A stretch of DNA of 64,000 bases from Deltaproteobacteria bacterium. Lineage in GTDB: Bacteria > Desulfobacterota > DSM-4660 > Desulfatiglandales > Desulfatiglandaceae. How positions within the stretch are numbered: position 1 is the stretch's first letter; each line of letters begins with the position of its first letter. The notes under the pieces were generated by a model that was given only the letters and a program-made list of their open reading frames with translations, was not told the origin of the DNA and did no database searches. Positions 1 through 64,000 of this stretch are shown in pieces. Where the stretch lies: assembly GCA_019310785.1 (NCBI GenBank), contig JAFDDR010000006.1, forward strand, positions 1 through 64,000. Reading direction: 5' to 3'. The translations under genes and the position numbers were made by a program.

Positions 1-289
1 ATATGCAGTAACTGCAGTCAAGAGGACAGTTTGTTGCCACATTGAGGATCTGATAACCGCAGCAGATATATTCCCTGGTTCCCGGGCACGGCTTTAGGAA
101 TTCGCCTTTATAGGGTAGTAAGTGCAGGGTCTCTTTCCCCATGTCCGTTTCATCATTTCTTGCCTTGGATTCGGTTTCTTCTATCATTTGGACTGGAACT
201 TCAGGTAGTCTCCGCAGGATTTGATCTGTGAATGCCTCCCCTGAAGCCCCCTTTTCAATAATCACCTTCTTTATGTTTAAGCCCTTCAT
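1..289 (-). CDS. Spore photoproduct lyase-like radical SAM protein (SPL family), truncated by window edge
   Basis: Reverse-strand translation MKGLNIKKVIIEKGASGEAF...PCPGTREYICCGYQILNVATNCPLDCSYCI contains a CxxxCxxC radical SAM cluster in SPL-like context. The start ATG overlaps the stop of the ParB-like gene. Not in the ORF track because it is open at the window edge. Confidence 0.75.
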   Translation of the reverse strand, partial: MKGLNIKKVIIEKGASGEAFTDQILRRLPEVPVQMIEETESKARNDETDMGKETLHLLPYKGEFLKPCPGTREYICCGYQILNVATNCPLDCSYCI

Positions 290-1278
290 CAGGCACCTCT
301 CTCCCAGGGATTTCCAAGTTCCTCCAGGCCGTCTATTTTAAAAAGTCTCCCAATTTTCTCTCTCAATTCCTTTCCCTCTTTAAAAAGGATTTCGAGTCTA
401 TAATCGGGCGATTCAAAAAAGAGGGGTGGATCTATACGCACTCCTTTTGGGAGATTCAAACTTGAGACCATCTTGTTGAAGGTTTTTTCCGCTTCAGTCA
501 GTGTAGGGAAACGCTTGATTTTTAGCAATCTGAGAACTGCCTTGGCCTTCTGAGGAGTATTCAGGCTATTATTCAAAAATATATTTTTTAAAGTCTGCTC
601 TTTTAAGAGTTCAATGACCGGCACCCTAATTACATGCGAAATATCAACTATATAATTAATAAGTTGAATTTGTTGATTAATGTTAAACTTTAGATTTGAT
701 ATCACGCTGAAAACAGGGGATCTGGATACTGTTTCCATGTTTAGAAGCATTCTGACGACCTGTAATGATATATGGCCCTGGGCCAAATAAACCTTGATCT
801 TTTCATCCAGTTCGTTTTCAATTTTTAGAAAAAGATAGAATGTCTCTTCACGTGACGGAAGGTCTAACAAAGGCATATAATCTTTCATGATTTCATTTAG
901 CGAAAGATATGAGTTCAGATGACTCAAGGCCATTCCCTTTTCAACATTATTCAGACTTCTTGTTGCCAGGTTTTCGTGGAGGTTCAAAAGGAGACATTCC
1001 AGGGGAGAAAATTCGGATTCTTGAAGGACCCTGCAAGGTATATGGTCCCATTTTATGGATTTGGCCGCCTGAATCCTGCGATACCCGGAAACAACCTTCA
1101 GTGTGCCCTTCCCGTCTTCTATTAACAGGGGACTGTTAACCAGCCCAACCCTTTTTACGGACCGGACGAGGGGCTCGAGTTCAAATCCGAAACTCATACA
1201 ATAAGGTCCGGGCAAATCGTCAATTCTCTTCAAATCTATCGGTTGAATGTCGGCTGATGCGATTTTTTGGATATCCAT
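289..1278 (-). CDS. ParB/RepB/Spo0J-like N-terminal domain protein
   Basis: 329 aa; ParB-like N-terminus with VKRVGLVNSPLLIEDGKGTLKVVSGYRRIQAAK and ENLATRSLNNVEKGMAL. Confidence 0.8.
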   Translation of the reverse strand: MDIQKIASADIQPIDLKRIDDLPGPYCMSFGFELEPLVRSVKRVGLVNSPLLIEDGKGTLKVVSGYRRIQAAKSIKWDHIPCRVLQESEFSPLECLLLNLHENLATRSLNNVEKGMALSHLNSYLSLNEIMKDYMPLLDLPSREETFYLFLKIENELDEKIKVYLAQGHISLQVVRMLLNMETVSRSPVFSVISNLKFNINQQIQLINYIVDISHVIRVPVIELLKEQTLKNIFLNNSLNTPQKAKAVLRLLKIKRFPTLTEAEKTFNKMVSSLNLPKGVRIDPPLFFESPDYRLEILFKEGKELREKIGRLFKIDGLEELGNPWERGA

Positions 1279-1365
1279 CTTTTCTCCTTTAAACTCTACT
1301 TCGCTTTACGTTAAATAACACCAAACCCAATTCACTGCAAATTGTACTTTCTTTCTGCGCTTCTT

Positions 1366-1529
1366 GACTTTTTGTGAGCTCATTAATGTTGACAAACTCG
1401 TAAAAAATCGAAAAGTTCCCTTTTCCGTCATTCCGACGAAAGCCGGAATCCAGTATTTTCATATAGTTATGGCTGGCCTGGAACCCGGATTTCGCCGGGG
1501 TGACGACTTTTTGTGAGCCCATCAATGTT
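1366..1529. repeat. Intergenic inverted repeat of the GTCATTCCGGCGAAAGCCGGAATCCAG type, bracketed by a direct repeat
   Basis: Arms CGTCATTCCGACGAAAGCCGGAATCCAG and CTGGAACCCGGATTTCGCCGGGGTGACG (about 1426-1505). Flanked by GACTTTTTGTGAGCTCATTAATGTT (1366) and GACTTTTTGTGAGCCCATCAATGTTA (1504). Confidence 0.75.
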
Positions 1530-1606
1530 ACCCTAAAAAATATTTGCCTTTTCAACGGATTATTGAGTATTAATGAAAGGAAAAGGAACCGCACTGAGAA
1601 AGGCAA

Positions 1607-2800
1607 ATGCCGATGAAAAATACGTATAAACTGTCTTGCATGTTTTGGGTACTGGCTTTTTTGAGCATATTGATGGTCGGCACTGCCTTTGCCGATAACA
1701 TTAAGGTGGGAGTGCTCCTTCCGCTGACAGGGAAACTTGCAACGGCCGGCGAGATTGAACAGAATGCGTTTGTAATGGCAGTGGATGAAATAAATGCGGC
1801 GGGAGGTGTGGCCGGTAGGAAAATAGACCTGATTATTAAAGACACCGCTACCAACCCGCACGTGGGTGGTGCAGCTATTGAAAAATTGATATCACAGGAC
1901 AGGGTAGTCGTGCTGGGTGGTGGCTGTTCCAGCCCTGTGACCCGGACGACGGCTGCCGTGGCCCAGGAACGTGAAGTCCCCTTTCTGGTGAATACCGCTT
2001 CTGCCGACGAACTTACTGAAATGAAAAGAAAATATGTCTTCAGGCTCAACCCGCCGGCAAGCGAATATTCAGGGGCACTTGTTTCTTTCCTTACGAAAGT
2101 AGCCCGTATGAGGACTGCGGCTATACTGTATGAAAACACCGGTTTTGGGCGGTTCGGGGTAAAGGGCTTTTATAAAGTACGCAGGAAACTAAATTTCAGG
2201 GTGGTCTTGAAGAGAGGCTATGATGCAAGCACCCGTGACTTCAGGCCCCTGCTGGCCATGGTCAAGGACAGGAAACCCGACCTGGTCTACATAGTTTCTC
2301 ATAATATATTGGATGCTACCTTGCTGATGCAGCAGGCCGATGAATTGAGCCTCCATCCCAGGCTGTTCTTGGGAAGCGCTGCGGGTTTTACACTGCCTGA
2401 ATTCCAGGATTATGCAGGAGAGGCCTCGGAATATATCTATTCCAGTACTATCTGGTCCCCTTCAGTCTCCTACTCCGGCACCCGATCGTTCTATGACAGG
2501 TTTGACGCAAAATATGGCGCTCACCCGGATTACCATGGCGCCCAGGCATACGCGGCTATGTACGTGATTGCGGATTCATTGAAGAGGGCCAAATCCTTTG
2601 ATCCTGAGGACGTGAGAAATGCCCTGGCCGGGACTGACATGATGACAGTTTTTGGGCCGGTAAAGTTCGTTTCTTACGGAAAAAAGAAACAGCAGAATAG
2701 ACTTCCTACCTATTTAGTCCAGTGGATAAATGGAAAGCTTGAAATTGTCTGGCCCAGGGAGGTTGCTACGGCAAGGTACGTCTATCCTGCATCGAGGTAA
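1607..2800 (+). CDS. ABC transporter substrate-binding protein (LivK-like, type I periplasmic fold)
   Basis: 397 aa; signal peptide then IKVGVLLPLTGKLATAGEIEQNAFVMAVDEINAAGG. Confidence 0.9.
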   Translation: MPMKNTYKLSCMFWVLAFLSILMVGTAFADNIKVGVLLPLTGKLATAGEIEQNAFVMAVDEINAAGGVAGRKIDLIIKDTATNPHVGGAAIEKLISQDRVVVLGGGCSSPVTRTTAAVAQEREVPFLVNTASADELTEMKRKYVFRLNPPASEYSGALVSFLTKVARMRTAAILYENTGFGRFGVKGFYKVRRKLNFRVVLKRGYDASTRDFRPLLAMVKDRKPDLVYIVSHNILDATLLMQQADELSLHPRLFLGSAAGFTLPEFQDYAGEASEYIYSSTIWSPSVSYSGTRSFYDRFDAKYGAHPDYHGAQAYAAMYVIADSLKRAKSFDPEDVRNALAGTDMMTVFGPVKFVSYGKKKQQNRLPTYLVQWINGKLEIVWPREVATARYVYPASR

Positions 2801-2905
2801 AACAAGTATATCATTATCCCTTATGGCTTTGTATTGACACCAATTTTTGTCTATAGTTTAATACCGTAGCTTAAAAACCAAATAATCCTAACAGGGAGGT
2901 ATGTC

Positions 2906-4189
2906 ATGAAAAATCTACCAAAATTACTGTTTTTGATCATTGCCCTTTCTTGTTTCATTTTAACAGGTTTTTCGATCGCCGAGGCAAAATCGGCAGGTAA
3001 GATCGTGATCGGTCATCCTGCTTGCCTTTCGGGAAAGTACGCAAAGGCAGGTGAACAGGCAGTTGGTGGAATAAAAGCTTGTATCAATTGGGTAAATAAT
3101 GTCTATGGTGGCGTGAAAGTAGCAGGGAAGAAAGTTCCTCTTGAATATAAGTACTATGATTGTGAGTCAAAAAAAGAGGCCGTCACAAGTCTGATCGGCC
3201 GGCTGATTACGGTTAACAAAGTGAATGTTGTTTTCTCCGCATATAGCTCCGGTTTAACTCTTCGCGGCGCCCCGGTGACCGAGAGTCATCAGATGCTCTA
3301 TATGGATCATGGCGGCGCTAATAACAAGATATTCAGGCAGGGTTTCAGATATATTGTCCAGACCATTGGGCCTGCCACAAGCTATCATCAGGGAACGCTC
3401 GATATGATTCATAAAATTGACCCTAAGGCCAAGAAAGTTGCACTGGCCTATGAAGATTCAGAGTTCGCAAAGATGGTAATGCATGGAGCAGAAAAACACG
3501 CTAAAAAGCTTGGGTTTAATATTGTCTTTAAGCGTACCTATCCCAAAGGCGTAACAGACTTAACCCCCCTGCTCTCAGCTTTGAAAGGGAGTAAACCGGA
3601 TTTCACCCTCGGCGGCGGGCACTTTGAAGATGGCCAGCTCTTTAACCGGCAGATGTCTGATCTGGACATAGATACCAATGCCCTGTCACTGATAGCGGCA
3701 GCGACACTGCCAGCCTTTTATAAGGCTTTAACCAGTTTGGCAGAAGGCGTCATGGGCCCTTCACATTGGGAATATGGTGTAAAATACTCGGCTGATGAGG
3801 CAAAGAATGTGGGGCTGGATTGGATCGGCCCGGACCAGGATGAATTTGTAGCCCTTTTTAAAAAGGCCGTGGGCAAAGATATTATCCCGGATTATCATGC
3901 CGCTGAAGCCGGAGCTCAGGTGTTGGCCTATGTATTAGGAGTAGAGAAGGCAAATTCCCTTGATTCGGATAAAGTAAGAGCGGCCCTTGGCAATCTGAAG
4001 TTTATGTCTTTCTATGGGGGCTGGGATGTTGACGATACAGGACTTCAGGTCGGCCATTCTATGGTAGATGTTCAGTGGCAGGGAGGCAAAAGGGTCATTG
4101 TATGGCCCGAGGAAGCCCAAACCGGTAAGCCCTGCTATCCCATGCCCACATTTGCAGAAAAAGCAAAGGGGAAGGTAGCGATCCCGTAA
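2906..4189 (+). CDS. ABC transporter substrate-binding protein (LivK-like), second copy
   Basis: 427 aa; signal peptide then IVIGHPACLSGKYAKAGEQAVGGIKACINWVN; SD AGGGAGG upstream. Confidence 0.9.
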   Translation: MKNLPKLLFLIIALSCFILTGFSIAEAKSAGKIVIGHPACLSGKYAKAGEQAVGGIKACINWVNNVYGGVKVAGKKVPLEYKYYDCESKKEAVTSLIGRLITVNKVNVVFSAYSSGLTLRGAPVTESHQMLYMDHGGANNKIFRQGFRYIVQTIGPATSYHQGTLDMIHKIDPKAKKVALAYEDSEFAKMVMHGAEKHAKKLGFNIVFKRTYPKGVTDLTPLLSALKGSKPDFTLGGGHFEDGQLFNRQMSDLDIDTNALSLIAAATLPAFYKALTSLAEGVMGPSHWEYGVKYSADEAKNVGLDWIGPDQDEFVALFKKAVGKDIIPDYHAAEAGAQVLAYVLGVEKANSLDSDKVRAALGNLKFMSFYGGWDVDDTGLQVGHSMVDVQWQGGKRVIVWPEEAQTGKPCYPMPTFAEKAKGKVAIP

Positions 4190-4280
4190 TCACTACAAAC
4201 CGTGGGGATCTCCTTTAGACCAGCCAAGGGTTTTAGTGGAGGTCCCTGTCAGTATCCTGAAGCGAAGAAGGAAAACAGAG

Positions 4281-5168
4281 ATGATTGGAGCGCAGTTAGG
4301 CGGTAATTTGATCCAGGGCCTTGTTCTGGGCGCTGTTTATGGTATGGCCACCATGGGTCTTAGTCTTATCTTTGGTGTTCTGAAAGTTGTTAATGTGGGA
4401 CACGGGGCCTTTATCATGGTAGGGGCATTTGTATCCCTCTGGCTTTTTAATTCCCTCGGAATCAACCCGATTCTTGCTGTCCCCGTTGCCTTTGGTGTAG
4501 GTATCGGCCTGGGATTCCTGTTTTACTATACAACCATGCAAAGGTTGATTAAGGCACCGGAACTTGCAACTCTGCTCGCAACTTTTTCCTTGGGTATCCT
4601 ACTCGAAGAGCTTGTAAAACTCATCTTCGGATCAGAGTTCCGCGGCTTTAACTGGGTTGTTGGCAAGATTGATATTGGTGTAACGGTTCTGCCCATGTCA
4701 AAATTGTATGCCTGTATCGGCAGTGTGATTATCGCCCTTCTTCTCTACTTGTGGTTCAACAAGACACGGGCAGGGTCAGCAGTGCGAAGTGTTGTTGAGG
4801 ACAGTGAAGGCGCAAGGGTTTGTGGAGTAAATGTTGGGAGAGCCTATGCCCTGAGCTTTGCATTGGGGATTGGCATAACTGTTACGAGTGGCGTTCTTCT
4901 CACCATGTTTATCCCGGTTGGCATCAATCCCTATATGGGAGGAGGATATACGCTGAAGGCCTTCGTTATCGCTGTCTTGGGCGGCCTTTCATCCCCGTAC
5001 GGCGCTTTTTTCGGTGGATTGGCCTTTGGGCTGATTGAGAATGGATCCTATACGCTATTTGCCTTAATTCCCGGGGTGGAACCGTTTGCCCTGACCCGGT
5101 TTATATCTTTCGTAATGTTGCTGGTAATACTCCTGGTTAAACCGACTGGACTTCTGAGCTCAAAATGA
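4281..5168 (+). CDS. livH: Branched-chain amino acid-type ABC transporter permease LivH
   Basis: ORF 4236-5168; internal ATG at 4281 (MIGAQLGGNLIQGLVLGAVYGMATMGLSLIFGVLKVVNVGHGAF) fits LivH better. Confidence 0.9.
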   Translation: MIGAQLGGNLIQGLVLGAVYGMATMGLSLIFGVLKVVNVGHGAFIMVGAFVSLWLFNSLGINPILAVPVAFGVGIGLGFLFYYTTMQRLIKAPELATLLATFSLGILLEELVKLIFGSEFRGFNWVVGKIDIGVTVLPMSKLYACIGSVIIALLLYLWFNKTRAGSAVRSVVEDSEGARVCGVNVGRAYALSFALGIGITVTSGVLLTMFIPVGINPYMGGGYTLKAFVIAVLGGLSSPYGAFFGGLAFGLIENGSYTLFALIPGVEPFALTRFISFVMLLVILLVKPTGLLSSK

Positions 5169-6166
5169 AAAAAGAAAGCACAAATTACTATCCTTTAATA
5201 CCCGTATTTGTAGCATACCTAATCCTTTTTTTGATCGGCCAAAACATTTCGGGGATGTGGCAATTGGTGGCCATGCTCCTTTTCTACTGCGCCATGGGAC
5301 AGGCATTTAATATCTTTCTCGGCATGACCGGTTACGTGGATTTTGGTTATGTTGCTTTTATGGGTGTTGGCACGTATGGTATGGCTTTGGCAATCACGCA
5401 CCTTGCCCATTTTGAAGGACTCGGAAAAGGAATTATTGTTATCGGTTTTGTCCTGGCATTAGTGATGTCCACTCTGTTGTCTATGGCTGTGGGGGCAGTA
5501 GCACTGAGACTCAGGGGCGCTTACTTCGCCATCGCCACAATAGGAGTAAATGAAGGGTTCCGTTTTTTTATTGAAGGGGCAAGGATCTGGAATGGTTCTG
5601 AAGGCTTAATATTTACCGCCCAACTTAACCAGATCCTTGGAAGAGAATCTGCCAGCGCTTTAATGACCTATTGGGCTGATATCATGGTCCTTATCATTGC
5701 GGCATTGGCTGCTCTTGTAACCTTATATTACATGAGAAGCAAAATCGGCTATGCACTGACAGCGCTGAGGGAAGATGAAGACGCTGCAAAGGTTATGGGA
5801 ATCAATGTTACAAAATACAAGATCATAGCCTTTATCACAAGCGCCTGTTTCGCGGGTCTGGTGGGAGCTGCCTCATGGGCCTTGAAAACCCCTTATGTCT
5901 TCCCGCCGGAGGTTTTTGAGATTCATTATACCATAGAAGCCATTATTATTGTCCTCCTTGGTGGCGCAGGCACCCTTCTCGGTCCTGTTGCTGGCGGGCT
6001 TATCTATGGCCTCTCTAAATACTACCTCTCTATATTCATGCCGGGATTTCAGTTGCTTATTTTTGCGCCAATTATCATCATTATTATCATTTTATTCCCG
6101 GAGGGAGTGATCGGAATGTTAAAAAACAGGGTGAAGGATTCAGTTCTGGCAAAGTTTATAATTTAG
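5165..6166 (+). CDS. livM: Branched-chain amino acid-type ABC transporter permease LivM
   Basis: 333 aa; LivM-like GYVDFGYVAFMGVGTYGMAL and LLGGAGTLLGPVAGG; overlaps the livH stop. Confidence 0.9.
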   Translation: MKKESTNYYPLIPVFVAYLILFLIGQNISGMWQLVAMLLFYCAMGQAFNIFLGMTGYVDFGYVAFMGVGTYGMALAITHLAHFEGLGKGIIVIGFVLALVMSTLLSMAVGAVALRLRGAYFAIATIGVNEGFRFFIEGARIWNGSEGLIFTAQLNQILGRESASALMTYWADIMVLIIAALAALVTLYYMRSKIGYALTALREDEDAAKVMGINVTKYKIIAFITSACFAGLVGAASWALKTPYVFPPEVFEIHYTIEAIIIVLLGGAGTLLGPVAGGLIYGLSKYYLSIFMPGFQLLIFAPIIIIIIILFPEGVIGMLKNRVKDSVLAKFII

Positions 6167-6174
6167 GTTAGGAT

Positions 6175-6915
6175 ATGTCTTTATTAAAGCTGGAAAATGT
6201 AACAAAACGCTTTGGCGGTTTGATAGCAGTGAATGACGTCAGTCTGGAAATCAACCAAGGCGAATTTGTTGGCATAGTGGGTCCGAACGGAAGCGGGAAG
6301 ACGACCCTCTTCAATATTATCAGCGGGGTTTACATTCCGGAAGAAGGGCGTATTATTTTCGACGGATTGGATATCACAAATTTTCAGCCATATAAAAGGG
6401 CCCCCCTGGGCATAGGACGAACATTTCAAATTCCGAGGCCATTTGCCTCAGCCACTGTAAGGGAAAACGTAGCCGTTGGCGCAATGTTCGGTTCCCTTGG
6501 CGGCAAAGCGAGTGTGGATGAGTCTTTTGAAATAGCCGACCAAACCATTGAACGTATTGGCCTTCAGGATCACCGATTTAAGGCCGCAGGCGCACTGACA
6601 CCTGTAGAAAAAAAGCTGATGGAGATAGCTCGGGCCCTGGCAATGAAGCCCAAGCTACTCCTTATGGATGAAGCTATGGCCGGAATGCACCCGAATGATA
6701 TAGATCAAATGGTCGCATTTATTAAACAGATAGCAATTGAAGAGAAAATAGCCGTTGTTGCCATGGTCGAGCACATTATGCGGGCAGTAGTTGGAATGGC
6801 GGAAAAGGTAATTGTGTTGCATCAAGGCTCCAAGCTGGTTGATGCCCCCACGAAACAGGCCTTAGAAGACCCAAAGGTTGTGGAGGTGTACTTGGGTCAT
6901 CCACCGGAGGCATAA
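6175..6915 (+). CDS. livG: Liv-type ABC transporter ATP-binding protein LivG
   Basis: Walker A GPNGSGKTT; LLLMDEAMAGMHP; LivG-typical C-terminus. Confidence 0.93.
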   Translation: MSLLKLENVTKRFGGLIAVNDVSLEINQGEFVGIVGPNGSGKTTLFNIISGVYIPEEGRIIFDGLDITNFQPYKRAPLGIGRTFQIPRPFASATVRENVAVGAMFGSLGGKASVDESFEIADQTIERIGLQDHRFKAAGALTPVEKKLMEIARALAMKPKLLLMDEAMAGMHPNDIDQMVAFIKQIAIEEKIAVVAMVEHIMRAVVGMAEKVIVLHQGSKLVDAPTKQALEDPKVVEVYLGHPPEA

Positions 6916-6917
6916 AA

Positions 6918-7625
6918 ATGTTAACCGTGCAAGACCTCGAATCAGGTTATGGCCCTATGCAGGTTTTATGGAAGCCGGGCATTCATGTGGAAAAAGGGAC
7001 CATAACTTCACTTTTGGGACCAAATGGCGTTGGTAAGAGCACTTTTCTTTACACCGTCTTTGGCTCTGTTGAGCCCTGGGGAGGTACGATAACCTATTCG
7101 GGACAGGATGTTACCACCTTTCCCACCCACAAAAAGGTCGAAATGGGCATAGCATTAGTGCCTGAAGGGAAGCACCTATTCCCCGATATGAATGTATATG
7201 AAAACCTTTCCATGGGCGCATACGTAAAAAAGGCACTCGAGCATAAAGACGAATCCATGGAACTTGTCTATTCATTGTTTCCTCGATTGAAAGAAAGACG
7301 TAAACAGTTGGCCGGGTCTTTAAGCGGCGGTGAACAGCAGATGGTAACCATTGCCCGGGCCCTGATGACAAAACCCGAATTAATAATGCTTGATGAACCC
7401 AGCCAGGGCCTGGCCCCATTGCTTGTACAGGAGGTGTTCAGGACCATAGAAAAAATGAAGGAAGAAATAGGTCTGACTATTCTCCTCGTGGAGCAGAATG
7501 CGGATGCGGCCCTGAATGCGGCAAGCTATATCTACATCTTACACGAAGGAAGGATCAAAGCGGAAGGAACACCTGAAGATATAAAGAAATCGGCTGATAT
7601 ACGTGAGGCATATCTCGGCATATAA
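6918..7625 (+). CDS. livF: Liv-type ABC transporter ATP-binding protein LivF
   Basis: Walker A GPNGVGKST; signature LSGGEQQM; LIMLDEPSQGLAP. Confidence 0.93.
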   Translation: MLTVQDLESGYGPMQVLWKPGIHVEKGTITSLLGPNGVGKSTFLYTVFGSVEPWGGTITYSGQDVTTFPTHKKVEMGIALVPEGKHLFPDMNVYENLSMGAYVKKALEHKDESMELVYSLFPRLKERRKQLAGSLSGGEQQMVTIARALMTKPELIMLDEPSQGLAPLLVQEVFRTIEKMKEEIGLTILLVEQNADAALNAASYIYILHEGRIKAEGTPEDIKKSADIREAYLGI

Positions 7626-7642
7626 CGCGCTTAAAACCTTGT

Positions 7643-8887
7643 TCAATATATAATTCCCACCAGTGCCCCCGTCATGCAGGTGGCTAAGGTTCCGGCCACG
7701 ATTGACTTAATACCTAAGCTTACAATTTCCCCCCTTCTTTCCTTTGCCATGGCGCCCATGCCGCCAATCATAATACCTAAAGAACCGAAGTTGGCAAAAC
7801 CGCACATGGCGTAAGTCATAATCAAACGGGACCTTTCACTTAAGGTATCCACGGGTAATGCGGCTAAATCGAGGTAGGCAAGCAATTCATTTAGAACTGT
7901 TTTGGTCCCCATAAGCGCTCCGGCCGTCTTTGCCTCGGACCAGGGGATCCCCATCAGCCACGTGACGGGGGCCATTACATAACCCAGCAACAGTTGAAAC
8001 GTGATTGACTGGCCTCCCAATTCGGGCAAAAAGCCCAAAATAAGGTTCAACAGGTGGACCAGCGCAACGAGGACCACTAACATGGCGATAATGTTAATAA
8101 GCAGTTTGACGCCATCTAAGGTTCCGCGGGTAATGGCGTCCATGGAACTGGCTGCACCCTTTGGCACCTCCACGTCTCCCCCGGTGGGTTCACCTGTTTC
8201 GGGGATCATCAGCTTGGATATGGTCACGGCCGCCGGGGCGCTGATAATGGATGCGATCAGCAGGTGTCCCATGATTCCGGGAATTACTTTGCTCAGGATC
8301 GCAGCATAAAGCACCATCACAGTTCCCGCAATGGTGGCCATGCCTGAGGTCATGATTGTGAACAATCCGCTCCTCGATATACCTGACAGATAGGGCCTCA
8401 CAAAAAGGGGCGACTCAACCATTCCCACAAAGATATTGGCCGCAGTACCCAGGCCTTCGACCCCGCCGATGCCCATTATCCTTCTTAAAACCCATGAAAA
8501 GGCACGGACAATGGCAGGCATTATTCTCCAGTAGAAAAAAAGCGAAGAAAGGGCGCTGATGACAAGGACCAGGGGGAGTCCGCGAAAGGCAAGGATATAG
8601 CTGGAACCGGGTATTCTTTCGTCAAATGGAAGGCCTGCCCCGCCGAGGTATCCGAATACAAATCCGGTTCCCGCCCTTGTGGATTCTTCCAGAGCCTGCA
8701 CGGCCCTGTTTAGCCATAGAAAAATATCCTGGCTTCCGGGAAATTTCAGCAGTAGCAGGGCCAGACCTGCCTGCAGACCAAGACCTGTGATCACGATCCT
8801 GATACTTACCTGTTTTCGCTTTTCGGAAAAAAGCCAGGCCAGGAGGGCCAGAGCAAGAAATCCGAACAAACTCTGAAGTGTGTCCAA
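7643..8887 (-). CDS. NupC-type concentrative nucleoside transporter
   Basis: 414 aa membrane protein; VEGLGTAANIFVGMVESPLFVRPYL, MTYAMCGFANFGSLGIMIGGMGAM. Confidence 0.85.
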   Translation of the reverse strand: MDTLQSLFGFLALALLAWLFSEKRKQVSIRIVITGLGLQAGLALLLLKFPGSQDIFLWLNRAVQALEESTRAGTGFVFGYLGGAGLPFDERIPGSSYILAFRGLPLVLVISALSSLFFYWRIMPAIVRAFSWVLRRIMGIGGVEGLGTAANIFVGMVESPLFVRPYLSGISRSGLFTIMTSGMATIAGTVMVLYAAILSKVIPGIMGHLLIASIISAPAAVTISKLMIPETGEPTGGDVEVPKGAASSMDAITRGTLDGVKLLINIIAMLVVLVALVHLLNLILGFLPELGGQSITFQLLLGYVMAPVTWLMGIPWSEAKTAGALMGTKTVLNELLAYLDLAALPVDTLSERSRLIMTYAMCGFANFGSLGIMIGGMGAMAKERRGEIVSLGIKSIVAGTLATCMTGALVGIIY

Positions 8888-8980
8888 TTTTAATCCAAAT
8901 TTAAGGCATGATTAAACTTTATGCAGCCACAAAAAGGCACAAAATACGCAAAACAAAAAAAGGTTCTTAGCCGAACAGGC

Positions 8981-9001
8981 GGGCACAGTGGCCCGCCCTA
9001 C
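8981..9001. repeat. 21-bp repeat GGGCACAGTGGCCCGCCCTAC, copy 1
   Basis: Identical 21-mer recurs at 9729-9749 in the same orientation. Confidence 0.85.
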
Positions 9002-9463
9002 TTGATAATCTCAGGCACTAACATCCAGGCGATGGTCCATCCTTTTTCTTCATCATCATGCCTGAGGCATACTATTCCGCCCTGCTGAAAACCAACGACC
9101 ATATTGGAATCACTCCCTGTAATCAGAAGGGATGTGAGCCTGGCCAAATACGGCAGATGCCCTACGATCATAAGGTCCTTTTGGCCTTGCTCAATCTCGT
9201 CTGCAATCTCTTTCACATCATCTAAAGGAGCAAGCCCTTTTTTTTACAGGTTCCTTGCCGGGAATTAATTTGGGAATCATAATCTCAGCCGTCTGCATAG
9301 CCCTTGTTTTTCCGCTGTGGAAGATATTATCCACCTTTATCCCGGCCTTCATGAGAAAAGAGGCCACCCTCTCCACATCTTCTTTCCCCTGATTCGAAAG
9401 GGGTTTGTCAGGGTTCTCCTCTTTGGGAACCGGCTTCCCGTGTTGCACTAAGTAAATATTCAT
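8998..9463 (-). pseudogene. sixA: SixA-like phosphohistidine phosphatase (histidine phosphatase superfamily), frame-disrupted
   Basis: Two ORF pieces (9218-9478 and 8998-9216). N-part MNIYLVQHGKPVPKEENPDKPLSNQGKEDVERVASFLMKAG...IFHSGKTRAMQTAEI; C-part IADEIEQGQKDLMIVGHLPYLARLTSLLI. Removing one A from the A8 run (plus-strand T8 at 9238-9245) joins them as PVKKGLAPLDDVKEIADEI. Confidence 0.8.
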
Positions 9464-9648
9464 GGCGTGTTCCTCCAATTACCAAATTGACGATTTTGGA
9501 GAATTATCGATTTGCGACAGATGATACCAGAACCGCGCCTTTCGGGTCAATGAAGTTGCTTCCATTATCAATCTTCCTGAAGTCTGTACCATTGAATTTG
9601 CTATTCGTATGGGGGACAGATTCCCCACGCTGGGAAGCTTAATGATTG

Positions 9649-9749
9649 TAGGGTCGGCCACCCTCCGGGCTATAGGCTTATACGCGCCGGAAGCCTATGG
9701 GCCGGAGGCCGTGCCGACTTTTTTCGACGGGCACAGTGGCCCGCCCTAC
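9649..9749. repeat. Inverted-repeat intergenic element ending in copy 2 of GGGCACAGTGGCCCGCCCTAC
   Basis: Ends GTAGGGTCGGCC and GGCCCGCCCTAC are near-inverted; internal GTAGGGTCGGCCACCCTCCGGGC...GCCGGAGGCCGTGCCGAC palindrome. Confidence 0.7.
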
Positions 9750-9828
9750 ACATGATTTTTTGTTTGACAAAGTAAAACCTCATTCCTATATATTTCTGTT
9801 AATTTGCATTTAAGGAGAAGAAAGACTT

Positions 9829-11745
9829 ATGAAATACCTGTTTTCCTCTTACCGAATCAGGAATTGTGAACTCAAAAACAGGATCGTGATGCCGGGTCTG
9901 GCATCTTTTCTAATTGAAGATGGTGGATCCATAACGGATGCCACAATTGAACATTACAGGCTCAGGGCCGCCGGTGGTCCGGCCATGGTCATTATGGAGG
10001 CATGCGCCGTATCACCGGAGGGCATTGTCTCGCCTCACCAGGCAAGGATAGATGATGATAGATTTATAGAAGGTCTTTCAAAAATTGCCAGTGTTATGAA
10101 ATCAGAGGGTACAGCCCCTGCCATTCAGATCCACCATGGGGGCAGGCAGACCTCTATCAAAGTGATCAAACAAAAGCCCTTGGCCCCCTCTCCCCTTCCC
10201 TGCCCTGCAATCAGGGGCGATGTGGAACCTCTGACAATCAACGGGATACAGGAATTAGTCCGTAAGTTCGGACATGCCACGAATAGGGCACTTGATGCGG
10301 GATTTGAACTAATTGAGATCCATGGCGCCCATGGTTATTTGATCAACCAGTTTCTTTCCGGGTTTTCCAACATTCGGGAGGACGAATACGGCGGGGATGT
10401 CACAGGAAGGACCCGGTTCGCCAAGGAGATCGTACAGGAGGTCAGGAAGCATCTCCCCGAAGACTTTCCTCTTTCCTTCAAGATAAGTGCCCAGGAGTTT
10501 GTATCAGGCGGCCTTACAGTGGACGAGAGCATAGAGATTCTCAATATTCTTGTGCAAGCGGGAGTTGATGTAGTCCAGGTATCGGCCGGAAATGACGCAA
10601 CCCCTGAATGGATCTGTCAGCCCATGTTTATGGAAAAGGCATGTCTCTTGGATTCCGCCGAAAGAATCAAAAAGGCACTGGGAATTCCAATAATGGCCGT
10701 AGGGAGGATTAATGACCCTGTAATCGCGAATGAGATCATAGAAAAGGGAAAGGCCGATCTGGTTTGTATTGGCAGAGGACTGTTGGCAGACCCTGAAATG
10801 CCGAAAAAGGCAAAGGAAGGCAGGCTGGAAGACATAAGGACCTGCATTGCCTGTAACACCTGCATGGAATCAATTTTCAGGAGAGGCCGTGTTGAATGCC
10901 TGGTTAATCCCATGTTAGGCAGGGAAAAAGAAATGGCCTTTCATCCTGTCAAGACACCAAAAAAGGTAATGGTGATAGGAGGCGGCCCCGGGGGGCTGAA
11001 CGTGGCATGGGTAGCAGCAAGGAGGGGTCATGATGTGCACCTTTTTGAAAAACAATCCATTCTCGGGGGACAGTTGGTATTGGGCAGTGTGGCCGGTTAT
11101 AAAAAGGAACTGCTGAGCCTCATCAAATTCCAGGAGAGACAGATAAAGAGGTTCGGAGTCAAGTGCTACCTCAACCAAAAGGTCACAGTGGACATGGTGA
11201 AAGCGGAGGATCCTGATGTAGTGATCCTGGCAACCGGTTCCTATCCCTCTTATCCCCCTGTGGAAGGGATTGACAAGCCCAATGTGGTTGGTTATGCAGA
11301 TGTCCTAAGCGGAGATGTACCGGTCAGGAAAAAGACAGTAGTGATCGGCGGAGGCCCCACAGGATGTGAAGTGGCACTTCACCTCTCGGAGCATGGATGC
11401 CCTGTGACCATCGTTGAGATTCTCCCAAAAATCGGGACCCGCCTTGAGAGCATGACCAGAAAAATACTCCTCAAAAAGCTAAAAGAGAATAATGTGCGGG
11501 TTATGACCGAATGCAAACTGTCAAAGGTTGAAGACGAAGGTGTTATCCTGATCGGAGGAGATGATAAGGAATTATCTGTTGAGGCGGAAAGGATTGTTAT
11601 GACCATCGGGAACCGGCCGGTCAATAGACTCGTCAATCAAATCAAGCCCCTCGGATATGAAATCCATCAGATAGGAGACTGCTTGGAGCCAAGGAGTGCC
11701 AAGGCAGCCATTTATGAGGGGGCGGTATTAGGACGGGCTATTTAG
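9829..11745 (+). CDS. FAD/FMN-dependent oxidoreductase, 2,4-dienoyl-CoA reductase (FadH)/Old Yellow Enzyme family
   Basis: 638 aa; OYE barrel ([27 protein letters not shown]), Fe-S cysteines [23 protein letters not shown], dinucleotide-binding [22 protein letters not shown]. Confidence 0.9.
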
Positions 11746-12166
11746 GGATTAGCTCCTGGTACGCCTCCTGTATTTCCTTGAAGCGCCTTTCAGCTAATTC
11801 TCTGAATTCTTCTCCAAGGTGGAGCACCTTATCCGGATGGTACTGGTTGGCAAGCTGTCTGTATGCCTGTTTTATCTGTTCAGAGGTCGCATCTCTTCCT
11901 ACGCCTAACACGGAGTAAGGGTCATCATGTCCTGTATCAGTGTTTTTTTCTTCGTAGGGACCCTCTCCACTCTGTCCGGAAGAGGATTGTCGCCCCTTTT
12001 CGTAATATCCCTGGTGTTTGAACCTTTTCCTTCCGAAGAAATACCACCAGAGAAGGCCCAGGACGATCACGTCGTCAATCCATCCCAATCCTATAAAAAA
12101 ATCAGGAAAAAGATCGTATGGACAGATGACATAAGATAAACCCAACAGGGCCAAAAGAAATCTCAT
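11738..12166 (-). CDS. DUF1232 (YkvA-like) membrane segment plus C-terminal J-domain protein
   Basis: [25 protein letters not shown] (DUF1232-like) and [33 protein letters not shown] (J-domain with HPD). Confidence 0.8.
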
Positions 12167-12186
12167 TATTGGGTATTCACCGTTTC

Positions 12187-13080
12187 TCAGTTTTTCTTTG
12201 CTTTAGCTTCTTTGATGAGTTCTTCACCGAATTTTTCAAGAAAGGTGTCCACGTCTTTTTTCCAATCAGGCATAACGCTGATCCCCTGTTTTTTTAACAA
12301 CCTGTTTTCCAAAAGACAATTGCTGGGCCGCTCTGAAGCACCATGGAAATCTTTCATGCTGCAAGGTTCAACCCTGGCCTTCAACCCCAATTTTTTAATG
12401 ATGAATTCCGCACATTCAAATCGAGTGCAATAACCCTCTGATGTTGCGTGATACGTCCCTCTTCCATCATGATGCAAGAGTTCTTTGACCTGCAATGCAA
12501 GCCTGTGGGCCGAGGTAGGTGAACCAAACTGATCATCCGCAACTTTCAGGGTTTTCGGCTTTTTCTTGACGGCCTGTTTTACAATGGACTTGATGAAGTT
12601 GTTCCCATGGATACCATACAGCCACGCAGTACGTATGATAATGTAATTCGGGGCATTTTCCCGAACGGCTTTTTCGCTTTCCATTTTGCTCTTCCCATAG
12701 GCCGACAAGGGATTTGGTACATCATCCTCAAAATAGGGTTGCGGGACCGGCTTTTGCCCGTCAAAAACATAGTCACTGGAAATATGTACAAATTTGCACT
12801 CAAATCTTGCAGAGCACTGGGCCAGGTTCCTGGGTCCTTCGACATTTACTTTTCTTACTTTGAAATCTTCGGTTTCACATGCGTCCACGTCTGTAAATCC
12901 GGCACAATTAAGAACAACATCGGGTAAAACCTCCTGGAGATTTTCAATAACACCGTCCCAGCTGATAATGTCCAACTCCTTTTTGTCAGGCGTTATAATT
13001 TCGTGATCCTGACCGAGTACGCCTTTACATTCGCTTCCCAACATACCTGTGCTGCCCAAAATTAGTATTTTCATCTTCAA
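12187..13080 (-). CDS. rfbD: dTDP-4-dehydrorhamnose reductase (RfbD family)
   Basis: [52 protein letters not shown]; 297 aa. Confidence 0.88.
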
Positions 13081-13260
13081 CGGCTCCCCACAAGTTATAC
13101 AATCGCTTCGAAAATTTATAGAAAGTTGCCTGTGTTAATACCACAGAAAGGAAAAAAGTCCACTAAATCTTTATGTTAGCCTTCAAATTCTCGCATAATG
13201 TTCTCTGAAGCTAATGGTTTCCCTCTTGCCTAAGCCTCGTGTTTCATGTAGATTTAAAAT

Positions 13261-14505
13261 ATGACATCTTTTTTAATTTTCAAGGTCAGATCTTCAGGGC
13301 GTAATTTAAAGGTGAATAGTGCCTCTTTTTTATTGATTCTCGCCTTTTTGCTGTTATTTTCCTTGAAACCCGTTGCCTCGGGTTTTGAGGAAAAAGCACA
13401 TTCCGATTCCCACGGATCGCAGATCAATAAAAAAATACTAAAAGGTATCCATCTCCTGTACGACGAGCGGTTTGGCGACGCCGAAAACGTCTTTCTGAAA
13501 ATTATCGCCGAATTTCCCCAAAAACCGGACGGCTATTTTTACATGGCAATGGTAAGCTGGTCACGTTTAGCTTCGGGTTTCTGGTCACCCGAGGTCGTAA
13601 ATGAATTCAAAAAACGTATTGACCGTACCGTCTATGTGGCGAGAAGACGGATTGAAGACAGCAATAAGCCTGATAGCTATGATTATTTTTTCTTAGGAGG
13701 GGCTTTAGGCTTTAAAGGCCGTTTTGAACTCATGAAGGGCAATTGGCTCTCTTCTTTTTTTTTAGCTAAGGATGCAATCGAGGCACTCAAAACCTGCCTG
13801 GATATGGACCCTGACAACAAAGATGTCATGTTAGGCATCGGCACTTTTGATTATTATACCGCCCATCTCTCAGGTGTCCTTAAATTTTTGACCTACCTCC
13901 TGCTCCACAAGGGAAACAAGGAAGAAGGTCTAAGAAAATTGCAGATTGCCGCCGATGAAGCAACTTACTCGGTAACGGAAGCAAAAAGCATGCTTCTGCA
14001 CATCTATCTTTTTGTTGAACAGGACTTCTCAAAGGCCCTGGATCTGGCCGAAAGCCTGTCAAAAAAATATGACATGAATCCGCGGTTTTATTCCCTCAAG
14101 GGTGTATGCTACATAAGAATGAAAATGGTCATTAGATACAGGGATACTGTCTACGGTCTGCGCCAAAGAAGTTTACGGGCATCTTCCCTGGATGTGGCCT
14201 CCAAATGGCACAGGCGTGCGCTTTACTTAGAGACGGTTTACGATCTCTATCATGGACGATATTCTGAGGCCAGGTCCAAACTGCAGGAGATCCTGAACCG
14301 GGCCGACTCTGAAAACGATCCGGCAATGATCGCGTTTCCTCTCGTAAAAATGGGCATGAGTTATGACCTGGAGGGTGACAGGGAAGAAGCGGAAAAGTAT
14401 TATCGCCGGGTAATGAACATGGCAAACGGGTCAGGAGCGCAATTTTTAGCAAAAAAAATGTTGGCGGCTCCCCCTGAAGAAAAAAATCCTTTTATTGGAT
14501 ATTGA
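13261..14505 (+). CDS. Exported TPR-repeat protein
   Basis: N-terminal hydrophobic signal; TPR-like helices; overlaps the next gene by an ATGA-type junction. Confidence 0.75.
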   Translation: MTSFLIFKVRSSGRNLKVNSASFLLILAFLLLFSLKPVASGFEEKAHSDSHGSQINKKILKGIHLLYDERFGDAENVFLKIIAEFPQKPDGYFYMAMVSWSRLASGFWSPEVVNEFKKRIDRTVYVARRRIEDSNKPDSYDYFFLGGALGFKGRFELMKGNWLSSFFLAKDAIEALKTCLDMDPDNKDVMLGIGTFDYYTAHLSGVLKFLTYLLLHKGNKEEGLRKLQIAADEATYSVTEAKSMLLHIYLFVEQDFSKALDLAESLSKKYDMNPRFYSLKGVCYIRMKMVIRYRDTVYGLRQRSLRASSLDVASKWHRRALYLETVYDLYHGRYSEARSKLQEILNRADSENDPAMIAFPLVKMGMSYDLEGDREEAEKYYRRVMNMANGSGAQFLAKKMLAAPPEEKNPFIGY

Positions 14506-15377
14506 ACATGAAAAACATTCAAAAAATATTGATTATCATATTCCTGTTAGCTCCTTTCCCGGCAGGATGTGTAAAGATGGCATTGCGGTTTTCACCCTCC
14601 CTGATACCTAACTTTACCAATGCCTTTTTCGAGGAATGTGACCCGGATCTGGCAGAACAGTCCCTTCCCTCCAACCTGAAGCTCATGGAGGGACTCCTCA
14701 AGAATGATCCCGATAACAGTCAGCTTTTGACCGCCCTCTGTATGGGCTTTACAGGCTACGCCATGCTGTTTGTCGAGGACGATGATCCGGAAAGGGCATC
14801 AACACTTTATTACCGGGCAAGGACTTACGGGTTCCGGGCCATTGGCAGAAACGCCTCCCGGCTAAAAGATGCAGGTCTAAAAAAAGACAACGTCCGGGGC
14901 AGGTTGCTAATATATGGTGAGAAAGAAATCGAGGCCCTTTCCTGGACCGCTATTTCCTGGAATGCATGGATTAATTTGAACCTTGACAAACCTGCTGCCC
15001 TGGCACAATTAGGTGCGGCACAGGCATGTCTTGAAAGGGTCCTGGAAATACAACCGGACCATTTTCACGGTCTGTCGTATATCATGAAGGGTTCTATTCT
15101 TGCATCAATGCCTGTAGCTTTAGGCGGCAAGCATGGCAGGGCAAAGACATGTTTTGAAAAGGCAATAAATGTGAGTCATGGTAAATTTCTTCTGGCTCAA
15201 TACTATTTTGCCAAATACTATGCGGTCAGGGTTCAGGACAAAGAACTGTTTTTGAAACTGGTCAAAGAGATTGAAAGCAGCCCTTCGGATGGGCTCAAAG
15301 AGGCCTGCCTTATAAATGCCGTGATGAAAAAGAAGGCCAAACGATTGATGGAAATGTCGGAGGAGCTGTTTTTTTAG
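14502..15377 (+). CDS. TRAP transporter TatT-component family lipoprotein
   Basis: Lipobox-like LLAPFPAGC; FTNAFFEECDPDLAEQSLPSNLKLMEGLLKNDPDNSQLLTALCMGFTGYAMLFVEDDDPERAS; directly upstream of dctP. True start may be 14508. Confidence 0.82.
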   Translation: MNMKNIQKILIIIFLLAPFPAGCVKMALRFSPSLIPNFTNAFFEECDPDLAEQSLPSNLKLMEGLLKNDPDNSQLLTALCMGFTGYAMLFVEDDDPERASTLYYRARTYGFRAIGRNASRLKDAGLKKDNVRGRLLIYGEKEIEALSWTAISWNAWINLNLDKPAALAQLGAAQACLERVLEIQPDHFHGLSYIMKGSILASMPVALGGKHGRAKTCFEKAINVSHGKFLLAQYYFAKYYAVRVQDKELFLKLVKEIESSPSDGLKEACLINAVMKKKAKRLMEMSEELFF

Positions 15378-15386
15378 GAGGTAAAA

Positions 15387-16406
15387 TTGTTCAGACGGAA
15401 ATCGATTATCGTTTTCAGTTGTCTTTTGGGAATATGTTTGAGCTGGTGCCCGGGTAAAACCGATTGTGTTTTTGCAAAACAGCAGTACATGATCAAATTT
15501 GCAACCGTTGCGCCCGAAGGATCTACATGGATCAAGCAGTTAAGAAAACTTGATAAAGACATTAGGAAAAAAAGCGGCGGCCGGCTCGGTTTGAGGGTGT
15601 ATGCGGGCGGAATTGCCGGCGATGAACTGGATGTCTTAAAAAAAATCAGGATCGGTCAGATCCATTGTGCGGCATTTTCCGGTGTGGGTTTCGGCCAGAT
15701 ACTCCCAATGGTCAGGGTCTTAGACCTCCCCTTTTTATTTCGCAACTACGAAGAGACGGACCTGGTTCACCGGGAAATGCGCCCCTTCTTTGCTGAAGCC
15801 TTCCGAAAAAGAGGTTTTGAACTAATATCCTGGGCAGAAGTGGGGAATGCTCATCTCTTCTCAAAAAAACCAATCCGCAAGGTGAAGGACCTCTCCGGTC
15901 TCAAGGTGTGGGCCTGGACAGGTGATCCCATTGCCAAAGAGACATTTTCTGCCATGGGAGTCAATCCCATCCCGTTAGCCATTACGGATGTCACAACGGC
16001 CCTCAATACGGGTATGATCGACACGGTCTATGCCCCTCCCTTAGGTGCCCTAGCCCTTCAGTGGCATACTTCCATGAATTATATGACCGCTCTGCCGCTT
16101 GCCCATTCCACAGGAGCGATCCTTATCTCCTCAAAATACTTTAAAAAACTACCCAATGACCTCGCCGATATCCTGATCACCTCTTTCCGGGCTGCCGTTA
16201 AAGAACTTACTATAATTTTAAGAAAGCAAACTAAGGAATCTGTCCGGCTAATCCGCGAAAGCGATCTGACTATCACGCCTGTCCCCACAGGTGCGGATTT
16301 AGCCGAATTCTACAGTGTTCATGAACATGTAGCCCGTAACCTGACAGGCAAAATTTACCCTAAAGAAATCCTTGACCGCGTGTATGTAATTCTGAAAAGA
16401 CCATGA
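15387..16406 (+). CDS. dctP: TRAP transporter substrate-binding protein DctP family
   Basis: TTG start; IKFATVAPEGSTWIKQLRKLDKDIRKKSGGRLGLRVYAGG; GLKVWAWTGDP. Confidence 0.9.
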   Translation: MFRRKSIIVFSCLLGICLSWCPGKTDCVFAKQQYMIKFATVAPEGSTWIKQLRKLDKDIRKKSGGRLGLRVYAGGIAGDELDVLKKIRIGQIHCAAFSGVGFGQILPMVRVLDLPFLFRNYEETDLVHREMRPFFAEAFRKRGFELISWAEVGNAHLFSKKPIRKVKDLSGLKVWAWTGDPIAKETFSAMGVNPIPLAITDVTTALNTGMIDTVYAPPLGALALQWHTSMNYMTALPLAHSTGAILISSKYFKKLPNDLADILITSFRAAVKELTIILRKQTKESVRLIRESDLTITPVPTGADLAEFYSVHEHVARNLTGKIYPKEILDRVYVILKRP

Positions 16407-16930
16407 AAACCCTTAGATGGATAGACAAAACCCTTGCGAGGTTCGAGGGATGGGTGATTATCACATTGCTCTGGTTGATGGTGACCCTCACCTTTGTTCA
16501 GGTGTGTCTGAGGGGTCTCTATACCCATGCCCATCTTCAATGGGCCAACTCCCTGATGGGATATTTAGACTGGTCTGAACCTTTCGTAAGACTCCTGGTG
16601 TTATGGTTGACTTTTTTGGGGGCTTCCCTCATCACAGGGGAGAATAAACACATCAAAATCGATCTCTTCTCCACCCTTTTACCGCCAAAATGGGAGCGAA
16701 CACGTGAGCTTGCCCTTTCAGTTGTGTGCGTGGTGATTTCCGCGATCATGGTCAAGGCCTGTATCGATTACATAAAAATGGAAATGGAGTTTGGCGGAAC
16801 CATGTTCCTTAATCTTCCCAACTGGGCAGGCCAGTTGATCCTTCCTGCGGGATTCACCTTGATCCTTTTCCGCTTTTCCTTAAGGGCTATTGATCAGGGA
16901 CTTCAGATTTTAAGGGAAGTGACAAAATGA
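16403..16930 (+). CDS. dctQ: TRAP transporter small permease DctQ
   Basis: 175 aa, four-TM pattern, between dctP and dctM with overlapping ends. Confidence 0.88.
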   Translation: MKTLRWIDKTLARFEGWVIITLLWLMVTLTFVQVCLRGLYTHAHLQWANSLMGYLDWSEPFVRLLVLWLTFLGASLITGENKHIKIDLFSTLLPPKWERTRELALSVVCVVISAIMVKACIDYIKMEMEFGGTMFLNLPNWAGQLILPAGFTLILFRFSLRAIDQGLQILREVTK

Positions 16931-18201
16931 TCATATCAATGGTCGTACTGCTGATTGTCCTCATCATTTTAGGCATGCCCCTTTTTGCAGGCATTTTGGG
17001 CGCGGGCATGTTAGGCCTTTATGTGAGCGGGGTTGACTTCGCCGCCATTCCCATTGAAATTTTCCGTCTTGCTAATGCCCCTGTTTTATTGGCCATTCCA
17101 CTTTTTACCTTTGCCGGATACCTGATGGCGGAAGGAAAAACCTCTACCCGGTTGGTCAGGTTTTCCAGGAGCCTTTTTGGCTGGATGCCCGGCGGACTGG
17201 GTGTTGTTGCGCTGGTTTCGTGTGCTTTTTTTACGGCCATTACCGGTGCCACCGGAATCACAATCATAGCCCTTGGTGGATTACTTTTCCCTGCCCTTAT
17301 ATCGGAAAAGTATGAGGAAAACTTCTCTCTTGGCCTCATGACTACATCGGGCAGCCTGGGTCTCCATTTTCCTCCAAGTCTTCCTATCATATTATACGGG
17401 TTTGTTTCAGGCACAAGCATTGAAAAGCTCTTCATGGCGGGCGTTTTGCCGGGAATTTTGATGGTTGGAGTCCCCTGTCTTTTTTCAGTGTACATGGGCA
17501 GAAAATGGAAACTTGAAAGGCCGCCTTTTTCGCGCCGTGAGTTCCTTTCAGCACTGAAAGAGGCTGCATGGGAGCTACCGATTCCCCTTTTGATTATCTT
17601 CGGAATCTATTCCGGTTTCAGCACGGCTACGGAGGCGGCCGCCCTTACTGTCGCGTACGTACTTTTTGTTAAAATTTTTATTTTTAATGAATTGAGCCTG
17701 GCCCGGGATATTCCCAGGGTTATGAAGGAAAGCATGAAGATGGTGGGGGGCATTATGATCATCTTAGGGGCCGCGCTGGGTTTTACAAACTATCTCGTAG
17801 ACGCTTTTATCCCCATGAAGATCCTTAATTTCATGGAGGGGATGGTTCACACCAAAATCGCGTTCCTCCTGATCCTTAACGTTTTTCTGATCCTTGTAGG
17901 GTGCATGATGGATATCTTCAGTGCCATTTTGGTGGTAGTTCCCCTGATTGTTCCCCTGGCCTCACGTTTTGGCATTGACCCTGTTCACCTTGGCATCGTC
18001 TTCTTAGCCAACTTGGGTATCGGCTATAACACGCCGCCGGTCGGCCTGAATCTTTTTATTGCCAGTTCCAGATTTGACCGCCCGATTGTACAGCTTTATA
18101 AGGCAACCCTGCCCTTCTTGCTCCTGCTTCTCTTAACCCTGCTGCTTATCACATATTGGCCGGCTTTGAGCCTGTTTTTGCCCAACTTATTGAAATCCTG
18201 A
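16927..18201 (+). CDS. dctM: TRAP transporter large permease DctM
   Basis: 424 aa; GFSTATEAAALTVAYVL, GCMMDIFSAILVVVPLIVPLA, GYNTPPVGLNLFIAS. Confidence 0.93.
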   Translation: MIISMVVLLIVLIILGMPLFAGILGAGMLGLYVSGVDFAAIPIEIFRLANAPVLLAIPLFTFAGYLMAEGKTSTRLVRFSRSLFGWMPGGLGVVALVSCAFFTAITGATGITIIALGGLLFPALISEKYEENFSLGLMTTSGSLGLHFPPSLPIILYGFVSGTSIEKLFMAGVLPGILMVGVPCLFSVYMGRKWKLERPPFSRREFLSALKEAAWELPIPLLIIFGIYSGFSTATEAAALTVAYVLFVKIFIFNELSLARDIPRVMKESMKMVGGIMIILGAALGFTNYLVDAFIPMKILNFMEGMVHTKIAFLLILNVFLILVGCMMDIFSAILVVVPLIVPLASRFGIDPVHLGIVFLANLGIGYNTPPVGLNLFIASSRFDRPIVQLYKATLPFLLLLLLTLLLITYWPALSLFLPNLLKS

Positions 18202-18217
18202 GTAATAGTTCAGTAAA

Positions 18218-18646
18218 AATCCTGGCCCAGAGGACCAGTCTTTGGTTATCCCCAGATAGGACTTGCTTTGTTGGAGTTTTATTATGGTTTTTTAATACCC
18301 CGTCCGCTTGCGGCGGGGTCATTCCGCTTAAATCGGGTCCAGGGCTTGCCCTGGGGTTTAATACCCTTTATTTGAGTTATTGAAGTTCCAAATATCACAT
18401 CCCAAGTATCAAACAAATTCCAACACGCGGCGCAAGCGCCTGCGCTGCGCGTGACCAAAATTCGAAAATCCAAACAATGTATTGTCTTGGAAGGTTTTGG
18501 TCATTGAATATTGGAATTTGAGATTTGTTTGTTCTTTGGTGCTTGGAATTTGTATTTTTAGGCACAAAAAGCCAAGGCAGAGACATATAGCTCTGACCCC
18601 CGCGTAGCAGGATCTTCAACGGTCCCAGAGGACCGGGGTTTCAATG
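18218..18646. repeat. Dispersed AT-rich palindromic intergenic repeat, copy 1, with two nested insertions
   Basis: CCTGGCCCAGAGGACCAG start; CCAAATATCACATCCCAAGTATCAAACAAATTCCAA...TTTTGGTCATTGAATATTGGAATTTGAGATTTGTTTG...TGCTTGGAATTTGTATTTTTAG core; GGTCCCAGAGGACCGGGGTTTCAAT end. Matches 32848, 44702 and 45839. Confidence 0.85.
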
Positions 18647-18813
18647 GAAAATAAATCGCGGCATTAGTCCATAATGGCGGGACCCTACGCGGCTTATCTA
18701 TGAAATCAGCTTTCCTGATCATAACAATCTCCTTTGTTGACACATGAATACCTTTATTTTATACTGCCGCATCTGAGATTGGGAAATAATCATACACTGG
18801 AAAGGATATACGC

Positions 18814-20745
18814 ATGAAGCAAAATTGCACTACATTCACATTGGGAACAGTTCTCTTGTTCAGTTTGCTGGTCGTATTTTCTGTAGCAGGGTTTGTTGGG
18901 GCACAGCCTATTGAGCGTCTTACCATTAATTATATTGAAGCCTCTGCCGTTCCCGAGCAAGGTGCAAATGAGGTCCGTGCATATGTCACCGTTTCAGACG
19001 CCGATGATAATCCCATTCCCGGGCTGTCAGAGCCTAATTTTGTCGCACTTGAGGACGGCCGAAAGATTTCCATTGAAAATGCCTCTCAAACCACTGATCC
19101 CATGGCCATTGTATTAACCATAGATACCAGTGGCAGCATGCAGGCCCAGGACAAATCCGGTCAGACATCGATGGAAGCAGCCAAAATGGCGGCAATGGAC
19201 TTCATCTCTATGTTGTCGGAAGATGATCGGATCGCCATTTACAGTTTCAATAATGAATCAATTCTTAAATTTGATTTCTCGACCGACCACGCTGCTGCAG
19301 CGGATGTCGTCAATGGCCTGGCCGCAAAACCCAATGCGGCAACCCGCCTGTATGACACTACCCTTGAAGCTGTCAAAAAAACAGCAGAGATACCCAAAGG
19401 GAGAAGGGCAATTATCCTGCTAACGGATGGAAAGGATGAGAAGGCCGGTGGTAAATGCAGCTCATGCAGTTCCAATGACGTGATTGACGCCGCAACCACA
19501 AAGGCGATTCGCGTACCAATCTACACCATCGGTGTAGGCCCACAGGTTGATGCCCGTGAATTGGGCCGCATGGCCAGCCTTACCGGGGGCCGGAGCCTGT
19601 TGGCTTCCTCTTTGGACGAGTTGCCGGGATTTTACCAGACCATCGCAAATCAATTAAAGAACCAGTACCTGATCAAATACATGACCCGGACCCCGAGCGG
19701 AGAGCACAGTCTGGTGGTGAAGGCCCTGCACGAAGACACCAAGGCCCAGGATGAAAAGAGGTTCTGGTCCCCGCCGTTGCCGGTCATGCGTGCGCCGACC
19801 ATCAAAATTGTCGGGCCGAGGTCTGCCGATCAGGTACGTGGAACTGTCACGGTCAGGGTCAGTATCGATCCTGTAGATACAGTGGTTAAGGTCAGATATT
19901 ATGTGGATGCCGCCCTGAAGGAGGAACGCATAAAAGCCCCTTTTGATACGTTCAAGTGGAATACTGCCGGGCTCTCCGGTGGTCTCCACGTCCTGCGGAT
20001 AGAGGCTGTGGACGTGAACGGGAAGGTCGGGACTGCCGAGATAACCGCAAAAGTGAAGGCGCCCCCGGCTCTAAAGCCAGGACCGGTCCCTATTGCCGAA
20101 GAAACAAAAGGAATAAGGCCCATTATGATCTGGGGCGCTGCATTGATTTTGTTGTTGGCGCTGATTGCCTGTGGGGCCTTGTGGTGGTTTCGTCTGCGAC
20201 AGAAGGAAGGAATTAAGGCGTCTACTCCAACGGCAGCACAAGAGCATCCATTTGAGATGCCGGAAAGACTCGATGGAGACGAAACTCAATTCATGCCGGA
20301 CTTCGGGGTAACTGGAGAGGCCATGGTCAGAGGGGAAAATGGACCTACTCCTTTGGCCACGCTTAAGGTAGTCAAGAGCATGAACCTTGATCCCGGTAAA
20401 GTATTTGAGGTAAATATCGGCACAACAACGATCGGACGAACAAGCGCGAATGATATCTTTATCCCGGACAAACCCGTATCCAGAAAGCACGCGGAGATAA
20501 CCTTTGACGACGGTACTTTTTATATCCGTGATCTCGGCAGCAAGAACGGTACCCAGGTGGATGGCGAAGCTTTATCGTCAGAGCCGGAAGGTCTGAGCAA
20601 TGGCGCAAATATCCACTTGAGCTCCAAAACGATCCTTGAGTTTAATGTTGTTGTCATTGAAGAAGAGGTTGGTGAAGACGAAATAACAAAAATTTCCAAA
20701 GAAGAGATCGGGGAGGACGATGCAACCAGGGTGTATGATGATTAA
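18814..20745 (+). CDS. Exported VWA-domain, single-TM, cytoplasmic FHA-domain protein
   Basis: Signal peptide; MIDAS IDTSGSM; TM IMIWGAALILLLALIACGALWWF; FHA IGRTSANDIFIPDKPVSRKHAEITFDDGTFYIRDLGSKNGTQVDG. Confidence 0.9.
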   Translation: MKQNCTTFTLGTVLLFSLLVVFSVAGFVGAQPIERLTINYIEASAVPEQGANEVRAYVTVSDADDNPIPGLSEPNFVALEDGRKISIENASQTTDPMAIVLTIDTSGSMQAQDKSGQTSMEAAKMAAMDFISMLSEDDRIAIYSFNNESILKFDFSTDHAAAADVVNGLAAKPNAATRLYDTTLEAVKKTAEIPKGRRAIILLTDGKDEKAGGKCSSCSSNDVIDAATTKAIRVPIYTIGVGPQVDARELGRMASLTGGRSLLASSLDELPGFYQTIANQLKNQYLIKYMTRTPSGEHSLVVKALHEDTKAQDEKRFWSPPLPVMRAPTIKIVGPRSADQVRGTVTVRVSIDPVDTVVKVRYYVDAALKEERIKAPFDTFKWNTAGLSGGLHVLRIEAVDVNGKVGTAEITAKVKAPPALKPGPVPIAEETKGIRPIMIWGAALILLLALIACGALWWFRLRQKEGIKASTPTAAQEHPFEMPERLDGDETQFMPDFGVTGEAMVRGENGPTPLATLKVVKSMNLDPGKVFEVNIGTTTIGRTSANDIFIPDKPVSRKHAEITFDDGTFYIRDLGSKNGTQVDGEALSSEPEGLSNGANIHLSSKTILEFNVVVIEEEVGEDEITKISKEEIGEDDATRVYDD

Positions 20746-20752
20746 GCCGGTT

Positions 20753-21517
20753 TCAGCATGCCTCAGCCTGTTTTGTCACTTCACTAATCTGATCCCTGGA
20801 TCCCAATACAACGATAGTATCGGCGTGCTCGATCTGCGCACTGCCGGGAGGATTGTAGGTATAGAACGGGTCACCCCGTTTTCTGATGGCAATAATCAGG
20901 ATCCCGTATTTCTTTGGCAGGGATAGTTCCTTTAAAGAGAGCCCACAAAAAGGTGATTCCTTTGACATAACAATCTCAGCCATCTCCGACCTATTATTTT
21001 TGTGGCTCATCATTTCATCTAAAAATTCGGTTACATGTGGTCGGACCATTTCCGAGACAAGACGCAGTCCGCCGATAAGGTTGGGGGAAACCACCGAATT
21101 TGCGCCGCCCTTGAAAAGTTTTTTGCCAATATTTAACACATCCGCCGTGCGGGCAACTATCCTTACTCGTGGATTGAGTTGACGTGCTGCCATGGTTATA
21201 TACAGGTTATCCTTTTCGCTCGACAGAACCGGAAAAATTCCATATGCATCCCTTATAAACGCCTCTTCCAGGACATCATCATCCGTTGCATCCCCGACAA
21301 AGCATTTTATTTTAGGCCATTTGGTCCTTGTTCTTTCTATTGCTTCTTCAGAGCTGTCAATAACAAGATATTCACGATAACCCACACCCTCGACATCATT
21401 TTCTTTTTCAGAGGGCTTTTCCCGATAAGATTCGAGTAGTTCGATAATTTGCGTGGCCGTTGCCCCCAGGCCGCAGATTATAATGTGATCCTTTAGTTTT
21501 TTGGTCTTTTTGAGCAA
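20753..21517 (-). CDS. TrkA-N/TrkA-C (RCK) domain protein
   Basis: IIICGLGATATQIIELLE; VGDATDDDVLEEAFIRDAYGIFPVLSSEKDNLYITMAARQLNP; TTG start (MLKKTKK). Confidence 0.85.
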   Translation of the reverse strand: MLKKTKKLKDHIIICGLGATATQIIELLESYREKPSEKENDVEGVGYREYLVIDSSEEAIERTRTKWPKIKCFVGDATDDDVLEEAFIRDAYGIFPVLSSEKDNLYITMAARQLNPRVRIVARTADVLNIGKKLFKGGANSVVSPNLIGGLRLVSEMVRPHVTEFLDEMMSHKNNRSEMAEIVMSKESPFCGLSLKELSLPKKYGILIIAIRKRGDPFYTYNPPGSAQIEHADTIVVLGSRDQISEVTKQAEAC

Positions 21518-21564
21518 TTGCTAACCTCGTATAAAGTCGCTCTGCGCCTTTTTACCCCTCATTT

Positions 21565-22617
21565 TCACTGTGCGATTTTTCGCAGGGTGAAAACCTTGTC
21601 CATAGGCCCCATACCAATGAGAACATCGCCTGCTTCGATTTTTTGCCCTGCGTCCGGGTTCTGGATGAATTCGCCAATGCCTCCTTTTCTCACAGCCACA
21701 ATAAGAAGTCCGGTTTTTTCCGGTATTCGTGCCTCCCTTAGCGTTGTTCCTGAAAATACAGAGCCAGGCGAAATAGTTACTTCTTCAATACGCATGACGG
21801 CACGGTCATCTTTAAGCATACGGTCTAAGAACGTAGTCACCGACGGCCGGAACATTTCGGAGATCATTCTCCGGCTGCTGATGCGCTCGGGTGAGATCAC
21901 ACAGTCCGCGCCCGCACTTCTTATCTTGGGGGCCATCTTTTTGAAATGCTCCACCTTTGCCCCTATTCTGAACCGCTTAGCGTTCTCCTTTCTATATTGG
22001 CTCAGGGACATGACTACAAACAGGTTATCCTTTTCATCGGGAAGGGCCGCCATAATACCTGCCGCATGTTTAAGTCCGGCCTGTTCCATAATCTCATCCT
22101 GGGTGGAATCGCCCTGTATGTACAAGAGATCGCCAAATTCCGTCAGAACCTCCCTGATCCGTTCTTCCGATCTTTCAATGACCACAAAGGGCCGTACCGT
22201 TGCCTTCAGTTCCTGCATCATATAGACGCCGGCCCGGCCAGCTCCACAGATAATATAATGGTAGCGCAGGGTCGAGATGAGTTTTTGCATTCTTTTCCGG
22301 CGTCTCTCACTGATCATGTCACCGGAAACCACGTATTCGGTTATGACACCCATAACATAGAGGAGGGAGCCTATACCAAACAGAATAAGCAGAATAGCAA
22401 ATAATTCAACAAGATAGAGGTTACCCCCTTCAGATATATTATTGTGGGGGGTTAGATCGCCGTACCCGACGGTTGTCAAGGTAATGACAGTAAGGTAAAG
22501 GGAGTCAATAAAAGAGAGATGATCAAGGAGGATGTAAAATCCGACAGTACCGATTGAAAAAATAAGAACAATAAGGATGAGTGCTTTGCCTATTCTTCTG
22601 CGTATCAGAATATCCAT
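21565..22617 (-). CDS. Two-TM potassium channel with RCK/TrkA domain
   Basis: Filter TVITLTTVGYGDLTP; IICGAGRAGVYMMQELK; C-terminal TrkA-C-like. Confidence 0.9.
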   Translation of the reverse strand: MDILIRRRIGKALILIVLIFSIGTVGFYILLDHLSFIDSLYLTVITLTTVGYGDLTPHNNISEGGNLYLVELFAILLILFGIGSLLYVMGVITEYVVSGDMISERRRKRMQKLISTLRYHYIICGAGRAGVYMMQELKATVRPFVVIERSEERIREVLTEFGDLLYIQGDSTQDEIMEQAGLKHAAGIMAALPDEKDNLFVVMSLSQYRKENAKRFRIGAKVEHFKKMAPKIRSAGADCVISPERISSRRMISEMFRPSVTTFLDRMLKDDRAVMRIEEVTISPGSVFSGTTLREARIPEKTGLLIVAVRKGGIGEFIQNPDAGQKIEAGDVLIGMGPMDKVFTLRKIAQ

Positions 22618-22886
22618 TCCAGTGCTGTCCGGGATAAAATTATTCTTATTTGATGAGGTGTGCGCTCAAGGTCATTAACCCTTGAACCTGCATTATTTTT
22701 AGTGATTATAGTACGATAAGGATACAAAAACATCAACAGTTTTCTCTATATGCCCTAAATCGATATTTTTTATTGCAATTTTTTCTCCAGGTCTTATTTT
22801 ATAAAATGGTGTTGCAGTTTTTTGAAGAAAGTCGTAACCTTTTGTTAAACGGTGTTTCTTTAGTATTTACGGAATGGAGAATCAAA

Positions 22887-23105
22887 ATGCCCATTTATGA
22901 GTTAAAGTGCAAAAAATGCGGGAATGTTTTTGAGTTCCTGTGTTTTCACAGTAGTGATGAAGCTACCGCCACATGCCCATCATGCGGAGGAAGCAAAACC
23001 GAAAAGCTCTTATCCACTTTTTCATCTGCCTCGTCCGGTTCGAGCAAAGGATTCGGGAGCGGCCTGGCTTCAGCGTCCTGCTCGCCATCAGGAGGGTTTT
23101 CCTGA
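22887..23105 (+). CDS. FmdB-type zinc-ribbon protein
   Basis: MPIYELKCKKCGNVFEFLCFHSSDEATATCPSCGGSKTEKLLS; start refined inside ORF 22773-23105. Confidence 0.88.
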   Translation: MPIYELKCKKCGNVFEFLCFHSSDEATATCPSCGGSKTEKLLSTFSSASSGSSKGFGSGLASASCSPSGGFS

Positions 23106-23231
23106 GCCGGTTAAACTTGCAGCCGTGCGCTGCACCGTGTATTTTTTCACAAAAAAAGGGAATTTAAGTGGGAACAATAGAGTTCTAAATTAATGATAAA
23201 AGAAGAAAAAAGAAAGGAAAAGGAGGGGTCC

Positions 23232-23318
23232 ATGAGCATATGGGTTTTTGTTGTGATTATTGCAGTCTGGTTCCTTTTGCAGACATACATACTGCCTAAA
23301 TTTGGAATTTCCACATGA
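23232..23318 (+). CDS. 28-aa predicted single-TM small protein
   Basis: ATG..TGA encoding MSIWVFVVIIAVWFLLQTYILPKFGIST, preceded by a strong SD (AAAGGAGGGGTCC). Below the ORF-track size cutoff. Confidence 0.6.
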   Translation: MSIWVFVVIIAVWFLLQTYILPKFGIST

Positions 23319-23485
23319 CTGAGAAACAATTGCCAGTTAGGCAATGCAAATGAACATATAAAAGAGCCTTATAACAAATCCGATATTTCAATACGTTAGC
23401 TATATTATATTAGATATAACTTTAAGATTCTGCCAACCCCGTCACCCGCAATTCGATTGCTCGGTAATTTCCTTGTTTCGTATTT

Positions 23486-25138
23486 TCATCCCTCTGCCCT
23501 TCGCTCCTCTTCGCTCCGGATTTCCCGCCTCAGGAGTTTCCCTACTTTGGACTTGGGTAGCATGTCCCTGAATTCTATATACTGGGGGATTTTATAAGCG
23601 ACAAGTTTTTCCCTGCACCACTTGATCAGATCATAGCCCGTAATACCCTTTACATCCTCCTTAAGGACCACAAATGCCTTGATTCGCTCCCCCACCCTGG
23701 GATCGGGAATGCCCACCACGCAACTACCAATAACGGCAGGATGCTCTTGAAGGACAGACTCTATCTCGGATGACGATATCCTGTATCCTTTATGTTTGAT
23801 TGTATCTACTGTGCGGTCAACAAAATAAAGGTGCCCTGCCTCATCCATGGATATGATATCTGCTGTTCGATAATATCGAAGTCCGTCCATCTCCACAAAG
23901 GCGGCCTCGGTCTCTTCAGGCTTGTTCCAGTACTCCCTGACCATTCGTTCCGAGTGGACAAGAAGTTCACCGGGCATATTCAGGGGAAGTGGTTCAAGGG
24001 TTTCGGAATCAACAATCTTGATCTTTTTGCTCGGAACGGTCTTCCCTATGCTTTTCAGGGGGTTATCTTCATCTATCGGACACATTGAAACACCGCCGCA
24101 TGTCTCGGTGGCCCCATAACCCTGGTAGATGGGTTTATTGAATTTTTTTCGCCACCGCTGGTTGATCTCCACGGGCAGGACATCCCCGCCATTAAAACAG
24201 TATTCGAGCGAACTCAAATCATAAAGGTCGATCCGGTCGTGTTCGAGGATCATCCTGTAGAGCGTGGGAACCCCTATGAGGGTTTTAGCCTTATAGCGCT
24301 GGACAGAATCAAAAATGGCGTCCAGGTTAACCTTTGGCATAAGAATAATGCTCCCTCCCACTAAGAGGACACTCAAGGCAGTGGTCTGGCCCAGAATGTG
24401 AAAGAGTGGTGAAGAGCCGATCACAACATTATCAGAGGGGGGGAAAAGAGGTTCACATATGGTGATCTGCTCTAATGCCGATTCTAAGTAAAGGCCGTGG
24501 GAAATGGGAACGCCTTTTGGAAATTTTGTTGTACCTCCGGTATAAAGGATTTCCGCTGTATCGGTTTCTTCCTTTTTTAATATGGGGAGGTGAGAATTGT
24601 GATTGCCGGAATTTAACATTTTTTTGAATGAAAGGGTGTTGTCCTCCTTCGCAACCTTACCCTTTGGTACCCTGTCAAAGGCCCAGCCAAAAAGGCGTTT
24701 CCACCACGGCAGTATATCGGTAAGCCTCGTGACAATGGCCTTTTTGAAACCTGTTTCGGGAAATACCTGTTTTACATATCCATAGTTCGTATCAGAACAG
24801 ACGATATATTTAGCCTCGCTGTCGTTTGCAATATACTGTAGATCATGTGCCGTGTAGATTGGCGTTATGGGAACAGCAACGGCACCCGCTCTCTGAATAC
24901 CTAACCAGGCGATTACCCACTGAACACTGTTGGGGACATATATGACAATCCTGTCCCCACACTCAACCCCCTGGGCACTTAAAGAGAAGGCGAAGCGTTC
25001 TGCAAGTTTTACGACCCTGTTGTAACTGAAGCGGGTGCCCAAATAGATAATTGCGGTTTTGCTGCCATGTTTTTCTGCGGCAGAATCAAAGGCATTGTAG
25101 ATGTTATCTAAAGCGTCTTTATCGGTCATATCTTCCAT
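23486..25138 (-). CDS. AMP-dependent acyl-CoA synthetase/ligase
   Basis: 550 aa; ILYTGGTTKFPKGVPISHG, YQGYGATETCGG, YRTADIISMDEAGHLYFVDRTVDTIKHKGYRISSSEIE, PKSKVGKLLRREIR. Confidence 0.9.
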   Translation of the reverse strand: MEDMTDKDALDNIYNAFDSAAEKHGSKTAIIYLGTRFSYNRVVKLAERFAFSLSAQGVECGDRIVIYVPNSVQWVIAWLGIQRAGAVAVPITPIYTAHDLQYIANDSEAKYIVCSDTNYGYVKQVFPETGFKKAIVTRLTDILPWWKRLFGWAFDRVPKGKVAKEDNTLSFKKMLNSGNHNSHLPILKKEETDTAEILYTGGTTKFPKGVPISHGLYLESALEQITICEPLFPPSDNVVIGSSPLFHILGQTTALSVLLVGGSIILMPKVNLDAIFDSVQRYKAKTLIGVPTLYRMILEHDRIDLYDLSSLEYCFNGGDVLPVEINQRWRKKFNKPIYQGYGATETCGGVSMCPIDEDNPLKSIGKTVPSKKIKIVDSETLEPLPLNMPGELLVHSERMVREYWNKPEETEAAFVEMDGLRYYRTADIISMDEAGHLYFVDRTVDTIKHKGYRISSSEIESVLQEHPAVIGSCVVGIPDPRVGERIKAFVVLKEDVKGITGYDLIKWCREKLVAYKIPQYIEFRDMLPKSKVGKLLRREIRSEEERRAEG

Positions 25139-25295
25139 GGATTATTAAAAGAGAGTTTGTTGTAATATGGTACATTATCTTTAGTGATTTTCTGATGGTG
25201 TTGCTGAAAGAAACTTGAAGCTGGAAACTCAGTAACCCAATAAAAGGTGAAAATCCCTTCGAGTTTCAAGTATCGAGTTTCAAGTTTCACTTACA

Positions 25296-26048
25296 TTAAA
25301 CCCCAAAATAGGCCGCCTTTACCTCCGGGTTATCCATCAGTTCGGAGCCGGTGCCTGCTAATGTCAACATCCCGTTTTCAATAATATATCCGTAATCTAT
25401 CATAGGTAATACGGGCCTGGCGAATTGCTCGCTCAAAAGGACCGTAATACCTGAATCATTCCTGAGACCCTTTATGGCTTCAACCAACAAAGTCTGCATC
25501 ATTGGACTGAGGCCCAAGAGGGGTTCATCTAACAAAAGCAGTTTTGGCATTACAACCAGGGCCATGCCGACAGACAGCATTTGCTGTTCGCCACCGCTGA
25601 GGAAACCCGCCTTTCTGGATTTCAAATTAACCAGGGCCGGGAAGAGTTCAAAGACAGACTCAATCATCTCCTTCACCTGAGCGTTCTTCCTCAAGTAGCC
25701 GGCCATTTTCAGGTTTTCAAAAACAGTGCTTTCCGGGAAAATCGGATGCCGCTCCCGGCACAGTACGATACCTTTTTTTACTCTCTCGTGTGGCTGGGTA
25801 TCAATGATATTTTCCCCTTTGAAGATAATATCGCCATATACGGTAATCCGTTCTCCCCCTCTCCTCTTTTCCTTGATACGCATGTCGATAATGAGACCGG
25901 AAAGTGTGTTCATGAGTGTGGTTTTACCGGCGCTGTTGGATCCTATGATACCTACAATCCGACCTTCCTGAACATCCATACTGAAATCGTTCAGGGCTAA
26001 GGCGTTTTCAAAAAAGACCATTAGATTTTTAACCGAAAGCATAATCAT
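25296..26048 (-). CDS. livF: Liv-type ABC ATP-binding protein LivF (second operon)
   Basis: Walker A GSNSAGKTT; LSGGEQQML; LLLLDEPLLGLSP. Confidence 0.92.
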   Translation of the reverse strand: MIMLSVKNLMVFFENALALNDFSMDVQEGRIVGIIGSNSAGKTTLMNTLSGLIIDMRIKEKRRGGERITVYGDIIFKGENIIDTQPHERVKKGIVLCRERHPIFPESTVFENLKMAGYLRKNAQVKEMIESVFELFPALVNLKSRKAGFLSGGEQQMLSVGMALVVMPKLLLLDEPLLGLSPMMQTLLVEAIKGLRNDSGITVLLSEQFARPVLPMIDYGYIIENGMLTLAGTGSELMDNPEVKAAYFGV

Positions 26049-26050
26049 CC

Positions 26051-26809
26051 TTATTCTGTTTCGCTCCCTAAGTATGCCTTTTTGACCTGCTCACTTTCCA
26101 TAACCTCAGTTCCTGCTCCTTCTGCTATCTTCTGGCCGTAATTCAGGACCATGATCCGGTCGGCAATACGAAACAGTTCCTTGAGGCGGTGTTCGATCAT
26201 TATAATGGTCTTTCCCTGGAACCTGAGTTTTTCAATAATGGGCACAATACTTGCGACTTCTGCCAGGCTAAGGCCTGAAAAAAGTTCATCTAAAATGACG
26301 AGTTCGGGACGCAGGGCCATGCTTTTGGCCAATTCAAGCCTTTTAAGATAACCCTGAGGAAGGGCATCGGCTTTTTTATAGGCGACATGTGAATCTCGCT
26401 CAAACCCCACCTCTTCCAACAGGTCGAGGGCCACTGCATCCCGGTCTCCATATTTTCCACCCGCTAATTTTTTTACCCTCGGGGAATAAAGCGGAATAAT
26501 CATATTCTTGAAGGCAGGGAGTTGGTAAAAAGGCCTGACCATCTGAAATGTCCGTGCAATACCGAGGCTTACTATCTTATAAGGCGCTAATCCCGTAATT
26601 TTTTTACCCTTGAATTCTATTCTTCCCGAATTAGGCTTTACAAACCCGGTAATAAGGTTAACCAGGGTGGTTTTCCCTGAACCATTGGGTCCGATAATAC
26701 CTAAGAGTTCGCCTTCTTTAAGCTCAAAGCTGACATTTGAGACGGCCATAACACCGCCAAATGATTTGGTCAGATTCGAAACCTTGAGTAATGAGGATGA
26801 CTGATTCAT
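26051..26809 (-). CDS. livG: Liv-type ABC ATP-binding protein LivG (second operon)
   Basis: GPNGSGKTT; LPQGYLKRLELAKSMALRPELVILDELFSGLS. Confidence 0.92.
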   Translation of the reverse strand: MNQSSSLLKVSNLTKSFGGVMAVSNVSFELKEGELLGIIGPNGSGKTTLVNLITGFVKPNSGRIEFKGKKITGLAPYKIVSLGIARTFQMVRPFYQLPAFKNMIIPLYSPRVKKLAGGKYGDRDAVALDLLEEVGFERDSHVAYKKADALPQGYLKRLELAKSMALRPELVILDELFSGLSLAEVASIVPIIEKLRFQGKTIIMIEHRLKELFRIADRIMVLNYGQKIAEGAGTEVMESEQVKKAYLGSETE

Positions 26810-27807
26810 TCTACCTCAACCCATCTTTCAAATTGATGATACTTTCTCTGGATATAGTGGAAAATACCTTCAGGCAGCATAACCACAAAAATAACCAGAA
26901 AAAGCCCGTAGAACACGATTCTGAGTGCGCCTAAGGCCCGAAGGAGTTCTGATAAAGGGACCAGGATGAAAGCACCTAACAATGGTCCTGCAAAGGTTCC
27001 CGTGCCGCCCACTACTGCTGCCGCTATGGGCATAATGGCATAGTCAAGGGCAAATCCGGGCATGCCGGCAAACATATCCACGTGGGTCCCGAATGCCCCT
27101 GCAAAAGAACCGACAGCGGCCGCTAAGAAAAGGACCTGAGTCTTATACCAGTATATATTGATCCCCGCGTTCATCACTGAGCGGTCATTGTCATTAATAC
27201 CTTTGATGATCAACCCATAGTCTGAATCCATAATTCTTCGAAAACCGAACAACGAGGCCAGGACCGCCAGTTGGATCACATAAAGGGCGGTCAATTGGTT
27301 TGGAAAAGGGGTAAGGCCGGTAAGGCCCTCTGTACCCCCCAATATACGAGTCGCCTCCACAAGTCTTGAAAACATAAGGGGAAGGACCAGGGTCACCATG
27401 GCAAAATAGATTCCCCTCAGCCTCAGCACCGGAAGAAGCGCAACCGTACCCAGGATGCCTCCCCCGATCGTGGCAACCGGTATGGTAAACAGGGGAGACC
27501 AGCCCCAATAATAGTTCAGCACACCTGCAACATATGACCCGATTCCAAAAAACAGGGATTGCCCCAATGAGACAAGTCCTGCTGATATGAGCATGTCCCA
27601 GCTAATGGCTAAGAGGGCATAGATGGCCGTAGAAATAATGATTTCCTGCCAGTAGGGGCTGAACAGGGGAGTAACGCATAACAGGAACAGCACAGGGACT
27701 GCCCTTGGCGCCAGGAGATAAAGCATTTCACGGTAGGAAGACAGGGCAAAAATATCTTTTGAGCGGGCGTTAATTCCCCTGTCAATTCTTTCTTTGCGCT
27801 TTTTCAT
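26806..27807 (-). CDS. livM: Liv-type ABC permease LivM (second operon)
   Basis: LVSLGQSLFFGIGSYVAGVL; VVGGTGTFAGPLLGAF. Confidence 0.9.
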   Translation of the reverse strand: MKKRKERIDRGINARSKDIFALSSYREMLYLLAPRAVPVLFLLCVTPLFSPYWQEIIISTAIYALLAISWDMLISAGLVSLGQSLFFGIGSYVAGVLNYYWGWSPLFTIPVATIGGGILGTVALLPVLRLRGIYFAMVTLVLPLMFSRLVEATRILGGTEGLTGLTPFPNQLTALYVIQLAVLASLFGFRRIMDSDYGLIIKGINDNDRSVMNAGINIYWYKTQVLFLAAAVGSFAGAFGTHVDMFAGMPGFALDYAIMPIAAAVVGGTGTFAGPLLGAFILVPLSELLRALGALRIVFYGLFLVIFVVMLPEGIFHYIQRKYHQFERWVEVE

Positions 27808-27853
27808 AATCCTAACAATCTGCGGTCATCTGCGTCCAATAAATGAAAACTCC

Positions 27854-28726
27854 TTAAATTCTTTCTTCAAGTTCCTTTTGATGACTGAACAGCCCCGAGG
27901 GCTTGATGACCAGCACTATGGCAATGGCAATGAGACTTACCAGCATCATCCAGTGCGGTTCAAGATAATTAGCCGTAAAGGTCTGTGCAAAACCAATCAA
28001 GACACTGGCAACCAGGATCCCCACCGTACTGCCAAGGCCTCCCACGATGCAGACTGCTAAGGCATTTATTAATACCTCGTAACCCCCTTCTACGGCAATC
28101 GTACCCAATGGCAGTATCACAATGGCTGCTACCGCGGCAAGCCCGGCCCCAAAGGCCATGCTCAAGGCTCCGATTCGATCGGAGTCAATGCCAAAGGTGA
28201 GCGCCGTCCTTTCGTCCTGGGCAATTGAGCGAAAGGCCAATCCGGTTTTTGTGTGATGGGTAAACAGATAAAGAAACAGGGTTAACCCCACTGCAATCAG
28301 GGCGATGAATATCCGCTGAAGGTCCACATATACATCTCCAATGGCAATGCTGCCGTCATAAAAAACAGGGAGTGTATACCGAAAACCAACAAAATCGAAA
28401 TATCTGAACAGCTCCATAATAGCTAATCCGAGTCCGAAAGTTGCCATGACTTCGGATATGGCAAGTCCTTTTATCCTCAAAATGATCAGGTAATAGGTCA
28501 GCAGACCGAGAACCGCGGACAAAAGAATAGAGATAAGTACACAAAGCACATAAGGAAGGCCGAGGCTGTTCAGAAAGATCCATGTCATGAAACCTGAAAA
28601 GACATAGACGGACCCATAGGCAAAATTGGCCACCCCGCTTATACCAAATGTCAGGTTAAAGCCTAAGGCAACAAGGGCCAGGATAGAACTGTTTATAAAG
28701 CCGTAAATGAGTGTTCCAAGAAGCAT
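27854..28726 (-). CDS. livH: Liv-type ABC permease LivH (second operon)
   Basis: GFINSSILALVALGFNLTFGISGVANFAYGSVYVF; AVCIVGGLGSTVGILVASVLIG. Confidence 0.9.
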   Translation of the reverse strand: MLLGTLIYGFINSSILALVALGFNLTFGISGVANFAYGSVYVFSGFMTWIFLNSLGLPYVLCVLISILLSAVLGLLTYYLIILRIKGLAISEVMATFGLGLAIMELFRYFDFVGFRYTLPVFYDGSIAIGDVYVDLQRIFIALIAVGLTLFLYLFTHHTKTGLAFRSIAQDERTALTFGIDSDRIGALSMAFGAGLAAVAAIVILPLGTIAVEGGYEVLINALAVCIVGGLGSTVGILVASVLIGFAQTFTANYLEPHWMMLVSLIAIAIVLVIKPSGLFSHQKELEERI

Positions 28727-29000
28727 GGAAAATGCCTGTACACTTGTTATTAATGGATTGGTTTTCCGGATGCCCGTCTAAGCGGGCATCCACGTATTCT
28801 ACTCGAATTAATTGAAAATTTCCTGTTACACCTTAGATCCTTTGTTATACTTTAGCTCTTTGCAAGGGTGAGGCATTTTTCAAGGCAATATCTAAACCTG
28901 GCGTATGAATGTGGCCGATTTTCAGGTTTCTGCGAAAATATGTCCCAAATACCAGGCCAATATTACTCAATTTATCAAACAGCTAAAATATTGTGATCCT

Positions 29001-30278
29001 TTACTGTTTCGCCGATTTTAGGCCTGCAGGAAGTTGAATCTTTCCTTCGGCAACCGATTTGGGATAAACAATGACCCTCTTCCCTTTTCGCCATTGTATC
29101 ATGCATCCGAGGGCCGTCTCTTTCGGGTCCTGACCATAAACCACCTGATGACCATCGTTGAATTTGATTCGGCCCATGGCCCCCATTCGATCCGTTTTTT
29201 CCAGTTCAACCACGACTTTATCGCTATTTAGGGTCCCTGCCCTCTCTATGGCCTCTTTCAGGACATAGACCATCTCGTATGCCGGTGCCGGAGAATGGCC
29301 TGCCTCAATGGGCTTTCCATATTTTTTCTTATATTTTTCAAAGAATTCTACTGACTTCGGAACCTTTTTACAGGGAACACTGCCGATTTCAAAGATGCAG
29401 TTCATGGCACCGTCAATCTTTTTGTCAAAGGTTTTCCAGGCCGCCGGTCCTGCTAAAGGGGAAATAAAACCTGCAACCAGGGCAGGTACGTGCATGGACT
29501 TCCATTGTTTGACAAGGATTCCACTCTGGGGCATATCAAATATCGGCAGGATAACTTGGGCGCCTTTGGCCTTGGCCTTCATCAGTCCTGATGAAAAATC
29601 AGATGCACCTGTAGGGTAGGCCTGTCGCCCCACGACTTCCCAGCCCATTTTGTCGAAAACGAGCTTGATCATAAGATCGCCCGTCTTTCTGGCCCAGGCT
29701 ACGTCCTGGTTCATGATAAAGACCTTGTTAAAACCAAACTCCTTGTTCAGATGTGCCATTGTACCACCTAAATACTTGATGAGATATATAGCATTCAGGC
29801 AAACACGAAATGTGTATTTATATTTGTCGTAATCCGTTTTGACCCTTTTCTCCATGGCCGGGGACATGGCGGTTCCTAAAATCATAGGGATTTTGTGCTG
29901 CCCAACCAGATCCATGCAGGCAATGGCACACTCGGACCTGAAAGATCCGAATATAATGAAGTTGGCCTTGTCTTCTAAAATAAGTTTCTTGTGTGCCCTT
30001 ATCACGTCGGCAACGGGGACTCCTGGTTCAGCCCCCCTGGCGTCGATGGCAACAACCTTGAAAGGACGTTTGACGGCGCCTACCTTTACGCCGCCATTCC
30101 CATTAATCTCGTCCACGGCCATGTTTACACAGGCAAGGCCCTCTTTTCCTTCAAGAAATCCAAGCGAGGTGGGCACGCCCAAAATAATCGGTTCCACGGC
30201 AATGGCTTTGGTGATCGGAATTCCCCATACAACAAAAAGGCAAAGTACCAGGGACAAAAAAACAATTCTCCTATTCAT
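29001..30278 (-). CDS. ABC transporter substrate-binding protein (LivK-like, second operon)
   Basis: 425 aa with signal peptide; IILGVPTSLGFLEGKEGLACVNMAVDEINGNGGVK. Confidence 0.9.
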   Translation of the reverse strand: MNRRIVFLSLVLCLFVVWGIPITKAIAVEPIILGVPTSLGFLEGKEGLACVNMAVDEINGNGGVKVGAVKRPFKVVAIDARGAEPGVPVADVIRAHKKLILEDKANFIIFGSFRSECAIACMDLVGQHKIPMILGTAMSPAMEKRVKTDYDKYKYTFRVCLNAIYLIKYLGGTMAHLNKEFGFNKVFIMNQDVAWARKTGDLMIKLVFDKMGWEVVGRQAYPTGASDFSSGLMKAKAKGAQVILPIFDMPQSGILVKQWKSMHVPALVAGFISPLAGPAAWKTFDKKIDGAMNCIFEIGSVPCKKVPKSVEFFEKYKKKYGKPIEAGHSPAPAYEMVYVLKEAIERAGTLNSDKVVVELEKTDRMGAMGRIKFNDGHQVVYGQDPKETALGCMIQWRKGKRVIVYPKSVAEGKIQLPAGLKSAKQ

Positions 30279-30387
30279 GGCTTTCCTCCTTTTTTGGGTG
30301 TCTCCACTCGTCGTGAAAAAATCACCCGGTTAAAATAAAATGAAAATCCAAACCCCATTCAATAAATTTTCGTACAACCCGACTGAT

Positions 30388-30834
30388 TTATTTAGATTTA
30401 TTTCCGTCTATGGCACTGCCGATATCCTGAAGCAGGACAAATCCCTGCCTGATTCGCACCTTCATGCTTTTCCGATCTGCGATCCTTATGAAATAGAGTT
30501 TTTTCATCTTTCTTATCCCTGAAAAACTGGTTTCGATTTTCCAGGGGGAATCGAGTGGCAATACGGTATTCTTCGTGAAAGAAAGGATCCCGTAGTTCAA
30601 TTGAATTCCACCGGGGCTGACAGAGACGGCACTGAAACCAAAAAACGGGCTGTTAAAAAACCATAAGACAATGAGCACCCAGATGGAAAAGACAATCGTA
30701 TGCTTGACCTTCTTTTTTACAAGCGAGCGTACTAACAGGAATACCACTATGCTCAGGGAAAAAAGCATAATCATATTCTGAACAAAGAGGGATTTGATAA
30801 TAAAGGTCTCTGGCATCATTTCCTTTATTAGCAT
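30388..30834 (-). CDS. Hypothetical membrane protein (two TM plus soluble C-terminus)
   Basis: 148 aa with two hydrophobic stretches; no family recognised. Confidence 0.55.
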   Translation of the reverse strand: MLIKEMMPETFIIKSLFVQNMIMLFSLSIVVFLLVRSLVKKKVKHTIVFSIWVLIVLWFFNSPFFGFSAVSVSPGGIQLNYGILSFTKNTVLPLDSPWKIETSFSGIRKMKKLYFIRIADRKSMKVRIRQGFVLLQDIGSAIDGNKSK

Positions 30835-31016
30835 TTAACACAGAATATTCAGGAGTGTCAATCAGCTACAGTAAAACCTGCGAAACCTTATTTCTTGACA
30901 GTATAAAAAACGTTTTGTATAGAGTCCTTAGACAATTTAAAGGCTTAAAATGGGAACTTTTAAATGCGTTCCTTTTTCATTCGCTTATACCAAGAACTCC
31001 GGAGGAATCCTTATAA

Positions 31017-32758
31017 TGCAAGCCCTTAAGCATTCTTTGATATTGTTGATTGGTCTCACCCTGTTTTTTATTGCTTCACCCGTTTCAGCAGGCCACGGCG
31101 CCAAGGGAGGTCCCCCCAAAGCGGTCATTCCGGGCGGTGATACCATCAATATTTCCGGCATTATCCTTGATAGCCACAAGGAAGCCATTGATGAAGCTGA
31201 AGTGCTGTTCCTTGTCAATGGTAAAGAGATTGACCGAGTAATAACGGCCCACAACGGCAAATATGTGTCCAGGTTTCAGCTAAAAAAAGGCCAAATTCAA
31301 TCCGCAACTATTCATGTGGAAGTCCACAAGACAAGTTTCAAGTCCCAATCCCTTGAATTCAAAGGCTCTGAGCTGGCACAAAAGTATGATCAATTTTATA
31401 TCAGTGAAGACATCACCATGCCCCGGTTCTTGGGCCCGGCATTCTGGATATCCACTATTGTCTTTATACTGGCTTATGTCCTCATTGCCTTTGAACTGCT
31501 CCACAGGACCGTGGCGGCCATGTTAGGCGCTTCCCTTATGCTTGTAATTTCATATACCATCGGGACCGTCCTGCCGGAATACCACATCTTCTCCTTTGAA
31601 AGGGCCATCAGTTCCATTGATATGAATGTGATTTTTCTGCTCATGGGCATGATGATTATCGTGGGTGTATTAAAGCATACGGGCGTTTTCCAGTGGTGCG
31701 CGTATGTCTCATATAAACTGGCAAAGGGTAAGGTCTTTCTCTTAGTCGTTTATCTCATGATATTTACGGCCGTGTCCTCGGCATTTTTAGATAATGTCAC
31801 CACAATGCTTCTTTTGACGGGCGTGGCCATTGAAATTTCCATTTCCCTTTCCTTAAATCCCTTAGTCCTGCTGATTCCTTTAGTCCTTGCCTCAAATATT
31901 GGAGGCACAGCCACCCTTATCGGCGATCCACCCAATATCATGATCGGGTCCTATGCCGGTCTGACCTTTATGGACTTTGTGGTCGCCATTGCCCTGATCT
32001 GCGGGGTGGCCATGGTGGCCCTCGTTATCTTCTCCAAATTAGTATGGGGAAAGGCATACGCAGCGGCAAAGGTTGAAAATGTTTCGGAATATATAAAGGA
32101 CTTGAAAGAGAAATATCCCATAACCGATCCAATCCTTCTAACCTACGGATTAGCTATTCTGGGATTTGTGGTATTCCTGTTCCTCAGTCACGGTTACTGG
32201 CACATGGAGGTAAGCGTGGCCGCATTAATGGGCGCGTCCGTCCTTTTTACCGTTGCCATTTTGACGGGAAAGGTCAATCTGATCGAATTGATAGAAAAGG
32301 ATATTGAGTGGCCGACACTGATGTTCTTTATCTTTTTGTTCATGCTTGTGGGGGCCGTGGAATCGAGCGGGCTTCTGGCACTGGTTGCGGACTGGATACT
32401 TACACTCTCTGCGGGCAATTTTGTGGTCGCGTGCAGTCTGATCATCTGGGTTGCCGCCATCATGTCCGCGTTTGTGGACAACATCCCATTCACGGCCACC
32501 ATGCTCCCCATTGTGGCCTATCTCAGCACGGTGATCCCGGGCTCGGAAAACACCCTGTGGTGGGCCTTAGCACTTGGCGCCTGTTTTGGCGGAAACGGGA
32601 CCATTATCGGGGCCTCGGCAAACGTGGTTACCATGGGGATCGCGGAATCGAGAGGATACAGGATCAGCTTCGGCGGTTTTATGAAAACAGCCTTCCCATT
32701 CATGATTATCAGTGTATTGATCGCCCATGCCTGGCTGCTTATTTTCAGACCACAATAA
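31017..32758 (+). CDS. SLC13/NhaD/ArsB-like permease with N-terminal extracytoplasmic regulatory-like domain
   Basis: ORF 30950-32758, probable start 31017. Signal peptide, beta-rich domain (INISGIILDSHKEAIDEAEVLFLVNGKEI), then ion transporter core: DNVTTMLLLTGVAIEIS, NIGGTATLIGDPPNIMIGSYAGL, FVDNIPFTATMLPIV. Confidence 0.85.
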
Positions 32759-32796
32759 GGGCGTGTATGAGACGGTGTTGATGCAATAAAAAATGG

Positions 32797-32838
32797 AAGC
32801 CCCTCCTGGCATATAGCAGGCGGGGCTTTTCTTTATTT
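32797..32838 (+). terminator. Rho-independent terminator after the SLC13/NhaD-like gene
   Basis: AAGCCCCTCCTGGCATATAGCAGGCGGGGCTTTTCTTTATTTTT: GC stem followed by a T-rich tract. Confidence 0.75.
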
Positions 32839-32847
32839 TTACACTAA

Positions 32848-33137
32848 AAACCTGGTCCAGATGACCAGGCATTGGTCATCCCCATAGGGGGATTTGCTTT
32901 GTTGGAGTTTCATTGACTTATTGAAATTACAAATATCAAATCCCAAATATCAAATAAATCCCAATGACCAAAATTCAAAAATACAAACAAAGTCATGTCC
33001 TGGAAGGTTTTGGTAATTGAATATTGGAATTTGAGATTTGTTTGTAATTTGGTGCTTGGAATTTGTATTTTTAGACACAAAAATCTAAGGCAGAGCCATC
33101 TATCTCTGACTTGGCCCGAGGACCAGGTTTTCAATGT
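32848..33137. repeat. Dispersed palindromic intergenic repeat, copy 2 (uninterrupted)
   Basis: CCTGGTCCAGATGACCAGG...AAATATCAAATCCCAAATATCAAATAAATCCCAATGACCAAAATTC...TTTTGGTAATTGAATATTGGAATTTGAGATTTGTTTG...GAGGACCAGGTTTTCAAT. Confidence 0.88.
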
Positions 33138-33163
33138 AGGAATAAAATGAGAGCGAACTGACA

Positions 33164-35522
33164 ATGTCTGAAAACCACGAACCTCTAAAAGAAGCCCTCT
33201 CTTTCATGGAACGGGTGTTCGGATTTCATGAGTTCAGACCGGGCCAGGATGAGATATTAGAATCAGTGCTGGATGGTTCGGACAGCCTGGTGATCATGCC
33301 CACGGGCGGGGGAAAATCCCTGTGTTACCAGGTTCCCGCATTCATAAGACCCGGGATTACCCTGGTCATTTCTCCTCTTATTGCCCTTATGAAAGACCAG
33401 GTGGACTCGCTTCGGGTCCTGGATCTGCCGGTTGACGCCGTTCATAGCCTCATGGGACTCGGAGAACAAGAAAATACCCTCCTTAAGATTTCCGAAGGTA
33501 AAACCAGGTTAGTGTACGCCTCGCCCGAAAGGCTCAGAAACCAGAGATTTATGGACGCGCTCAGTCAAAATACGGTTTCCATGGTGGCCGTGGATGAAGC
33601 CCACTGCATTTCCCAGTGGGGGCATGATTTCAGGCCCGACTATTTGAGAATCAGCCATGCCATTGAGGCCATTGGCAGGCCACAGGTCATTGCGCTTACC
33701 GCCACGGCCACGGAAAAGGTCCGTTCGGATATTGTCCAGCAATTGAAATTGAAGGCCCCAAGGGTCTTTGTTACCGGGTTTGACCGACGTAATCTTTTCT
33801 GGGAGGTACGGCAGTGCGCGGATGAAAAGGAAAAAAAAAATAGCAGTATTGGAAGAACGTCTCTTAAACCTTTCAGGCGCTGCCATTGTCTACACCGGGA
33901 CCAGAAAAAACGTAGAGCGCACTGTCCAAAAGCTCAATAAGGGCAATTTAAAGGCCAGGGCATACCATGCCGGGTTGGATGAGGCCGAGCGAACCCGGGT
34001 TCAGGAAAACTTCATGGAGGGCCGATCCGACCTCGTGGTAGCAACAAATGCCTTTGGCATGGGAATCGACCGTTCGGATATTCGTATGGTCATCCATCAC
34101 ACCTTTCCCGGAACCATCGAGGCATACTACCAGGAGGGTGGCCGTGCGGGCCGGGACGGAGAACCGGCTACCTGTTTGCTCCTGTACACACCTTCCGACA
34201 GGATGCTTCAGGAATTTTTTATAGACTCGCGGTACCCACCTCGTGAAATAGTGTTTCAGGTCTATGATTGTCTGCTACACCGTCAGGAGGAACTTTTGTG
34301 GTTGACTTATCGTGAAATCGGGATGTTGGGCGATGAGAAAATTCCTGATCTGACAGTGGGATCGTGCATCAAGATCTTAGAAGACGCATCTGCCGTTAAG
34401 AGACTTCACCGTTACGATAACCAGGCCGAGCTTTATCTTAAGAAAAACCCTCAAATCCTTATCAATGAACTCACATCAAGGGCAAAAAACAGGAAAAAGC
34501 TCCTTCAAAACCTTGAACGCATTTACGGAGATGATCAACTCACAAACGGGATCCAGTTTCTCCCCGCTGAACTGGCAAAGAGAACTGATCTATCCATAGA
34601 CGCCCTGAGAAGGTGTTTTCTGCAAATGGAGTCCGAAGGCGCTATTACCTATATCCCTCCCTTCCGCGGCAGGGGACTCCGTGTCCTCAAACGCGTAAAA
34701 CCTGAAGAACTTGAAATCGATTTTCATGCACTAAAGGTTCGCAAGGCATATGAACTGACTAAACTGGATCAGGTGATGGACTATGCCACAACAGAAAGAT
34801 GCCGCCGCAGCTTTTTGGTCGGCTATTTTGGGGAGTCCGCAAAAGGGGATAACTGCGGGGCCTGTGATCGCTGTAAGACGCGCGAAACGCGCGCCGTTTC
34901 TCACAAAAATGGTACCGATCCCATCTTAGCCGTCAAGGTCCTGAGTGGTGTGGCCCGATTGAAAGGGCGATTCGGTACCGGCATGGCGGCCAAAGTGCTC
35001 ACAGGGTCCAAAGATCGCATGCTTTTCCAGTTCAGGCTTCAGCATCTTTCCACGTATGGTCTCCTTTCAGACTATACACAGGCCCAGGTGCAGGACTGGA
35101 TCAAGGAACTCATTTCAAAAGGGTGTCTTGTTTCACGCCGAACTTTTATAGGTGAAAAAAACTACCCTGTCCTGGAACTCACTGACCGGGGATTTCGTGT
35201 TATGGGAGGAGATGAAGAAATTTATCTCTCACCCGCTGTGATAGAACAAAAGGCGGTCCGGCCGGAATCCATAACGCTTCACGGCATCGAAATGGAAACC
35301 TTTGCCCGGCTCCGTGAATTACGCGCACGCTTAGCCAAAGAAGAAAAACTACCCTCTTACTGCATCTTCCATGACCGGACACTTCGGGAAATGACCCGTG
35401 CCCTTCCGGGAACCCCGGAAGAACTCCTTCGTGTTACAGGTGTTGGAGAAGTAACTCTGAGGAAGTATGGGCAGGCGTTCTTGAAGGTATTGAGAGAAAT
35501 AAAAGACGAGAAGTCAGGCTAA
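33164..35522 (+). pseudogene. recQ: RecQ-family ATP-dependent DNA helicase, frame-disrupted into two ORFs
   Basis: ORF 33164-33940 has the N-terminal motifs (MPTGGGKSLCYQ, DEAHCISQWGHDFRPDY, ALTATAT); ORF 33768-35522 carries the rest (GMGIDRSDIRMVIHHTFPGTIEAYYQEGGRAGRDG, zinc-binding cysteines, HRDC-like C-term). They join as DEKEKKIAVLEERL if the A10 run at 33831-33840 is read as A9. Confidence 0.88.
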
Positions 35523-35737
35523 TAGAAATGCCAAAGGAATTCCACTGTTATCCTGATCTATCCCTTCTCCTCTAATTCTTTCGGATTATGTTTATACACT
35601 GATTAAAACATTTCCAATCCGTCTTGACATTCCAGAGTTTTCTGATAGATTAGATATATTGATATTAGTTAAGGTGTATTCAGTGCATACAACCATCCCA
35701 CCCCATTTTTTTCGTAAAATTAACAGGATACACTATC

Positions 35738-37369
35738 ATGAAATTCATTCCTTCCCAAATCCTTTACTTTACTCGAAGCAGAACAACAAAGAGGAACGTC
35801 AAGCTTCTATTCAAGTTCCTTTTGGCGTTGACAATGCTGGTGGTAATATACAGCGTTTTGTTTCATTTCATAATGCTTTTTGAAGAAAAGGAGTTTAGCT
35901 GGATTACAGGTTTCTATTGGACACTCACTGTGATGTCCACGCTTGGCTTCGGCATTCTTTTTCTTCTTGTCATGTTGCCCTTTACCTTCATTCAATTTTT
36001 TTATGCCCCATGGCTTGAAGCCCAATCAAGGGCCAAAACTCCGCGGGAATTGCCGGAAGGCACAACAGGACACGTGATACTGACAAGCTTTGATCCCATA
36101 ACCATAAACCTCGTAGAAAAACTAAAGAAATATGATTATGAATATGCTATTATCGCCACTGATTTTCAACGTGCGTTAGAACTTTATGATTTGAACTTCA
36201 AGGTGGTCGTTGGAGATCTGGGTGATCCGGAAACATATAAACGTCTCCGCATACAAAATGCTGCCATGCTGGTCGCCAACAACGATGATATGACCAACAC
36301 AAATATATCCTTTACGGTCAGGGAGGTCTCTGAAAAAGTACCCGTCGTTACTAATGCAGATGCGGATGATTCCATCGATATTTTGCAGCTTGCCGGCAGC
36401 ACTTATGTCTTTCAGTTTATGAAGATGCTTGGGGAATCCTTAGCGCGAAGAACGCTCGGAATGAGTATGGGGGCAAATGTTATCGGAAGATTCGATCAAC
36501 TTCTCATCGCCGAAGCACCTGCAATGCGAACACCACTTGAGGGAAAAACCCTCATTCAAAGCAATCTGCGAGAAAAAACCGGCGTAACAGTTGTCGGGCT
36601 TTGGGAGAGAGGCCGATTTAAAATGCCTCAGCCACAGACTCGAATCGATTCCACGACTGTGCTCGTGCTTGCCGGTTCGGCTGAACAGCTCGAAAAATAT
36701 GACGAGGTCTTCTCCATTTACCGTGTTTATCACACCGCCGATGCTCCTGTTCTCATATTGGGTGGCGGCCGTGTCGGGCATGCAGCGGCACAGATCCTGG
36801 AAGAGCGACAGATTGTTTATAAGGTTGTGGAGAAGAATCCGAAATTTATTCAAAATAATAAGTATATTCAAGGAAATGCTGCCGATCTTGATATCTTGAG
36901 TCAGGCCGGCATACGGGAAGCTTCATCTGTCATTATTACCACTCATGATGACTCCATGAATATTTATCTCACCATCTATTGCCGTCAACTGCGATCCGAT
37001 ATACAGATTATCAGCAGGGCAAATCTGGACGGAAATATTTCCAAACTGCACAGGGCTGGAGCAGACATTGTCATGGCACATGCTTCCATGGGAGCAAATA
37101 CCATAATTAATCTTCTAAAACCCAATAAAATACTGATGTTTGCAGAAGGACTGAACATCTTCCGCGCGTCGGTACACTCATCCCTTGCGGGCAAAACTCT
37201 TGCTGAAAGTCAAATCCGGAAACAAACGGGCTGCAGCGTAATAGCTATTGGTAGGGAGAATAAATTGAATATCAACCCCGAACCCTCGATTCTTCTTGGG
37301 GAACATGATGAAATGGTCTTGATTGGGACGAGCGATGCTGAAAAACGTCTTATGGAGATCTATCAATAA
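35738..37369 (+). CDS. TrkA/RCK-type potassium channel protein with two RCK modules and a shortened pore domain
   Basis: FYWTLTVMSTLGFG directly followed by ILFLLVMLPFTFIQFFYAPWLEAQ; two TrkA-N modules (VILTSFDPITINLVEKL; LILGGGRVGHAAAQILEER) with TrkA-C segments. Confidence 0.88.
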   Translation: MKFIPSQILYFTRSRTTKRNVKLLFKFLLALTMLVVIYSVLFHFIMLFEEKEFSWITGFYWTLTVMSTLGFGILFLLVMLPFTFIQFFYAPWLEAQSRAKTPRELPEGTTGHVILTSFDPITINLVEKLKKYDYEYAIIATDFQRALELYDLNFKVVVGDLGDPETYKRLRIQNAAMLVANNDDMTNTNISFTVREVSEKVPVVTNADADDSIDILQLAGSTYVFQFMKMLGESLARRTLGMSMGANVIGRFDQLLIAEAPAMRTPLEGKTLIQSNLREKTGVTVVGLWERGRFKMPQPQTRIDSTTVLVLAGSAEQLEKYDEVFSIYRVYHTADAPVLILGGGRVGHAAAQILEERQIVYKVVEKNPKFIQNNKYIQGNAADLDILSQAGIREASSVIITTHDDSMNIYLTIYCRQLRSDIQIISRANLDGNISKLHRAGADIVMAHASMGANTIINLLKPNKILMFAEGLNIFRASVHSSLAGKTLAESQIRKQTGCSVIAIGRENKLNINPEPSILLGEHDEMVLIGTSDAEKRLMEIYQ

Positions 37370-37411
37370 CCATCGAGCCATTGCAAAGCTCTGGACGGGA
37401 ACAAAGAGATA

Positions 37412-39508
37412 ATGGGTTCTATACAGCAATCAGTAGTAAAAATCACCGCTAACCAAAAAATTGGATTATTAGTTCCTTATGTAAAGGAACGAATAACAGC
37501 GCAGATTAAAGCCATAGCGCTTATAGTTATTTATTTAATTTGTTTTCAAACTATTGTTTTAAACATTGCCATTAGTGAAGCTGCGATCGTTGCAACAGGA
37601 ATTGCCGTGGTAGTTCTTGGCCTGGCCTTTTTTATGGAAGGGCTCTTCTTAGGTTTAATGCCTTTAGGCGAGGTTATTGGGATTAAACTGCCACAAAAAA
37701 CCAAACTGCCCATCATATTAACCTTTGCTTTTATTTTGGGTTTAGGTGCAACTTTTGCCGAACCCGCTATCGGCATATTAAAGACTGCCGGCGCATATGT
37801 AAAGGCCTGGGATGCACCTTTACTCTTTCTGCTTTTAAATAAATATTCCAATTATCTTGTGTATTCAGTAGGCGTGGGTGTTGGCATCGCTGTGTTGTTC
37901 GGTATGCTCAGATTTATGTATGGGTGGTCATTAAAGCCTTTTATTTATATTTTGGTTGGCATTCTTTCGGCTTTTTCTATCTGGGCACTTTTTCAGCCCA
38001 ATATGAAATTCTTAACAGGCCTGGCGTGGGATTGCGGCGCTGTCACTACAGGGCCTGTAACAGTTCCCCTGGTCCTGGCGCTGGGCATCGGAATCTGTAG
38101 AATTGTAAGCAGTGGAACTTCAGAGTCTTCCGGTCTTGGCGTAGTGACGCTTGCATCGTTATTCCCAATCTTAGCAGTACTGTCTTTAGGCGCTCTTTAT
38201 CTCAACCATGTCCCTCAGCCTATGGAAGAAGCCAAATTCTTTGCTAAAGAAAATCAAACCAAGATATTGAATATGTTTAATGACAAAAATGAGATGATTG
38301 GTTATGCATTGCGAAATGCCCAACCAAACAGTCAAATGGCTCTTTTTAACGGCAACCGGGAAAAAATGCTCGAATTTATTGGCAGGTTAAAGAAAGATCC
38401 GATTTTAAGAAAATCTGTTCTTGGAAAAGGAGATATTGAGCATTTGAAAAATTGGGCTGTTCAAAAAGGTACAGAATCACAGAGGTTCGCTATTTTTTCA
38501 GAACCCAACGCCCTTAAAGAGGCAGTAAAAAACTATTCCGGTGTTAAGAATATAATAACCAATCCGGTTGATGTTTTGTTGCGTAATGGCAAGGCTGCTG
38601 TTCAAGCAATCATACCGCTTGCCATATTCTTTTTTCTGGTCTTATTCTTAGTTTTGCGTGAAAAGCTCCCAAGGCCGGATGAAATTATACTGGGAATTAT
38701 TCTGGCTGTTGTTGGCATGGGCCTGTTTAATGTTGGAATTGAATTAGGATTATCAAAGCTCGGCAATAGCGTGGGCACCAATGTCCCTTCTTCTTTTACA
38801 AAGATTCATTTAATTAATGAAAGGCAGACCATTATCAATTTTAATGAGGAGATTGTCCAGACCGCCATAAAGCCGGATGGCAAAAAAGAAATCTTTTTCT
38901 ATGCTAATATTAACGATGAGTATGTGGCTATTCCCTTTGATCAGAGTTCCTACGACCCTTCAAACAAGGAATACATCCATACGCCTACAAAAGGGCCATT
39001 ATTTGGAGGGGAGAAAGGAATATCAGGTTTTTTGGTGGTATTATTATTTGCTTTTGTCATGGGTTATGGTGCGACCTTAGCTGAACCTGCATTAAATGCG
39101 CTGGGTTTAAAAGTAGAGGAATTAACTGTAGGAACATTTAAAAAATCGCTTCTAATACAGGCTGTGGCTTCCGGCGTGGGCCTTGGCATGCTTCTCGGTG
39201 TGGCAAAAATTATCTGGAATGTGCCTTTGGTATATCTGTTATTCCCGCCATACCTTTTACTCCTGATTATTACGAAAATATCCACTGAGGAATTTGTGAA
39301 TATAGCATGGGATAGTGCAGGGGTTACAACAGGACCGATCACTGTACCTTTAGTGCTTGCCATAGGATTGGGGATAGGCAAACAGGTGAACGTAGTAGAG
39401 GGTTTTGGCATATTATCCATGGCATCGGTTTGCCCAATACTGGCAGTGCTTACGGTTGGACTTTATGTAAACAAGAAAAGAAAGGCTATACGGCAGGAAA
39501 GTGCCTAA
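37412..39508 (+). CDS. DUF1538 family membrane protein with two homologous halves
   Basis: Duplicated motifs: FILGLGATFAEPAIGIL and FVMGYGATLAEPALNAL; AWDCGAVTTGPVTVPLVLALGIGI and AWDSAGVTTGPITVPLVLAIGLGI. Confidence 0.85.
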   Translation: MGSIQQSVVKITANQKIGLLVPYVKERITAQIKAIALIVIYLICFQTIVLNIAISEAAIVATGIAVVVLGLAFFMEGLFLGLMPLGEVIGIKLPQKTKLPIILTFAFILGLGATFAEPAIGILKTAGAYVKAWDAPLLFLLLNKYSNYLVYSVGVGVGIAVLFGMLRFMYGWSLKPFIYILVGILSAFSIWALFQPNMKFLTGLAWDCGAVTTGPVTVPLVLALGIGICRIVSSGTSESSGLGVVTLASLFPILAVLSLGALYLNHVPQPMEEAKFFAKENQTKILNMFNDKNEMIGYALRNAQPNSQMALFNGNREKMLEFIGRLKKDPILRKSVLGKGDIEHLKNWAVQKGTESQRFAIFSEPNALKEAVKNYSGVKNIITNPVDVLLRNGKAAVQAIIPLAIFFFLVLFLVLREKLPRPDEIILGIILAVVGMGLFNVGIELGLSKLGNSVGTNVPSSFTKIHLINERQTIINFNEEIVQTAIKPDGKKEIFFYANINDEYVAIPFDQSSYDPSNKEYIHTPTKGPLFGGEKGISGFLVVLLFAFVMGYGATLAEPALNALGLKVEELTVGTFKKSLLIQAVASGVGLGMLLGVAKIIWNVPLVYLLFPPYLLLLIITKISTEEFVNIAWDSAGVTTGPITVPLVLAIGLGIGKQVNVVEGFGILSMASVCPILAVLTVGLYVNKKRKAIRQESA

Positions 39509-40635
39509 TGGATATTGATAAAAAGGTCGTTGAGATTACGATTGTTGCCAATAAAGAAATAGCGTCAGCCGTCCGCAAAAATCTGGAATCCATAGGCATG
39601 GAATATAGCAATTCCATAGCAGGGCGAAGGGACCTATTGCAGGAGAGGAAAGGCCTGTTAAAAATGTTTGGAACCGGCAAATCCATTCTGTATGATCCCA
39701 TCACCACCATTACATTTTTAGTCTCCTCGGAAATAGAAGGGGAAATTATAAATTTCATAATCAATAAAGGCGGGTTAAATATACCTGGAAGAGGTTCGGT
39801 TTTCAGTAAAGAGGTTACATTGATTAAGGCACATGAACTATGCCAGGAGAATAAAATCCGGAATATCGAAACTAAAATGAGAAGATTATTTAGCGATTTG
39901 ACCGGCATATGCTGCATTGCACAGAAAGGAGATGGGGACCTTTTGGGGAAGGTTGGATTGGAAACGGGCGGTGGGGTTCCGGCAATTACTCTGGGTATTG
40001 GAACCGGTTTAAGAGATAAGATCGGGCTCTGGAGAGTCGCAATCCCTGCCGAAAAAGAAATTGTGAACCTGATTACCACGTCTCATAATGTAGAAAATGT
40101 GATGGAAATGATGATAGATATTGGGGCATTAGATCAGCCGGGGAAGGGTTTTATTTATCTTTATCCCATAAAAATGGGATTAGTCGATGTGAAAGCTTAT
40201 GTGGGATTGAGCCGCCATGCAGCAAGCATTGAACAGATAGTTACAGTAATCGATGAAATAAAAGGAGACACGAGATGGCGTCGGCGTGAATTCTCTAAAT
40301 ATCGATCCGCCGGAAAAAAACGAAAATATTTAAATGATCTTGTGAATTTCACCCTGATTTGCAATGAAGGACGCGCCACGGATTTAATAAAGGCGGCCAT
40401 GAATGCTGGTGCCGGAGGGGCAACAATAAGCAAATTAAAATATCTCTGCACAGAGAAATCAGAGTCCAGGAAAATATCTCCGGCCCGTGAGATTAGCGAG
40501 ATGATTATTTCGGAAAATCAGATTGAAGGAGTCGTGAAAGCACTTGAGGAAAGCGGTGCGTTAGATGAAGACACCTACGGGCAGATGTTCTGCAGTCTGG
40601 TTCCTAAAGCCTACACTTATATGGGAAAAGCTTGA
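39508..40635 (+). CDS. Protein with three tandem PII-like (GlnB-like) domains
   Basis: 375 aa from ATG 39508 (TAATG overlap with the DUF1538 stop). Repeated PII-like C-terminal turns GGLNIPGRGSVF, GALDQPGKGFIY, GALDEDTYGQMF, each after a ferredoxin-like segment. Confidence 0.75.
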   Translation: MDIDKKVVEITIVANKEIASAVRKNLESIGMEYSNSIAGRRDLLQERKGLLKMFGTGKSILYDPITTITFLVSSEIEGEIINFIINKGGLNIPGRGSVFSKEVTLIKAHELCQENKIRNIETKMRRLFSDLTGICCIAQKGDGDLLGKVGLETGGGVPAITLGIGTGLRDKIGLWRVAIPAEKEIVNLITTSHNVENVMEMMIDIGALDQPGKGFIYLYPIKMGLVDVKAYVGLSRHAASIEQIVTVIDEIKGDTRWRRREFSKYRSAGKKRKYLNDLVNFTLICNEGRATDLIKAAMNAGAGGATISKLKYLCTEKSESRKISPAREISEMIISENQIEGVVKALEESGALDEDTYGQMFCSLVPKAYTYMGKA

Positions 40636-40777
40636 TAGAATATGAGGGGCCGGGCCCCTCTGCACGGCGTATCCAACCCCAGGTACAGAGAGTCCGAGAC
40701 TACCGGAGGACAGCCGCGGGGGACACTGCCATGATTTGCTAAAGATGCTTACTTCTTATGACAAGGGTTGAACAAAA

Positions 40778-40939
40778 CTATCGTGTGACAACCCAGATAG
40801 CGTGAATTATGCCGGGAACATAGAAAATAAGGGACAGAATGATATTTATGATGATGTCCTTTCCGAATCCCTTTTTCAAAAACACCGCAAGAGGCGGAAG
40901 TAAGATTGAGATTATAATCAAAACGATTTTGTTATCCAT
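40778..40939 (-). CDS. Pmp3/YqaE (UPF0057) family small membrane protein, 53 aa
   Basis: MDNKIVLIIISILLPPLAVFLKKGFGKDIIINIILSLIFYVPGIIHAIWVVTR; matches the ILLPPLAVFLKxG...YIPGIIHAxWV pattern. Not in ORF track (too short). Confidence 0.88.
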   Translation of the reverse strand: MDNKIVLIIISILLPPLAVFLKKGFGKDIIINIILSLIFYVPGIIHAIWVVTR

Positions 40940-41207
40940 AAGTAATCCCTTTCCGTAAAGTTAATAAGAAATTTTTACATTTTGTGATCCGCCTGCGGCG
41001 GATTTCACCACGAAACCACGAAATTTATTTTACTTCTTTTTCGTGTTTCCATCCTTATCGTGCTTTCGTGATTTGTTTATCTTTCTGGAATTATTAAAGT
41101 ATAGCTGTTCAGTTTTTTACCCTAAATAAGGGTGTTTTTGCGTTTGTTCTTTAATAGTATTAAATAGTTAGCGCGATCCCATTAGCACGCAGCATGAAAA
41201 TGAAATC

Positions 41208-41591
41208 CTACCAGGCCTTCGTCGCCAAGGCTTCCGGCATAGGGTAATGCTTTTTGTTAAGGCTGAATATCCTTCCTCCGGTCTGTATTACCGTAGCGGC
41301 GAGAATTGCATCGTTGATATCAATCCCGTGGCTCGGCTGCCATTTGCGATATAACGATGCAGCATCATCAATACACCTCTGGTCAACAGGTTCAGTTTTG
41401 AATTGAGACAAAAACAATAGCGTTTCTTCTTCTTCGTCCAGCCGCATGAAAAATACGACTTCTGCCCGTTGCATTATACCTGTCCAGAGTTCGTATTCAT
41501 CTTCATCGCGAAGACGGCGCAAAAAGTTCAGAGCTTTGCGTTTACCTCGAAGATGCCAGATCAGGATGTCAGAATCAATGTAAGCTCTCAT
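41208..41591 (-). CDS. PIN-domain toxin (VapC-like)
   Basis: MRAYIDSDILIWHLRG...DINDAILAATVIQTGGRIFSLNKKHY; start refined from ORF 41208-41672. Confidence 0.85.
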   Translation of the reverse strand: MRAYIDSDILIWHLRGKRKALNFLRRLRDEDEYELWTGIMQRAEVVFFMRLDEEEETLLFLSQFKTEPVDQRCIDDAASLYRKWQPSHGIDINDAILAATVIQTGGRIFSLNKKHYPMPEALATKAW

Positions 41592-41851
41592 TGTTGGTGT
41601 CGCGTCATCGACTGTCGAAATGCTTTGCGCGCCTTTTCCACAACTTGCTGTGCAGGTTCCTTCCGATGCCATGCACCGAATGTTTGTTCAAGCACATCGA
41701 TGTTGTGTTCATCTTCGATCTTGTCTGCATACATTTGAATTGCAGACTCGATAATTTTCTTCTTTGAAGTATGCAAATGCCGCGCAATAAGACCTATACG
41801 TCTAACCGTAACTTCATCAACTCGCGCAGAAAATATTTTGTCCATTACCAT
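41588..41851 (-). CDS. Ribbon-helix-helix-like antitoxin (VapB/CopG-like)
   Basis: 87 aa; MDKIFSARVDEVTVRRIGLIARHLHTSKKKIIESAIQMYADKIED; overlaps the PIN gene start by 4 nt. Confidence 0.8.
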   Translation of the reverse strand: MVMDKIFSARVDEVTVRRIGLIARHLHTSKKKIIESAIQMYADKIEDEHNIDVLEQTFGAWHRKEPAQQVVEKARKAFRQSMTRHQQ

Positions 41852-42019
41852 TCCCTCCTGTACTTACGTATGAATTCTAACGTAAGCAAATTCTGATTGC
41901 AATAGAAAAACACCTCTATGGCTTATTGTTTTCAATATGTTTACGCATATAAGAGATGGATAATGGGGACATGGAAAATTATCCCTCTCTTTACAAGAAT
42001 ATTTCACAAGGGAGCGCTT

Positions 42020-43288
42020 TTATTTACTTTCCTTTTTTACCTTTGCATTCTCTGCCAGTTTTATTTCCACGCCTGCTTCCTTGAGCAGTGCCGCCGCGGT
42101 ACCTTCTTTGTCCTGGGGTAGTACAACCTGATCCGGCTTTAATTCAAGCAGCCACTTTCCTACAAGAAAACCACGCCTGGTTTCTGCCTGCCAGTATGGG
42201 TTTTGAAGGTTTTCCTGCCTGATAATTTTGTTGCTGACACGCTCAATGGTTTCCATCAAAAACCAGGGGGCTTTGGAAAAATGCTCTGCAACCGGTCCCT
42301 CCGGTTCTTTCAGCGGTGTTAGTCTTCGTATGTGCTTTGGTTGGCGGCTGTGTGTTTTGATCCGGGCCATGACCACGCGGGAAAACTGCCTGCATATTTC
42401 ATGCTCCAGCGAGTGAGAGATGCGGTCCGCTAATTCGTGGGAATGGGTTCTCAAAACCACGTCTAAATCTACTATAAATCTTCCTCCGGCATTGCGACTC
42501 AAACACTGTATCACCTTTTTCACTCTTGGATGGGACATCACTAACGAAATTATTTCCCGTTCCGCATCACGGTCAATTGCCTCGTCCATGAGGTCAAGCA
42601 CGGCCCGCAACAGTAACTGGCCGCCCGACCAGAACACAAAAAGGGCCACCGCACCGGCAGCCCATCTATCTAGGTTAAGGCCGAAATAGGCCCCGATCAG
42701 ACTTATTACCACCACGCCGGTGGACATTCCGTCCGCAAGGTAATCCCTGGCGTCCGCCACAAGGGCCGGGGAATGGAACCTCCGTCCCATGCGAAGCTGG
42801 TAAAAGCCGAATGAAAATGTGACAATTAGGCATACAAGAGCCACGGGCAGGGCAAGTTTAACATCGGGCATTGTCCCGGGTCCCAGAAGTGCCCTGCGGC
42901 CTATTTCGTAACCAGCTAAAATAATGGCAATTGAAGTGACTAAGGTTGCAATCGTCTCGGCCTTATAAAGCCCGTATGGAAAGGAGGCGTGACGCCGACC
43001 TGCCAGCCACAGACCGACATATGCGGCACTCGACGCGATAACGTCGGTCGCCGAATGGATTGCGTCGCCCAACAGGGCCGACGACCCTGCCATAATACCT
43101 GCAATACCCTTTCCAAAAGCCAATGACAGGTTGATAAAAACGGAGACGGCTGCCCTTGTGCGGGCCTTTTTTATCTCATCCAGGCCGGATGAACCGTCAG
43201 ACGGAACAGTTTGAACCGCTTGAGTCGTTATTTCTTTGTTGCTTTTCATTTTATCGGGTTCATTTTCTATACTGGTTACGGTGCTCAA
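42020..43288 (-). CDS. Cation diffusion facilitator (CDF) family transporter
   Basis: 422 aa; SALLGDAIHSATDVIASSAAYVGLWLA, LVADARDYLADGMSTGVVVI; SHELADRISHSLEHEI C-terminal domain. Confidence 0.9.
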   Translation of the reverse strand: MSTVTSIENEPDKMKSNKEITTQAVQTVPSDGSSGLDEIKKARTRAAVSVFINLSLAFGKGIAGIMAGSSALLGDAIHSATDVIASSAAYVGLWLAGRRHASFPYGLYKAETIATLVTSIAIILAGYEIGRRALLGPGTMPDVKLALPVALVCLIVTFSFGFYQLRMGRRFHSPALVADARDYLADGMSTGVVVISLIGAYFGLNLDRWAAGAVALFVFWSGGQLLLRAVLDLMDEAIDRDAEREIISLVMSHPRVKKVIQCLSRNAGGRFIVDLDVVLRTHSHELADRISHSLEHEICRQFSRVVMARIKTHSRQPKHIRRLTPLKEPEGPVAEHFSKAPWFLMETIERVSNKIIRQENLQNPYWQAETRRGFLVGKWLLELKPDQVVLPQDKEGTAAALLKEAGVEIKLAENAKVKKESK

Positions 43289-43371
43289 TTAGTTTTTGTT
43301 ATTCTTCCAAACAAGCCAAGCGTATGTAGATCAATGATAACGTCGGCATCAAGCAGCAGCAATTTTCGCAT
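43285..43371 (-). pseudogene. Truncated N-terminus of a PIN-like toxin
   Basis: 28-aa frame MRKLLLLDADVIIDLHTLGLFGRITKTN begins inside the end of the upstream antitoxin-like frame and stops early at the start of the CDF gene. Confidence 0.5.
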
Positions 43372-43552
43372 AGTTCTCTTCCACAAATCCCGCATCATTC
43401 AGATAGTCATCTATTTCAACCCGATCTATTTCCAGATATTCGGTAAATGTACCTCTTGATATCTTACCTTCCATCAGACATCTGCAAGCAAGAGATATAA
43501 ACCTTGAAAGAAACTTGGATGGACTGTCTTTGTCATACAACCTTCTACGCAT
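43349..43552 (-). pseudogene. C-terminal fragment of an antitoxin/ImmA-IrrE-partner-like protein
   Basis: FLSRFISLACRCLMEGKISRGTFTEYLEIDRVEIDDYLNDAGFVEENYAKIAAA resembles the C-terminal helix region of such antitoxins; no N-terminal DNA-binding domain found upstream. Confidence 0.5.
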
Positions 43553-43697
43553 ATTGCGATCCAGATTATGATGGCTGCATTGTCAAGCCCAAAACGTCCT
43601 CAACGTAGGCTGCTACGTCTACGGCCGTTTTGGCCTTGTCGCCTTGCCCTCAAAATTTTCGCTCAATCTCGCTACGAAGCCATTCTCGGACAGCCTC

Positions 43698-44582
43698 CTA
43701 TGGGAGAGGTTTAAGATCAAACTGCTCAGCCACATATGCGGGAATATCAAGCGTTCCGATTATCACCGGCTGCTGGTGGCAGTCAGAACCGCCCGTAACC
43801 ATCAACTTCTCCCTTTTTGCAAATGCAAGATGCGCAGCAATTGTCTCAGGGTTATGTCTTGAATGCCAGCATTCAATACCATCCAACCAGGGCAACATTT
43901 TTTCCTTGATGATATTATGTTGTTCTTGAATAGACGGCGTCAGGATTGCAAGGGAGGTCCCGTTGGGATCGCTGGGATGCGCATGTATAAGCTTTCCCCC
44001 TGCGCCCCTTATCAAATTTGATGCCTCTTCAAGGGATACAGGCATCTTGGGCACATTGCATTTGACTAAGTATTTATCAAATGCCTCCTGTTTTCCTGAA
44101 ACAACGCCTTTTTTAATTAAGTATTCGGCTATATGGGGTCGGCCGAATGACCCGTCTACGGTGTCCTCAATGGCCTCTAAGTCCTTATGGGTGAAAGGTT
44201 CCAGATGCTCCCTGACCAGCTCATGATTGAGCTTCTCGAGGATCTGTTCGGCCCGAATCCTGCGGTATTCCCTAACTTCCCTGAGTTTTTCCGTAAGGGC
44301 GCGGTTGTGGATATCATACTGGTAGCCTAACATATCCAATGGAACCGGTTTGGAGTCCCTGTACTCGGGATGTGAAAAAGATATGCTGAGTTCCACACCG
44401 GTTATATAATGCATGTCATATTTCGCGGCCAGCTTTTGTGCTGCATCCTGACAATCGATACAATCATGATCCGTAATGGAGATAACGTCTATTCTCCTGT
44501 GATGGGCCTCCCTGAATATTTCGGGCAGGGTCATTTTACCGTCAGAGCAGTCCCTTGAATGGATGTGTAAATCGATTTTCAT
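43698..44582 (-). CDS. PHP-domain metal-dependent phosphoesterase
   Basis: MKIDLHIHSRDCSDGKMTLPEIFREAHHRRIDVISITDHDCIDC; HAHPSDPNG; GGSDCHQ. Confidence 0.9.
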   Translation of the reverse strand: MKIDLHIHSRDCSDGKMTLPEIFREAHHRRIDVISITDHDCIDCQDAAQKLAAKYDMHYITGVELSISFSHPEYRDSKPVPLDMLGYQYDIHNRALTEKLREVREYRRIRAEQILEKLNHELVREHLEPFTHKDLEAIEDTVDGSFGRPHIAEYLIKKGVVSGKQEAFDKYLVKCNVPKMPVSLEEASNLIRGAGGKLIHAHPSDPNGTSLAILTPSIQEQHNIIKEKMLPWLDGIECWHSRHNPETIAAHLAFAKREKLMVTGGSDCHQQPVIIGTLDIPAYVAEQFDLKPLP

Positions 44583-44701
44583 TCTGATACCTGAATATTT
44601 TGTAGTTAAGATTCTTTTATATTAGGCAGAGGAAATAGGTCAAGATCAAAAAAGCTCTAATCCATTGACTTTTCATTGTGTCTGGCCTAATTCAAGAGTA
44701 A

Positions 44702-44986
44702 AGATCCGGGTCCGGAGGGCCCGGCTTTGGGTATTCCCAGAGGTGATTTGCTTTTGTGAAGTTTAGTTGACTTATTGAAATTCCAATTATCAAATCCCAA
44801 ATATCAAACAAATTACAATGACCAAAATTCGAAAATCCAAACAATATCTTGTACTGGAAGGTTTTGGTCATTGAATATTGGAATTTGAGATTTGTTTGTA
44901 ATTTGGTGCTTGGAATTTATACTTTTAGACACAAAATCCAAGGCAGAACCAACCATCTCTGGCCTAGCCTGAGGACCAGGTTTTAA
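44702..44986. repeat. Dispersed palindromic intergenic repeat, copy 3
   Basis: TCCGGGTCCGGAGGGCCCGG...TATCAAATCCCAAATATCAAACAAATTACAATGACCAAAATTCG...TTTTGGTCATTGAATATTGGAATTTGAGATTTGTTTG...GAGGACCAGGTTTTAA. Confidence 0.88.
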
Positions 44987-45019
44987 AAGGCAAATAAAAG
45001 ACCGCACCGGAGAAATCGC

Positions 45020-45838
45020 ATGCTTGAAAAGATAAGGCAGACCAAGGACTTTTTGGTCTCCAAAATGTCTGAAACGCCCGTTGTCGGGATGATTACCGGA
45101 ACGGGTTTGGGAGATCTTACCGAGAGGACAGCCGTTGATTTTCGCATCGCGTACGAAGAAATCCCCAATTTTCCTGAATCCACAATCGAAGGCCATAAGG
45201 GGACTTTAGTTACCGGCAGGCTCGGGAATAAATCAATAATTGCCCAGGAAGGCCGTTTTCATCTCTACGAGGGCTATACGCCTAATGAGATCACCTTTTC
45301 AGTGAGAGTTATGGCCATGATGGGCGTGAAGTATCTGTTTATATCCAGTGCGGTGGGCGGGCTCAACCCCGATTTTGAAACAGGCGATCTGATGGTCGTA
45401 ACCGATCAGATAAACCTGACCGGAACCAACCCGTTAATCGGTCCAAATCTGGACACACTCGGCCCCCGATTCCCGGACATGAATAAAGTTTACGACCCTG
45501 ATTTGATCGCATTGGCTAAGGGAAAGGCTTCAGAATTAGGTATTCCGGTGAGGCAGGGTGTTTACGCCGGGCTCGTTGGTCCAAGTCTCGAAACCCCTGC
45601 AGAAACACGTTTCCTGCGGATGATCGGCGCTGATACCGTGGGTATGTCCACGGTATCCGAGGCTATTGTGGGGGTGCACTGCGGCCTGAAGATCATGGCT
45701 ATCGTTGTCGTCTCAAACGTGAACCTGCCCGAGCATATGGAAAAAATTTCATTAGAGGAGGTTATTGCTGCGGCAAAGAATTCCGGCCCCGCGCTCTCGG
45801 CACTATGGGAGAAAATTATTGAGAGCCTTCCGGACTAA
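45020..45838 (+). CDS. Purine nucleoside phosphorylase (PNP/MTAP family)
   Basis: GMITGTGLGDLTERTAVDF; ISSAVGGLNPDFETGDLMVVTDQINLTGTNPLIGPN; YAGLVGPSLETPAETRFLRMIGADTVGMSTVSEAI. Confidence 0.92.
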   Translation: MLEKIRQTKDFLVSKMSETPVVGMITGTGLGDLTERTAVDFRIAYEEIPNFPESTIEGHKGTLVTGRLGNKSIIAQEGRFHLYEGYTPNEITFSVRVMAMMGVKYLFISSAVGGLNPDFETGDLMVVTDQINLTGTNPLIGPNLDTLGPRFPDMNKVYDPDLIALAKGKASELGIPVRQGVYAGLVGPSLETPAETRFLRMIGADTVGMSTVSEAIVGVHCGLKIMAIVVVSNVNLPEHMEKISLEEVIAAAKNSGPALSALWEKIIESLPD

Positions 45839-46157
45839 AAATCCTGGCCAAGAGGGCCAAGCTTTGGTTGTCTCCAGAGGAAATTTGCCTTGTTGGAATT
45901 TCATCGACTTATTGAAATCCCAAATTGCAAGCACCAAGTTCCAAATAAATTCAAAATTCCAATATCCAATGACCAAAACCTATCATCTTTGCTTCTTTGC
46001 GTTAAACTTCTATTGTCCAAAAGTGTCAGCTAATAAATGAACGATGCCCAAAGCCCCGTTTGGTTTTTTGAATTTCAGTCATTGGGATTTGTCCTTCGAC
46101 TTCGCTCAGGATGGTGAGCCTGTCGAACCATTTGTGATTTGCTATTTGGGATTTCCA
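45839..46157. repeat. Dispersed palindromic intergenic repeat, copy 4, with a nested repeat
   Basis: ATCCTGGCCAAGAGGGCCAAGCTTTGGTTGTCTCCAGAGGAAATTTGCCTTGTTGGAATTTCATCGACTTATTGAAAT matches copy 2. Right arm interrupted near 46091-46131 by GTCCTTCGACTTCGCTCAGGATGGTGAGCCTGTCGAACCA. Confidence 0.8.
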
Positions 46158-46193
46158 CTAACCCAACTACTCCGCTAAGGGATACACAAATTG

Positions 46194-47219
46194 CTAACTC
46201 ATCTCCAATAGCACTTTTAGTGCATCAGGTTTAGCAGACCGTTCAAATGCCTCCAATGCCTGCTCAATGGGATATCTTGCAGTGACCAATCGATCAAGGG
46301 GCATATCCGGATAGGACTCCATCATGTTGATACCATACTTAAATTGTCCGCAACGCGAACCTATTATTGTCTGCTCATTGACCACGAGCGGCGACAAATT
46401 GAGGTTACCCTGAGAAGCTACCGTTGATTTGAGGACAATTGTCCCGCGTGGCCTGCAGAGAGACATGGCTTCGATAATACCCTCGCCTGAACCGGTAGCC
46501 TCAACCACGATATCTGCCCCTGCCTCTATCTCACCTGAACCATGGGCAATTTTGAGATGTCGCCATTTGGCCAGATTGAGTTTTTCCGGATGATGTCCAA
46601 TCAGGGTTACGCTGGCAATTAGTGTTGTGAGTGCCCATGCACAAAGAATCCCGAGTCTCCCGTCACCCAGGACAATGACCCGTTCCGAGCCCTTAAATGC
46701 TACCTGTTCCAATATTTCACACGCTGCCGACAACGGTTCGATAAAAATCGCCCTGTGGTCGGGCACGGTCTCCGGTATCTCATGAAGATTGGTAACGGGC
46801 AGCATGCAATAATCGGCCATGCAACCGTCAAGATCGAGGATCCCTAAGACCGTGCGGTTGAGACAGTGACGTTCCAGACCATTTGCACACCACTCACACT
46901 GTCCGCAGCCCACATTGATCTCTCCTGCCACTCGTTTATTTATCAGGTGCGCATCATCACACTGCTCTATCACCCCGATGAATTCATGGCCCAGAATGCC
47001 ATGAAATTCCTTGTATCCCTTCATCAACTCCAGGTCTGTCTTACAGATACCCTCGGTCAGGACCCGAATAAGTGCCCAGCCGGGCCTCAGTTTTGGAGCC
47101 GGGTAATCCGGCACAAATCGTAATTTATTATCAAAAACAACGGCACGCATGGTAGAAGGTGTCATATGGGTTACGCCCTCCATATTTAGTGTCTGAACGA
47201 AAACCCCATTATTTGTCAT
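46194..47219 (-). CDS. Zinc-type alcohol dehydrogenase-like (MDR) oxidoreductase
   Basis: CKTDLELMKGYKEFHGILGHEFIGVIE; GCGQCEWCANGLERHC structural zinc motif; VIVLGDGRLGIL. True start likely downstream at MTPSTMRAVVFDN or MRAVVFDN. Confidence 0.88.
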   Translation of the reverse strand: MTNNGVFVQTLNMEGVTHMTPSTMRAVVFDNKLRFVPDYPAPKLRPGWALIRVLTEGICKTDLELMKGYKEFHGILGHEFIGVIEQCDDAHLINKRVAGEINVGCGQCEWCANGLERHCLNRTVLGILDLDGCMADYCMLPVTNLHEIPETVPDHRAIFIEPLSAACEILEQVAFKGSERVIVLGDGRLGILCAWALTTLIASVTLIGHHPEKLNLAKWRHLKIAHGSGEIEAGADIVVEATGSGEGIIEAMSLCRPRGTIVLKSTVASQGNLNLSPLVVNEQTIIGSRCGQFKYGINMMESYPDMPLDRLVTARYPIEQALEAFERSAKPDALKVLLEMS

Positions 47220-47293
47220 TTCGACCGAAGGGAGAAATCTTAAATCTCAATATTAACAATACAATAAGATTTCTCGCTATGCTCGAAATGACA
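47214..47293. repeat. 80-bp inverted repeat TGTCATTTCGACCGAAGGGAGAAATCTT...AAGATTTCTCGCTATGCTCGAAATGACA
   Basis: Same element as 47506-47585; self-complementary ends. Confidence 0.85.
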
Positions 47294-47505
47294 GTTTTCG
47301 CATTATTTATTCCAAACGGACTTCAAATGATAATATCTCAAAAAACTAAAAAAATCCCCGGGACAAACTCGCGAAACGATATTATGCATTAATCCATGTC
47401 TTGACGTATTCATATAAGACATTTACCATACCACTGCAAAAGTTAAAAGGCGGGTCTTGAAGAACCAGATTTTATGGACTCGTGAAAAGTCAGAATGTCC
47501 GAAAC

Positions 47506-47585
47506 TGTCATTTCGACCAAAGGGAGAAATCTTATTTATTCAAATAGTTACACCTGCAAGATTTCTCGCTGCGCTCGAAATGACA
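47506..47585. repeat. 80-bp inverted repeat TGTCATTTCGACCAAAGGGAGAAATCTT...AAGATTTCTCGCTGCGCTCGAAATGACA, second copy
   Basis: Same element as 47214-47293, same length and orientation. Confidence 0.85.
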
Positions 47586-47669
47586 ACAAAACGAGATTTT
47601 TTACAAGTCCATCAAGTTTCGTCCCGTCATGAACAGGATCGGTTGGCTTCATATTTCTTAGGTGCTACT

Positions 47670-48983
47670 ATGCAACAGGCAGATATCATTATAAAAAACG
47701 GTCCAATTTTGACCATGGATAAAAAAAATACGGTCATTGAAGACGGCCTTGTCTGTATAAAGGGAGACACTATCTCCCGAATGGGGTCCGGCGACAACAT
47801 ACCCGTTGAGGCCAAGAAAATCATTGATGCACACGGCGGCCTGATCCTGCCCGGCCTCATAAACGGTCACACCCACGCCGCCATGAGCCTTTTCAGGGGG
47901 CTTGCCGATGATCTTCCCCTCATGGATTGGCTTAACAACTATATCTTTCCGGCCGAGAGCAGAATTGATGCTGATTTTGTTTTTACGGGAACGCTTTTGG
48001 CTTGCGCAGAGATGATAATGTCCGGAACGACAACATTTTGTGACATGTATTTGTTTGAAGAAGAGGTGGCAAGGGCGGCCCGAAAAGCCCAAATGAGGTG
48101 TCTCGTGGGAGAAGTCCTGTATGACTTCCCTTCACCCAACTACGGACCCGTGGAAAAAGGCCTGGAATACACTGAATCATTAATCAGAAATTGGCAGGAT
48201 GATCACCTGGTTTCGGTTGCAGTGGAACCACATTCTCTCTTTACGTGCAGCCCCGGTCTTCTGACCTCGGCAAATGAACTGGCATTAAGCTACAAGGTCC
48301 CGCTGATTATTCACGTGGCTGAGACATTGACCGAAATTGCCGAGGTAAAGAAAAAACATGGCAAGCCACCTGTTGAGTATCTCCATTCGTTAGGGCTCCT
48401 CGGCCCCCACCTGATCGCTGATCACTGTGTGCATATCAATGAACAGGACATCGATAAAATGGCTAAGTACGGAGCAAAAGTAATTCACAATCCGGAAAGC
48501 AACATGAAATTGGCGTCCGGTATAGCCCCTGTCACTGAATTATTGGCCCGGGGCGTGACCGTGGGCTTAGGAACGGATGGCTGTGCTTCCAACAACAACC
48601 TGGATGTTTTTACGGAGATGGACATGGCAGCCAAACTCCACAAGATCCAAACCATGGACCCAACAGTATTGGATTCCATAACAGTATTGAGGATGGCAAC
48701 CATCGAAGGGGCTAAGGCATTGGGGATGGAGGATATGACAGGCTCCCTGGAAGCAGGGAAAAAAGCGGATATCATTATTGTGGACGTTGATAAGCCGCAC
48801 CTGACCCCCATGTACAACCCCTATTCCCATATTGTTTATGCGGCAAGGGGAAACGACGTAAGTCATTCAATTATAGACGGTCAACTGGTTATGGAAGATC
48901 GGAAATTGCTGACTCTTGACGTAGAGGAAATCATGGAACGGGCTAAGGAAAAGGCCATAAAGGTGAGGGAATGGGTTTCTTAA
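47670..48983 (+). CDS. Amidohydrolase, MTA/SAH deaminase (MtaD/SsnA-like)
   Basis: MQQADIIIKNGPILTMDKKNTVIEDGLVCIKGD, GLINGHTHAAMSLFRGLADDLPLMDWL, GTDGCASNNNLDVFTEMD. The upstream part of ORF 47457-48983 is translated repeat. Confidence 0.9.
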   Translation: MQQADIIIKNGPILTMDKKNTVIEDGLVCIKGDTISRMGSGDNIPVEAKKIIDAHGGLILPGLINGHTHAAMSLFRGLADDLPLMDWLNNYIFPAESRIDADFVFTGTLLACAEMIMSGTTTFCDMYLFEEEVARAARKAQMRCLVGEVLYDFPSPNYGPVEKGLEYTESLIRNWQDDHLVSVAVEPHSLFTCSPGLLTSANELALSYKVPLIIHVAETLTEIAEVKKKHGKPPVEYLHSLGLLGPHLIADHCVHINEQDIDKMAKYGAKVIHNPESNMKLASGIAPVTELLARGVTVGLGTDGCASNNNLDVFTEMDMAAKLHKIQTMDPTVLDSITVLRMATIEGAKALGMEDMTGSLEAGKKADIIIVDVDKPHLTPMYNPYSHIVYAARGNDVSHSIIDGQLVMEDRKLLTLDVEEIMERAKEKAIKVREWVS

Positions 48984-49157
48984 TTGAATACTGACTATTG
49001 AAAATTGAATATTCCTAAAAAGATTAAGTTCCTGTCCCTGACACCTATAACCCTTTGATGTTACAATATGTAAATTATCCTTTTGCGTATTTTGCGCCTT
49101 TTTGTCTGCCCTGTGGAATGCGAAGTCTATTCCTCTAAGGCGGCTATATTAAGCTTG

Positions 49158-49961
49158 ATGATAGGAAAAAACATGCCCACAAAGGAAAAGAGGTTTATAG
49201 CCCTCGGAAGCAGGCTTTTAGGCGTTCCCGAGGTCCTTACGCTTGGTGTAAGACCAAATTTCAAGGACTACAAACCCATGGAAAGGGAACTGATTTTGGG
49301 CGCCGAAATTATCCTTTTCCCCACGCTCAATTATGCCCAGTTTTTCACAACCACGGGCAAGAAGATATTTCCGAGCCTTGAGACCTATCTGTACGCGGAT
49401 GAAAAGATCAAACAGACCACGCTCTTTTACATGCTTGACGTACCTCACCCCAAAACCAGGATCTATTATCATCTCCATCACCAGGATATTGTCAAAGAAT
49501 TTGGTTTCCCTTTCATAGGCAAATTAGCGAGGCGTTCATCCCGGGGCAGAGGCGTTTTCAAGATTCATAACCCGCAGGAACTTGGAGAATATCTCAGTCT
49601 CACTAAGGTTGCGTATGTCCAGGAATATTTGCCCCATGAGAGGGATCTGCGCGTGGTTCTTATCAATTACAGGCATGTCCTGTCTTACTGGCGCATAAGG
49701 AGCCCTGAAAATTTCAGGACAAATCTTTCACAGGGAGGAAAAATCAGCTTTGATAATATCCCGAAGAAAGGTATTGATCTCGCCTTGGAATCCGCTGAGA
49801 AGTGCAAGTTTAATGATGTAGGAATGGATCTCATTAAGAGTAAGGGAAAATGGCATGTCATTGAGGCCAACATGAAGTACGGCCGTAAAGGACTAAAGAT
49901 AAAGGGACTCGACCTGAAAGAAATCATGAGGCAAAAGCTGCTTTCAGGAGAGATTTTTTAA
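49158..49961 (+). CDS. RimK-like ATP-grasp protein
   Basis: FPFIGKLARRSSRGRGVFKI, YVQEYLPHERDLRVVLINYRHVLSYWRI, WHVIEANMKYG; start refined within ORF 49083-49961. Confidence 0.8.
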   Translation: MIGKNMPTKEKRFIALGSRLLGVPEVLTLGVRPNFKDYKPMERELILGAEIILFPTLNYAQFFTTTGKKIFPSLETYLYADEKIKQTTLFYMLDVPHPKTRIYYHLHHQDIVKEFGFPFIGKLARRSSRGRGVFKIHNPQELGEYLSLTKVAYVQEYLPHERDLRVVLINYRHVLSYWRIRSPENFRTNLSQGGKISFDNIPKKGIDLALESAEKCKFNDVGMDLIKSKGKWHVIEANMKYGRKGLKIKGLDLKEIMRQKLLSGEIF

Positions 49962-52900
49962 ATGTTTAAAAAAAAGAGACATATCTTCATATTACTGTTT
50001 TTTCTCCTGATTCTTGTCCCTTTCTGTTTCTTTGTCTTTTTTTATTACACTATTACACGTGACGCTGCGACCCGTATTGAGAGAGGTGCGGTTGACCGCA
50101 TCATTGCCTCGGAAAGTCCCGCCTTCTATGATGATGGGCACACACCCATTGGTGTTTTTTTTGAAAAAACCCACCGTAAATACATTCGCTACCAGGAGAT
50201 ACCAAAACATTTCATAAAGGCCCTGATTGCGGCCGAAGACAGGAACTTTTTTAATCACCCCGGTTTTGATCTAAAAGCTATCCTCAGGGCCCTTTTGGCC
50301 AATATCAAGGCAGGTAAAGTAGTACAGGGCGGAAGCACACTTACCCAGCAAACCGCCAAAAATATATTCAAACGGGAAAAAAGGTCCTACAGGGCAAAGC
50401 TCAAGGAATTGATTCAGTCATTCCTGTTTGAACGGAAATATTCAAAACAGGAAATCCTTGAGATGTACTCGAATCAGTTCTTTGTGACCGGGTACGGAAA
50501 AGGACTGGGAATTGCTGCCCAGTATTATTTTGACAAGGACCCAAAAAATCTTGACTTAGTGGAATCGGCCTTTGTTGCCGGTTCGGTAAAGGGACCCAAC
50601 CGGTATAACCCGTTCATAAAAAAAAGCGAGGCGGAAAAAAACAAGGCCAAAAGGTTGGCCAGGTTGCGTAAGGACTATGTGCTTTCCAACATGCTCAAGG
50701 CAAATTTTATCACCAAAGACCAATACCAAAAGGCTAAGGAAAGGGAGATCCCGTTTAAGGAAGGTAAAATCACCTACCGGTTAAATGTGATCTTAGACTA
50801 TATTCGCGAACAACTTGAATCTGATTATTTCAGAGCCATCCTTGAAGAGCAGGGCGTGGACAATCCTGCCATTTCAGGAATGAAAATTTACACCTCGATT
50901 AATAAGGATATTCAGGAAGCTGCGCTTAAGAGCCTTCGTACCCATCTACCGGTGATGGACGTCAAGTTGAACGGTTACGGCATCCAAAACACGGCAGACT
51001 CGCATAAGGACTTTCTCAAAAATGTCCTTAAAAAACCGCAAGACAATCTGCCCTTTTTGGCTCGAATCACCCAGATTGACGCGGCCAGGGAAAAGGGCCA
51101 TTTAATTGTTTCTTGGGACAAAGGCGGGGGCATTATCGACTATGAAGGTCTCAAGCCCATTGGTGACGCCTGGCTGAAATGGCGTGCGGGTAACTGGGCC
51201 GTGTTTGACAAAAAAAATGTTGCGGCCTTTTTGAAGATTTTTCATACTGGGGATCTTGTGCCCGTCCGATTGATGGTATCTTCGAACGGCATCGGCAAGA
51301 CGAAATTAATGCTTTCAAGGATCCCGGAATTGGAAGGCGGGGTAATCGTTCTTCAAGGAGGCATGATACGGGCCATGGCCGGGGGATTTTTTAACCGGTT
51401 TTTTAACCGCGCTGTTGATGCAAAGCGACAATTGGGCTCAATTTTCAAGCCGATCCTCTATACAGCGGCACTTCAGCTCAAGTGGAACAGTCTTGACCGC
51501 CTCCAGAATATGAAGGATCTTTTTCGATTTGAAAACACATTCTACGTGCCCAGGCCGGACCACAGTCCGAAAAGCGAGTGGGTGTCTATGGCATGGGCAG
51601 GGGCTAAATCGGAAAACCTTGCCACGGTCTGGCTGCTCTACCACCTCACTGACTATTTGAACATGAATGAGTTCCGACAGGTCACGGATCTCGTCGGGCT
51701 TGGACGCAAAGAGGAGGAATCCTACCTGTCTTACAAAAAGCGGATAAGGGATAAACATGGAGTGGTTGTCAACAGGGAGGCCCTCATGGAGGCCGCATTT
51801 GAACAATCCAAAAAAGAGATTGAATCGGACATCATCTTTGGAGGGCATGAGGGGATACTGGACAATCTAAAACGCCTGCACTTCAGCATAGACGGTAAAA
51901 GACCCGAACAGATCCTTCGATTCAGTTTTAAAAGGCTTCAAGGGCTTAACCTGAAAATGAAAGAGGCCCATGAGATGATGAAAAAGCCGGAACCAATATC
52001 CGTTAATGACGTGTTGATTGATGGTTTGGTCACCTCCGGGACGATTGACCTCCTTCAAGAGGAAATGAAAAAGAACTACAGGCGATTAGTGGTCTGCAAA
52101 CGGTACGATCCCGAGGTCCTTTTCCGGGTCAGAGACTTCAGGACCCTTGTGAACCTGTCTTATGTAGTATATCTTTCAAAACACATCGGAATTTCTACAA
52201 AATTGGATCCGGTACTTTCTTTCCCGCTGGGCCCGAATTCTATCAGCATCATGGAAGCGGCCCTGGCCTATCAGACCATTATGACCGGCCATGTCTACCC
52301 CCTTTCACCCGATGGTGGTCTTGAACAGGTCCCCATAATCACAAAAATTGTGGACAGGGAAGGAGAGGTCCTGTGGGAATATAATGCCAGGCCTGAAAAG
52401 GTTCTGTCTGACAGAATCTCCAGGCTGATAACAGAAATCCTGAGAAACGTCATGGAAATCGGGACCGGCCGAAAGGCAAAGGATGCGGTCCGGGTCTTTG
52501 ATATTCCCATTCCCACCTTTGGAAAAACCGGAACGGCCAACCGGTTCACAAATTCCAGCTTTGTAGGGTTTGTGCCGGGTCCCGCGGAGAAAAGCGGCCG
52601 GCTTGATATTGACAGGGGTTACGTGATAGCAAGTTATGTAGGATATGACGATAATCGACCAATGAAGGGAAAGCACATAGCCATATACGGGGCATCAGGC
52701 GCCCTCCCCCTCTGGATTGATACTGCAAATGCCCTTGTAAGCGCCGATTGTTATACGAAAAATTTACAGCCTGCAGACCTGGCATTTGAGCCTGTGCAAA
52801 TAAATCTGCCGCCCGGTGGCAAAGATATCCGGACCGTACCCGTATCTCCTATTACGGGACTTCCTGAAGGCTTTTCCGATGAAACCCCTGGTCCCTTACC

Positions 52901-52991
52901 TTTGGCCGGTGTCGTTTCAGAGGTGAAGGCCCGAGGGGATACATGGGAGCTTAAAAGGCGCTTTGAGCCCCTGAAAGGAAAAACAAAATGA
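49962..52991 (+). CDS. Class A penicillin-binding protein (GT51 transglycosylase plus transpeptidase)
   Basis: GT51 AAEDRNFFNHPGFD and GGSTLTQQTAKNIFKREKRSYRAKLKELIQSFLFE; transpeptidase GSIFK (SxxK), KSEN (SxN) and FGKTGTANRF (KTG). Confidence 0.92.
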   Translation: MFKKKRHIFILLFFLLILVPFCFFVFFYYTITRDAATRIERGAVDRIIASESPAFYDDGHTPIGVFFEKTHRKYIRYQEIPKHFIKALIAAEDRNFFNHPGFDLKAILRALLANIKAGKVVQGGSTLTQQTAKNIFKREKRSYRAKLKELIQSFLFERKYSKQEILEMYSNQFFVTGYGKGLGIAAQYYFDKDPKNLDLVESAFVAGSVKGPNRYNPFIKKSEAEKNKAKRLARLRKDYVLSNMLKANFITKDQYQKAKEREIPFKEGKITYRLNVILDYIREQLESDYFRAILEEQGVDNPAISGMKIYTSINKDIQEAALKSLRTHLPVMDVKLNGYGIQNTADSHKDFLKNVLKKPQDNLPFLARITQIDAAREKGHLIVSWDKGGGIIDYEGLKPIGDAWLKWRAGNWAVFDKKNVAAFLKIFHTGDLVPVRLMVSSNGIGKTKLMLSRIPELEGGVIVLQGGMIRAMAGGFFNRFFNRAVDAKRQLGSIFKPILYTAALQLKWNSLDRLQNMKDLFRFENTFYVPRPDHSPKSEWVSMAWAGAKSENLATVWLLYHLTDYLNMNEFRQVTDLVGLGRKEEESYLSYKKRIRDKHGVVVNREALMEAAFEQSKKEIESDIIFGGHEGILDNLKRLHFSIDGKRPEQILRFSFKRLQGLNLKMKEAHEMMKKPEPISVNDVLIDGLVTSGTIDLLQEEMKKNYRRLVVCKRYDPEVLFRVRDFRTLVNLSYVVYLSKHIGISTKLDPVLSFPLGPNSISIMEAALAYQTIMTGHVYPLSPDGGLEQVPIITKIVDREGEVLWEYNARPEKVLSDRISRLITEILRNVMEIGTGRKAKDAVRVFDIPIPTFGKTGTANRFTNSSFVGFVPGPAEKSGRLDIDRGYVIASYVGYDDNRPMKGKHIAIYGASGALPLWIDTANALVSADCYTKNLQPADLAFEPVQINLPPGGKDIRTVPVSPITGLPEGFSDETPGPLPLAGVVSEVKARGDTWELKRRFEPLKGKTK

Positions 52992-54340
52992 AAAAATTAA
53001 TGACTGTTTTTCTTGTCATGTTTCTTGTATCAGTTTCAGGGTGTATTCCCGTCCTTCAGAAACCTGATGTGGTTATACCTAAATCCGAAAGCCGCATAGG
53101 TCCATTGCCGCCCCTCGATCTTCTTGATAGAAAAATAGAAGTTCTCAATGAAATCCTTCACAGAGAAGGCGTCTCAGAAAAAGACAAGGAAATCGCCTCA
53201 ACTCTTCTGGAATCCTACAAAACATTGAAATTAGCTTACTCCGGGCATCTCACCGAACTGGAATACCGGCACGTCATCAATACCCTTTTTAAAATACTTA
53301 GCGCTCTCGATGAAGATTATTTCTCCGAACAAAAGGGTGTGCCTGATTATTCGGGGCCTATGAACCTCTTTTCTGTTAAGCGAAATAAGATCATGGATAG
53401 TTATTTAGCCGGGGATTTCAAGGCTGTGATCAATCACTGCCTTGAACTGAAGTCGGTCTTTGGTCCGGATGCCCTGATCCCTGAAATCGGCCTTGTGTTC
53501 GCTTTGTCTTTAGGCAAACAGGGAATGTTAAAAGATGCGATAAATATCGGGGAAGGGATTGCCCGTGAAATGGAGGCAAACCCGGATATAATTCACCTGA
53601 GAGCAAAGATTGCAGAATGGCACTTAAACCTGGGTCAAAGAGAAAAGGCCCTCCATATGTACGATAAACTGACGGACAATTTGGATGAGAGGGAAGGTAT
53701 CTTAAAAGGACTCACTCGAAAAATCGCCGGAAAAACCGAACCCAAACCCCCTTCTAATACCAGAACAGACAGTCAGGCTTTGATTCCCATGGATGAGTTT
53801 CTGCTGAAAGTGGATGACCTGGTCCAAAAACACGCTTACGATGAGGCAAGACTTCTGTTGATAAAACAAAGGATCCGGTTGGAAGAGGGTCCTGATACGG
53901 AGCTTATAGATGAGGCATTGAAGGGAATTGAAATTGCCGAAGAGAAGTTTGAAAAAGAAAAGAGGTCCAGGGATACCTACATAAATGAAACCATTGAAAC
54001 GGCAAAAAAATTGATTGAGGAGGAAAGCTTTGAGGAGGCGATCGCTAAGATTGATGAACTCCAGAATCTTCGTGGACCCAGTTCAGAGTCAATGGCATTG
54101 AAAAACCGGGCCATTGAAAAATTGATCAATCGAGAAAGAAACAGGGCCGCAAAGCTCTTTTTGGCCGCCAAAAAGACAGACGACCGTTTAAAAAAGGAAA
54201 AATACCTTCTTTCATCCTACAAAATACTTAAAGCAATAATTGATAAATACCCTTCATCGCCTTTGAATAATAAACTAAAATCTCACATAAAAACTCTGAC
54301 GGAAGAAATGGAGGGATTAGGAATAACTCCCGAAAGTTGA
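52988..54340 (+). CDS. Lipoprotein with TPR-like/helical repeats
   Basis: Lipobox FLVSVSGC; helical repeat content; start overlaps the PBP stop. Confidence 0.7.
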   Translation: MKKLMTVFLVMFLVSVSGCIPVLQKPDVVIPKSESRIGPLPPLDLLDRKIEVLNEILHREGVSEKDKEIASTLLESYKTLKLAYSGHLTELEYRHVINTLFKILSALDEDYFSEQKGVPDYSGPMNLFSVKRNKIMDSYLAGDFKAVINHCLELKSVFGPDALIPEIGLVFALSLGKQGMLKDAINIGEGIAREMEANPDIIHLRAKIAEWHLNLGQREKALHMYDKLTDNLDEREGILKGLTRKIAGKTEPKPPSNTRTDSQALIPMDEFLLKVDDLVQKHAYDEARLLLIKQRIRLEEGPDTELIDEALKGIEIAEEKFEKEKRSRDTYINETIETAKKLIEEESFEEAIAKIDELQNLRGPSSESMALKNRAIEKLINRERNRAAKLFLAAKKTDDRLKKEKYLLSSYKILKAIIDKYPSSPLNNKLKSHIKTLTEEMEGLGITPES

Positions 54341-54344
54341 GACT

Positions 54345-54407
54345 GGGAGGCTGTCCGAGAAGTCACCAATTCTAATGATATAAATGCCTATTCTCGGACA
54401 GCCTCCT
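54345..54407. repeat. Inverted repeat GGGAGGCTGTCCGAGAA...TTCTCGGACAGCCTCC
   Basis: 16-17-nt near-perfect arms separated by about 28 nt; one arm recurs at 43683-43698. Confidence 0.8.
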
Positions 54408-54514
54408 GGGTAAAAACAGTCGAATTCCATGATCCCGGAGATTCTCTTTTCCGTTTAATGTTTGCAAAATAACTTAGCGATTATAGGGCTCTGCCCACCA
54501 TCAGGAAAAAGCTC

Positions 54515-56122
54515 ATGTACCCCATCGACTGGATCATCCTGATTGTCTACATTTTAGTGATCATATACATGGGTTTTTACGTGGGACGTTCCCAGCATTC
54601 CCAGGAGGACTACTATTTAGGGGGTCGTGAAATGTCCTCGTGGCAGGTCGCCTTGTCCATCGTGGCCACCCAGGTGAGTGCCATCAGCCTGATTGGCGCC
54701 CCTGCCTTCATTGCCATGAAACCTGGGGGTGGCCTTGTCTGGCTCCAGTACGAATTCGCTATCCCCCTTGCCATGATGCTGATCATGCTGACAGTGGTTC
54801 CCATGTACCATAGAACCGGAGTTATCAGCATCTATGAGTACCTGGAAAAACGGTTCGGCAGTGCCACCCGAACTATTCTGAGCCTCATCTTTATGGCAAG
54901 CAGGGGACTTGCAACCGGCGTGGCCCTCCTTGCCACATCCATTGTCACCAGCGTGTGTATGGACATGCCGCTTTTTCATACTGTCCTTCTCATCGGGGTA
55001 ATCTCCATTGTCTATACTGCAATGGGGGGAATTCGCGCGGACATCTATTCCGATATTCTTCAACTTGTTATCCTGTGGTCAGGGGCCATTATCTGCCTGT
55101 GGGTCCTTTTTGGTCTTGTCGGCGATGATCCCTTTGGCGGAGTGACACGGACAGCAGCGGGCAGGTACCAGGTTTTTAATATGAGCGGCTCAGGCCTGGG
55201 AGACGGAGAGACCTTCGGGTTCTGGCCCATGTTAGTGGGAGGCTTTTTCCTTTATCTGTCTTATTATGGCTGTGATCAGAGCGAGACCCAGAGACTCTTG
55301 ACAGCCAGAGGGGCAAAGCAGGCACAGAAGGCCCTTTTTTACAACGGGATGATCCGGTTTCCACTGGTCATTACCTATTGCAGCCTCGGGATATTCCTGA
55401 TCCCCTTTTTACACACACATCCAGGTTTCCTGAACAGGCTTGCGGGCCAGTCCCCGGATTTTCTTCTTCCGCATTTTCTGCTGGAATACATGCCCCACGG
55501 GCTTTTGGGGCTTTTGATTGCGGGGATTTTTGCCGCGTCCATGTCCAGCCTTGACAGCACCCTAAACTCTTTAAGCGCAGTCACCTGGCGCGATTTCCTC
55601 CAAAAGTACTTCACGCGATTTAAAACCATTCCCCGCGAAAAGGAGGTGTGGGTATCAAAAATCCTGACCGTTTTGTGGGGCCTGCTATGCACTGTCTTTG
55701 CCCTAAGTATGATAGGAGGCCCGGAGACAGTGCTGGTCTTAGTCAACAAGATCGGATCCGCCTTTTACGGTCCCATCTTAGCCACGTTCTGGTTGGGTAT
55801 TTTGACTAAGAAAGCTTCCCAGCCCGGGGCAATCACGGGACTCGGGACCGGTGTGGCTATGAATATATTTATGTGGCAATTTTTTGGTAAGGCCGTCTCA
55901 TGGCTGTGGTGGAATCCAATAGGGTTTTTTACATCTTTTATCGTAGGGTACGGCGTAAGCCTTGCGTTTTCGAAAAAGAGACCGGAAGTCAGTGAAGGGC
56001 TCCAACAGAGCCCGGGCAAGCCCGGTCTCCCTCTAATCTATTATCTCGCCTTAACAGGTGTTTTTGGCGGGATTCTTCTTGTGTGTTGGCTCATAGAACG
56101 TGTTCTTACGGGAGCACCTTAA
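54515..56122 (+). CDS. Sodium:solute symporter (SSS family)
   Basis: 535 aa; DYYLGGREMSSWQVALSIVATQVSAISLIGAPAF, TAMGGIRADIYSDILQ. Confidence 0.92.
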   Translation: MYPIDWIILIVYILVIIYMGFYVGRSQHSQEDYYLGGREMSSWQVALSIVATQVSAISLIGAPAFIAMKPGGGLVWLQYEFAIPLAMMLIMLTVVPMYHRTGVISIYEYLEKRFGSATRTILSLIFMASRGLATGVALLATSIVTSVCMDMPLFHTVLLIGVISIVYTAMGGIRADIYSDILQLVILWSGAIICLWVLFGLVGDDPFGGVTRTAAGRYQVFNMSGSGLGDGETFGFWPMLVGGFFLYLSYYGCDQSETQRLLTARGAKQAQKALFYNGMIRFPLVITYCSLGIFLIPFLHTHPGFLNRLAGQSPDFLLPHFLLEYMPHGLLGLLIAGIFAASMSSLDSTLNSLSAVTWRDFLQKYFTRFKTIPREKEVWVSKILTVLWGLLCTVFALSMIGGPETVLVLVNKIGSAFYGPILATFWLGILTKKASQPGAITGLGTGVAMNIFMWQFFGKAVSWLWWNPIGFFTSFIVGYGVSLAFSKKRPEVSEGLQQSPGKPGLPLIYYLALTGVFGGILLVCWLIERVLTGAP

Positions 56123-56185
56123 TTCAATCGTAATATCTCAATAAATCGGGGCTTCTCACCCCCACATGACCCTGCCCCGTCCCCG

Positions 56186-56986
56186 CTAAAGACGGGAGAC
56201 AAGGGGGAGGGTTGGGGTGAGGGGGAAGAGCAATTGTTTTACATAACCCAGACATTTTCTTATTTCCCAGGGCCTCAGTTCCAGCGTCATTGTCCCGCAA
56301 TAGCCAATCCCTTTCAATTGCTGAAATATCCTTTTGAAATCAACGATCCCCTCTCCCACAGGCAGATGAAGATCATCATCAGGTGAGTTTCCACCACGGT
56401 TGTCATGCACATGGATATGCTTAATCCTGTCAAGGTGCTTTTTCATGAACCCATAACTGGTATTTTGTTTTGATAAAAGCTGGGCGTGGCCCATGTCCAG
56501 AGTCATGTTCAAATGAGGTAATGTCTTGAAAACGCCCGCTAAATGGGTTGCGGTCTCGCTCAGGTTCTCAAGACAAATGGTAATGCCTGCATCTGTTGCA
56601 ATCTCAATAAGCCTTTTGAGGAAACCGATCTTGTAGGCGATTGCATCCGGGGTCAAAAATCGGGGGTCCAACCAGAGATGTATGGTCAAAAGCCTCATAT
56701 CCAGATCGGGCATGATGGAAAGGACCTGAACCAGCTTGGGCATATAAATACTTTCAAGGGTTTCTATATCATTCGGGTCCCCTTCCCGGGGTCCGTGGCA
56801 CAGGTAATAGAGACCGGTTTTCTTCTTTAAGTCGATATAGGTGTCTTTAAGGGACTGGAATTTTTCCGGATCAATAATAGGAATCTCAGCAAATTGAAGC
56901 CCTAATTCATGCAGGGCCATAACATCTTCCGGACTTCGGGCAGTGCCGCCCAAATGAATTGATTGCTTATCATTTGTCGTATCCAT
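56186..56986 (-). CDS. Sugar phosphate isomerase/epimerase (xylose isomerase-like TIM barrel)
   Basis: CLENLSETATHLAGVFKTLPHLNMTLDMGHAQLL, HIHVHDNRGG, GTMTLELRP. The last residues (PLTPTLPLVSRL) derive from a GC-rich repeat. Confidence 0.85.
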   Translation of the reverse strand: MDTTNDKQSIHLGGTARSPEDVMALHELGLQFAEIPIIDPEKFQSLKDTYIDLKKKTGLYYLCHGPREGDPNDIETLESIYMPKLVQVLSIMPDLDMRLLTIHLWLDPRFLTPDAIAYKIGFLKRLIEIATDAGITICLENLSETATHLAGVFKTLPHLNMTLDMGHAQLLSKQNTSYGFMKKHLDRIKHIHVHDNRGGNSPDDDLHLPVGEGIVDFKRIFQQLKGIGYCGTMTLELRPWEIRKCLGYVKQLLFPLTPTLPLVSRL

Positions 56987-57035
56987 AGTAAAACGGTCCC
57001 CCCCAATTTAAGCTCTTTTAGAAACTCATCCCGAG

Positions 57036-58292
57036 TCAGGCACGGGAAATTACCCTCTTCTCTCTTGTTGAATCCCGGGTAGTTAAATAGAGCCCTGCAC
57101 TCACAAACAACGCTACAGAACATATCAAAAATGCAGCGGAATATGCTTCTCCGTTTTGTGTCAGATCCCCGCTTATCTGTTTTATGACGCCTCCGAGTCC
57201 ATGTATAAAGACCCCCGCGCCTAACATGGTGAAAAAATTAATGCCGGCCATTGCCGTCCCCGACATCTCCTCGGGCATAAGCTCTTTGATGTGCGCATAA
57301 CTGATCTGGTTGAAGGAGGCGAAAAAACCAAGTACAAAAAAGAGAGCCCCTAACAAGGGGAGGTAGAACGTTCCTTGCCACTTAGACAGCACAAATACTG
57401 TTAGAGCGGTGATGCATGAGGCTAAGATGACTATGCTTTTCCTCGATCTGAAAACACGGTCCGAGAGCATACCGCCCGTTGGAGAACCTAAAATGAATGC
57501 AATGCTGATCATGAGGAGAAGATTGCCCGCTGTTACATGGGAGAGTCCAAGGTATTCCATGAGAAAGGGGCCGGCCCAGAGCGCCTGAATAGAGGCAAAC
57601 GATCCGTAGCGAAGAAAAATGCTAAAGGAAATAGCCCAGAAACTCCAGCTTGAAAAAAGCCTTTTTATGGATACTGTCAAGGGAAGCGAGTTTGCTCGAT
57701 CCGGGGATCTTACGATGGGGGTTTGCTTGCCGGAGGGTCTGTCCTGAACAAAAAGGAACAGACATATGATCAGCAGGAAATTGAGACCGGCAAGGGCGTA
57801 AAAGGAGCCTCTCCATCCCAGGGATTGCACCATCAGGGCCAGTGGTGTCGTGGCGGCAAGGCTTCCCAAAGTTCCTAATGCCAGGACCAAACCGGAGAGG
57901 GATGCGAATTTTTTCGGCTCGAACCAATAGGTCAGGAGTTTTAAGGTGCCCATGAAGTTGGCCGCCATACCCACTCCAAGGAGCGCCCGGCCCATAACGC
58001 CGCCCGCAAGGCTGGCAGTGCCGGCAAAGATCAATGTTCCGCATACCCCGATGACATTGAGAAACAGCATCGTGGTTTTTGCACCGACGCGATCCAGGAT
58101 GGGCCCAAGGGGCAACTGAATCAGGGCAAAGGCATAAAAGAAGGCTGCACCCAAAAGACCCAGATCATTAGGTTCCAGGTTAAGATCCCTACTTAGGTCG
58201 GGGGCAATAATGGCATTTGATGCCCTGTAAAAAAGGGAGATAAGAAAAAGAGATGTGCAAACCGCAAATAGTGTCCATGGCCGTGATTTCAT
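57036..58292 (-). CDS. Major facilitator superfamily transporter
   Basis: 418 aa, 12-TM pattern; LFYRASNAIIAPDLSRDLNLEPNDLGLLGAAFFYAFALIQLPLGPILDRVG. Confidence 0.9.
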   Translation of the reverse strand: MKSRPWTLFAVCTSLFLISLFYRASNAIIAPDLSRDLNLEPNDLGLLGAAFFYAFALIQLPLGPILDRVGAKTTMLFLNVIGVCGTLIFAGTASLAGGVMGRALLGVGMAANFMGTLKLLTYWFEPKKFASLSGLVLALGTLGSLAATTPLALMVQSLGWRGSFYALAGLNFLLIICLFLFVQDRPSGKQTPIVRSPDRANSLPLTVSIKRLFSSWSFWAISFSIFLRYGSFASIQALWAGPFLMEYLGLSHVTAGNLLLMISIAFILGSPTGGMLSDRVFRSRKSIVILASCITALTVFVLSKWQGTFYLPLLGALFFVLGFFASFNQISYAHIKELMPEEMSGTAMAGINFFTMLGAGVFIHGLGGVIKQISGDLTQNGEAYSAAFLICSVALFVSAGLYLTTRDSTREKRVISRA

Positions 58293-58330
58293 AACGCGGT
58301 CTTATAGCAGGCTCGCCGGAAAATAACCAC

Positions 58331-59530
58331 CTAATACCTAAACATGCCGTTTTCATAAACCACCGTCTTTTTGCCGTTATTTAGATAGGCGGTGACGGTT
58401 TTTTTCTCGGTATTTACCAGGTCCCAGTGGAGGGCTGAATCGTTAAATCCTAATTTTCTTTTCCTCTCTTTGGTAAGCCTTGCCGGGTCTCCCTCAAAGG
58501 TGTCGGCATATGAGTCCCCTGCGGCGAGGTGACAATTCCCGTAACGGCCTCCGTAATTTTCATCATACAGGGTATTGGCCATGAACCTGTTTATGCGGGA
58601 AAAGCGTTTATCGGTCAGGGAAAACTCCCCTACCCTGCTGGCCCCCTTGTCCATGGCAAGCTGTTTGACGACAAAATCCCTTCCTTTTTTGGCCTTTATC
58701 TCAACTACGGAGCCTTTCTTGAAAACAAGCCTGACTCCTTCCACATAATTTCCGCTTCGAAAAGACGGCTGGTTTGCATAATACACACCTTCCGTTCCCC
58801 GCCAGTCCGGGGAGAGAAAGATCTCGAAACTGGGGATGTTATGGCCCGAGATCCCTATCCATTTTCGTTGTTTTCCGGGCACAACCTTCAGATCCATGCT
58901 TTCAGATTCAATATGAAAGTATCTAACCTCCATGCTGTTCATCCACTTCTTTACGGCCATGGCATCTTTGTAAATGGTCTTCCATGCACGAACCGGATCG
59001 ACCTTGTCCAAATAACATGCCTTGATGACCTGGTTGGTATATTCCTTCTCTGAGAGCTTTGCCTGTTTAGCTAATTCCATGGTAGGCAGGGTGCAGAGGG
59101 TCCATCCGAACATTCTGCTGTTTTCCCGTTTCTGGAGGATCTCCCGCAACGGCTTGCTGGCCACGGCAGCTTTTCCGATTCTCTTTGGATCAATGTCGCT
59201 CAGATGGGTGAGCGATTCCGGGGCTCGCAGATAGATATTCCCATTAAGACTGTTGAGAAGTTCTTTTTGTCCCGGCGCTATAAAGACTAACTGCCTGTTA
59301 TTCGATTTCCCGTAAAAGTTGTGTTCCATAACAGGTGTCAAACCCTGGCGAAGGACCGGGTGCATTCCCATGTCCAGGAGTTTACCCTGAAGGGTTTCCG
59401 CAAGTTTAACAGCCGCCGGGTCAAAACGGACCAATATAATGTCATTCCTCTTAAACCTGCCCTTTCTTGCGGTTTTCAATCCCCATAAAAGCACATCCGA
59501 ATATTTTTCCAACTGTCTCTTTGTCAGCAT
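58331..59530 (-). CDS. M29-like aminopeptidase
   Basis: NIPSFEIFLSPDWRGTEGVYYANQPSFRSGNYVEGVRLVFKKGSVVEIKAKKG; GNCHLAAGDSY; ALHWDLV. Confidence 0.85.
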   Translation of the reverse strand: MLTKRQLEKYSDVLLWGLKTARKGRFKRNDIILVRFDPAAVKLAETLQGKLLDMGMHPVLRQGLTPVMEHNFYGKSNNRQLVFIAPGQKELLNSLNGNIYLRAPESLTHLSDIDPKRIGKAAVASKPLREILQKRENSRMFGWTLCTLPTMELAKQAKLSEKEYTNQVIKACYLDKVDPVRAWKTIYKDAMAVKKWMNSMEVRYFHIESESMDLKVVPGKQRKWIGISGHNIPSFEIFLSPDWRGTEGVYYANQPSFRSGNYVEGVRLVFKKGSVVEIKAKKGRDFVVKQLAMDKGASRVGEFSLTDKRFSRINRFMANTLYDENYGGRYGNCHLAAGDSYADTFEGDPARLTKERKRKLGFNDSALHWDLVNTEKKTVTAYLNNGKKTVVYENGMFRY

Positions 59531-59573
59531 TATTGTACCTCCATGTTCTTTTTATGTACATTCTTTCTCACAG

Positions 59574-59629
59574 CGTAGCGCAGGGCTTTAGCCCTGCATC
59601 AAAATGGCAGAGCTAAAGCTCTACGCTAC
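59574..59629. repeat. Palindromic intergenic element GTAGCGCAGGGCTTTAGCCCTGC-N8-GGCAGAGCTAAAGCTCTACGCTAC
   Basis: Imperfect inverted arms of about 23 nt; each arm is itself partly self-complementary. Confidence 0.8.
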
Positions 59630-59638
59630 AAAAAAAGG

Positions 59639-60202
59639 CTATGTGCCGTCGTAGGGTGGGCCACTTGACGAAGTTTCCAGCATGGCCTGTCTCAGTTCTT
59701 TCTTGGGAATCTGGGAACGAACCTTGCCATTTATTAAAAACCCGAGACCCAGAACACGGTCCTTCCCTTGGACAAGAATCACATAACCCGTATCCAGATC
59801 CATGTCCACAGGAAGTTCTTCTCCGGCCACAAGCCTTGTCAGTTGTTGATCGTCAATCTCAATCCTTGCCTTTGTCGCGGCCTGCCCGAAAACCTGGATC
59901 AAACGTGTCGTGGGTTTTACAAATACGCTGATCTTTTGAAAGGCCCTCAAACCCACTTTTGAGACCTTGAGTTGTGATGCGGACATGACCTCCAAAACCG
60001 CATTGTTTATGAGTTGCCAGCTACCCTTTCGCTTGAACAACAGGTAGTTATCAAACATTTTTTCGGGAATTCCAAAACGGTCTTCCATGTATGAAAAAAT
60101 GCGCCGCCGGTCAGTTTCTTCTGCCAATTCGGGCCATGAAGAATCCCACTGAATCGATTCTGTGGGGATAGAACCTGGCAGTCCTTTCAAGTTGTTTGTC
60201 AT
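59639..60202 (-). CDS. PUA-like RNA-binding domain protein associated with the NOP/RsmB-type methyltransferase
   Basis: RIFSYMEDRFGIPEKMFDNYLLFKRKGSWQLINNA...GYVILVQGKDRVLGLGFLINGKVRSQIPK; start uncertain because ORF overlaps the upstream gene by 92 nt. Confidence 0.65.
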   Translation of the reverse strand: MTNNLKGLPGSIPTESIQWDSSWPELAEETDRRRIFSYMEDRFGIPEKMFDNYLLFKRKGSWQLINNAVLEVMSASQLKVSKVGLRAFQKISVFVKPTTRLIQVFGQAATKARIEIDDQQLTRLVAGEELPVDMDLDTGYVILVQGKDRVLGLGFLINGKVRSQIPKKELRQAMLETSSSGPPYDGT

Positions 60203-61016
60203 AGTTTTTATTTCCCCATTTGATTAGTCCCGGATCGTAATCCAGGCCCACATGAATGGGAAGCAGCTTTGCGTCCCGGTTATCCAATAAAAGATTGACC
60301 ACTGATTCGTTTTCTTCGGGGTTGTACGTGCACGTTGAATACAGCATCTCACCGTTCTTTTTCAGGAGATCAAACCCACGGAGCATAATCTTTTTCTGCA
60401 GGTCGGAAAGCTTTGCCTTTGTGCCGGTTTCCCGGTATGTAAAATCTTTTTTCGTCTGCCTGAACCTCCCCTCTCCCGAACATGGAACATCGGCCAAAAT
60501 ATAGTCAAACCGGTGTTTCATGGGGAATTCCTGGGCCTGGTACCCGGTGATAACTGCGTTAAGGACCCCCAACCTTTCAAGGGTGTGCCCCAAGGGGATT
60601 TGTCGTTTAGGGTAGAGTTCATTTGCAACAATAAACCCCGTGTTATGCATCAATTCGGCTAAATGTGAGGTCTTTCCGCCGGGAGAAGCGCACATGTCAA
60701 GCACGTAGGCCCCTTGTTCGGGCCCAAGGGCTATGGATGCAAGACAGGATGTGAGGGCCTGAGGATGAATATGGCCCAGAAAATATTCCAAGAGATTTCC
60801 GGAAGAATTCAATTCCGGAGCAAGATACAGGGAGTTATTCTTTCCGGTCGCGCTTTTAAGGTGAATCCCTTTAGCCTCTAAAGAGTCCACCACCAAAACC
60901 GGCTCTGCTTTTATTAGGTTGACCCTGAGGTGGGTGGGAAAGGGATTGTGTAGACTTTCCTGGAAAAGGGAGAAGTCGGGGATGATCTCTTGGTACCGTT
61001 CAAAAATGGGTTTCAT
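60111..61016 (-). CDS. RsmB/NOP (RsmF-like) family RNA m5C methyltransferase
   Basis: VLDMCASPGGKTSHLAELM; DVPCSGEGRFRQTKKDF; MLYSTCTYNPEENESVV. Confidence 0.92.
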   Translation of the reverse strand: MKPIFERYQEIIPDFSLFQESLHNPFPTHLRVNLIKAEPVLVVDSLEAKGIHLKSATGKNNSLYLAPELNSSGNLLEYFLGHIHPQALTSCLASIALGPEQGAYVLDMCASPGGKTSHLAELMHNTGFIVANELYPKRQIPLGHTLERLGVLNAVITGYQAQEFPMKHRFDYILADVPCSGEGRFRQTKKDFTYRETGTKAKLSDLQKKIMLRGFDLLKKNGEMLYSTCTYNPEENESVVNLLLDNRDAKLLPIHVGLDYDPGLIKWGNKNYDKQLERTARFYPHRIDSVGFFMARIGRRN

Positions 61017-61063
61017 GTTTTACAGTGATCAACGTAGCACATGGATGAAGATATAAATAATGG

Positions 61064-62206
61064 TTATTTTCCAATAACATGGTTTGCAATGACTATTCTC
61101 TGGATCTCGGAAGTGCCTTCATAGATGGTGAAGACCCTTGCGTCACGGTAGTATCTTTCCACGGGAAATTCCTTGATATAGCCGTACCCGCCGTGAATCT
61201 GAAGGGCCTGGTAGGCCACCTTGTTGGCCATTTCAGAGGCAAAGACCTTTGCCATGGATGCGGCCGCTGAAAAATTCTCTTCCCTGTCCCTCATGGCAGC
61301 GGCATTAAAGGTCAGCAGCCTGGCCGCCTCGATCTGGGTGGCCATGTCCGCGATCATCCAGCGTATCCCCTGGAACTGGGAAATGGGTTTATTGAACTGG
61401 ACCCTTTCTTTTGCATAGCTTACTGCTGCGTCCAAACAGGCCTGTGCCAGACCCACGGACTGGGATGCAATTCCGATCCGCCCGCCGTCGAGTGAGACCA
61501 TGGCAATCTTAAACCCGTCCCCTTCCTCGCCCAAAAGATTTTCTGCGGGTACACGGCAGTCCTCGAAAATCAATTCTACCGTATCAGAGCCCCTAAGGCC
61601 CATTTTATCCTCCTCTTTCCCGACAGAAAAGCCGGGGGTTCCTTTTTCCACAATAAAGGCACTAATGCCTCGATGTTTTTTCTCCTTGTCCGTATAGGCG
61701 GTCACAACCGTAACATCCGAATTCTTTCCGGTTGTAATGAACATCTTGGTCCCGTTGATTACATAACTGTCCCCGTCTCTGACCGCTTTTGCCTTCTGCC
61801 CTGCCGGATTTGAACCGGCGCCGGGTTCTGTTACGGCAAAAGACCCGATCTTCTCCCCTGCGGCCAATGGCTTTAAATAGGTTTCTTTCAGATAGTCTGA
61901 ACCGAAAAGGTATATGGGACCGCAGGCCACCGAGTTGTGGACCGACATTACCACTGCCGTAGAAGCGCATGCATAGGCAACTTCCTGCAGCGCTGCGGAA
62001 TAGCTCACCGTATCCGCTCCCACGCCATTGTATTCGGCCGGGACGTTCATGCCCATAAGTCCCAGTTCACCCATCTTTCTGATATTTTCCCCTGGGAATT
62101 CCTTTGTCTTATCCCTCTCTGCGGCGGTAGGCAAAAGGACCTCACGGGCAAATTCCCTTACCATTGCCCGAATCATTCTTTGTTCTTCAGTCAATTCATA
62201 GGCCAT
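61064..62206 (-). CDS. Acyl-CoA dehydrogenase
   Basis: 380 aa; FAVTEPGAGSNPAGQKAKAV, QIHGGYGYIKEFPVERYYRDARVFTIYEGTSEIQRIVIA. Confidence 0.95.
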   Translation of the reverse strand: MAYELTEEQRMIRAMVREFAREVLLPTAAERDKTKEFPGENIRKMGELGLMGMNVPAEYNGVGADTVSYSAALQEVAYACASTAVVMSVHNSVACGPIYLFGSDYLKETYLKPLAAGEKIGSFAVTEPGAGSNPAGQKAKAVRDGDSYVINGTKMFITTGKNSDVTVVTAYTDKEKKHRGISAFIVEKGTPGFSVGKEEDKMGLRGSDTVELIFEDCRVPAENLLGEEGDGFKIAMVSLDGGRIGIASQSVGLAQACLDAAVSYAKERVQFNKPISQFQGIRWMIADMATQIEAARLLTFNAAAMRDREENFSAAASMAKVFASEMANKVAYQALQIHGGYGYIKEFPVERYYRDARVFTIYEGTSEIQRIVIANHVIGK

Positions 62207-62258
62207 TGATACACCTCAGCGTCTTGTAACTCTTTGATATTATTATTTTTTATATCAC

Positions 62259-62807
62259 CTATGGCGTATATAGCACAACCAGCAATTCGGCCTTTTCTGA
62301 GCTTATGTTTCTGAGCTTATGGGTAATGGAGGAATTGAAATGCAGGCTTTCGCCGGGTCCGAGAATATTCTTGTTGTCACCGACCATGACCTCTACTTTC
62401 CCCTTGAGTACATACTGGAATTCTTCACCTAAGTGCTGGTAACTAACCCCTTTGTGATCCGACTTGGGATCAATGGTGATCTTGAAGGCCTTTAGGTGTT
62501 TATGCCTGGCCTCAGGTGTAAGGATGGCATATGTATAGTCCTCGGTTCTCTTTTGATAATCGTCTTTGGTCTTCTTTCCTGCCTTCTTCTTCTCCTCTTT
62601 TAGGAGGATGCTCGAATCTATTTCAAGTGCCCTTGAGAGCTGGAGAATAACAGAGACCGGCGGGGTCACCTCTCCCTTTTCCACCTCGGAGATATATTGT
62701 GTGGTCATGCCTGTCTCATTGGCAAGATTCTTGAGGGTCAGCTTTTTATCTCTCCTCATTTTTAATAGTTTCTTACCTATGGGCTGGGTCTTTTTTTTAG
62801 CTGCCAT
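62259..62807 (-). CDS. XRE-family HTH regulator with C-terminal cupin domain
   Basis: GKKLLKMRRDKKLTLKNLANETGMTTQYISEVEKGEVTPPVSVILQLSRAL; GVSYQHLGEEFQYVLKGKVEVMVGDNKNILGPGESLHFNSSITHKLRN. Confidence 0.92.
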   Translation of the reverse strand: MAAKKKTQPIGKKLLKMRRDKKLTLKNLANETGMTTQYISEVEKGEVTPPVSVILQLSRALEIDSSILLKEEKKKAGKKTKDDYQKRTEDYTYAILTPEARHKHLKAFKITIDPKSDHKGVSYQHLGEEFQYVLKGKVEVMVGDNKNILGPGESLHFNSSITHKLRNISSEKAELLVVLYTP

Positions 62808-62962
62808 GAGTACCTCCTATCTATAGAATTCGCTATGGATTTGTGTAAAATAGCACCTGGCGTTCTGCAGGACTGGATGAATTAGGCATTTGGTTTAAAA
62901 TCAAACCTGCCTTTCATCAACTAACCTTGAACTCTGAACACCTGAACGTTGAACCTGACCAG

Positions 62963-63181
62963 TTACGTCTTTTTATACATACGCACCATGCGGTAGACAA
63001 AACCAATTAAAAGAGTAGCGCTTATCAGGATGATCAAATTTGAAGAGAAAAAGGTCATGATGAAGTAAAATGGGTCTTTCAGTTGGTAGGCCGCCATCAG
63101 AAGTTGAATTCCGAAAACAAGGAAAAAACAACCCATCAGCGTGAGAAGTACCTGTCGTATCCACCAAAAAATACCCGACAT
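62963..63181 (-). CDS. Small (72 aa) two-TM membrane protein
   Basis: MSGIFWWIRQVLLTLMGCFFLVFGIQLLMAAYQLKDPFYFIMTFFSSNLIILISATLLIGFVYRMVRMYKKT; between XRE-cupin and MeaB genes. Confidence 0.6.
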   Translation of the reverse strand: MSGIFWWIRQVLLTLMGCFFLVFGIQLLMAAYQLKDPFYFIMTFFSSNLIILISATLLIGFVYRMVRMYKKT

Positions 63182-63247
63182 ATTTCCTCAACCGACCCCT
63201 TTTCAGAGGCCTTTGCAGGTCATGACAGGAGGGGAAATGAGAATCAT

Positions 63248-64000
63248 TTAGCCGTTAGAAACGCCTATTGCAGGGAGCACCAAGTTGTCACAGGCAGTAT
63301 AGGGGTCTGTCTTTCCCTCCACTATAGACTCTACGGCCCGGTCAAACTCACCGGTTTCGGTGATTTTGTCTAACACTTCCTCGATAAGCCGGCTCTTTAT
63401 CATATCCCCCAATTCCTGGCGCACCTTGTCCTCTCTTCTCCTGACCTGCCGTTCACCGCTAAACTCGGTGAGGTACATGTTATGCTTATCGATTTCTTCC
63501 AAAAGCTCTTTAACACCTATGTCAAAGACGGCCTGGGCTTTAAGAATTGGTGGTTTCCAGCTACCTTCTTCATATTTCTTTTGATCCATTTCGATCATTA
63601 ATCTCAAATCACTGAAGGTCTTGTCCGTGCCTTCCCTATCCGCTTTGTTAATCAGGAAAATATCGCCTATCTCAAGAATTCCTGCCTTTATGGCCTGGAT
63701 ATCATCACCCATTCCCGGGATTACCGTGATGACAGTGGTGTGAGCGCTTTTTACCACGTCCACTTCATCCTGGCCGACACCGACAGTCTCCACGATTATA
63801 TAATCTTTGCCCATCGCATCTAAGACATCAATAGCGCTCCGGGTTGACTGGGTCAGACCGCCGAAATGGCCGCGAGTAGCAAGAGACCGGATAAAGACCC
63901 CTTCGTCCAGACTGTGTCGCTGCATCCTGACTCGATCCCCCAATATTGCGCCACCACTGAAGGGGCTTGTCGGGTCAACGGCAAGGACGCCCACGGTTTT
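63248..64000 (-). CDS. meaB: Methylmalonyl-CoA mutase-associated GTPase MeaB (truncated by window edge)
   Basis: VGVLAVDPTSPFSGGAILGDRVRMQRHSLDEGVFIRSLATRGHFGGLT; IVETVGVGQDEVDV; frame stays open to the window end. Confidence 0.92.
   Translation of the reverse strand, partial: KTVGVLAVDPTSPFSGGAILGDRVRMQRHSLDEGVFIRSLATRGHFGGLTQSTRSAIDVLDAMGKDYIIVETVGVGQDEVDVVKSAHTTVITVIPGMGDDIQAIKAGILEIGDIFLINKADREGTDKTFSDLRLMIEMDQKKYEEGSWKPPILKAQAVFDIGVKELLEEIDKHNMYLTEFSGERQVRRREDKVRQELGDMIKSRLIEEVLDKITETGEFDRAVESIVEGKTDPYTACDNLVLPAIGVSNG

Follow-up and report, generated by a model that had tools for sequence, protein, structure and literature searches.

Few signalling proteins are as widespread as PII proteins, and two transporters, AmtB and SbtA, are regulated by their direct docking (PMC10710835). 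AmtB is a trimeric ammonium channel, and its regulator GlnK, encoded by a gene adjoining that of the transporter, is a homotrimer with sites for ATP/ADP/2-oxoglutarate. SbtB, a PII-like protein with a non-canonical ligand site, controls SbtA, a bicarbonate transporter that is likewise trimeric and belongs to a family other than the one considered here. According to a 2023 review, PII control of transporters seems confined to those working as trimers (PMC10710835). A further non-canonical group, PII-NG, consists of one-domain proteins whose genes are clustered with CzcABC, a proton-driven efflux pump of the RND type that exports heavy metals. On the transporter side, the closest described system is UmpAB of Halomonas zhaodongensis, in which UmpA and UmpB, both DUF1538 proteins, are separate chains that form a heterodimer and together confer Na+(Li+,K+)/H+ antiport on Escherichia coli KNabc (PMC5484666). 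The exchange has been measured for the Halomonas UmpAB only, with a 4.2-kb clone; no PII gene is among the four ORFs listed for it, and the description of the system mentions no PII partner (PMC5484666). Homologues of UmpAB have been proposed to aid the life of cable bacteria in salt water (PMC10030654, PMC12093952).

We will focus here on a locus of a Deltaproteobacteria bacterium, contained in a stretch of 64,000 nucleotides (contig JAFDDR010000006.1) that we call the window. Its DUF1538 protein shares with the Halomonas UmpAB the PF07556 domain, the conserved AEPA and D-x-x-x-VTTG motifs and, probably, the seven transmembrane segments per half, but it is a single chain, has two extra domains and is accompanied by a PII partner. 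As with GlnK and AmtB, a PII-family gene adjoins a transporter gene; the transporter is, however, a predicted antiporter, and the PII protein is a single-chain triple form without the canonical phosphate residues. We establish below the linkage of the two genes, the number of PII domains, their homology and their phylogeny. Our main reading, to which we give a probability of about 0.62, is that the DUF1538 antiporter is gated by a dedicated cytosolic PII-like protein, which here would be a pseudo-trimer held together covalently, with a single conserved sensor domain. The features of the locus are the following:

35738..37369, + strand: RCK (TrkA_N/TrkA_C, twice) potassium-channel-like protein, 543 aa (ORF call, Pfam, homologues)
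35945..35956, + strand: junction in the RCK pore where 60 nt are deleted in frame (11 homologues keep the missing residues)
37412..39508, + strand: fused DUF1538 (UmpA+UmpB type) predicted antiporter, 698 aa, about 14 predicted transmembrane segments (ORF call, Pfam, NCBIfam, hydropathy)
37469..38212, + strand: N-terminal, UmpA-like half, residues 20-267, with conserved E117 (AEP) and D207 (WDCGAVTTGP) (sequence comparison)
38198..38599, + strand: helical domain separating the two halves, residues 263-396, present in the class of about 700 aa and predicted extracytoplasmic
38567..39484, + strand: C-terminal, UmpB-like half, residues 386-691, with conserved E558 and D634 (sequence comparison)
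38741..39025, + strand: insert within the second half, residues 444-538, rich in beta structure and predicted to be extracytoplasmic
39506..39510, + strand: TAATG, the DUF1538 stop overlapping the PII start (sequence)
39508..40635, + strand: triple PII-like protein, 375 aa (ORF call, alignment, hhalign, locus survey)
39526..39843, + strand: PII-like domain T1, residues 7-112, with a long T-loop and the PGRG B-loop kept (hhalign E 2e-12 against single-domain PII)
39898..40191, + strand: PII-like domain T2, residues 131-228, the most conserved copy and the one taken to be ancestral, with GxGTGxRDK and QPGKG motifs (hhalign E 3.4e-15)
40192..40335, + strand: conserved linker helix (RHAASIEQI..ID..KG...WR) (alignment, low-confidence model)
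40336..40620, + strand: PII-like domain T3, residues 277-371, which has lost the B-loop motif (hhalign E 1.1e-8)

The gene order is the one described in an earlier note on this DNA: the RCK, DUF1538 and PII-like ORFs share the + strand; a gap of 42 nt separates the first two, and the last two meet in the stop/start overlap. The duplicated transporter core that had been proposed for the DUF1538 protein also holds, as it contains two PF07556 stretches (E 3.9e-106, 353.5 bits against a curated Pfam cut-off of 22.6) and each half has one copy of the (T/L)AEPA and AWD(C/S)xxVTTGPxTVPLVLA motifs. Simple hydropathy gives seven hydrophobic segments per half. In most split pairs, the same simple measure places the K and R of UmpA on the N-terminal side and those of UmpB on the other, a bias as would be expected for antiparallel halves. 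The conserved acidic residues of the AEP (E117, E558) and WD (D207, D634) motifs are candidates for cation and proton binding. Against the NCBIfam UmpA and UmpB models, the protein scores 203 and 164 bits, the equivalog cut-offs being 490 and 500; judged by these scores, it is a member of the UmpAB family and not an equivalog. As it falls so far under the cut-offs, its ions may differ from those of UmpAB. The substrate of DUF1538 is nevertheless not as open as the earlier note, which knew of none, had stated, because Na+(Li+,K+)/H+ antiport is a published function of the family (PMC5484666). A PDB search returned no solved structure related to DUF1538 by sequence, and the AlphaFold2 model, built from a seven-sequence alignment, is of low confidence (mean pLDDT 44). 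Relative to the nearest relative (L006), dN/dS is about 0.24 for the DUF1538 gene and about 0.30 for the PII-like gene, so both are under constraint.

The linkage between the two genes was followed in 56 DUF1538 loci from one phylum and from plasmids, a few places or species being counted twice. A PII-like gene is found directly 3', on the same strand and overlapping or at most 190 nt away, in 50 of them, which bears out the idea of a transporter and a PII-like partner forming a unit. In five of the other six, the contig runs out no more than 180 bp from the DUF1538 gene; the sixth (L060) is a fragment of 161 aa. The linkage is seen in Thermodesulfobacteriota, Clostridia and Alphaproteobacteria; in the plasmid records with DUF1538, which come from the latter two, the PII gene is present in 9/9, and it is labelled P-II family nitrogen regulator in all seven that are annotated. 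Since many database records already label the partner P-II, the linkage is visible, yet it is undescribed as far as can be searched: none of the open-licence PMC papers searched links DUF1538 to PII, and it may be mentioned elsewhere.

The PII chains beside DUF1538 have one, two or three domains. Split UmpA and UmpB genes are followed by a one-domain PII (in the window's own genome, C90, and in L049-L051, L053, L107-L118, L121 and L162) or by a two-domain one (L052, L054, L055). Fused DUF1538 proteins of about 500 aa have a two-domain PII (L056, L057, L119, L120, L122, L123, L161, L163), and those of about 700 aa have a three-domain PII in 12 of 12 complete cases, while a single fused protein of 557 aa (L104) has a one-domain PII. 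The triple chain, three modules in one protein as the earlier note had it, is the extreme of a series and not an isolated oddity. Full-length triple proteins (E <= 1e-100) occur in 4 of 297 genomes of the phylum and in 10 of 85 genomes of the class, always at the place of a long DUF1538 gene.

The assignment of three PII-like modules to the 375-aa chain, also made earlier, rests on profile-profile comparison. From an alignment of fifteen triple proteins, each domain was excised and set by hhalign against the one-domain PII-like proteins encoded next to other DUF1538 genes; all three domains match, with the E values listed above, and reversed-sequence controls reach a probability of at most 7%. 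In Pfam, only the third domain of the triple protein matches P-II, at 17.8 bits and under the cut-off of 25, which the one- and two-domain partners pass with 39-49 bits. A PDB search with the one-domain partners finds solved trimeric PII proteins (E 1e-8), while a search with the triple protein itself finds PII only at E >= 0.1. Its AlphaFold2 model shows three beta-alpha-beta-beta-alpha-beta units in order, but with a seven-sequence alignment and a mean pLDDT of 38 the confidence is too low for their packing to be read. Among the triple proteins, 25 of 98 positions are invariant in T2, compared to 7 of 106 in T1 and 14 of 95 in T3.

In a tree of the domains, T1, T2 and T3 each form a single clade (support 100/100), and the triple form therefore has a single origin, from which it was inherited. 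The one-domain PII of L104 joins T2 (100/99), and the L104 antiporter is the next of kin to the long DUF1538 clade; beside G068, the other short relative of that clade, lies a T2-type fragment at a contig edge. Because of these two placements, we consider the middle domain T2 to be ancestral. The flanking copies T1 and T3 would have been added along with the enlargement of the antiporter, some branches of the tree being long.

Taken together, DUF1538 proteins of the UmpAB type would be Na+/K+-proton antiporters, and the gene directly downstream of theirs would encode a cytosolic PII-like protein dedicated to their regulation. This regulator would sense a signal of the cell, most likely a small adenine nucleotide, and its T-loops would dock on the cytoplasmic face of the antiporter, so that cation/proton exchange is slowed or stopped. 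We infer in this way the regulation itself, its ligand and an inhibition rather than an activation. As UmpAB antiport was obtained from a clone in which no PII gene is listed, the PII protein is not needed for transport, which fits a regulator or switch. Usually, three one-domain chains would form this regulator as a homotrimer. The window's lineage has the antiporter halves fused and enlarged and three PII subunits joined, which would give a covalent pseudo-trimer whose middle domain retains the sensor motifs and whose outer two have altered T-loops and loop motifs; an asymmetric antiporter could thus be served by a single regulator, itself asymmetric. The adjacent RCK protein would be part of the same K+/pH homeostasis module, though the window copy has lost some of its pore. 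The strongest form of this proposal, in which an asymmetric covalent pseudo-trimer with one sensing and two specialised outer domains gates a non-trimeric antiporter, and in which the PII-like protein is moreover a general regulator of the whole DUF1538 family, is put forward tentatively, at somewhat less than even odds.

If a family of Na+/K+-proton antiporters present in three or more phyla has a near-obligate PII partner, PII proteins would control ion and pH homeostasis as well as the uptake of nitrogen and carbon, and a PII sensor with its three usually separate subunits in one chain would suggest a little-noticed on/off switching of ion pumps. The chains of one, two and three domains are ready-made constructs with which the purpose of PII's threefold symmetry could be studied, and the linkage gives a reason for testing umpAB together with the missing PII partner.

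The PII-like protein could also regulate DUF1538 while its triple chains associate with each other, as three chains with nine domains or as stacked rings, with no closed pseudo-trimer. Indeed, the two-domain chains, which are found beside DUF1538 in Clostridia and in some Thermodesulfobacteriota, cannot close a trimer alone, and higher assemblies of multi-domain chains must therefore be possible in the family. We nonetheless regard such an assembly as unlikely for the triple form, given that it takes three to close a PII ring, that the three domains have diverged in different ways and that their combination has a single ancient origin.

In the profile of the one-domain partners, the canonical PII phosphate residues K90, R101 and R103 are replaced by I, G and E, so they have no ATP/2-oxoglutarate site of the GlnB/GlnK type. 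This loss would suit a protein that senses cations or metals, or one that serves the antiporter as chaperone or assembly factor, without gating, akin to the CutA1-type role proposed for PII-NG, whose clustering with the proton/metal pump CzcABC led to their being proposed as metal sensors (PMC7726332). However, the root of the T-loop and the GxG of the B-loop, which forms the nucleotide cleft of PII proteins (for the T-loop and cleft geometry, see PMC8395244), are kept in both the one-domain partners and T2, and we find a sensor or chaperone of this kind rather doubtful, a little more so than the multi-chain assembly. The synthesis of c-di-AMP is encoded in the window's genome, and this nucleotide was considered as the specific ligand and rejected: diadenylate cyclase is present in 71 of the 85 class genomes and in 20 of the 24 with DUF1538, and so does not discriminate.

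Members of the same PII-like subgroup are also encoded where there is no DUF1538 gene, from which it follows that the dependence runs from DUF1538 to PII; these might also suggest that the two genes share an operon for their expression only and act separately, which is improbable considering that the linkage spans three phyla, with overlapping genes, that it was kept through fusion and domain multiplication, and that no triple PII was found without a long DUF1538 in the 297 phylum and 85 class genomes.

The stand-alone proteins include some of about 100 aa and of T2 type (L165-L168; LITCIVQRG...GRGTGIR...EKGKGFAFLHK), in several genomes of the phylum, with no DUF1538 near. In another locus (L059:6019-7786), the DUF1538 gene is broken by an internal stop and an intact PII-like gene lies behind it. 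A PII-like gene of the same subgroup is also located 10 nt downstream of a gene for the NhaB Na+/H+ antiporter (L169:3439-5388). As the phylum sample has six true NhaB loci and this arrangement is seen at only one of them, NhaB was rejected as a second regular partner.

The RCK protein has two TrkA_N and two TrkA_C domains (Pfam), as RCK potassium channels do, and it shares with those of the Kch/TrkA type the TLGFG filter. It differs from them by the absence of 20 pore residues, from the end of the selectivity filter to the start of TM2 (GDITFxSDLGKxFSxxVLxSG), which 11 of 11 homologues keep. A short CGGC repeat is found at the junction and the reading frame is kept; the deletion may be genuine or an assembly collapse. 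Real or not, it means that the window copy should not be called a working channel, and the earlier note, which had presented it as a channel, overlooked this loss; the protein encoded here is probably not functional as such. The association of the RCK gene with the transporter-PII pair fares better, as orthologues lie directly 3' of umpA-umpB-PII, on the same strand, in five genomes of the same bacterial family (L152-L156). RCK is upstream of the long antiporter gene in the window and downstream in these five split loci, and in other genomes its orthologue is located elsewhere, apart from umpAB-PII. A fixed cassette of RCK, DUF1538 and PII genes was rejected, as most other long loci have no RCK beside them and the five split ones have it downstream.

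In two of the five genomes, a protein of about 133 aa is encoded between the PII and RCK genes (L155:2023-2424, L156:7674-8075). The one in L155 is a CBS-domain pair (Pfam, E 2.1e-23), hinting at adenine-nucleotide sensing in the module. Close to the cluster, the window also contains a cation efflux (CDF) family gene on the opposite strand (42020-43288, -) and a PIN-domain protein of 153 aa (41208-41851, -) that overlaps a small upstream ORF, resembling a toxin-antitoxin pair. On the other side, a RecQ-type helicase extends over two overlapping ORFs (33164-35522), the first with the DEAD domain and the second with Helicase_C, RQC and HRDC, owing to a frameshift or an assembly error.
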